DNA of 33,305 nucleotides from Alphaproteobacteria bacterium (lineage in GTDB: Bacteria; Pseudomonadota; Alphaproteobacteria; Rickettsiales; UBA8987). The number at the start of each line of letters is the position of its first letter. The first letter of the stretch is position 1. Below are positions 1 through 33,305 of the stretch, piece by piece. The stretch spans positions 1-33,305 of the forward strand of contig JAUIFA010000001.1 in the NCBI GenBank assembly GCA_030429625.1, read 5' to 3'. The translations under genes and the position numbers were made by a program. Under the pieces are notes generated by a model. The model saw nothing but the letters and a program-made list of their open reading frames with translations. It made no database searches and was not told the origin of the DNA.

Positions 1-157
1 AGTGATTAAAGTCGGTGATGATGTTGTTGATCCGCGCGGTACGAATCATATCTTGCCCAGAGATGATGGCCGCGACAATCAGCCCGATAATAACAAGAAT
101 AACCGACATCTCAATCAGTGTGAAACCGGCGGTTTTTTTCAATTGCGCCTCAGACAT
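1..157 (-). CDS. Type IV prepilin-like protein, N-terminal part
   Basis: This is the first 52 codons of a gene whose 3' end lies outside the window. The product opens with a short basic leader ending in Ala-Gly, then Phe-Thr-Leu-Ile-Glu and about 20 hydrophobic residues, which is the class III signal recognised by prepilin peptidase (cleavage after G11, N-methylation of F12, conserved Glu at +5). The segment after it (SGQDMIRTARINNII) looks like the amphipathic second half of the pilin helix. An AGGGG sequence lies just upstream of the ATG. It would act in a type IV pilus, pseudopilus or related envelope fibre; which one cannot be told from the N-terminus. It lies downstream of trmB on the same strand, 63 bases away. 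Confidence 0.85.
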   Translation of the reverse strand, partial: MSEAQLKKTAGFTLIEMSVILVIIGLIVAAIISGQDMIRTARINNIITDFNH

Positions 158-220
158 TATGTTTCCCCTAAATGTAACTGTTTTATGATAGCATCACAGG
201 GTAAAAATTTCTAGGTTATA

Positions 221-883
221 TTAGATCTTTTTAAAATTGAGAAAGATAGGGTAATGTGTGTTTGCCTTATTTTTTTCCTGATAACGGGTTCGGGTATGTC
301 CTTTTGGCGGGGTAAGCCAATCGGATTTGGAACGGGCCAGCGACTCAAAACCATCATGGTGTAAGAGATGTACCAACATCCAGCGTGCGTAGAGATGATG
401 ATCTGTTGCCAGAGAAAGTTCTGCGTTTTTAGCCATCACTCGGTGAAGCAATGCCAACATTTCCTGATTGAGAATGCGTCGTTTGTGGTGTTTTTTCTTT
501 GGCCACGGATCTGGGAATAATAAATAAAGCTTGTTAAGACATGCGCTTGGCAGTGCGTCTAAAAGGATGCGCGCATCGTCTCTGTAAAGGCGGATATTGG
601 TTAGTTTATGCTCTTGTATATGTTTCAAACAGGCAGCGATGCCATGTTCATAGACTTCGCAGCCAATAAAGGTGATTTCAGGATTTTCCTGGGCGCGGCC
701 GCAGAGATGTTCGCCATTGCCATAGCCAATTTCCAAATGGACGGGTGTTTTAAGGCCGGAAAGTTCTTGGGCATCGATCAACAATGTTGGAAGCAATGTT
801 TCAAGCAGGGTGTTTTTCCCAATTTTCAACGCCCGTCCATGTTTACGACCAAAGGAAGGAAGATATTTTTTAGCCTCCGCCAT
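221..883 (-). CDS. trmB: tRNA (guanine-N7-)-methyltransferase
   Basis: The 220-residue product methylates N7 of G46 in the variable loop of many tRNAs, using S-adenosylmethionine. The SAM-binding motif LEIGYGNGEH is at residues 50-59. The TrmB signature FPDPWPKKKHHKRR is at 123-136, TDHHLYARWM is at 160-169, and the C-terminal TRYQEK element is at 199-204. Length and motif order fit the family. The gene starts seven bases after the metK stop codon and has no strong ribosome binding site of its own, so it is probably translationally coupled to metK. The metK-trmB pairing is common in alphaproteobacteria and supplies the methyl donor and a consumer from one transcript. Confidence 0.96.
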   Translation of the reverse strand: MAEAKKYLPSFGRKHGRALKIGKNTLLETLLPTLLIDAQELSGLKTPVHLEIGYGNGEHLCGRAQENPEITFIGCEVYEHGIAACLKHIQEHKLTNIRLYRDDARILLDALPSACLNKLYLLFPDPWPKKKHHKRRILNQEMLALLHRVMAKNAELSLATDHHLYARWMLVHLLHHDGFESLARSKSDWLTPPKGHTRTRYQEKNKANTHYPIFLNFKKI

Positions 884-889
884 AGTATT

Positions 890-2062
890 CTAGCTTAATT
901 TATCAACCAGATCGGTTTTTTCCCACGAAAAATGTCCATCGTCGGTTGGTGTTCTTCCAAAATGTCCGTAGGCAGCTGTTGGCGAATAAATAGGCTTGTG
1001 CAATTCAAGATGCGAACGTAAACCCCATGGTGTCAGGTCAATAAGCTGACCGAGTTTGTTGGCAAGCTCGTCCTCGCACATGGTACTTGTGCCATGTGTG
1101 TTAATGTACAGGCTTAGTGGCTTGGCCACGCCGATGGCGTAGGCTAATTGTACCGTACAAGCCCGTGCGATTTTTGCGGCCACCACATTTTTAGCCATAT
1201 ACCGAGCCACATAAGCGGCCGAACGGTCTACTTTGGTGGGGTCTTTACCGGAAAACGCTCCGCCGCCATGCGGCGCTGCGCCACCATAAGTATCGACAAT
1301 GATTTTACGGCCAGTGAGCCCGGCATCGCCATCTGGGCCACCAATGACAAACTTACCGGTTGGGTTAACATAAAACTCTTCTTCCTCGCACATCCAACCC
1401 TTAGGCAGACTATTGACCACATAAGGGCGAATAAGTTCTCGTACGTCTTCTTGCGACATGCCTTCAGGATGTTGAATGGAGACCACGACAGATTTTGTGC
1501 CAACAGGCTCATTGCCTCGATAGATAACGGTGACTTGGGATTTGGCATCTGGCCCAAGTTTTGGCAATTGTCCAGATTTTATCGCGTCACGAATATTTTC
1601 CAATATTTTATGAGCATAAAAAATGGGTGAGGGCATTAAGGCATCGGTTTCGTCGCAGGCATAACCAAACATCAGCCCTTGGTCGCCTGCGCCTTCTTCC
1701 GTGTTGCTTGCAGCATCAACCCCTTGGGCAATATCTGCCGATTGGGCATGCACGTAATTCTCAATTTGAAGATTGTTCCAATGGAAACCGTCTTGCTCGT
1801 AACCAATGCGCTTGACAACCTCACGGGCAATCTCCGGAAGAGATTTGGTCACCGAATCCGCACCTCGGACTTCTCCGGCCAGTACCACTCGGTTGGTGGT
1901 GACCAAGGTTTCCACTGCCACACGTGCATAAGGATCCTGCGCTAAATACGCATCCACAATTGCATCAGAGATCTGGTCGCTTACCTTATCAGGATGCCCC
2001 TCCGAAACAGATTCACTGGTAAATAGAAATTCTCTTATGTCGTAATAACGTTTTTCAACCAC
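890..2062 (-). CDS. metK: S-adenosylmethionine synthetase (methionine adenosyltransferase)
   Basis: The enzyme makes S-adenosylmethionine from methionine and ATP in the cytoplasm. From the chosen start the product has 390 residues, close to the usual 380-390. Visible motifs are GHPDK at about 22-26, signature 1 [12 protein letters not shown] at about 124-135, and signature 2, from [12 protein letters not shown] to about residue 284. The frame is open upstream to a TTG at 2119, but that codon lacks a ribosome binding site and would add 19 residues not seen in the family. The GTG at 2060-2062 has GAGG five bases upstream, so I chose it. I looked for SAM-II, SAM-V and SAM/SAH riboswitch cores in the leader and recognised none. 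trmB follows in the same operon. Confidence 0.95.
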
Positions 2063-2163
2063 GGTAACCTCATTCGTTTGAGTGAATCCTCTTTGTAGAG
2101 TATTTTCTCTTTCGGTCAAGTGTAGTATTTACAGCTTTATACAAACAGTTGGTGAAATTTTCA

Positions 2164-2191
2164 TTCACATTAGCGTCATAATGGTTATAAG
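2164..2191 (+). promoter_or_regulatory. Probable promoter of the tRNA-Arg gene
   Basis: TTCACA (2164-2169) and TATAAG (2186-2191) are separated by 16 bases and resemble sigma-70 -35 and -10 hexamers. The -10 box ends nine bases before the tRNA 5' end, which fits a very short leader. The call rests on sequence likeness only. Confidence 0.5.
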
Positions 2192-2200
2192 AGACCACAT

Positions 2201-2277
2201 GCGCCCGTAGCTCAGCTGGATAGAGCGCTTCCCTCCGAAGGAAGAGGTCGGATGTTCAAATCATCTCGGGCGCACCA
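2201..2277 (+). tRNA. tRNA-Arg (anticodon CCG)
   Basis: A full cloverleaf can be drawn. The acceptor stem GCGCCCG (2201-2207) pairs with CGGGCGC (2267-2273). The D arm is GCTC/GAGC. The anticodon stem CTTCC/GGAAG holds the loop CTCCGAA, giving anticodon CCG, which reads the arginine codon CGG. The T stem GGATG/CATCT pairs with a G-T pair around a TTCAAAT loop. The 3' ACCA is encoded. The gene is divergent from metK. I saw no copy of its 3' end downstream, so nothing suggests use as an integration site. Confidence 0.97.
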
Positions 2278-2349
2278 TCACCCTAAAATACATAAGCTTA
2301 AGTGAAAAAGACTTTTGTCAATTGCGATGTTTCTCTGTATACAGAATCA

Positions 2350-3576
2350 ATGAGCATAAAAAAATACGATACGATACGAAAACTTGATGAGGAACTGGTT
2401 CTCATCATTGAGGACTTTCTTTTGCTTAGCCCGCTAAGTTGGTCAAAAGAAACCATGAACAGTTTTTTGAAGAATGCGGACAATAAAAATCCTAACTTGC
2501 CGGAGATTGAATATCCCAAAGTAGATTATACCCAAAAAATAAACCGGTTAACAACATACATAAAAAAATTAGGCAAAGACAACCATCCGGCCATTGAATT
2601 TTTGCGGGACACGGCAAAGAGTTATTACGACGCTTACAGAATCTTACAGGGTGTGGGCACAAAAGACGTCACAGAATTTTCAAAACATTTATATGGCAGC
2701 CCGAGGGATACATTGCCGGGATATGGGCGAAATAATGTTAAAGTTGCCCAATATTTTCTGCGAGTGGTGGAGGATTATCGCTTTACATTAAACGAAGAGC
2801 CGATGATCTATCCTGACGGTAGATTTAAAAAATTACTGCAAAAAAGGGTTGAGGAGAGCATAGACCCTTCCACTGACCCCATAAACATAACCGTTGATGA
2901 TACGATATCCGCTCGGGCGGCGGCCGGTTCAAACTATGTTAAAATTCGTAAAGGTGAGTCATTCTCTAAGAACGATCTGGAACAATTGTTCCATCATGAG
3001 GTAATGGTACACACCTTGACGTATGTAAACGGAAGGAAGCAACCTTTGTTAAAAACATTGGGATATAATGCGCCTCGAACCACCGCCACCCAAGAGGGGT
3101 TGGCCGTGTTTGCGGAATATATTACTCTTTCCATTGAACTGGTACGTCTGAAAAGAATCGCACAAAGGATTATTGCTATTGATATGGCAGAAAACGGAGC
3201 GGACTTTATTGATCTGTTCAAATTTTTTAAAGAACATGGGCAGAACAATGAAGAAAGTTATTATTCTTCTATGCGGATTTTCCGTGGCGGTAAGCCAGAA
3301 GGGGGAATTGTCTTTTATAAGGACAATGTGTATCTGCGTGGTTTGATTGAGGTGGGTTCATTTTTTAAGCATGCCATGCATCGGGGTTTTATTCATGACA
3401 TTGCGCTGATATTTTGTGGAAAATTGACCACCAAAGACGTAATGTTGCTCAAGCCGTTAGCAGAAGAAGGGAAAATTATTGACCCGGCCTATATGCCAGA
3501 CTGGGCAAAAAACAACAGTGGGCTGGCGGCACATCTTGCGATTAACGATCTAACCGAAAGATTTAAGATCATTTAA
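2350..3576 (+). CDS. QEGLA-motif (DUF1704, MATCAP-like) putative metallopeptidase
   Basis: The product (408 residues from the ATG at 2350) carries a zinc-protease type HExxxH (H216, E217, H221) followed by QEGLA (E249). This combination defines the DUF1704 family, named in bacteria after its QEGLA motif and related in fold to the eukaryotic tubulin tyrosine carboxypeptidase MATCAP. The natural substrate of the bacterial members is not known to me. No signal peptide or membrane segment is visible, so it is probably cytoplasmic. The frame is also open from a GTG at 2302; neither start has a clear ribosome binding site, and I prefer the ATG. It lies just after tRNA-Arg. Its last 27 bases overlap the 3' end of the convergent transporter gene. 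Confidence 0.8.
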   Translation: MSIKKYDTIRKLDEELVLIIEDFLLLSPLSWSKETMNSFLKNADNKNPNLPEIEYPKVDYTQKINRLTTYIKKLGKDNHPAIEFLRDTAKSYYDAYRILQGVGTKDVTEFSKHLYGSPRDTLPGYGRNNVKVAQYFLRVVEDYRFTLNEEPMIYPDGRFKKLLQKRVEESIDPSTDPINITVDDTISARAAAGSNYVKIRKGESFSKNDLEQLFHHEVMVHTLTYVNGRKQPLLKTLGYNAPRTTATQEGLAVFAEYITLSIELVRLKRIAQRIIAIDMAENGADFIDLFKFFKEHGQNNEESYYSSMRIFRGGKPEGGIVFYKDNVYLRGLIEVGSFFKHAMHRGFIHDIALIFCGKLTTKDVMLLKPLAEEGKIIDPAYMPDWAKNNSGLAAHLAINDLTERFKII

Positions 3577-5268
3577 GTTCATGTCGCTTATTTTTTCATA
3601 AAAATGCACACAGTCACGGTTACTTAAATCTTTGGTTTTTCTCTTTATTTTATCAGAAACATCCGAAATGTTGCAAATGATATACACCTGCCGATCTTTA
3701 TTGGCAATGGAACTTAACATGGATTTGATGGCCACAAGGCCAGTCATGTCAACAAACGGAACACCACTAATGTCAAGGATGAGGTGATCAATATGATCGT
3801 GGGTAAAATTATAGCGGTCAAAGGCTTTTTCGATCGTGCCAAAGAACAGAGGGCCAGTGATGCGGTACAGCATGGTGTTTTTGGGAAGGTTGTGTGAGGA
3901 GGTATTAAACCCATCAATGCTGCCTTCCACCTCAATATTTGTTAACTCGGTGATACGGTTGATTAACATAAAGGCGGCGCAGACCATGCCCACACCAACC
4001 CCGGCAACCATGTCAATAAACACGGTCAGTGTGAAACAGACTAACAGAACAATAACATCCCCGCGCGGGGCAATTTGCAGGGTGCGGATAAATTGCTTAT
4101 AGTGCGACATACGATAGGCGGTGTGGATCAGCAACGCAGAGAGTGCCGCCATAGGGACATAGCTTATGTAAGGCGCAAGTATTATGACGTAGATCATAAT
4201 CAGAACAGCATGGATGGAGGACGCAAAAGGCGAGGTGGCACCGTTATTAATGGCCGTTGCGGTACGGGCAATGGCTCCAGTGGCGGGGATGCCCGCTGCC
4301 AATGCGGAAAGGATATTGCCAAACCCAATAGCATTTAACTCTGCGTTAGGGTTGTGCTTTGTTCCGGTCATGCTATCGGCAACGGTGGCAGAAAGTAGCG
4401 ATTCAAGGGCGGCTAAGATGGCGATGGCCAGTGCCGGAAACAGTAATGTACGAAATTCCGCCATAGACGGAACGGTAAACAAACTACCATCAACAAAGGT
4501 TGGTAGCGATAAATAAGGCGGATAAGGCGGAATGCCTGACACACTAACGCCGTCGGAAGCAATGTAGCTAAATTTGCTGCCAATGGTCGCCACATCGTGT
4601 CCCATGCCATTGAACAGGATGCTTAATAATGTGCCAACAAAGATGGCGATAATGGCGCTAGGCAGAAAACTTACCACATGTTTTGCCGTAAACATTAAAA
4701 CCAGCGTTACCGCCCCAACAATGAGAGTAAACGGATTAAGCACAGGTAAATGATTGTAGAGAAGCTCTATTTTATGAATAAATTCACCGTCTAAATTTGC
4801 AATGTTAAGACCCAGAAAATCGTTAAGCGAAATGGTGGCCAGAACCACGGCAATGCCGGCCGTAAAACCAGTAGTCACAGGGTAAGGCACATAGTTAATT
4901 AAACGACCAATACGGGCAAACCCCATAAAAATAAGAATAATACCCGCCAACATTCCTGCCCAGATGATGCCGCGTAGTCCATGCTCGCTTACGATAGGCG
5001 CAAGGATAACAATAAATGCCGCTGTTGGCCCACTAACCTGCCAAATTGATCCCCCCAGCAAAGGTACCACAACGCCCGCGACAATGGCTGTGTACAGCCC
5101 ATGTTGTGGTGGTAGCCCCACCGCAATGGAAAGCGCCATGGACAGCGGCAATGCCACGAGAGAAATAACGAAAGCTGCCAACAAATCATGGCGAAATTTG
5201 GCAAGATTATAGCTGTCAAGGGTTTGACGCAGGGCGGTGGATAAAGGAAACGGCACTTTCTTTTTCAT
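3550..5268 (-). CDS. SulP/SLC26 family anion transporter with STAS domain
   Basis: The product is an inner-membrane anion carrier of the sulfate/bicarbonate permease family, about 572 residues long. Residues 1 to about 430 are a series of hydrophobic segments including the family hallmark around ALPLSMALSIAVGLPPQHGLYT near the N-terminus. A cytoplasmic STAS domain follows at about 460-560, with the segment LILDISGVPFVDMTG. The substrate (sulfate, bicarbonate or another anion) cannot be read from sequence; no carbonic anhydrase or sulfate assimilation gene is adjacent. The ATG at 5268 is preferred over an in-frame TTG at 5283; neither has a good ribosome binding site. The 3' end overlaps the convergent QEGLA gene. 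Confidence 0.92.
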   Translation of the reverse strand: MKKKVPFPLSTALRQTLDSYNLAKFRHDLLAAFVISLVALPLSMALSIAVGLPPQHGLYTAIVAGVVVPLLGGSIWQVSGPTAAFIVILAPIVSEHGLRGIIWAGMLAGIILIFMGFARIGRLINYVPYPVTTGFTAGIAVVLATISLNDFLGLNIANLDGEFIHKIELLYNHLPVLNPFTLIVGAVTLVLMFTAKHVVSFLPSAIIAIFVGTLLSILFNGMGHDVATIGSKFSYIASDGVSVSGIPPYPPYLSLPTFVDGSLFTVPSMAEFRTLLFPALAIAILAALESLLSATVADSMTGTKHNPNAELNAIGFGNILSALAAGIPATGAIARTATAINNGATSPFASSIHAVLIMIYVIILAPYISYVPMAALSALLIHTAYRMSHYKQFIRTLQIAPRGDVIVLLVCFTLTVFIDMVAGVGVGMVCAAFMLINRITELTNIEVEGSIDGFNTSSHNLPKNTMLYRITGPLFFGTIEKAFDRYNFTHDHIDHLILDISGVPFVDMTGLVAIKSMLSSIANKDRQVYIICNISDVSDKIKRKTKDLSNRDCVHFYEKISDMNLNDLKSFG

Positions 5269-5334
5269 ATGTTCAAAATACAATCATTATTACTAAAAAT
5301 CCATCAGCAAATATTTGGTGGTGTAATAACTACG

Positions 5335-5356
5335 TTTTCCAATCCAAATTGGAAAA
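5335..5356. repeat. 22-bp inverted repeat in the divergent intergenic region
   Basis: Perfect 9-base arms, TTTTCCAAT and ATTGGAAAA, flank the four bases CCAA. It lies between the SulP transporter and the sensor kinase gene, about 67 bases before the SulP start. No T-run follows on either strand, so it is more like an operator than a terminator. The function is unknown. Confidence 0.45.
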
Positions 5357-5413
5357 ACAAACAAGACAACCTGTGGGTTGCGGACATTGTGTAAACATTA
5401 TCACTATAAGTTG

Positions 5414-5441
5414 TTGCAATTGCTACTCATTAGTTTATTAT
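5414..5441 (+). promoter_or_regulatory. Possible promoter of the signalling operon
   Basis: TTGCAA (5414-5419) and TATTAT (5436-5441) with a 16-base spacer resemble sigma-70 hexamers, about 70 bases before the kinase start codon. This is a call by sequence likeness only. Confidence 0.35.
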
Positions 5442-5513
5442 ATGTGACAGGATCTACTTCTAGTTTATGCCGATATAAAGAATGTTTTGTTATGAAGCAG
5501 ATTGGGTTGATGT

Positions 5514-7604
5514 ATGTATAAAATTATGAAGCTTAATGATGGGTTCAATAGTAGATACTCAGCATTAGCGCTGGCGATTTTTTCGGTTCTTGTAATTGTG
5601 ATGGGTTTGTCGGTGATTGTTGGCTGGTATACGAACAATAGGCTACTGATACAAATCATGCCTGATTTTGTGCCGATGCAATATAATACCGCACTTTGTT
5701 TTGTGCTCAGTGGAATTGGGCTTATGTCGCAGGTTCTCAAATCCACAAAATCATCCCTTGTTGTGGGGCTTCTCCTGACAATAATTAGTACAATGACCCT
5801 TATAGAATACATGTTTTTAGTGAATTTTGGCATTGACCAGCTCTTTATGAAACATTACATAACCATTAAAACTTCACATGCTGGGAGAATGGCTCCTAAC
5901 ACGGCATTTTGTTTTGCCCTCACCGGTATATCACTTATTCTGCTATCGCTTAGAAATACAGGGATTGTAATAAGAACCTTCATCGAGATATTAGGGACAT
6001 TGGTGATTATCAATGCGGTAATAGCGGTTTTTGGATATGTTATTGGTTCGAGTATAGGATATAGCTGGGGTAACTTCTCCATGATGGCCGTGCACACATC
6101 AACGGGCTTTGTTATTGTCGGGCTTGGGATCATAATCTCCACCGACATTGGTCAAAAAACATTGGACGAATGTTATGCCCTGTGGCAGGCAATTCTACTA
6201 AGTGTGTTGGTGGCAATAGTTGTGATTTATAATTCCTTGGATATTTCCGTGCGGGTCATATACATTCCGTTGGTATTTTGCAGTTTGTTTTTCAGAATGC
6301 CTACCATTTCGTTCATTCTTGCCAGTGTGGCTTCTTTGCTAACAATATTGGGCTATTTTTCCTCTTTAACCTTGGGGGGGGAGAATGTTTTTGTTGTCAC
6401 GGACAGGGTTCTCTCACTCTTTGGTATATGGTTTGTTGCAATAATGATATTTTTTCATAAACGAACACAGCAGCAGCTTGAGGAAAGAAGTGGGAGGTTA
6501 AATACCATACTAAAAATGGCGCCGGATGGGATTTTATCGGTGGACATGAACGGGATCATACGGTCAGTAAACGAATCGATCTTACAAATATTTGGCTATA
6601 AGGAAAAACAGCTTATTGGGCAGAACATAGAATTCCTTATTCCTAAAAAATACCACCAGCAACATAAAAAAGATGTCAGTAAATATGCCAAAATGGGCAA
6701 GGCAAAAGTTATGGCATCGGGACGTGAGGTGTATGGAGTCGGCAGCGATGGTCAGCAAATCCCACTTGAAATTGGCTTAAGTCGAACCATTATGCCGGAT
6801 AAATCTTTTGAAGTCGTGGCCACGGTTCGTAATATTTCTGAGCGCAAAGAAGCGGAGCTGGAAAAAGAAAATCTTGTGCAGAAGCTTATTGAATCCAATG
6901 CTGAGCTCGAAAAATTTGCTTACGTGGCCTCACATGATTTGCAAGAGCCGCTGCGCATGGTAAGGAATTTTACCGGACTGCTTAAAAAGCGCTACGAAGA
7001 TCAGTTGGATGAGGATGGTAAAAAATACATAGACATCTCTTATTCTGCTGCCGCACGCATGCAGGACCTTGTGGAAGATCTGCTCGAATATGCGCGCATA
7101 GGCGAGGAATCTGAACAATATAAGGACATTAATAGCAATAAAATCTTAGAATATGTTTTGGCCAATCTTAAAGAGAATATTAGGGGGAGTCAGGCAAAAA
7201 TAACCTATAAGAATCTCCCATCATTTCATGGGAATCCAGTGCGCTTCTCGCGGGTTCTCCAGAACCTGATTGGCAATGGGTTGAAATACCAACCCAAAGA
7301 CAATGTCCCTGAAATCAATATTTCGGCGGAAGATAAAGGAGATAAGTGGCTGTTCCTAATAGAAGACAATGGGATTGGGATGAAGCCAGAATATTGTGAA
7401 CAGATATTTCAGCCCTTCAAAAGACTGCACGGCAAGGGTGAATATTCTGGCACAGGTATGGGGCTGTCCATCTGCAGAAAGATAATAGAAAATCTGGGCG
7501 GTAAGATCTGGGCAGAATCTGAGGAAGGCAAAGGAAGTAAGTTTTATCTTACCGTGCCAAAGGACGTAGAAATAATCACACGGAATCAAAGGGAGGTAGC
7601 ATGA
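5514..7604 (+). CDS. Membrane-bound PAS sensor histidine kinase
   Basis: The 696-residue product has an N-terminal region (about 15-315) of roughly ten hydrophobic segments, one PAS domain (about 333-445), a HisKA domain with phospho-acceptor H474 in ASHDLQEPLR, and an HATPase domain with N-box NLIGNGLKY (584-592), G1 box EDNGIGM (D618) and G2 box GTGMGLSI (about 646). The membrane part repeats a motif three times (54-71, 126-143, 191-208), each with an Asn/His-Thr pair followed by a hydrophobic helix. The PAS domain has H384 and R404 at the spacing of the haem His and Arg of FixL. The stop codon overlaps the start of the next gene (ATGA), so the receiver downstream is its likely partner. The kinase class resembles those paired with Rcp1-type receivers. 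Confidence 0.93.
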   Translation: MYKIMKLNDGFNSRYSALALAIFSVLVIVMGLSVIVGWYTNNRLLIQIMPDFVPMQYNTALCFVLSGIGLMSQVLKSTKSSLVVGLLLTIISTMTLIEYMFLVNFGIDQLFMKHYITIKTSHAGRMAPNTAFCFALTGISLILLSLRNTGIVIRTFIEILGTLVIINAVIAVFGYVIGSSIGYSWGNFSMMAVHTSTGFVIVGLGIIISTDIGQKTLDECYALWQAILLSVLVAIVVIYNSLDISVRVIYIPLVFCSLFFRMPTISFILASVASLLTILGYFSSLTLGGENVFVVTDRVLSLFGIWFVAIMIFFHKRTQQQLEERSGRLNTILKMAPDGILSVDMNGIIRSVNESILQIFGYKEKQLIGQNIEFLIPKKYHQQHKKDVSKYAKMGKAKVMASGREVYGVGSDGQQIPLEIGLSRTIMPDKSFEVVATVRNISERKEAELEKENLVQKLIESNAELEKFAYVASHDLQEPLRMVRNFTGLLKKRYEDQLDEDGKKYIDISYSAAARMQDLVEDLLEYARIGEESEQYKDINSNKILEYVLANLKENIRGSQAKITYKNLPSFHGNPVRFSRVLQNLIGNGLKYQPKDNVPEINISAEDKGDKWLFLIEDNGIGMKPEYCEQIFQPFKRLHGKGEYSGTGMGLSICRKIIENLGGKIWAESEEGKGSKFYLTVPKDVEIITRNQREVA

Positions 7605-8077
7605 AGAGTTTTAACGGAAAGCCAGTGGAAATATTACTGGTGGAGGACAATGAAGGGGATATTATTTTAACCAGAGAAGCATTTAAGGATAGCAAAATAG
7701 CCAACAACATTATGGTTGTTTCCGACGGTGAGGCGGCCATGTGTTTTCTTAGAAAAACCAATGGTTATGAGGATGCAATTACCCCAGATCTTATATTACT
7801 GGATATTAACATCCCCAAAAAAGATGGCAAGCAGGTGTTACAGGAAATAAAGGAAGATGCGCAATTGCGTGTTATTCCCACGGTTATTCTGACCAGCTCA
7901 AAGTCAGAGCAGGACATTGTTAAAAGCTATGGTTTGCATGCCAACAGCTATTTAATTAAGCCGGTTGATTTAGAAAAATTCTTTGAGATTGTTAGCGCGA
8001 TTGAGAATTTCTGGTACACGGTGGTGGTGTTGCCGGATGAGATTGAAGTTAAAAAATGGGCGGAGACAGATGGTTAA
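7601..8077 (+). CDS. Rcp1-like single-domain response regulator
   Basis: The 158-residue protein is a stand-alone receiver domain without an output domain. It has the acidic pocket E15/D16, phospho-acceptor D68 in LLDIN, the Thr/Ser switch in LTSSKS, and K120 in LIKP. The segments GDIILTREAF and the Pro-Lys-Lys-Asp-Gly loop are typical of the Rcp1 family, which works with phytochrome-like kinases. It overlaps the kinase upstream by four bases and the second kinase downstream by eight, so the three are likely made together. It may shuttle phosphate between the two kinases or act by protein contact; that is inference. Confidence 0.93.
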   Translation: MKSFNGKPVEILLVEDNEGDIILTREAFKDSKIANNIMVVSDGEAAMCFLRKTNGYEDAITPDLILLDINIPKKDGKQVLQEIKEDAQLRVIPTVILTSSKSEQDIVKSYGLHANSYLIKPVDLEKFFEIVSAIENFWYTVVVLPDEIEVKKWAETDG

Positions 8078-8798
8078 TAAAACACAGATTATTTCCAGAG
8101 AGGAATATTTAAATCTTCAGAAAGAAATGGAAGATTTTACCTATATTGTTTCTCATGATTTTAATGCGCCCCTGCGTCATGTGCGTGAGTTTACGAAGCT
8201 CCTCATGAAGAAAATAGAGGATAAAATTGGAGAAGATGAGAGAAAATATGTCAGAATTATTGATCAATCCATCCAAAATAGTGAGCAAATGCTTGAAGGG
8301 CTGTTACAGATTTCCCGCCTTAATACAAATGTAGAGCCATTGGTTGAGGTGGACTGTAATAAGATTGTCGATAATGTGATTGTATCGCTGTCTCGGCAAA
8401 TCAATAGGCACGACATTGAACTAAGTATATCGGATATGCCAACAATTCATTGCTATGAGGGACAGATGAACAACATGTTCCGTCAGCTTATGGACAATGC
8501 CATTAAATTCCGTAACAAGGATGTAAAACCCAAAATTGCCATAAAATCAAGTAAGATTCGGGAGGGGCAACAGTTCTGGATTGAGGATAATGGCATCGGT
8601 GTGGATGAGGGATATGAAGAAAAAATATTTCAGCTGTTTAAGAAAGTGTATTCAGGTGATGACAGTGAGGGCAATGGTGTTGGCCTCACCTTATGTAAGA
8701 AAATTGCGGAGAAACATGGCGGTGATATATGGTTTGAAAGACCCAAAAAAGGAGGTTCTGTTTTTACCTTTACCACAAACCTCAATGCGTATAGATAG
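8070..8798 (+). CDS. Soluble histidine kinase without sensor domain
   Basis: The 242-residue product consists almost only of a HisKA domain (H29 in VSHDFNAPLRHV) and an HATPase domain (N-box QLMDNAIKF, G1 EDNGIGV with D173, G2 GNGVGLTL). There is no membrane segment and no input domain ahead of the phospho-acceptor helix. The frame is open further upstream, but that part only mirrors the receiver gene in another frame. The ATG at 8070 overlaps the receiver stop by eight bases, which is typical of coupling. It could be controlled by the neighbouring receivers or by the membrane kinase. It resembles the kinase core of the 5514 gene. Confidence 0.9.
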   Translation: MVNKTQIISREEYLNLQKEMEDFTYIVSHDFNAPLRHVREFTKLLMKKIEDKIGEDERKYVRIIDQSIQNSEQMLEGLLQISRLNTNVEPLVEVDCNKIVDNVIVSLSRQINRHDIELSISDMPTIHCYEGQMNNMFRQLMDNAIKFRNKDVKPKIAIKSSKIREGQQFWIEDNGIGVDEGYEEKIFQLFKKVYSGDDSEGNGVGLTLCKKIAEKHGGDIWFERPKKGGSVFTFTTNLNAYR

Positions 8799-8888
8799 AT
8801 TTTTATCAACTAATGGTTGATTTTTATTATTTTTCTATATAGACTAAGCATTTGTAGGAAAGAGGTTTCTTTTTTAAGAGAGGTGTAT

Positions 8889-9830
8889 ATGTCTGGTGAT
8901 GCTGTTAGGGTTTTACACGTAGAAGATGATTCTGTTGACGCGTTATTAACCCAAGAAATTTTACACGACGAAGTGGGTATGAACCAATTTGATGTTGTTC
9001 ATGTTGATAGTTTAAAATCCGCTCTTCGTGAATTAGGAAGAAAAGGCTACGATGCGGTACTGCTGGATCTAAATCTGAAAGATATTTCCGGAATTGATAA
9101 CATACTGGCGATAAAAGAGGAAAATCCCGAGATACCGGTGGTGGTTCTTTCCGGGATGGACAGTTATAAATCAGCCATTGAGGCCATAGATAACGGTGCG
9201 CAGGAATATCTTGTCAAAGGGCACTGCGACGGGAAAGTAATTCGCCTTGCTTTGCATTCTTCGATAAGAAGAAAATCGGTGGAGAGGAGGCTCTTTAAGC
9301 AGGCAAATTATGACGATCTTACCGGTTTACCCAATCGACGCTTGTTTCAGGACTATCTTGAAAGAGCGATCACAAAGGCAAAACGCTGGGATGCACACGA
9401 GATTGTGATGTTTGTAGATCTGGATAATTTTAAAGACATAAACGATAATTTTGGTCACGATGTTGGTAATGCTGTTTTGAAAGAAGCAGCCATCCGCATG
9501 ACAAGCACGTTACGTTCCTCCGACATTGTGGCACGTTATGGTGGTGATGAGTTTGTTGTATTATTGAACGATCGGTCTGAGGATTTTCAATCTTCGGCCA
9601 GACAGGCTGCCACAAAATTGGTTTACGCATTTAATGCGCCGTTTGAATATGGCAGTAATGTCATACAATTTTCTGCCAGTATTGGTATCACAGCATATCC
9701 TCTGGCAGGGGACGATTATTCTTCGGTTATAAACAGTGCGGACAAGGCCATGTACAGAGCGAAGAAAAACGGTGGTGCTCAATTCCAGTTTGCGGATCTT
9801 CCTTCGGCAAAGATTTTTGCAATTAGTTAG
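8889..9830 (+). CDS. Response regulator diguanylate cyclase (REC-GGDEF)
   Basis: The 313-residue product joins a receiver domain (phospho-acceptor D60, with Lys-Gly rather than Lys-Pro after the last strand) to a GGDEF domain that makes cyclic di-GMP from two GTP. The catalytic GGDEF is at 218-222. An inhibitory RxxD site (R209 to D212) sits exactly five residues ahead, so product inhibition is expected. AGAGG lies just upstream of the ATG, which decides the start; the open frame before it has no such site. It follows the two kinases and the Rcp1-like receiver by 90 bases and is their likely output. Its 3' end overlaps the convergent RimK gene by eight bases. Confidence 0.95.
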
Positions 9831-11211
9831 CCAAAGCCGCAGATTTTCTTTTCTTTATGCCTTGTTCTATGCAGTCAATCATAAGGCTAGCCACGTCTTT
9901 TCCAGTAACATCTTCTATGCCTTCCAAGCCAGGAGAGGAGTTTATTTCCAGAACTTTGGGGCCGTCTTTAGAGCGAATGATGTCTACCCCCGCGACCTTC
10001 AGCCCCATCGCCTTAGCGGCATTGATAGCAATTTTGCGCTCCTGAGGAGTAATGCGTACCGATGTTGCCGTGCCACCGAGATGCAAATTGGCTCGGAAAT
10101 CTCCGGCTGCCGCCTCGCGCTGAATAGACCCAACCACTTTGCCGTTTATCACAAAACAGCGTATGTCTTTTCCTTGGGCTTCTTTGATAAATTCCTGTAC
10201 CAGAATATTGGCCTGTAGGCTTTTAAACGCATTGATAACACTTTCTGCGGCCTTATTGGTTTCTGCCAGAACGACACCTTTACCTTGTGTGCCTTCAAGC
10301 AATTTAATAACCAGCGGTGCGCCACCTACCATCTTGATAAGGTTCTTTGTATCCACAGGTGAATTTGCAAAGCCGGTCGTGGGCATCGGGATCGTGTGGT
10401 TGGAAAGCAATTGTAACGAACGCAATTTATCTCGTGAACGGGCAATGGAAACCGAATCGTTTAAACAATAGGCTCCGGTAGACTGAAATTGTCGGGTGAC
10501 CGCACAACCATAGAAAGTCATAGACGGTTTTATTCTTGGAATCACTGCATCGACATTTTCCAGTAATTCTCCCCCACGGTAGTAGACTTCAGGATCCAAC
10601 GCGCTGATATTCATATAACAGTGGCGAATATTGATAAAACGCATCTCATGGCCATGTTCTTCTCCGGCTTCAATGATTCGTTTGTTGGAATACAGATTAG
10701 GGTTGCTTGCCAAAAGAGCAATTTTTAGCCCGTCTTTTTTGCTGGGGGCTTCTTTATAATATTCCTGCGCGCTTGATTCAGCCATTGCGCCAAGACAAAA
10801 CGAAGAGTCTGGGTCAATAAGAACCCGTTCTTTCATAGCTTCCCGCCCAATGAGCATGCGGTATCCCATGGAGTCACGGTTGGTCAGAGTGACTTCAATC
10901 TCCCAGGCTTCATCTCCCATGATGATGGGAGTTTTGATCACGTGCCGTCTTTCTTTGTCGCCGCTAGAGCTTTTTACATCGCGTTGATCTACCACCAGTC
11001 CGCGGCAGCTTTGAACAGTACGACGGTTGTTTTGGATGGGGTGGATATCAAAATGGACATACTTTTTTCCCGCATCTTCAAACGGATGAATGTTAAAAGC
11101 ATGCAGAGAGGAGGTTTTGGCGCCGGAATCAATACGAGCCTTGATTGCGGGCAGCCCAAGTTCAGGCAATTCGCACCATTCTTCTTTCCCGATAACAATC
11201 TTTTTTGTCAT
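9823..11211 (-). CDS. Retropepsin-like (RimB-type) domain fused to RimK glutamate ligase
   Basis: The 462-residue product has two parts. Residues 1 to about 140 form a domain of the family often labelled ATP-dependent zinc protease (RimB-like), with the aspartic-protease-like DSGA at 28-31. Residues 163 to about 450 form an ATP-grasp ligase of the RimK family (EGTQGKGV at 306-313, the segment 365-380 around [24 protein letters not shown] at 422-431). RimK adds glutamates to the C-terminus of ribosomal protein S6 or joins related amino acids. A strong AGGAAG ribosome binding site fixes the ATG at 11211. It is the last gene of a tight operon with mscS and zntB, ten bases after zntB. Making and trimming a peptide tag in one chain is my inference. 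Confidence 0.88.
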
Positions 11212-11221
11212 AATCTTCCTG

Positions 11222-12193
11222 CTATAGCCACTTAAACTTCTTAAATAAAACAATCTGTAAAAAAACAATCACTGCCAAAATCATACAGAAAACCATAAAA
11301 GCATTGGAATTTTCTGCCCCAGGTATTCCGCCCACATTGATTCCCAACAACCCTGTTAAGAACCCAAGCGGAAGAAAGATTGCCGCAATGATTGACAGTA
11401 CATACATATTATTATTCAACCTGTCTGCTATTATATTCGCAATTTCATCTTTTACGATTTGTGCGCGCTCCCGTATCGCGTCAAGATCCTCAACATAGCG
11501 GGTGATATGGTTATAGCTTTCATGCAAATGGCGTTTATTAGACTCGTCGATCCAACTTAAATCGGCCATTAATAACTGACCGATGGAATCTTTTTGTGGT
11601 GCCATATAACGTCGAAAAATGATGGCCTGTTTGCGCACATCAATGATGGCTTCCCTCAAGGAGCTATTCACTCCTTCAAGAATCTTTTCTTCAATATCGT
11701 CGCTCATAGTGTCCAGTTCCGTTAATACGGGCTGCATACGTTCGGAAAGGCGGGAAATCAACATGGAAAGAAATTCGCCCGAATCCTTCGGGCCTTTGCC
11801 GTTGTTAAGCCTATCTTTAATGTCCTGTGCGGCCATCAGTTTGCGTCGCCTCAGGCTGATAATCCTATTTTTATCAATCCACATCCGGATGGAAACCATG
11901 TCTTCTGGTTCGGCATTTTCGTTTAGGTTGACCCCGCGCAGTATCAGCAATACGCCGTCCCCAATCTGTGTCATGCGTGGGCGTGTTTCATCCGCAATTA
12001 GAGCCTCAATAATAAACGGATCAAGATAGGTGGCCTCTTTTTCCAGCCATTTCTTCGTATCGGGGTGACAGGCATCCATATGTACCCATGCGAGTTTTTC
12101 ATCCTTTATCTGGTGTGAAATATCATCACCAGACAATTCAACGCCACCGCCTTTGCCATCAAAGCTATAAGAAATCAGGATATGTTCATTCAT
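11222..12193 (-). CDS. zntB: ZntB-type (CorA superfamily) zinc transporter
   Basis: The 323-residue product matches the length and plan of ZntB: a large soluble N-terminal domain followed by two C-terminal membrane helices (about 263-287 and 297-317). The loop motif after the first helix is Gly-Ile-Asn (284-286) instead of the Gly-Met-Asn of magnesium CorA. Many ZntB proteins vary here. The likely cargo is Zn2+, moved across the inner membrane by a pentamer. The start codon overlaps the mscS stop (ATGA), so translation is coupled. The znuA gene lies two genes upstream on the same strand, which suits a zinc role, but magnesium or other divalent ions cannot be excluded. Confidence 0.88.
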
Positions 12194-13155
12194 TTCAACG
12201 CCTCAGGATTTTTAATGTGCAGATCTCGTTGAGGGAAAGGAATCGTAATCTTATGCTCCTTAAATTTTTTCCATATGCAACGCATGACATCACTTTGTGG
12301 CTCATAACGACCTTCAGTGACATCGCCAACCCAGAAGAACAATAAGAAGTTCACGGAACTGTCACCAAATTCACGCAGGTAACATACCGGCATCGGCTCT
12401 TCCACACTGCGAGGGTGCTCTTTGGCGGCTTCTAATATAAGCTCACGGGCTTTTTCTATGTCAGAGTCATACGACACGCCAATGGTGATTTCAACACGCC
12501 CTCTTGTATTACTATAGGTCCAGTTGGTGACCCGATTGGTGATAAAGTCCTCATTGGGGATAATAATTTCTTTGCCTTCAAAGGTTTCCACCAGCGTGTA
12601 GCGTGCGCCGGTGTGGCGCACAAAGCCATAAGTGCCATCGTTAAGTTCGATAAGGTCATCGTTTTCAATGGATTTTTCGAACAGTAAAATAATTCCGCTG
12701 ATGAAATTGGAGGTGATCTTTTGTAAACCAAACCCAACACCAATACCCACCGCACCACTGAAAATCGCCAGAGTGGTTAAATCAATTCCCAAAATATCCA
12801 AAGCAACAAGTGCGGCAATGAAATAGATGCTAATTTGAATGGCTTTGATGATTAGCTCTTTGTTGTTTGCCCGCATGCCGTGGAGAGATTTAACGCGTTT
12901 CTCACTGAAATCTGAAAAAATGCTCGATATCCAAAACAGTGCCACAATGGTGATAACGGCCTTTAGCAATATGTAGAGAGAAAAATGCACGTCCCCGACA
13001 TTAAAAGACAGGGTTTCCGAGTCTAAAAATTCCTTGATTGGCTGTAGATTATCAAGAAAACCAAGCCAAAAAAAGGCAACAACAAGCAACAGCAGCAGTA
13101 TTTTTGACACCCAAGCATTCGGCTTTAACAGAATCTTCCATAGTTTATTGATCAT
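12190..13155 (-). CDS. MscS family mechanosensitive ion channel
   Basis: The 321-residue product has three hydrophobic segments (about 17-35, 58-80 and 105-125) followed by the Gly/Ala-rich pore helix region (VGIGVGFGLQKITSNF), a beta domain with the segment IIIPNEDFITNRVTNWT, and an alpha/beta C-terminal domain. This is the layout of small-conductance mechanosensitive channels, which open under membrane tension to release solutes on osmotic downshift. It is the first gene of the mscS-zntB-RimK fusion operon and begins 77 bases after the end of znuA on the same strand, so read-through from znuA is possible. I see no clear terminator in that gap. Confidence 0.93.
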   Translation of the reverse strand: MINKLWKILLKPNAWVSKILLLLLVVAFFWLGFLDNLQPIKEFLDSETLSFNVGDVHFSLYILLKAVITIVALFWISSIFSDFSEKRVKSLHGMRANNKELIIKAIQISIYFIAALVALDILGIDLTTLAIFSGAVGIGVGFGLQKITSNFISGIILLFEKSIENDDLIELNDGTYGFVRHTGARYTLVETFEGKEIIIPNEDFITNRVTNWTYSNTRGRVEITIGVSYDSDIEKARELILEAAKEHPRSVEEPMPVCYLREFGDSSVNFLLFFWVGDVTEGRYEPQSDVMRCIWKKFKEHKITIPFPQRDLHIKNPEALK

Positions 13156-13232
13156 AATGACACACTAACCCCAAATATCCTGCTCTTTTAACACAGCAAA
13201 GCTTAAGATAAAAGCAAATATTCGTAGTAATA

Positions 13233-14174
13233 TTACCCTTCCAAACAGGAGGACAAGCTGTCGGCCATCTTCTCCATGAGGTAAAAATACAATTCCGATC
13301 CCGGAGTCAGTTCTGTTCCCAGTGGATCCATCACACCGATAGTGACTTCATTGCCTTCGGCGATGGTGGAGATGAGTCGGTTGGAAAAGCCAGGTTCTTT
13401 AAAAACACAGGAGATTCTGGCTTGAGCGATTTTCTGTCTAATTTGTGCAATACGCTTTGGCGAAGCAGCCTCGTTTGGCTCAAGTGTGATAGATCCGGCT
13501 GCTTTGAGTCCATAATGATGTTCAAAATATTGGTAGGCATCATGGAACACAATAAATGGTTTATCTGTGATGGTACTGAGTTTGGTACGAAGTTTTTCAT
13601 CAAGTTGCTTGATTCGCTGTATTGTAAGTTGGGCATTTGCCTCGTAGAGCGGTTTTGATTGGGGGAATATTTTCCCTAGCTCAACCGCAGCAAATTCAAC
13701 GATTTTTATTGCATTCTCGGGGTTGAGCCACACATGCATATCGTCACCAACATGGTGCGCAGTGTCGTGATCTTCATCATGATGATGAGTATGATGGTCG
13801 TCCTCCTCCCAATTGCCTCCTGCGCGTTTTTCTAGAATCTCTAAATCTGCGTTACGTAAGATATTTTCTCTATGCAAATCTTGAGAAGAAGCCCGCATCG
13901 CACTGTTTAAAAAAGTTTCAAAATTATCACTGACATAAAAGATTACATCGGCTTCTGTAATTAATTTCATTTGAGAGGGTTTAAGCTGAAAATCATGAGG
14001 GGAGCTGTTGTCATCAATAATCAGCCCCACCGGTTTATCATCACCAACAACAGCAGAAATCAAAGAATGAATGGGACGGATGGTGGTAAGAATTTGTGGG
14101 GGCTGTTTCGCCAAGACCAACTCGGAGAAGCATAAAGACGTTAAGAACACTGCGATGGATAGAATAATTTTCAT
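13233..14174 (-). CDS. znuA: Zinc ABC transporter periplasmic binding protein ZnuA
   Basis: The 313-residue product has a signal peptide (1-22, ending in Ala), then a cluster A-1 metal-binding protein. Zinc ligands expected in ZnuA are visible as H60 (SSPHDF), H147 (MHVWLNP) and H211 (VFHDAYQYF). An acidic and histidine-rich loop lies at about 124-147, typical of zinc rather than manganese members. C256 and C310 could form the disulfide seen in the family. It delivers Zn2+ in the periplasm to the ZnuB/ZnuC transporter encoded divergently. Its start codon lies 36 bases from a perfect Zur palindrome, so repression by Zur at high zinc is expected. Confidence 0.96.
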   Translation of the reverse strand: MKIILSIAVFLTSLCFSELVLAKQPPQILTTIRPIHSLISAVVGDDKPVGLIIDDNSSPHDFQLKPSQMKLITEADVIFYVSDNFETFLNSAMRASSQDLHRENILRNADLEILEKRAGGNWEEDDHHTHHHDEDHDTAHHVGDDMHVWLNPENAIKIVEFAAVELGKIFPQSKPLYEANAQLTIQRIKQLDEKLRTKLSTITDKPFIVFHDAYQYFEHHYGLKAAGSITLEPNEAASPKRIAQIRQKIAQARISCVFKEPGFSNRLISTIAEGNEVTIGVMDPLGTELTPGSELYFYLMEKMADSLSSCLEG

Positions 14175-14209
14175 AATAAAGTCCGTAATTAAGGCTTGTA
14201 ATTTTTGTT

Positions 14210-14226
14210 ATGTTATATTATAACAT
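14210..14226. promoter_or_regulatory. Zur operator between znuA and zur
   Basis: A perfect 17-bp palindrome (ATGTTATA, central T, TATAACAT) lies midway between the divergent znuA and zur starts, 36 and 38 bases from their ATGs. It matches the alphaproteobacterial Zur box as I know it. One site could control both directions. Confidence 0.85.
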
Positions 14227-14263
14227 TAATTAGTCAACAATAATAAACATGAAAAAATAAAAA

Positions 14264-14722
14264 ATGCTCCATTGTGCCAATCATACATCCTGTGTTGCGG
14301 AGGCATTACAAAATGCCGAATCTATTTGCAAAGAGCGTGGTGTGCGCTTCACTAACATACGGCGTAAAGTGCTACAAATGCTCTGGAAGCATCATTCTCC
14401 TGCCAAAGCCTACGATATTTTGGATACGTTGAGCAAAGAAGATGTGTCTGCCCGCCCGCCAACGGTTTATAGGGCATTGGACTTTCTTCAGGAAAACGGG
14501 TTGGTGCATAAAATCAATAGTTTAAATGCGTATGTTGGCTGTTCCCACCCACTCAAACATGACGATTGTTATTTCCTGATTTGTGAGAAATGCGGAGAAA
14601 TTGAAGAATGCTGCAACCATGTTTTGAATGATGCCATAGAGGCCACCGCAGATAAAAATAAATTCTGTCTCAAACATATCAATGTTGAAATTGAGGGAAC
14701 ATGTCAGGGTTGTCAGGCATAA
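14264..14722 (+). CDS. zur: Zinc uptake regulator Zur (Fur family)
   Basis: The 152-residue product is a Fur-family repressor. The winged-helix segment ARPPTVYRALDFLQENGL (about 63-80) is the usual Zur/Fur DNA-recognition region. Structural zinc site cysteines occur as two CxxC pairs, C107/C110 and C147/C150. It would bind the operator upstream in the zinc-loaded state and shut off znuA and its own operon. One base separates its stop codon from the znuC start, so zur, znuC and znuB form one transcript. Gene context separates Zur from Fur and Mur here. Confidence 0.95.
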   Translation: MLHCANHTSCVAEALQNAESICKERGVRFTNIRRKVLQMLWKHHSPAKAYDILDTLSKEDVSARPPTVYRALDFLQENGLVHKINSLNAYVGCSHPLKHDDCYFLICEKCGEIEECCNHVLNDAIEATADKNKFCLKHINVEIEGTCQGCQA

Positions 14723-14723
14723 T

Positions 14724-15473
14724 ATGAAACAATCTTCAGACGGGCAGATGTTAATAAAAGCGGATTCACTCAGTGTGATACGGCAAGGCAATGCGATCTT
14801 AAACGACATCTCGCTTGAAATTAAACAACATGATTTTATAACAATCATTGGGCCAAACGGGGCAGGAAAATCCATGTTGCTAAAATGCCTTCTGGGCTTT
14901 TTTCCGCCCGATAAGGGCAAAATCACCCACAAGCCAGATTTGAAAATGGGTTATGTTCCCCAGCGTATTTTTGCCGACCACACCATGCCCATTACGGTCA
15001 AAAGATTTCTCAAATTGGCCAAGAAAGTACGGGAGGCAGACATTTTAGAGATTGCCCAAGAGACCAACACAGAGCCACTTCTGGATAAGATGCTCCACAT
15101 ACTTTCCGGCGGCGAAATGCAGCGGGTTTTGCTGGCGCGCGCATTGCTGGGCGGTGCGGATATTTTGGTATTGGATGAGCCGGCGCAGAACCTTGATGTG
15201 TCTGGCCAACTGGTATTTTACAGATTGTTAGAGCGTATCTATGAAAAACGTAATCTGGCGATCTTAATGGTGTCCCATGATCTGCACATGGTCATGGCAT
15301 CGACAAAAAAAGTGGTCTGTTTGTATAAGCATATTTGCTGTTCTGGTGAGCCACATATGGTAACAAAAGACCCTGAATTTATCTCACTTTTTGGTAGCGA
15401 CATGGCGCAGATGATGGCGGTCTATCAGCACAGTCACAACCATATGCACGATGAGGCCTGCGACCATGATTGA
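14724..15473 (+). CDS. znuC: Zinc ABC transporter ATP-binding protein ZnuC
   Basis: The 249-residue product is the ATPase of the zinc importer. Walker A GPNGAGKS is at 43-50, the signature LSGGE at 127-131, Walker B with DEP at 147-153 and the switch histidine at 185. A short histidine-rich tail (about 237-249) may bind zinc, as in several ZnuC proteins. The ATG at 14724 follows the zur stop by one base. The frame is open into zur, but that part is only the regulator read in another frame. The 3' end overlaps znuB by eight bases. Confidence 0.96.
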   Translation: MKQSSDGQMLIKADSLSVIRQGNAILNDISLEIKQHDFITIIGPNGAGKSMLLKCLLGFFPPDKGKITHKPDLKMGYVPQRIFADHTMPITVKRFLKLAKKVREADILEIAQETNTEPLLDKMLHILSGGEMQRVLLARALLGGADILVLDEPAQNLDVSGQLVFYRLLERIYEKRNLAILMVSHDLHMVMASTKKVVCLYKHICCSGEPHMVTKDPEFISLFGSDMAQMMAVYQHSHNHMHDEACDHD

Positions 15474-16257
15474 TCCTTTTATCTTAAAAGCTGTGGCCGC
15501 TGGGGTTGGGGTGGCCGTCATTGCTGGAATTCTGGGCTGTTTTGTTATTTGGCGGCGCATGGCCTATTTTGGCGACTCTCTTGCCCATAGTGCTTTGCTT
15601 GGGGTGGCGCTTGGCCTTGCGCTAGGGATAAATACCAACCTTAGCACTATCATTATCTGTATTTTTTTTGCTGTGATTTTAGTCTGGCTACAGCAAAAAA
15701 AGATTCTGGCCACCGACACATTGCTTGGGATTATGGCACATTCTGCCCTCTCAATTGGTATGGTGACAATGAGCCTGCTGGGGCAGAGGATTGATTTACA
15801 TGCCTATTTATTTGGGGATATCTTGACGGTCACCACCACCGAATTATATTGGATTTATGGCGGCGGCGCGGTGGTCATCGCTCTCTTGGTCGCTAAGTGG
15901 TCGTCGCTTGTATTGATGACCATCAATGAAGATCTCGCCATGGCGGAGAAGATCCCGACCTTACGTAACCAACTGTTGTTTATGTTTCTAATGACAATCA
16001 TTGTGGCGGTATCCATTCGTATCATTGGGATTTTATTAATTGCCTCCATGTTGGTTATCCCTGCGGCAACGGCGAGAATGCTAGTGCGTTCGCCTGAGGC
16101 CATGGCTATAGGCGCAGCAATATTAGGAGTTATCGCTGTCATTTTAGGGATTTTCTGCTCCATGGCATTTGACACACCCTCCGGGCCTACTATTGTCACT
16201 GCCTGCGCAGTTTTATTTGTCATTGGGTTGCCAATAACGTATATGGTGAAGAAATAA
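15466..16257 (+). CDS. znuB: Zinc ABC transporter permease ZnuB
   Basis: The 263-residue product has seven to eight hydrophobic segments and the family-typical segment RRMAYFGDSLAHSALLGVAL near the N-terminus. It forms the membrane channel for Zn2+ with ZnuC and ZnuA. The ATG at 15466 overlaps the znuC stop (ATGATTGA). An earlier in-frame ATG at 15451 lies inside znuC and is less likely. The arsC gene begins 24 bases downstream with its own AGGAG, on the same strand. Confidence 0.95.
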   Translation: MIDPFILKAVAAGVGVAVIAGILGCFVIWRRMAYFGDSLAHSALLGVALGLALGINTNLSTIIICIFFAVILVWLQQKKILATDTLLGIMAHSALSIGMVTMSLLGQRIDLHAYLFGDILTVTTTELYWIYGGGAVVIALLVAKWSSLVLMTINEDLAMAEKIPTLRNQLLFMFLMTIIVAVSIRIIGILLIASMLVIPAATARMLVRSPEAMAIGAAILGVIAVILGIFCSMAFDTPSGPTIVTACAVLFVIGLPITYMVKK

Positions 16258-16281
16258 TGTTTTTCAGGAGAAGTCGTAATC

Positions 16282-16767
16282 ATGCATAAGCCAGTTTCTG
16301 TTTTGTTTCTTTGTACGGGTAATTCCTGTCGATCCATTATGGCAGAGGCATTGCTTTCACATCATGGTGGAGAAAGTTTTATTGCTAACAGCGCTGGCAG
16401 TTTTCCTACAGGAGAAGTGCACTCAAAGAGCTTGCAAACCTTGGAGCAGAAAGGAGTCAACGGGGATGGCTATCGCAGTAAATCGTGGGATGAATTTATC
16501 GACAAAAAGATTGATATCGTTATTACGGTATGTGATTCTGCAGCAGGAGAGTCGTGCCCCATCTTTCCTGGTAAGCCTCTAAAAGCGCATTGGGGAGTGC
16601 CTGATCCGGCCAAATTTACCGGCAGTGAACAGGACATTGCGGCTGAGTTCCTAACAGTATGTAATGTTCTTGAAAGAAGGATTAAGGCTTTAACGGAGAT
16701 GGATATAGAAAATGCAGATGATAATTATGTGCAAAAAACCCTAAGGGAAATAAGCGAGATAATGTGA
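16282..16767 (+). CDS. arsC: Arsenate reductase, thioredoxin-coupled type
   Basis: The 161-residue product has the low-molecular-weight phosphatase loop CTGNSCRS at 11-18 and two further cysteines, C84 (TVCDSA) and C92 (GESCPIFPG). These match the three-cysteine relay of thioredoxin-coupled ArsC, and the loop GVPDPAKFTG holds the general-acid Asp. It reduces arsenate to arsenite in the cytoplasm. The stop codon overlaps the start of the aquaporin gene, a pairing known from arsenic operons in which the channel lets arsenite out. No arsR repressor or arsB/acr3 pump is in the window. It lies directly downstream of znuB on the same strand. Confidence 0.93.
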   Translation: MHKPVSVLFLCTGNSCRSIMAEALLSHHGGESFIANSAGSFPTGEVHSKSLQTLEQKGVNGDGYRSKSWDEFIDKKIDIVITVCDSAAGESCPIFPGKPLKAHWGVPDPAKFTGSEQDIAAEFLTVCNVLERRIKALTEMDIENADDNYVQKTLREISEIM

Positions 16768-17456
16768 TGGAGTGTTGTAAAGTAAGTCAAAAATATATCG
16801 CCGAATTTATCGGCACCTACATGCTCATATTTTTTGGTTGTGGCAGTATTATGATTGCGGAGAGATTCCCTGGTAGTGTTTCGCCCGAAGCCATAGCGTT
16901 AATCTTTGGTGTGGTGGTGGCTACGGTGATTTATACCATCGGTCATGTGTCCGGTGCCCATCTTAATCCGGCTGTGACACTGGCATTTGCGGTGATCCAA
17001 CATTTCCCCCCAAAGCAGATATTGTATTATTGGACAGCGCAATGCGGCGGATCCATCTTGGCCATGGCCACCCTATACATGCTGTTGCCCGACGGTAATC
17101 TCTATGGGGCAACCCTGCCCAACATTGGGCTGGCTCCGTCTTTTATGTGTGAGATAGTGTTGACGTTTTTCCTTATGTTTGTCATTACTGCCGTGGCCAC
17201 GGATACCAGAGCCGAGGGCATGATGGCGGGGGTGGCCATTGGATCGATTGTTGCCTTATGTTCCTTTGTCGGTGGGCCTTTAACGGGTTCATCAATGAAT
17301 CCAGCACGTTCGCTTGGCCCTGCCTTATTGGATGGGTCTTTAGGGGTATTTTGGATTTACCTATTTGCTCCATTTATTGGGGCAGTACTTGGAGCGCTTA
17401 CCTATCAGAAAATCCGTTGTGAAACAGTGCCAAGCAATGTAGACGGTTGTTGTTAA
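16767..17456 (+). CDS. NIP-like (AqpN/AqpS) aquaporin, probable arsenite channel
   Basis: The 229-residue product is a six-helix major intrinsic protein with both NPA loops (HLNPAVT and SMNPARS). The segments AEFIGTYMLIFFGCGSIMI and GGPLTGSSMNPARSLGPAL resemble bacterial AqpN/AqpS and plant NIP channels rather than AqpZ. In my manual alignment a small Ser sits where AqpZ has its selectivity-filter His, which suggests a wider pore. With arsC it would form a passive arsenite exit route, as described for the aqpS-arsC pair of Sinorhizobium meliloti. The ATG at 16767 overlaps the arsC stop by one base; a GTG one codon earlier is also possible. A cysteine-rich end (GCC) closes the protein. Confidence 0.9.
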   Translation: MECCKVSQKYIAEFIGTYMLIFFGCGSIMIAERFPGSVSPEAIALIFGVVVATVIYTIGHVSGAHLNPAVTLAFAVIQHFPPKQILYYWTAQCGGSILAMATLYMLLPDGNLYGATLPNIGLAPSFMCEIVLTFFLMFVITAVATDTRAEGMMAGVAIGSIVALCSFVGGPLTGSSMNPARSLGPALLDGSLGVFWIYLFAPFIGAVLGALTYQKIRCETVPSNVDGCC

Positions 17457-17517
17457 GTAAAATAATCATTGCAATAATTTACAACTATTGAGAGAATGAG
17501 ATAATGGGGGAACAGAC

Positions 17518-17961
17518 ATGTCCAAAAAACACTATGCGGCCAATATTTTAATTGTAGAAGACAATAAGGTAGATTCCTTGGTATTGGAATCCATACTCAA
17601 ATCGTTTGGTGCAGAGGTGGACGTGGCGCAGGGGCTTGATGTGTCGGACATGTTAGTCAATCGTTATGATCTGGTGTTTTTAGACATGCACATGCCGGGA
17701 ATTGATGGATTTGACATTGCCAACAGTATTGGCCAGCGCCGAGCGACAATGCAGACGAAGGCGGTGATATTGGTTTCCGGTGATGAGTACGATGACCAGC
17801 TAAAGCGAAAATGTTTAGAAAAAGGCATAGATGGTTATATTCAGAAACCAGTGAATGAAAAAATATTGGGCAAGATATTAAAAGAATTTCTATCAAACAA
17901 AAAAGTTGGAATCCTTAAGCAAGACGGAAAAGAAAAAGGCTTCTTTCGCCGAGATAAGTAG
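17518..17961 (+). CDS. Single-domain response regulator (CheY-like)
   Basis: The 147-residue product is a receiver domain only. Acidic pocket E14/D15, phospho-acceptor D56 in FLDMHMPGIDG, Ser in the switch position (VSGDE) and K110 in QKP are all present. After the domain comes a short tail rich in Lys and Arg. A GGGGGAA ribosome binding site precedes the ATG. No kinase lies next to it, so its partner is unknown; the kinases at 5514, 8070 and 30418 are candidates. It follows the aquaporin gene by 61 bases and ends one base before the convergent murA gene. Confidence 0.9.
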   Translation: MSKKHYAANILIVEDNKVDSLVLESILKSFGAEVDVAQGLDVSDMLVNRYDLVFLDMHMPGIDGFDIANSIGQRRATMQTKAVILVSGDEYDDQLKRKCLEKGIDGYIQKPVNEKILGKILKEFLSNKKVGILKQDGKEKGFFRRDK

Positions 17962-17962
17962 G

Positions 17963-19249
17963 TTACACGTCCTTTGCTCGCACAATGTTAGCGCCCAGCG
18001 CGCATAATTTTTCTTCAATTCGCTCATACCCACGGTCAATATGGTACACCCGACTGATGGTGGTTTGCTCTTTGGCTTGCAGGGCAGCGAGAACCATTGC
18101 CACCGATGCCCGTAAATCAGTGGCCATAACTTCGGCTCCGTGAAAGCTTTCCACTCCTTTTATGGTGAGTTGATTGCCTTCAATTTTGATGTCTGCTCCC
18201 ATACGTTGCAACTCAGGAATATGCATGAAACGGTTCTCAAAGATATGTTCGCTGATGTGTGAGGTGCCTTGTGCCAAGGACATCAAGGCCACCAATTGCG
18301 CCTGCATATCGGTTGGAAATCCCGGATAAGGCTCTGTTTCCACATCAACCGGTTGCAAGTTTCCTACACCATCCACAGTCACGGAATTTTCTGTGGTGAA
18401 GATATTTACCCCGGATTGTTTTAAAATATCCAATGTGGATTGCAGTATTTCTGGGTTGATGCCATTAATCGTTACTTTTCCGCCGGTAATCGCTGCGGCA
18501 ATAGCATAGGTTCCGGCTTCGATACGGTCGGGCAGAACAGAATGCTGTGCTGCGGAGAGTTTTTCTACCCCTTCAATGGTGAGTGTATCGGTACCAATTC
18601 CTTGAATCTTAGCCCCCATTTTTACCAAACATTGCGCTAGATCGCTGACTTCTGGTTCTTTGGCGGCGTTGCGTAAGATGGTGGTGCCAAAGGCCAAACT
18701 AGCAGCCATAAGGCTGTTTTCCGTAGCCCCCACCGACACTTTCTCAAAGGTGATGTCCGCTCCCCGCAGCTTCCCATCTTGTGTGCCCACCTTCACATAG
18801 CCATCTTTTAGCTCTACTTTTGCGCCCATTTTTTCCAAAGCGTGAAGATGGAGGTCGATAGGGCGTGCGCCGATGGCACATCCTCCGGGTAGGGAAATTT
18901 CAGCCCTACCAAAGCGGGCGAGTAATGGTCCCATCACCACGATGGAAGCGCGCATTTTGCGCACAATTTCGTAAGGAGCACAGATGTCATTGACATCATG
19001 GCCATTTAAGGTAAGGATTCTCCCACAATTTCCGTTATCATTGCGCCCGTCAACATGCAGATCCACACCCAAATATACCAGTAAATTTGCCATGGTAGTA
19101 ATGTCGGAAAGATGGGGGATATTGGACAAGGTCAGTGGCTCTGAGCTTAAAATACTCGCCGCCATCAGAGGCAAGGCCGCGTTTTTGGCGCCGCTTATTT
19201 TGACCTTTCCTTTTAGAGGAATTCCCCCATTTATATGAATTTTGTCCAC
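17963..19249 (-). CDS. murA: UDP-N-acetylglucosamine 1-carboxyvinyltransferase
   Basis: The enzyme transfers enolpyruvate from PEP to UDP-GlcNAc, the first committed step of peptidoglycan synthesis. The 428-residue product has K22 in SGAKNAALP, R100 in the RKMRAS segment and the active-site loop GGCAIGARP with C124, the cysteine alkylated by fosfomycin in sensitive enzymes. The GTG at 19249 gives the family N-terminus (MDKIHINGG). The frame continues open upstream for over 100 codons into the divergent nadC region, but that part does not look like MurA. The ribosome binding site is weak. It ends one base from the convergent receiver gene. Confidence 0.95.
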   Translation of the reverse strand: MDKIHINGGIPLKGKVKISGAKNAALPLMAASILSSEPLTLSNIPHLSDITTMANLLVYLGVDLHVDGRNDNGNCGRILTLNGHDVNDICAPYEIVRKMRASIVVMGPLLARFGRAEISLPGGCAIGARPIDLHLHALEKMGAKVELKDGYVKVGTQDGKLRGADITFEKVSVGATENSLMAASLAFGTTILRNAAKEPEVSDLAQCLVKMGAKIQGIGTDTLTIEGVEKLSAAQHSVLPDRIEAGTYAIAAAITGGKVTINGINPEILQSTLDILKQSGVNIFTTENSVTVDGVGNLQPVDVETEPYPGFPTDMQAQLVALMSLAQGTSHISEHIFENRFMHIPELQRMGADIKIEGNQLTIKGVESFHGAEVMATDLRASVAMVLAALQAKEQTTISRVYHIDRGYERIEEKLCALGANIVRAKDV

Positions 19250-19334
19250 TGAAGATGTTTCTTTACTTGTTAATAATGATGTTTTGCATTTATAGTGTTT
19301 CTGCCCGTGGGAGCAAGTTAAAAAGGTTACAGAG

Positions 19335-20183
19335 ATGCAATTGGACTCACAAGAATTACGTAAAATCGTGCAAAACGCCCTAGACGAAGATATTGGCAAG
19401 GGCGACATCACCTCAAATTTGACCATACCTGCGGACGTATCCACCGCCATGATGTTTAATGCGCGGGAGGATATGGTCGTATGCGGCATTCCTGTAGTGA
19501 AGCAGGCCATTACATTAGTAGATTCTAATGTAACAATAGATCTGCTGGTTTCAGAGGGTGATTTTGTCAAATCAGGCAGCAATTTAATAAAAATCAGCGG
19601 CAAAGCCCGTTCGATTTTGGCAGCGGAGCGTGTGGCACTGAACTTCTTTCAGCATATGAGCGCTATGGCCACGCTTGCCCATCGCTATGCCCAGGCCGTC
19701 AAAGGAACAAATGCGGTGATTCTCGATACACGAAAAACCTTACCAGGGCTACGTTTGTTGGCCAAATATGCGGTCAAAATCGGGGGATGCAAAAATCACC
19801 GTTTTCGGTTGGATGACGGGATTTTGATCAAAGACAACCACATTCATGTTGCTGGCGGCATAAAACAGGCCCTAGAAGCCGTGCAAAAGGGCAATAATCA
19901 GGGTCTGAAGATTGAAATTGAGTGCGACACGCTGGAACAAGTCGCTGAAGCCATCGCCGCTAAGGCCGACATCATCATGTTGGACAATATGAGCTGCCAC
20001 ACCATGAAAAAAGCCGTGTCTATGGCCGCAGAAGTGGGGGAAAATCGGCCATTGTTGGAGGCGTCCGGCGGGGTAAACTTGAATACAGTGCGCGAAATTG
20101 CCCAAACCGGGGTGGATTATATCTCCGTTGGTGCTCTGACCCACAGTGCCGGAAATGCTGACATAGGGCTGGACAGTTTGTAG
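19335..20183 (+). CDS. nadC: Quinolinate phosphoribosyltransferase (decarboxylating)
   Basis: The 282-residue product makes nicotinate mononucleotide from quinolinate and PRPP in NAD synthesis. Motifs include AERVALNFFQHMSAMAT (97-113), DTRKTLPGLR (131-140), KYAVKIGGCKNHRFRL (144-159) and IEIECDTLEQV further on. These are the substrate-binding Arg, Lys and His segments of NadC. Length is normal. nadA and nadB are not next to it. It is divergent from murA, with 85 bases between the starts, and is followed by a palindromic repeat that may act as a 3' structure. Confidence 0.96.
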   Translation: MQLDSQELRKIVQNALDEDIGKGDITSNLTIPADVSTAMMFNAREDMVVCGIPVVKQAITLVDSNVTIDLLVSEGDFVKSGSNLIKISGKARSILAAERVALNFFQHMSAMATLAHRYAQAVKGTNAVILDTRKTLPGLRLLAKYAVKIGGCKNHRFRLDDGILIKDNHIHVAGGIKQALEAVQKGNNQGLKIEIECDTLEQVAEAIAAKADIIMLDNMSCHTMKKAVSMAAEVGENRPLLEASGGVNLNTVREIAQTGVDYISVGALTHSAGNADIGLDSL

Positions 20184-20189
20184 TTGGTG

Positions 20190-20272
20190 GTCATCCTGTG
20201 GAATTTCACAGAAATTAGACAGGATCCACTGCTGATATGGATTCTACACAGCCTAAAGGCTCGCAGAATGAC
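20190..20272 (-). repeat. Palindromic intergenic repeat, copy A
   Basis: This 83-base element lies between nadC and the lipoprotein gene. Read on the minus strand it aligns with copy B (21108-21182): both start GTCATTCTG and share AGAATCCAT, CTAATT and CCACAGGATGAC. On the plus strand ATCCTGT (20193-20199) pairs with ACAGGAT (20219-20225), with AATTTC/GAAATT inside it. A second hairpin covers 20241-20269 with AGCC/GGCT arms. It is probably a dispersed, non-coding repeat family; only two copies are visible here. Confidence 0.8.
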
Positions 20273-20408
20273 AGGCTATTTTTACCCCAAAAACACTATT
20301 TCCCCCTTGTATTTAAGAAATATTCAAAATATAGTACAAGCGTTAACGTTTTTTTAATCATTTAGGGCTATGATAGCTTTATTGATAAAATACCTAAGGA
20401 GAGTCAAG

Positions 20409-21095
20409 ATGTCCTCTGATATCGTAAAAGTTGGTTTATTAGTAGTCGGCACAGCGCTGGCTACCGGTTGTGTTCCGCATGACCAAAGAGTTCTAAACGA
20501 TCATACCAAATATGCTCAAGATGTTACGAGAGTGATAGAAAGAGAATATGGCGCGGTGGAATTGCCAGTGCGAGATAAAAGAGGCGACTTATTAAGTGTT
20601 GATCAAATTAAGGATTTACTGGCATCTTCCCCTTATGATTCTTTAGGCTTTGTTGCTATAAACCTTATTAATGGTAAAACACTTGCCTCAAAAGATCAAC
20701 TTCCACTACAAGATATGGAAACCGAATTTGTCGTTCGTAAAAGAACCGGTGGATTTAGGGAGTTTGCCCGTCATTGGGTTTCTGAAATTAATCCAGGTGA
20801 GTATAGTACTTTTAGAGCTACCGGTGGAGAAGAGTGGATAAATGTTACAAGGAATGCTGAGATTATCCACGGAGTTCAGGTGGATATAGATGAAAAACTT
20901 AAGAACAAATTCAGGATTGAAGACAGAGATCAGGGGGCTTTGGTTCCTCCAGCACTGTCAGATCGCCCGTCTTTGCAGCCGGATATTGCTAATCTTGCGG
21001 CGGTGATTGAAGGTCTTTCTCCGGTAGAGCAAGGTTTTGCAGCGCGTGAAGCGGCCCGTGCTTCAGAAGCCAGTCAGGGTGCTATCAGAGGTTAG
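20409..21095 (+). CDS. Putative lipoprotein of unknown function
   Basis: The 228-residue product starts with a short hydrophobic segment ending in the lipobox L-A-T-G-C with C21 as the lipidated residue, so it is likely anchored in the inner or outer membrane facing the periplasm. The rest is hydrophilic and mixed in charge, with a long acidic and basic middle part and an Ala/Glu/Arg-rich end. I recognise no domain. AAGGAG upstream of the ATG at 20409 fixes the start. The gene stands alone, flanked by two inverted copies of the palindromic repeat. The call as a lipoprotein rests on the signal only. Confidence 0.8.
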   Translation: MSSDIVKVGLLVVGTALATGCVPHDQRVLNDHTKYAQDVTRVIEREYGAVELPVRDKRGDLLSVDQIKDLLASSPYDSLGFVAINLINGKTLASKDQLPLQDMETEFVVRKRTGGFREFARHWVSEINPGEYSTFRATGGEEWINVTRNAEIIHGVQVDIDEKLKNKFRIEDRDQGALVPPALSDRPSLQPDIANLAAVIEGLSPVEQGFAAREAARASEASQGAIRG

Positions 21096-21107
21096 TTATA
21101 TAACAAC

Positions 21108-21182
21108 GTCATTCTGTGAAGCGATAGCTTGCACAGAATCCATGGATCATGTGCTAATTACTTTGTAGGTCCACAGGATGAC
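21108..21182 (+). repeat. Palindromic intergenic repeat, copy B
   Basis: This 75-base element lies 12 bases after the lipoprotein stop codon and is the same family as copy A but in the opposite orientation. ATTCTGTG-AAGC (21111-21122) pairs with GCTT-G-CACAGAAT (21127-21139) around a GATA loop, with one bulged G. Compared with copy A, the inner stem differs on both sides in a pairing-preserving way. It could end or protect the lipoprotein transcript. Confidence 0.8.
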
Positions 21183-21237
21183 ACATGACTAAGAACCCTT
21201 AGCTAAGAACCGTATTCCCACGTATTTTAAGAAATCC

Positions 21238-22458
21238 TTATAATTCCGCAGCTACCAGATCAATAAATTCTTCTGTGGTAGAGCCTTTAGCGCCTGCAAC
21301 ATCACGTGTGCCTTTCCCACCTACCATAATTTTACACATAGCATTCCAAAGGGAATTGGTAAATTTTTCCAACTCCTCTTTATTACCACTCGCAGAGGTT
21401 TTGGCGCTGTGGTTGATGGCTTCTTTGAGCGCAAAGACAAGACCTAGCGGATTGAGAGAGGTTTCCTTTCCGGCAAGACGAGCCGCCTCCATATCCGCCA
21501 CCGTGCCGTGAGAGGCCTCAAATTCGGCAATGTCTTTGCCGTCTTCACGCACACCGATAAGCGCAGACGAAATAAAGCCAGGAGAGCGATGTACTTGGCT
21601 AAGCTCATCGGTTAACATATCGCCATCGTAATTGTGACATGCCATACCAAACCCGCCATCGGTCCATTGGATCAATTTCATTTCAGCTGCATCAGATATA
21701 AGATGTTGCAGATCTCCACCGCAATTATCCAACAATCCCTTGGCTTTGAATTGTTCTTTATATTCTTTGTCAAACACATCTTTCATGCGTTGCCAGAATT
21801 CTTCCTGCCATTTGAAAACGGTTTTCTTAGTGGTCACATAAGGCGTGATGTCACTGGCCAAACAGCGGGAAAAGAAATGATGTGCCAAGTCTTTAACACT
21901 GTCCAGAGGGTTATGATAGGTCACCACGACATTGTCTTTGTGGGTGAGTTCACGTTCGTCCACAGCAATGGGCGCAGAACCATCTTCCGGATAAAATGTG
22001 GTAACAGATTTGCCGCGACCCACCTTAGCAAAGCCGCCGCCATATTCTCCACCAATGGCTTGACGTTCAAAGAATACTGGGCGTTTATAGCCCAACTCCA
22101 GCCCGTCGACCATGATGGTATCACGAGAAATAGTAACCCCGTTCCAACCGCGGCGGATGGCACCATTGGGAGAGCCCCAGGCTTTTTTGATGCCCAAATG
22201 TTCCAGTTGGTCTTGGGTGGGGGTGATGGTTGGCTCTTTAAAAATGGAGCGCACACGGTTGCCTGCATCAATGACGTCTTTTAACACCTGATCTTGTGTG
22301 TCGTCACGATGCTTGGCGCTGAGATCGTAAAATTCCCATGCGGAAATGTCCAAATGAGGGCGAATCCATTTATCAAGGATCAGCTCCATCACGTATCGGG
22401 TCATTTCCTCGCCTTTTATATAAACCATTGCAGGCGCGATAATTTTGGCATTTGTCAT
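21238..22458 (-). CDS. icd: Isocitrate dehydrogenase, type II fold, probably NAD+-linked
   Basis: The 406-residue product oxidises isocitrate to 2-oxoglutarate in the TCA cycle. It belongs to the homodimeric type II group that includes human IDH1: the equivalents of IDH1 R100, R109 and R132 are conserved (GAIRR, SRD, ERQAIGG), as are TKKT (210-213) and the metal-binding YDGD (277-280). The cofactor loop is unusual. After HGTV (317-320) it has A-D322-M323, where IDH1 has T-R314-H315, which grip the NADP 2'-phosphate. An acidic residue there favours NAD+. The segment GGEYGGG also differs from the usual GDQYRAT. GGAG upstream of the ATG supports the start. It stands as a single gene between repeat copy B and dctM. 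Confidence 0.9.
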   Translation of the reverse strand: MTNAKIIAPAMVYIKGEEMTRYVMELILDKWIRPHLDISAWEFYDLSAKHRDDTQDQVLKDVIDAGNRVRSIFKEPTITPTQDQLEHLGIKKAWGSPNGAIRRGWNGVTISRDTIMVDGLELGYKRPVFFERQAIGGEYGGGFAKVGRGKSVTTFYPEDGSAPIAVDERELTHKDNVVVTYHNPLDSVKDLAHHFFSRCLASDITPYVTTKKTVFKWQEEFWQRMKDVFDKEYKEQFKAKGLLDNCGGDLQHLISDAAEMKLIQWTDGGFGMACHNYDGDMLTDELSQVHRSPGFISSALIGVREDGKDIAEFEASHGTVADMEAARLAGKETSLNPLGLVFALKEAINHSAKTSASGNKEELEKFTNSLWNAMCKIMVGGKGTRDVAGAKGSTTEEFIDLVAAEL

Positions 22459-22513
22459 TGGTTTTTCTCCTTACATCCAACACAATTAACAGTTGTTTCT
22501 AACGTATTTTTGC

Positions 22514-23965
22514 TTAAAAATCCACTTCATAATTTTCTTCAATATCATGATGCACGCCCATCGTTTTATCAGCAGAATATCTATAATCATGGTCGTACAA
22601 ATAATCGGGTAGATAGGTCGCCATTTCGGGTACAAAGCTTAACACACCAAGCATCAGCAATTGAATAAGAACAAACGGCACCACGCCGCGATAAATCTCA
22701 TGAGTTTTAATATGTTTGGCCGCTACCCCCCTGATGTAGAACAGAGAAAAGCCAAAGGGTGGGGTTAAGAAGGAGGTTTGTAGATTAATAGCGATCATCA
22801 CACCCAGCCAGATTGGATGTACCCCCATGGTTAGTAATACTGGTGCCACAATGGGCACTACGACAAAGATAATTTCTATAAAGTCTAAGAAGAAGCCCAA
22901 CACAAACATCACCAGCATGGTCAGCAACATGGCCATAAAGACCCCACCCGGCAGGTTGCTGAGCAGGTTATGGACAATGTCATCCCCACCAAAGCCACGG
23001 AACACCAAGGTAAACATGGCCGCGCCAATGAGAATGGTAAAGACCATCGAGGTGGTTTTGGCGGTCTCCTGACAGACATAGCGTAATGTTTCAAGGGACA
23101 GTTGCTTGCGTGCAAAGGCCAAAATAATAGCACCCACCCCTCCGACTGCGGCGGATTCTGTGGCGGTGGCTACGCCAGACAAGATTGACCCCAATACCAC
23201 AATAATTAATAATAAAGGAGGTATTAGAACATGCAAGGCATGCATAAAAAGACCCCGATCGCGTTGTTTGGGAATAACGGCGGGGATCGCCTGTGGAAAA
23301 ATCTTGCTGTAAACAATCAGCCAGAGAATGTAAAACACAACAAGTCCCATGCCTGGGATAAGCGCTCCGGTGAACAAGTCCGCCACGGAAACCGGCTCAG
23401 GCGAGAGATTGTTCAGCGACATTTGCGCCGACTGGTAGGCGCTGGAAATTTGATCTCCTAAGAGAATCAGTACAATAGAAGGAGGGATGATTTGTCCCAG
23501 AGTGCCTGAGGCGCAAATCACTCCGGTGGAAATAGAATGGGCATATCCAGCTTTTTTCATCACGGGCAGGGAAATTAACCCCATCGTCACCACGGTGGCA
23601 CCCACAATGCCGGTGGAAGCGGCGAGCAAAGCCCCCACCACAATTACCGAAATACCAAGGCCAGAGCGCATATTACCAAACAGTTCGGCCATGGTCTCTA
23701 ACAGTTCTTCCGCGATTTTGGCCTTTTGCAGCATGGTACCCATAAAGACAAAAATAGGCACGGCCAGAAGCAAGTCGTTGGTCATGATGCCATAAATACG
23801 GTTGGGTAACGCGCTGATATAGCTGAGATCAAACACATCAAGCATGGAGCCGATAAGGGCAAACAAGAGTGCCGCGCCAGACAAGACAAAAGCCACCGGA
23901 AAGCCGGTTAACAATCCCACCGCAGTGAGAACAAGCATTAATGTTAACAGCAGCTCATGTCCCAT
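22514..23965 (-). CDS. TRAP transporter large permease (DctM family)
   Basis: The 483-residue product is a very hydrophobic protein with about twelve segments and the DctM plan, including GALLAASTGIVGATVVTMG, SGTLGQIIPPSIVLIL and LTPPFGFSLFYIRGV. It is the sodium-driven transport subunit for carboxylates or similar acids. It is longer than the usual 430 residues because of a hydrophilic loop at about 180-235 and an acidic C-terminal tail. The DctP binding protein and DctQ small permease that normally precede it are absent: the upstream neighbour is ridA, 11 bases away. They may be encoded elsewhere. The substrate is unknown. Confidence 0.93.
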   Translation of the reverse strand: MGHELLLTLMLVLTAVGLLTGFPVAFVLSGAALLFALIGSMLDVFDLSYISALPNRIYGIMTNDLLLAVPIFVFMGTMLQKAKIAEELLETMAELFGNMRSGLGISVIVVGALLAASTGIVGATVVTMGLISLPVMKKAGYAHSISTGVICASGTLGQIIPPSIVLILLGDQISSAYQSAQMSLNNLSPEPVSVADLFTGALIPGMGLVVFYILWLIVYSKIFPQAIPAVIPKQRDRGLFMHALHVLIPPLLLIIVVLGSILSGVATATESAAVGGVGAIILAFARKQLSLETLRYVCQETAKTTSMVFTILIGAAMFTLVFRGFGGDDIVHNLLSNLPGGVFMAMLLTMLVMFVLGFFLDFIEIIFVVVPIVAPVLLTMGVHPIWLGVMIAINLQTSFLTPPFGFSLFYIRGVAAKHIKTHEIYRGVVPFVLIQLLMLGVLSFVPEMATYLPDYLYDHDYRYSADKTMGVHHDIEENYEVDF

Positions 23966-23976
23966 TTACAATAAAC

Positions 23977-24441
23977 TTAGGCAATTTCGATCGTTGCGGC
24001 TACTTCCACGGCTGCGTTCATCGGCAGAGAGGCCACGCCATAGGCCACACGTGCGTGAGAGCCAATTTCTTCACCAAACGCACCGAGCATAAGTTCAGAA
24101 ACGCCATTGGCGACCACATGCGGATTTTGGAAGTCTGCCGCAGCAGCAACCAATATTTCAAGCTTAAGAATCTTTTTCACCCGATCAAGGTCTCCCCTGC
24201 AGGCGTTTTTCAGATGTGCCAGTATGTTTAGGCCACATACGGCTGCCGTGCGTTGTCCATCTTCTAAGCTCACATCACGCCCCAAATGGCCTGTGCGGAA
24301 CAATTTACCCTCTGCAAAGGGCAATTGGCCGGAAATGAAAACCACATTGCCAGATATTGTGTAAGGAACATAGGCCGCCGCCGGTGTGGCGACTTCAGGC
24401 AATTGAATGTTTAGCTCTTTTAGTTTGGTGTCTACGGACAT
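23977..24441 (-). CDS. RidA/YjgF family protein (possible enamine/imine deaminase)
   Basis: The 154-residue product belongs to the longer RidA subgroup. The core with ISGQLPF, the LVAAAADFQNPHVVANGV stretch and the C-terminal ARVAYGVASLPMNAAVEV segment are recognisable. The Arg in that last segment is the one that binds the substrate carboxylate in RidA. RidA proteins hydrolyse reactive 2-aminoacrylate from PLP enzymes, but subgroups differ and the exact substrate is not certain here. It lies 11 bases upstream of dctM and 29 bases downstream of trkH on the same strand, so it may share a transcript with them. Confidence 0.88.
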   Translation of the reverse strand: MSVDTKLKELNIQLPEVATPAAAYVPYTISGNVVFISGQLPFAEGKLFRTGHLGRDVSLEDGQRTAAVCGLNILAHLKNACRGDLDRVKKILKLEILVAAAADFQNPHVVANGVSELMLGAFGEEIGSHARVAYGVASLPMNAAVEVAATIEIA

Positions 24442-24470
24442 AGTTCTCCCCTTTGGTTTAGATCAATAGA

Positions 24471-25922
24471 TTAGTTTTTCCAGAAATACGGACTGAACAA
24501 AATCAGAACGGTAAAAATTTCTAAGCGGCCAAGCAGCATTCCAAAAGCCAGAATCCATTTGGCTAAATCGGTCAACGAACTATAATTTCCTGTGGGACCA
24601 ATAACATCACCTAATCCTGGCCCAACATTGGCCATTACAGAACCAGCGCCACTCATGGCAGTAATAAAATCTACCCCAGTAAAAGATAATAGAACAGCAA
24701 CAGCAGAAAAGCATAATGCAAATAAAATAATAAAGCTCATCACCGAGCTGGTAGCCTCATCAGAAATGGGGCGATTATTATACACCGGATGAAATACGCC
24801 ATGCGGCTGAATAAGGCGACTAATCTGGGTCTTTGCTGTTTCTAGCAATACCTGAAAGCGGAAAATTTTTATACCGCCTGTTGTTGAGCCTGTACAGCCA
24901 CCAGAAACTGCCAGTACAAACATACATACAATAACAAACCCACCCCATTGATTATAATCTGCTGAAGTAAATCCAGTGGTAGTGATAATAGATACCATAT
25001 TAAAGGATGCCTTTCTAAATGCCTCTCCAATGGTCAAGTCCATTGAATAGCTAAGCCACAAACTAATAACAGAAACGGCAATAGCTAAGAGCGATAAAAA
25101 CCACCGCACCTGAGAATTTTTAAATAGGGCACGTGGTTTACCATGTAGAAATTGAATATAAAGTACAAACGGAATACTTCCTATAATCATAAACAGCACC
25201 ATAAGCATCTCTATGGTGGGGCTGTTAAAATAACCAATTGAATCATCATGGGTAGAAAACCCACCCGTTGCCGCAGTGGTTAAGGCATGGTTAAGAGAAT
25301 CAAACGCACTCATTCCCGCAAACCAAAATGATAGGCCAAAAATTAGGGTAAATGAGCCATAAATCAATGTAATCATTCCACAAAGTTGTGTTACTCGGGG
25401 TAAGACCTTATCAGTATTGTCTGAAGACTCAGTTCTAAAAAGTTGCATCCCTCCAATTTTTAAAATAGGCAGGATGGCCATGGCCATGACAATGATCCCA
25501 ATTCCGCCCAACCATTGCAGTATGGAGCGCCACAACAATACTCCGGCAGGCATATGGTCTAGACCGGTCATCACGGTTGAACCGGTGGTCGTTAGTCCAG
25601 ACATGGATTCAAAAAAAGCATCTGTCATGGAAAGCCCAACATTTGACAAACGAAGGGGCAATGCCGCAAACACTGCCAACACAACCCAGCTGACAGTGGT
25701 TAAAACAAAAGCCTGCTTCAAGCTAAGATTTTCTTCTCCGTCGGTGTAGTTTGACATTAGCAGAGAGATTCCACAAAATGCCGTAAAGAATGAAGAGATG
25801 AGAAAAGGTTTCCAATTGTCGTCCAGAGTGACATAATCCGCATAAGCGGGAATAAACATAGCAATGGAAAGGATGGTTAACAATGCACCAATAACAAATA
25901 AAATTGGTCGAATGTTAAGCAT
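24471..25922 (-). CDS. trkH: Trk potassium uptake protein TrkH
   Basis: The 483-residue product is the membrane subunit of a K+ uptake system. It shows the four pore-loop repeats of the family: SGLTTTGSTVM, ALTTAATGGFSTHDDS, SIITTTGFTSADY and GSVMANVGPGLG. The segment SGGCTGSTTGGIKIFR is also characteristic. The cytoplasmic NAD-binding partner TrkA is not in the window. It follows secB by 22 bases and precedes ridA, all on the same strand. Confidence 0.95.
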   Translation of the reverse strand: MLNIRPILFVIGALLTILSIAMFIPAYADYVTLDDNWKPFLISSFFTAFCGISLLMSNYTDGEENLSLKQAFVLTTVSWVVLAVFAALPLRLSNVGLSMTDAFFESMSGLTTTGSTVMTGLDHMPAGVLLWRSILQWLGGIGIIVMAMAILPILKIGGMQLFRTESSDNTDKVLPRVTQLCGMITLIYGSFTLIFGLSFWFAGMSAFDSLNHALTTAATGGFSTHDDSIGYFNSPTIEMLMVLFMIIGSIPFVLYIQFLHGKPRALFKNSQVRWFLSLLAIAVSVISLWLSYSMDLTIGEAFRKASFNMVSIITTTGFTSADYNQWGGFVIVCMFVLAVSGGCTGSTTGGIKIFRFQVLLETAKTQISRLIQPHGVFHPVYNNRPISDEATSSVMSFIILFALCFSAVAVLLSFTGVDFITAMSGAGSVMANVGPGLGDVIGPTGNYSSLTDLAKWILAFGMLLGRLEIFTVLILFSPYFWKN

Positions 25923-25944
25923 ACTTATTTCCTATTTATAATAA

Positions 25945-26433
25945 CTAAGCTTGTTTTTCTTCGGACGCTTTATCAGAACTGCCATTTTTCTTATTGGCCA
26001 AGGCTTTTTGTTGATAAAGGTGATTAAAATCAATAGGATCAAGCATAAGAGGTGGGAAGCCGCCGTCACGCGTGATATCTGCCATCACACGACGGGCAAA
26101 AGGAAAGAGCATGGTCGGGCAGAAAACAAGCAATGCCGGCTCTAACTGTGCCGTATCAATGTTTCTCACAGTGAACACGCCAGCATAAGTCAGCTCAGCA
26201 AGGAAGATTACGTCCTCCTCTTTTTTTGCTTTGGCATTTAACACTAAGGATACTTCGTAAATATCTTCTCCTACCTTGTTGGCAAGCACGTCAATACCAA
26301 TATCAATATTGGGTCGTTCGGCTTTGTTGGTAAGGCTAGCAGGAGATTTTGGGCTTTCAAAAGAAAGATCCTTAACGTATTGTGCGTTGATGGAAATCTG
26401 TTTGCTATGATTTTCTTTTTTATCTTCTGACAT
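25945..26433 (-). CDS. secB: Protein-export chaperone SecB
   Basis: The 162-residue product is the cytoplasmic chaperone that keeps preproteins unfolded and hands them to SecA. The N-terminal part with SINAQYVKDLSFESP, the LAELTYAGVFTVRNI segment, CPTMLFPFARRVMADITRDGGFPPLMLDPIDF and a charged, disordered tail match the family well. The protein is acidic, as expected. A likely sigma-70 promoter lies 43-71 bases upstream. SecB is found mainly in proteobacteria, which fits the taxon. Confidence 0.96.
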   Translation of the reverse strand: MSEDKKENHSKQISINAQYVKDLSFESPKSPASLTNKAERPNIDIGIDVLANKVGEDIYEVSLVLNAKAKKEEDVIFLAELTYAGVFTVRNIDTAQLEPALLVFCPTMLFPFARRVMADITRDGGFPPLMLDPIDFNHLYQQKALANKKNGSSDKASEEKQA

Positions 26434-26475
26434 ATGATACTCTATTATAAATTATACATTTATCCCCTAACCATG

Positions 26476-26504
26476 CTTATACACAACTACTTTGTCCGTC
26501 GCAA
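26476..26504 (-). promoter_or_regulatory. Probable secB promoter
   Basis: On the minus strand TTGCGA (26504-26499) and TATAAG (26481-26476) are separated by 17 bases, as in sigma-70 promoters, and lie between gloB and secB. The -10 box is 42 bases before the secB ATG. The call is by likeness only. Confidence 0.5.
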
Positions 26505-26526
26505 GTGTTGTTGTTGGGAGATGGTT

Positions 26527-27297
26527 TTAAAAACGATCTTTGCGGTTTCTCAGCTCGATAAACACCTCCAGTTCAGTCGCTTCAGTCATGTTTAGATTTT
26601 GACAAATCTTGTGGGAATGTGTTCGCAAGAAGGGATTGGCTTTAAGCTCTTTAGCCAGTATTTGTGGCTGATTAATGGCTTTGTCTTTTATCTCGTTAAT
26701 GTAGTTGTTAATGTCGTGATTTTCAGGCTCAACCTGTTGGGCAAACCTACTGTTAGCCAACCCATATTCATGGCAATTATAAATCTTGGTTTGTGGGGGT
26801 AGGGTTTTTAAAAATTGCAGACCATGAAACATATTCTCGTGTGTGTCTTCCATAATCCGGCCGCATCCCATTTGAAAGAGAAAATCTCCCACAAATATAA
26901 CCCCCATAGTTTCAATGTAAAAACACACATCAGAGATTGTATGCCCGCTGAAGAAAAAAGGTTGTATTGAGAATTGACCGATAGTGAGAACATCCCCTTC
27001 GCCAAACTCATGGGTTATTCCTGGAATGTTCCGCCCATCTTTCTTGGCGGCGTAGATAGAGCAGTTGGTTTTCTCCTGTAGCCAAAGATTGCCACCAATG
27101 TGGTCACGGTGATGATGGGTGTTTAAAATATGGGTAAGCTTCCAGTTTCTTTCCTGTAGGACATTCCACACTTCTTCTGGCCCTGCCGGATCAAAGACAA
27201 TGGTATTCTCGTTGGCCGGATCGTGCAACAGATAGGCATAATTATTGCTTGTCCAATTGGAAAAACGGAAAGGAACAATAACAAGTTCTGGTGACAT
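26527..27297 (-). CDS. gloB: Hydroxyacylglutathione hydrolase (glyoxalase II)
   Basis: The 256-residue product belongs to the metallo-beta-lactamase fold and hydrolyses S-lactoylglutathione to lactate and glutathione, completing methylglyoxal detoxification. The metal motif THHHRDHIGG, the histidine in FSGHTISD, the aspartate in VGDFLFQMGCGR and the histidine in NCHEYGLANSRFA are all present. Two signature residues vary (GDT to GDF, GHEYT to CHEYG) without loss of metal ligands. The C-terminal end ELRNRKDRF matches the glutathione-binding tail. It is divergent from the chorismate mutase gene. Confidence 0.93.
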   Translation of the reverse strand: MSPELVIVPFRFSNWTSNNYAYLLHDPANENTIVFDPAGPEEVWNVLQERNWKLTHILNTHHHRDHIGGNLWLQEKTNCSIYAAKKDGRNIPGITHEFGEGDVLTIGQFSIQPFFFSGHTISDVCFYIETMGVIFVGDFLFQMGCGRIMEDTHENMFHGLQFLKTLPPQTKIYNCHEYGLANSRFAQQVEPENHDINNYINEIKDKAINQPQILAKELKANPFLRTHSHKICQNLNMTEATELEVFIELRNRKDRF

Positions 27298-27369
27298 AAA
27301 TTATAGCTTCATTTATTGTAGAATATAAATTATAAACCGTAGGGTATTAATATAAAGAGATATGGCCAG

Positions 27370-28221
27370 ATGTCAAAAAAAGAGCAGCAGCTTGAAGAAT
27401 ATCGTAAGCAGATTGATGCAATTGATAGCCAGATGCTACATTTGTTGGGCAATAGGGTGGAAATTGTTCAGAAGGTCGGAGAGTTAAAAGGACTGGCCGG
27501 TACGGGCAAGACCATCATCCGCCCTGGCAGAGAAGCTAAAATGATCAGAAAGATCATTGACATTTCAGACATTGATTTTCCCAAAGCGGCATTGGCACAG
27601 ATTTGGCGGATGATCATTGCTGGGGCAATCAATATCGAAGAAGATTCTTGTGTTGCGGTGTATGACCCTTCTAATAGTCGGGAATGTTTCTGGCTGGCAA
27701 GGGAATATTTTGGCGCGTTTACTCAGATGCATCGGCACAATTCGGTGGAAACCACAATAAACGACCTGACAGAAAACAATGCTACGGTAGCGGTGGTGCC
27801 GCTTTGGGACAATGGGCTGCATGACCCTTGGTGGGTGCGGATGAATGAGATTGACCCTAATGTAAAGATTTTTGCCCGTTTGCCATTTTTACGCATGTCA
27901 GATTCGCGTCTTGTGCCCATCGTTGCCATTGCCAATGTGGTGCCGGAAGAGTCTGGCGACGACATATCAGTATGGATGTTTAAGCTAAAGAAGGGGTCAA
28001 ACATTGACATCATTGAACCGCTCATTACCAAAGCGGGATTAAAAAATTACCTGCAAGCAGTAAGCCACGGTGAAAAATACGATTATTATCTCATGGAATT
28101 TGATGGCTTTATCACCAACGATAACGCAGAAACTATTGACGATATTCAAGCATCCCATGATAAGATATTTGCTGCAGAATATCTTGGTTCTTATGCAAGA
28201 CCCATTGAGTTTAAGGAGTAA
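27370..28221 (+). CDS. Chorismate mutase with degenerate prephenate-dehydratase-like C-terminus
   Basis: Residues 1 to about 95 form an AroQ-type chorismate mutase (EYRKQIDAIDSQMLHLLGNR, with later IIRPGREAKM), which turns chorismate into prephenate. Residues about 97-283 resemble the fold of prephenate dehydratase (AVVPLWDNG in place of the GVVPIENS-like motif), but the catalytic Thr-Arg-Phe motif is missing where it should be. The C-terminal part may therefore be regulatory or structural rather than a dehydratase. hisC follows after six bases, so the pair probably works in the phenylalanine/tyrosine branch. The start at 27370 is chosen from the family N-terminus. Confidence 0.85.
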   Translation: MSKKEQQLEEYRKQIDAIDSQMLHLLGNRVEIVQKVGELKGLAGTGKTIIRPGREAKMIRKIIDISDIDFPKAALAQIWRMIIAGAINIEEDSCVAVYDPSNSRECFWLAREYFGAFTQMHRHNSVETTINDLTENNATVAVVPLWDNGLHDPWWVRMNEIDPNVKIFARLPFLRMSDSRLVPIVAIANVVPEESGDDISVWMFKLKKGSNIDIIEPLITKAGLKNYLQAVSHGEKYDYYLMEFDGFITNDNAETIDDIQASHDKIFAAEYLGSYARPIEFKE

Positions 28222-28227
28222 AATAAC

Positions 28228-29430
28228 GTGAAAGACAAACCTTGTGTTGCTATAGCGTCTATTATGGACATTGCGCCTTATGTGCAGGGCACATCAACAG
28301 TGGCTGGAATCAGTGACATCGTCAAGCTTTCGTCAAATGAGAACCCTTTTGGGCCCAGCCCTAAAGCGCTGGCAGCCATAGAGGATGCGGCAAAAGAAGT
28401 AAGCCGCTATGCTGATGGTGGCTGTCAAGCACTGCGTGCGGCCATTGCCCAGCATCATAATATTTCGGCGGATTTAATTGTGTGTGGCGCAGGGTCGGAC
28501 GAGCTGATTGCGCTTTTATCACAGGCTTATGCTGGAGGTGGAGATGAAATTTTGTACAATCAATATGGGTTCTTGATGTATCCGATTTCGGCGATGAGAG
28601 TCGGTGCCACACCGGTGGCGGCGGACGAAACCAACCTTCGGGTGGATGTGGATAAGATGATTGCTAAGGTGAACCCAAAGACAAAAATTATTTTCATTGC
28701 AAACCCCAACAATCCCACAGGAAGTTACATCACCAAAGAGGAAATTTTACACCTGCATGCTAATATTCCGCCTGATGTTCTGTTGGTGCTTGATGCGGCC
28801 TATGCTGAATACGTGGAAGAAGAAGATTATTCTAGCGGCTTGGAGCTTGTTGAAAGCCATAACAATATTGTGATGTTGCGCACCTTTTCCAAAATATACG
28901 GCATGGGGGGCATCCGTCTGGGTTGGGTGTATGGGCCTAAACATGTTGTGGAAGTGTTGCACAGGGTCAGAGGGCCTTTCAATGTGTCTAATCTTGCGAT
29001 GAAGGCAGGAATTGCTGCCATATCAGACGTTCAATACACTCAGCAATGTGTTGAGCATAACCGCAAATGGCGAGAGATCATAAGTGAGGAATGTCAAGCG
29101 GTAGGCCTGAAAATTTATCCAAGTGTTGCCAATTTTGTGCTGGTGGAATTTCCAGTGCCATTGGCGCGCGAGGCTTTAGCAGAAATGGGTGAGGATGCGG
29201 TGAATGCGGCAATGTCAGAGGATATTATTCTCGATGAAAATGCGTCCTCAAAACAATTGCGTCACGCGGAGAAAAATGCTAGTGCGGCGGACGAATATTT
29301 AAAATCAAAAGGCATCATTGTGCGTCAGATGGTGGCCTATGGTTTGCCAAACTGCTTGCGGTTTACGGTTGGCACGGAAGAGGAAAATCAAAAGTTGATT
29401 GAGGCAATAAAAAGATTTATGACGCATTAG
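28228..29430 (+). CDS. hisC: Histidinol-phosphate/aromatic aminotransferase (HisC family) with insertion
   Basis: The 400-residue product is a class I/II PLP aminotransferase of the HisC group: SSNENPFGPSPKAL (35-48), ANPNNPTGSY (158-167) and the PLP lysine K222 in RTFSKIYGMGGIRLGW. The C-terminal part has YGLPNCLRFTVGT. Compared with the usual 360-370 residues it carries about 40 extra residues (about 309-352), rich in Ala, Glu and Asp, between the VANFVLVEFP strand and the EYLKSKGIIVR segment. The reading frame is intact through it. Its place after chorismate mutase suggests aromatic amino acid transamination as well as, or instead of, histidine synthesis. The start is a GTG with GGAG upstream. 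Confidence 0.9.
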   Translation: MKDKPCVAIASIMDIAPYVQGTSTVAGISDIVKLSSNENPFGPSPKALAAIEDAAKEVSRYADGGCQALRAAIAQHHNISADLIVCGAGSDELIALLSQAYAGGGDEILYNQYGFLMYPISAMRVGATPVAADETNLRVDVDKMIAKVNPKTKIIFIANPNNPTGSYITKEEILHLHANIPPDVLLVLDAAYAEYVEEEDYSSGLELVESHNNIVMLRTFSKIYGMGGIRLGWVYGPKHVVEVLHRVRGPFNVSNLAMKAGIAAISDVQYTQQCVEHNRKWREIISEECQAVGLKIYPSVANFVLVEFPVPLAREALAEMGEDAVNAAMSEDIILDENASSKQLRHAEKNASAADEYLKSKGIIVRQMVAYGLPNCLRFTVGTEEENQKLIEAIKRFMTH

Positions 29431-29440
29431 GGAGAGTAAA

Positions 29441-29896
29441 ATGAATAGAGTTATAATATGTGTATTCGTGGCTATTATGGCCATGCCGGTGAGTTCATTT
29501 GGTCAGATTTTTGAAAACAAAGAGCTGTCGGAAAAATATCCCGCGCCTGTGGATGTTGCAGAAATTCCAGAGGATGCGGCCATCACACAAACAGGGGTGG
29601 GATATCGTATATTAAAAGAGAACCCACAAGGGGCGATACCCAAAACATTTAGCATTGTTAAGGTGAATTATGTCTCGTGGAGAAATGACGGTACATTTCT
29701 TTTTAGTACGCTGGAAAATGAACCTGTAGTTGTGCAGTTATTTGAGGCTACTCCTGCTTGGCGAGAGGCCATACGAAAAATGAAAGTGGGCGAAAAAATT
29801 CGTATATGGGCACCGGCTTACACCAATGCCAGCCCTACGGGCAATATGTTGGTATACGACCTTGAACTTCTTGATTCGTATGACAGTGTGATGTAG
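29441..29896 (+). CDS. Secreted FKBP-like protein, catalytic site degenerate
   Basis: The 151-residue product has a signal peptide (about 1-21). A single FKBP fold follows: residues from about 70 to 145 align with FKBP12 through VKVNYVSW, PAWREAIRKMKVGEK and MLVYDLELL. Aligned by eye, the Tyr of the first strand and the central Trp remain, but the Asp of the KFDSS segment is replaced by Phe and another aromatic is changed. Prolyl isomerase activity is therefore doubtful, and a chaperone or binding role in the envelope is as likely. A GGGAG ribosome binding site precedes the ATG, ten bases after hisC. Confidence 0.75.
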   Translation: MNRVIICVFVAIMAMPVSSFGQIFENKELSEKYPAPVDVAEIPEDAAITQTGVGYRILKENPQGAIPKTFSIVKVNYVSWRNDGTFLFSTLENEPVVVQLFEATPAWREAIRKMKVGEKIRIWAPAYTNASPTGNMLVYDLELLDSYDSVM

Positions 29897-29918
29897 AAAA
29901 ATTAAAGGGGACTATATT

Positions 29919-30329
29919 ATGGACATAACATTAGAGCAGGCCACTAATATTATCGACGGTGCTCTTAAAAAAGCACGAGAACTACAAACAGCGCCTATGG
30001 CAGCAATTGTCGTGGACAAAGGCGGCAATATTGTGGCCTTTAAACGTGAAGACGGCGCGAGTCTGTTGCGCTTTAATATTGCCTATGGTAAGGCATGGGG
30101 CTCTGTTGGTATGTTGATGCCTTCACGTAAAATGGCGGAAATGGCGCAAGAAAGGCCCAGTTTTGTTGCTGCTTTGGGGGAAATGTCGATGGGCAGAGTG
30201 GTTCCTTCTCCGGGCGGTGTTTTGATTTATGATGCACAACAGGAATTGATTGGTGCTGTTGGGGTTAGCGGGGATTTGCCAGATCTAGATGAACAATGTG
30301 CTCTGGCGGGTATACAAAGCTCAGTCTAG
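29919..30329 (+). CDS. GlcG/HbpS family protein
   Basis: The 136-residue product matches the DUF336 (GlcG/HbpS) fold. The sections MAAIVVDKGGNIVAFKREDGA, AYGKAWGSVGM, PSPGGVLIYDAQQELIGAVGVSG and the final CALAGI helix are typical. Members of this family bind haem or corrinoids, or lie in glycolate or diol operons, and their roles differ. No signal peptide is visible, so it is probably cytoplasmic. AAAGGGG precedes the ATG. It stands between the FKBP-like gene and the large sensor kinase. Confidence 0.85.
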   Translation: MDITLEQATNIIDGALKKARELQTAPMAAIVVDKGGNIVAFKREDGASLLRFNIAYGKAWGSVGMLMPSRKMAEMAQERPSFVAALGEMSMGRVVPSPGGVLIYDAQQELIGAVGVSGDLPDLDEQCALAGIQSSV

Positions 30330-30375
30330 CAAAAGAATATTTATATTAGAGATTGCGCCTCACAATCATAAATTG

Positions 30376-30396
30376 TATTATTCTCCGAGGATAATA
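30376..30396. promoter_or_regulatory. Near-perfect 21-bp dyad upstream of the large sensor kinase
   Basis: TATTAT (30376-30381) mirrors ATAATA (30391-30396) and CTC mirrors GAG around a central C at 30386, with one mismatched pair. It ends 21 bases before the kinase ATG. It could be an operator or a hairpin in the mRNA leader. I do not recognise the factor. Confidence 0.4.
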
Positions 30397-30417
30397 GCGG
30401 AAGCTTGTTGGGGAAGA

Positions 30418-33305
30418 ATGTTTGTTTTTGAATCATCAAAGAAAGTACCTTTTAGATTATTTATTATCACGACAATAATATTAATCACGCTGTTATTTAG
30501 TGTGGTAGGAATCCATAACAGATCAGAACAAAGCCTAAAAGATCAGAGTTACCTTACAGTACATAAGAATCTTTTCGCCCTCTCTTTTTACTTAAGATCG
30601 CATGTTGAAAATATTGTCTTTAAAAGAGAAGACAATCTTGTAGATGCCATAGAAAGCATTTTCTTCCAAACAAAAAAATTGTTTAGAAAAAATGGTGTGC
30701 ATTCAAAAGATATCGATGAATTATATGAAAAATGGCAGAGAATTAAAGTTATCAAAGATGATAACAAAAAACTAATCATGGAAAACAGTCAGTTGGTGAC
30801 GGATATTCTTTTTCTTATGCAGAATGTTATCGCCCGTACACATACAGAGTTATACAATCAGAACCAGAGCACATCAATTGACATACTCTCCAATATATTA
30901 CCGGCCATTATAGAAAATATAGGGGTGGTTCGTAGAGAAGTATTATATTCAGAAATTATCAGCGCAGAGAATAAATCGGAAGATGATGCGTATAGGTTTC
31001 GTGAGGTAGGTAAGGTAAATGAGGTCATCAATTTGCTAAGAATGCGCCTTGAGGAGGCAATTGACAAAGCAAACTACAACACGATATCCATGACGATAAA
31101 GGACAAGATATTTAATGTTGATGGTCGTTTGAAAGATACCATGTCCTCGGTGACTGATTGTACCAGGAGAGTAGACACATATTGTCCTAGAATATATTTT
31201 CTAAAGAATTTTTCTGACAGTTCGGCCATATATCATAATATTTATAAAGACATAGTCTACGAACAATTGGCAGATTTGCAGCACATGGTTTCGGAACATA
31301 AAAGAGACGAAATTATTATCATTCCCATACTGATAATAAGCATTATTCTTTTTTTATATTCATTGCTTCTTTTAAGAAAAGAAGGGCATGATTTTGGGAG
31401 TTATGGATTTTTTGATAAAATTTCTTTTTCCAGAAAGGTTATCTTATTTTCTGTCTCCATGGTCATAGTAACATCTCTATTTATCTCCATAATAATTCTT
31501 ATTTATGGAATAAAGTGGATAGACGACACACGAGATTCTCATATAAGACGAGATCTGCTCCATTCAGAAATGAGCCTACGCAAGACACTTGGGAACTTAT
31601 CAAAGGAAGTAAAATTCCTAGCAGGGACGCCGTATGTGAAGGTGATTGCAAACAATAAAAACCCAACGGAGGATATGTTAACCAAGAGTGCCAAAGAGGG
31701 CCTTGAGAATGTGTTTATTAATTTATTGAAAACCGAGAGTGATTTTACACAGGCGAGATATATCGATGTGAAGGCTGGTGGTATAGAACGTGTTCGGGCG
31801 GATAAAATAAAGAATGATGTGGTTGTAACAAAAGGCAACTTGCTACAGAATAAAAGCCATAGGGATTATTACCAGCAGGCAATAAAAGCCATTCCCGGGG
31901 AACTCTATGTTTCGCAGATTAATCTAAACAAAGAGCACAATAAAATTTCTCAACCTAAAGACATTGTGGTGCGTGCCATTGTCCCTGTTGTTGATGGGAA
32001 GTCAGAAATTTCTGGCTTGGTGGCCGTTAATATGTCTCTGAGTCACATATTTAAGGAATTAACAAAATTTTTCAGTGGGGATGGCACTTTGTACATTACC
32101 AATTCGGAAGGCGAATATTTGTATGGGGCTGGGGAAGAAAGAAACATGGCCTTTGAATATGGAAAAAGTGCCAGGATTCAAAATGATTATCCCCAACTCA
32201 ATACGTTGTTTGAAGGGATAGGTTCATTAGACAATTCCGGTATATTTAAAGAAGGTGATAAGAATTTTTATACAAGAAAAGTGGCCATTAATGAGGGTAA
32301 TGACAATAAATTCATTCTTTTGGCCTATCAACCGTTTGAAAGAAACATTATTTTTAGCAACATAGGTATCACCTTATATATTAGTGTATTTGTAGTACTT
32401 GTTTCTTTAATTTCAATCCTTCTTGGTCGTTATATTGCAGAATCCATCACCTCTCCTATCAAAAAGGTTATCTGGGCAATTGAAAGATTTGGTGAGGGGG
32501 AGTTTTCTGCTGAGCTTCCGGTAAAAAGCAGAGATGAGATTGGCCTTCTGGCACGTGCGTTTATTGCCATGGGGATGAGCGTTCAGAACAGTAATAATCA
32601 GCTAAAATACAGTGAAGAACGCCTTCGGGGAATTTTAGAAAATACGGTCGACGGAATTATCACCATTGATCATAAGGGAATTGTTCAGAATTATAACCGT
32701 GCGTGTGAGAAAATGTTAGGCTATCAGGCAGAGGAAGTCATTGGCCAGAACATTAAAATGCTAATGCCAGAATATCATGCGATCAAACATGACAATTACA
32801 TAAAAGATTATTTAAGAACCGGGGAGAAAAAAACCATTGGTATATCTCGAGAGGTAGAGGCAAAAAGAAAAGACGGGTCAACCTTCCCAATAAAGCTCTC
32901 CGTGGCAGATACAAAAATAGGAGATGAGCATATTTTTACCGGAATTCTGCGTGATATTACGGAAGAAAAAATGAACGAGAGGATTTTAAAACATGCCATT
33001 ACTGAAGCGCAAGAGTCGGCACAGGCAAAAAGCAGCTTCCTAGCAAATATGAGTCATGAATTGCGCACTCCCCTCAATGGAATTGTGGGTGCGGCAGAAT
33101 TGGTGTTGCGGGAAAAATTAACGCCAAAGCAAAAAGAATATATTGATATTATTAAGGGTTCTGGGGCAACATTACTGGCATTAATCGGTGACATCCTTGA
33201 TTTCTCCAAAATTGAAGCCGGGGAGATGAGATTAGAGAACATACCGTTTAATCTACGAGAGTCCTTTGAGACTTCAGCGGAAATATTAGGTATAAATGCG
33301 GCAGA
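30418..33305 (+). CDS. Large membrane sensor histidine kinase, 3' end outside window
   Basis: The frame runs without stop from the ATG (GGGGAAG upstream) to the window end, giving 962 codons. Order of parts: membrane helix (about 12-31), a mostly helical 270-residue periplasmic segment, helix (about 299-319), helix (about 341-366), a Cache-like sensor (about 367-645, with YIDVKAGGIERVRAD and HRDYYQQAI), helix (about 648-673), HAMP, PAS (about 735-850) and HisKA with H880 in NMSHELRTPLNG. The ATPase and any receiver domains are cut off; the HisKA type is that of hybrid kinases. The PAS domain has H791 and R811, spaced as the haem His and the distal Arg of FixL. Two separate periplasmic segments are unusual. 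Confidence 0.93.
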   Translation, partial: MFVFESSKKVPFRLFIITTIILITLLFSVVGIHNRSEQSLKDQSYLTVHKNLFALSFYLRSHVENIVFKREDNLVDAIESIFFQTKKLFRKNGVHSKDIDELYEKWQRIKVIKDDNKKLIMENSQLVTDILFLMQNVIARTHTELYNQNQSTSIDILSNILPAIIENIGVVRREVLYSEIISAENKSEDDAYRFREVGKVNEVINLLRMRLEEAIDKANYNTISMTIKDKIFNVDGRLKDTMSSVTDCTRRVDTYCPRIYFLKNFSDSSAIYHNIYKDIVYEQLADLQHMVSEHKRDEIIIIPILIISIILFLYSLLLLRKEGHDFGSYGFFDKISFSRKVILFSVSMVIVTSLFISIIILIYGIKWIDDTRDSHIRRDLLHSEMSLRKTLGNLSKEVKFLAGTPYVKVIANNKNPTEDMLTKSAKEGLENVFINLLKTESDFTQARYIDVKAGGIERVRADKIKNDVVVTKGNLLQNKSHRDYYQQAIKAIPGELYVSQINLNKEHNKISQPKDIVVRAIVPVVDGKSEISGLVAVNMSLSHIFKELTKFFSGDGTLYITNSEGEYLYGAGEERNMAFEYGKSARIQNDYPQLNTLFEGIGSLDNSGIFKEGDKNFYTRKVAINEGNDNKFILLAYQPFERNIIFSNIGITLYISVFVVLVSLISILLGRYIAESITSPIKKVIWAIERFGEGEFSAELPVKSRDEIGLLARAFIAMGMSVQNSNNQLKYSEERLRGILENTVDGIITIDHKGIVQNYNRACEKMLGYQAEEVIGQNIKMLMPEYHAIKHDNYIKDYLRTGEKKTIGISREVEAKRKDGSTFPIKLSVADTKIGDEHIFTGILRDITEEKMNERILKHAITEAQESAQAKSSFLANMSHELRTPLNGIVGAAELVLREKLTPKQKEYIDIIKGSGATLLALIGDILDFSKIEAGEMRLENIPFNLRESFETSAEILGINAA

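Follow-up and report, generated by a model that had tools for sequence, protein, structure and literature searches.

The window, by which we mean the whole stretch of 33,305 nucleotides of alphaproteobacterial DNA analyzed here, contains a compact row of three genes on the minus strand. These are mscS (12190..13155, 321 aa), encoding an MscS-family mechanosensitive channel; zntB (11222..12193, 323 aa), encoding a CorA/ZntB-family divalent-cation transporter; and rimBK (9823..11211, 462 aa, ATG at 11211, an open frame without a stop), which places a RimB-like retropepsin domain and a RimK glutamate ligase on one chain. The mscS and zntB genes overlap by 4 bases (ATGA, 12190-12193) and the zntB stop is followed by the rimBK ATG after a 10-base gap. 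The initial annotation had described a tight row bounded by 9823 and 13155, and both the row and its limits agree with the gene coordinates that we find. Upstream lies a set of zinc genes: znuA (13233..14174, minus strand; zinc ABC-transporter binding protein, PF01297 E=1.6e-65), a perfect 17-base palindrome, ATGTTATATTATAACAT (14210..14226, assigned to no strand), between znuA and zur, and then, on the plus strand, zur (14264..14722; FUR-family zinc repressor, PF01475, with an NCBIfam Zur score of 126.3 bits that is below the cut-off of 167), znuC (14682..15473; zinc ABC transporter ATPase, NCBIfam ZnuC 285.1 bits, below the cut-off of 306) and a znuB-like ABC permease (15451..16257; named by eye from its open reading frame and position). 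The real start of znuC may lie further inside its open reading frame.

Profile searches divide RimBK into a RimB-like domain (PF05618, residues 6-138), Rimk_N (162-256) and the RimK ATP-grasp domain (260-448). PF05618 thus stands N-terminal to a full RimK in a single open frame, the arrangement of a RimBK hybrid, which confirms the fusion of a retropepsin-like RimB-type domain to a RimK ligase that had been proposed. The RimK part passes the S6--L-glutamate ligase model NF007764 (399.3 bits vs a cut-off of 331, residues 162-455), its ligase domain shares 56-63% identity with RimK structures from E. coli and Pseudomonas (56-58% for E. coli RimK), and in an AlphaFold2 model of RimBK with a mean pLDDT of 88.7 it superposes on 7qyr with a TM of 0.97. 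The RimB part scores 122.5 bits against PF05618 (cut-off 27) and is below the cut-off of the NCBIfam RimB model NF052261 (117.6 vs 200 bits). Asp_protease_2 (PF13650), also sought in this genome as the protease family, is absent; the right family is PF05618. The active sites of both halves are intact. The DSGA motif read at residues 28-31 is exact (D28-S29-G30-A31), D28, G30 and A31 are invariant in an alignment of 49 fused proteins, and a broader RimB alignment of 137 rows retains D28 in 134, so the pocket residues on which the original proposal had staked itself are conserved. Across the same 49 fusions D410, E422 and N424, which we take to be the metal-binding residues of the ATP-grasp domain, are invariant. 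Judged by these features, RimBK seems equipped for both the making and the cutting of glutamate chains.

For the two membrane proteins, assignments hold at the level of the family. ZntB passes the CorA family model by a wide margin (PF01544, E=1.7e-72), falls slightly below the NCBIfam ZntB cut-off (NF007092, 282.3 vs 292 bits) and well below that of the CorA model TIGR00383 (123.3 vs 200.75 bits), and carries GIN where the pore signature GMN is expected. MscS is a predicted channel with three domains above their cut-offs (PF00924 beta domain, 66.1 bits; PF21082 C-terminal domain, 64.5 bits; PF21088), and none of six NCBIfam subfamily models scores above its own cut-off.

The fusion itself is not new, since "RimBK" from Desulfotalea psychrophila has been published (Little et al. 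2025, PMC11957791) with, as here, an N-terminal RimB-like retropepsin and a RimK on one chain; the available part of that paper describes no MscS, ZntB or AstE neighbourhood. The same source shows, for such relatives, that RimK synthesises polyglutamate and that RimB and RimBK cleave it (PMC11957791): the hybrid has protease activity on polyglutamylated RpsF, and RimB trims polyglutamated RpsF, so that the initial annotation, which had RimB-like proteins "thought" to trim glutamate tails, was too cautious. The Pseudomonas Rim system (rimK and rimB, with rimA in some species) has the same two enzymes, but as separate proteins from split genes, and the contexts given for it in the available parts of two papers include neither channel nor transporter (PMC10092738, PMC7343187); the E. 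coli RimK gene, unlike the row in the window, stands alone (PMC10092738). P. aeruginosa RloABC likewise combines a RimB-related retropepsin with an ATP-grasp protein, but RloA is a secreted protein, and RloB, an inactive transglutaminase, has seven membrane helices (PMC12239564, as far as the accessible text goes). RimBK has, by eye, no signal-peptide-like start, and is far below the cut-offs of the models RloA1, RloA2 and RloA3 (60.9, 59.1 and 69.2 bits vs 280, 250 and 210).

What, then, would RimBK act on? A first explanation keeps to the ribosome: RimBK would add glutamates to a ribosomal protein, S6 or another, and trim them, with MscS and ZntB adjoining because shifts in osmolarity or in Mg2+/Zn2+ require translation to be retuned. 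The S6 ligase score, the identity to known RimK structures and the trimming of RpsF by RimB all speak for it. RimK requires as acceptor an S6 with a C-terminal glutamate, and here the fit is poor. The S6 of this genome ends in EETEA, and among 12 RimBK genomes the last S6 residue is Glu in 1, Asp in 1 and non-acidic in 10. Nor do acidic S6 ends track RimK, occurring in 5 of 21 genomes with RimK vs 8 of 29 without (50 of 51 genomes with S6 compared, G008 being omitted and G049, with a 37% RimK-like match, classed as lacking RimK). The C-terminal residue of the MscS and ZntB in the row is not Glu either, and these tails give no support to a peptide tag on either S6 or the channel, as had been envisaged. 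For the published RimBK, moreover, glutamylation of SBW25 RpsF was not seen, and its authors propose an activity yet to be identified (PMC11957791, in the part available). We consider the ribosomal explanation unlikely. Polyglutamate proteins as targets of RimB were a further candidate, which we reject: this genome has two EEEEE stretches, neither C-terminal. One lies in a protein that by eye is CBS/CorC-like, the other in a second protein.

A second explanation begins from zinc. ZntB proteins are zinc transporters, an interval of 77 bases separates mscS from the co-oriented znuA upstream, and a simple scan of this interval finds neither a terminator-like nor a promoter-like site. The palindrome at 14210-14226, which we take to be of the Zur-box type, is the sole such site in the genome when up to 2 mismatches are allowed. 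With this palindrome between znuA and zur, the transcript of the row may start there, making znuA possibly its first gene. The three genes would then be transcribed by read-through from a znuA promoter under Zur control, and their role would be metal economy, not osmotic adjustment. Of the 181 other rim loci searched, 3 also have metal ABC genes close to rimBK, vs 0 of 40 control regions (drawn from genomes with a rimK contig >100 kb), a link that, like those to MgtE and CNNM below, was spotted post hoc with models seeded from rim loci. At L060 a ZnuA-family metal ABC transporter and an iron-dependent-repressor-type regulator are divergent from rimBK, and at L064 and L066 ZnuB/ZnuC homologues lie 2-3 kb downstream of rimBK on the opposite strand. 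Against this, znuA-, znuB- and zur-like matches are absent from the searched stretch of all mscS/zntB-linked loci, and the fold of RimB is that of an aspartic protease, RimB being insensitive to EDTA and phenanthroline (PMC11957791, available part). The metal-economy explanation is quite improbable.

Similar neighbourhoods recur at other rim loci with changing partners. The functional link first drawn between the three genes had been tied to conservation of their order, and it outlives that test, because mscS-zntB-rimBK is found again in L055, a Kordiimonas MAG, and, with an intervening astE (mscS-zntB-astE-rimBK), as a tight row in L057, another alphaproteobacterial MAG; the exact order is rare. 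Equally tight rows with split genes are rimK-astE-rimB-mscS-corA (L339) and rimB-rimK-astE-mscS-zntB (L166). That mscS, zntB and rim genes are found together again in other genomes argues that the row is not mere chance. The transporter can also be of another family: MgtE occurs with an MscS channel at five rim loci (L224, L225, L227, L340, L353), three of which have CNNM too (L225, L227, L353), MgtE occurs alone at L104 (Mariniphaga sediminis SY21, gene order mgtE-rimB-rimK-astE) and with CorA at L345, and in a genome of the window's own family (G001, L038) a CNNM gene is convergent with rimBK. Split rimB-rimK has an AstE-like hydrolase alongside at 34 of 59 loci, the fusion at 4 of 60 (41 AstE loci by model, used for these counts, 45 by clustering; the 60 fused loci contain two genomes twice, L056/L170 and L100/L171). 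In the window's own genome AstE of the rim type is not found, and there is just a distant AstE/AspA-like protein next to what by eye is an apparent dapD. In 11 other RimBK genomes of the window's taxonomic order neither mscS nor zntB lies in the stretch examined (<2 kb on one side for L032, L036 and L037), which counts against the link. Nor is either gene seen next to the fused rimBK of the culturable marine Shewanella fidelis ATCC BAA-318 (L073). Left out of all counts are VIT1 at L216 and P-type ATPases roughly 2.6-4.3 kb from rimK at L085, L090 and L220, the match at L220 being an E1-E2 ATPase that lacks the cation-ATPase C-terminal domain.

Quantitatively, rimK is present in 65 of 386 Alphaproteobacteria genomes (G199, a 31% match, removed), 35 of which also have zntB (17 of 112 zntB genomes, with E above 1e-30, dropped from that list). 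The two genes lie within 6 kb of each other in 7 of these 35, the window's genome included, where 0.14 are expected. Omitting the window's genome leaves 6 (P ~6e-9, uniform-position model), and in a replication on 118 further rimK genomes 5 of the 65 with both genes are linked (expected 0.22, P ~3e-6), two of them Alphaproteobacteria and three from other classes; these P-values take no account of common descent, and linked members cluster on the RimK tree (15 changes vs a shuffled mean of 20.8). With models seeded from rim loci, CorA, MgtE or CNNM is found at 9 of 64 Alphaproteobacteria rim loci and in none of 40 control regions (P=0.01), and together with MscS at 6 of 64 vs 0 of 40 (P=0.05). 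Two results count against an osmotic or ionic reading: the examined stretch has no CorA, MgtE or CNNM at 55 of the 64 loci, and MscS alone is no commoner at rim loci than in controls (6 of 64 vs 2 of 40, P=0.34). Twenty further regions included 5 picked for a nearby zntB and one holding zntB only (L348); the other 14 rim loci have MscS or a divalent transporter in 5 cases and a divalent transporter in 3. By the linkage counts and their replication, RimB/RimK are associated non-randomly with a divalent-cation transporter, and a tension channel is often present too.

Travel of the three genes as one strict block is ruled out, since the nearest relatives of their proteins sit in different genomes (RimBK: L055 and L056 at 83%, L057 at 82%; ZntB: L057 at 69%, G036 and G094 at 68%; MscS: G181 at 71%). 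The last explanation is a mobile or chance cluster, in which mscS and zntB form a conserved pair by themselves and rim genes land beside it now and again without functional meaning. For it speak the commonness of such pairs without rim genes (mscS lies within 6 kb of zntB in at least 17 of 95 zntB genomes, own included, so that rim genes may be occasional passengers), these scattered relatives, the confinement of the exact order to the window and L055, and the MscS control. Against it speak the tight rows in distant lineages, whose genes overlap or touch, the replicated linkage and the swap to unrelated transporters. Of the three explanations it is the least probable.

The evidence instead supports the row as an instance of a recurrent neighbourhood of glutamate-polymer enzymes and a divalent-cation transporter, often with an MscS-family channel; the recurrent set comprises the RimK ligase, the RimB protease and often an AstE-like hydrolase, with ZntB/CorA or the unrelated MgtE/CNNM. 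Tentatively, and at something short of an even chance, we propose that RimBK makes and breaks polyglutamate for osmotic and divalent-cation adjustment. RimBK would join L-glutamates into poly-alpha-glutamate, free in the cytoplasm or attached to a protein other than S6, and its protease half would cut the same chains again. By altering how many glutamates are free and how many carboxylates can bind metal, this cycle would tune both turgor and the buffering of divalent cations; MscS would vent solutes once salinity drops, and the transporter would restore Mg2+ or Zn2+. RimB stimulates polyglutamate synthesis by RimK, which according to the authors uses up glutamate and alters osmolality (PMC11957791, available part), and the RimB relative RloA is required for hypoosmotic growth of P. 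aeruginosa; a ΔrimB mutant of P. aeruginosa grows normally in hypoosmotic medium, which counts against an osmotic role (PMC12239564, accessible text).

That rim enzymes lie beside Mg or Zn transporters, and often channels, in a number of distantly related bacteria suggests that they take part in balancing salts and ions. We take K05844 to be rimK and K03284 to be corA. Both, and the mechanosensitive channel K03282, are commoner in brackish than in marine genomes (PMC10219603, in the part available). A broader claim, which we regard as rather unlikely, concerns the settings in which rim genes have such neighbours, namely Alphaproteobacteria, further classes of this phylum, a Desulfuromonadales MAG and one Mariniphaga genome. 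There, modifying the ribosome would not be the main task of the Rim enzymes, which would instead form a cytoplasmic polyglutamate buffer: RimK would polymerise glutamate, RimB and the AstE-like hydrolase would degrade the polymer, and the set would work with MscS channels and Mg2+/Zn2+ transporters in tuning turgor and divalent cations.

Among the papers listed by our literature searches none is seen to place rim genes beside MscS, CorA/ZntB or MgtE, although an earlier mention elsewhere is possible. The published RimBK comes without a substrate, and the neighbours found here offer a concrete, testable guess. The neighbourhood joins three separate lines, namely Rlo retropepsins in hypoosmotic growth, the stimulation of polyglutamate synthesis by RimB, and the greater frequency of rimK and corA in brackish genomes. 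If the proposal is true, bacteria would have, in the reversible polymerisation of one of their main anions, a little-studied means of meeting osmotic and metal stress.

Three genes stand in a row on the minus strand of the window, mscS (12190-13155, Pfam MscS domains), zntB (11222-12193, Pfam CorA) and rimBK (9823-11211), and the spacing described in the initial annotation is correct: mscS and zntB overlap by ATGA, and zntB and rimBK are 10 bases apart. The protease-ligase fusion it reported is also borne out, with PF05618, Rimk_N and RimK on a single 462-aa chain. Here the rimBK start is taken as the ATG at 11211; a longer TTG-start ORF is possible, and the extra part adds nothing known. The enzyme itself is of a known kind, since RimBK is already published. 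In the available parts of Little et al. 2025 (PMC11957791), the source of the name, rimBK occurs in 12% of 2226 rim-bearing accessions, protease activity is reported for the D. psychrophila hybrid and for its RimB part alone, and RimB, an aspartic retropepsin, both trims polyglutamate and stimulates its synthesis by RimK. On the plus strand, 5514-9830 holds a PAS-type histidine kinase, a response regulator, a second histidine kinase and a response regulator-GGDEF gene (families by eye), the last lying tail to tail with rimBK with an 8-base overlap (9823-9830).

The RimB-like pocket is kept. D28 of the DSGA motif (residues 28-31) is retained in 134/137 rows of the RimB alignment, and D28, G30, A31, T33 and S34 are invariant across 49 fused proteins, together with the ATP-grasp residues D410, E422 and N424. 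In an AlphaFold2 model (mean pLDDT 88.7, weaker at residues ~150-160) the N-terminal part is strand-rich and the RimK fold superimposes on 7qyr (TM 0.97); a sequence search matches the N-terminal part to proteins of solved structure (9g58, 9g59 and 2pma). The fusion appears to be nearly single in origin within the sampled RimK domains, because two changes of the fused/split label suffice on a FastTree tree of 150 of them. A contig filed under Prochloron didemni (L058) carries a RimBK 83% identical to that of the window, and is probably an alphaproteobacterial contaminant of that MAG.

How often do rimK and zntB lie together elsewhere? Our class sample comprises 386 genomes, our own included; we assign it to Alphaproteobacteria because two genomes share rimBK with named records (L170 in G288 with L056, Parvibaculaceae; L171 in G201 with L100, IMCC14465). 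RimK-like matches occur in 66 of these genomes (65 kept for counts) and ZntB/CorA-like matches in 112 (95 kept). Both genes are present in 35, and in seven (G000, which is the window's own, G135, G302, G219, G417, G057 and G378) they lie within 6 kb, where uniform placement predicts 0.14. ZntB is found in 35/65 genomes with rimK versus 60/321 without (Fisher p=2e-8, uncorrected for ancestry). The neighbourhood is replicated in a second sample of 329 phylum genomes, which retains 118 with rimK (14 of the same class; the other classes are, at a guess, mostly Gammaproteobacteria) once 11 rimK genomes already used are removed: 65/118 carry zntB, and in five genomes the two genes are no more than 6 kb apart (G633 and G707, Alphaproteobacteria; G700, G706 and G632, other classes) against 0.22 expected. 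Among 80 named loci, three combine zntB or corA with mscS. The window's own order, mscS-zntB-rimBK, recurs in a Kordiimonas MAG (L055); in an alphaproteobacterial MAG (L057) a glutaredoxin-like gene precedes mscS-zntB-astE-rimBK, and L130, a Desulfuromonadales MAG, has rimB-rimK-astE-corA-mscS. The mscS-zntB pair is conserved in its own right, within 6 kb in at least 17/95 zntB-bearing class genomes (own included), with 4-base overlaps in several.

The transporters at rim loci replace one another. We find rimB-rimK-astE-mscS-mgtE_N/CBS-mgtE (G117), CNNM-mscS-mgtE_N-mgtE divergent from rimB-rimK-astE (G385 and G159), mgtE-rimB-rimK-astE (Mariniphaga) and, in G001 (L038) of the window's own family, CNNM and rimBK in convergent orientation. 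Genomes of other classes carry rimK-astE-rimB-mscS-corA (G632), corA-mgtE-rimK-astE (G544), rimK-astE-rimB-mscS beside zntB (G700) or mgtE (G706), and CNNM-mscS-mscS-mgtE beside rimK-astE-rimB (G570). In the last three, rimK and the transporter are separated by a gene of LysR type (by eye) whose orientation is divergent from that of rimK (L336 7742-8629, L340 7588-8445, L353 7345-8181). A conserved ~115-aa ORF lies upstream of rimK in L168 (8885-9229), L106, L169, L216, L219, L224, L225, L227 and L228, on the same strand in 8/9; of these, the L168 copy was scanned and matches no Pfam family.

Metal ABC genes also appear. In L060 (2893-6806, minus strand) an operon for a metal ABC transporter, comprising a ZnuA-family gene, two permease genes and an ATPase gene, is divergent from rimBK and comes with a regulator of the iron-dependent-repressor type, and ZnuB/ZnuC homologues lie 2-3 kb from rimBK on the opposite strand in L064 and L066. 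In the window znuA is upstream of mscS, and the znuA/zur divergence holds a perfect palindrome of Zur-box type, unique in the genome; zinc control of the mscS-zntB-rimBK row is possible there. No znuA or znuB was found in the stretches searched at mscS/zntB-linked loci elsewhere. Behind znuCB come, at 16282-17456 on the plus strand, a low-molecular-weight phosphatase/arsenate-reductase-like gene and an aquaporin-like gene (families by eye).

We compare rim loci with 40 control regions from the same genomes, obtained by shifting along the rimK contig by about half its length (contigs >100 kb only). Of 64 rim loci, 9 have CorA, MgtE or CNNM, versus 0/40 controls (p=0.01), and 6 have MscS as well, again versus 0/40 (p=0.05); MscS alone shows no difference (6/64 versus 2/40, p=0.34). 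The link is therefore real but occasional, not seen at the majority of rim loci, and carried more by the cation transporters than by MscS. Matches to znuA, znuB, zur, or znuC at ≥38% identity occur at 4/181 rim loci, one being a 68-residue zur-like match, versus 0/40 controls. On the RimK tree (22 linked rows, labelled by hand) the linked state needs 15 changes, below the shuffled mean of 20.8, and starred branches force no fewer than 12 of them; the state has thus repeatedly arisen or been lost, yet is partly inherited. Our literature search found no description of rim genes beside these transporters or channels.

An AstE/AspA-type hydrolase is the commonest rim neighbour: by model search it adjoins rimK in 41/162 loci, and all three copies scanned match PF24827. 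With 18 enterobacterial and 14 Shewanella loci excluded, it is beside rimK in 34/59 split, 4/60 fused and 3/11 rimK-only loci (split versus fused p=9e-10). H55, E58 and H140 (L057 numbering), presumably the zinc ligands, are retained in at least 93% of 45 such proteins, and we infer that the enzyme would trim glutamate ends. No rim-type copy was found in the window genome.

What might RimBK modify? The initial annotation suggested a peptide tag on a protein or a small molecule; for a tag on S6 or on the channel the C-termini give no support. S6, read from 50/55 order genomes, ends in Glu in 1/12 RimBK genomes and in Asp in 1/12; our own ends EETEA, and the last residue is acidic in 5/21 genomes with any RimK versus 8/29 without. 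Judged by these ends, S6 is a poor candidate substrate here, in line with the published assay, where, in the portion available, the hybrid gave no glutamylation of SBW25 RpsF and further activity is raised as possible (PMC11957791). Nor are MscS and ZntB obvious acceptors, since they end EALK and FKWL. Free polyglutamate or some other protein remain as candidates. Our genome has two EEEEE stretches, one of them in a protein that by eye is CBS/CorC-like (L294, G000 contig 6, ~88.57 kb).

We take K05844 to be rimK and K03284 to be corA. Both, with K03282, are commoner in brackish than in marine genomes in the accessible part of a salinity study (PMC10219603). In the part of PMC12239564 available, cells in medium without salt depend on RloA retropepsins, but deleting rimB in P. 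aeruginosa has no such effect; of the published evidence, this deletion result speaks most strongly against RimB having an osmotic role. As the mechanism behind the neighbourhood, we infer that RimBK would make and cut polyglutamate, free or on a protein other than S6, in osmotic or divalent-cation adjustment.
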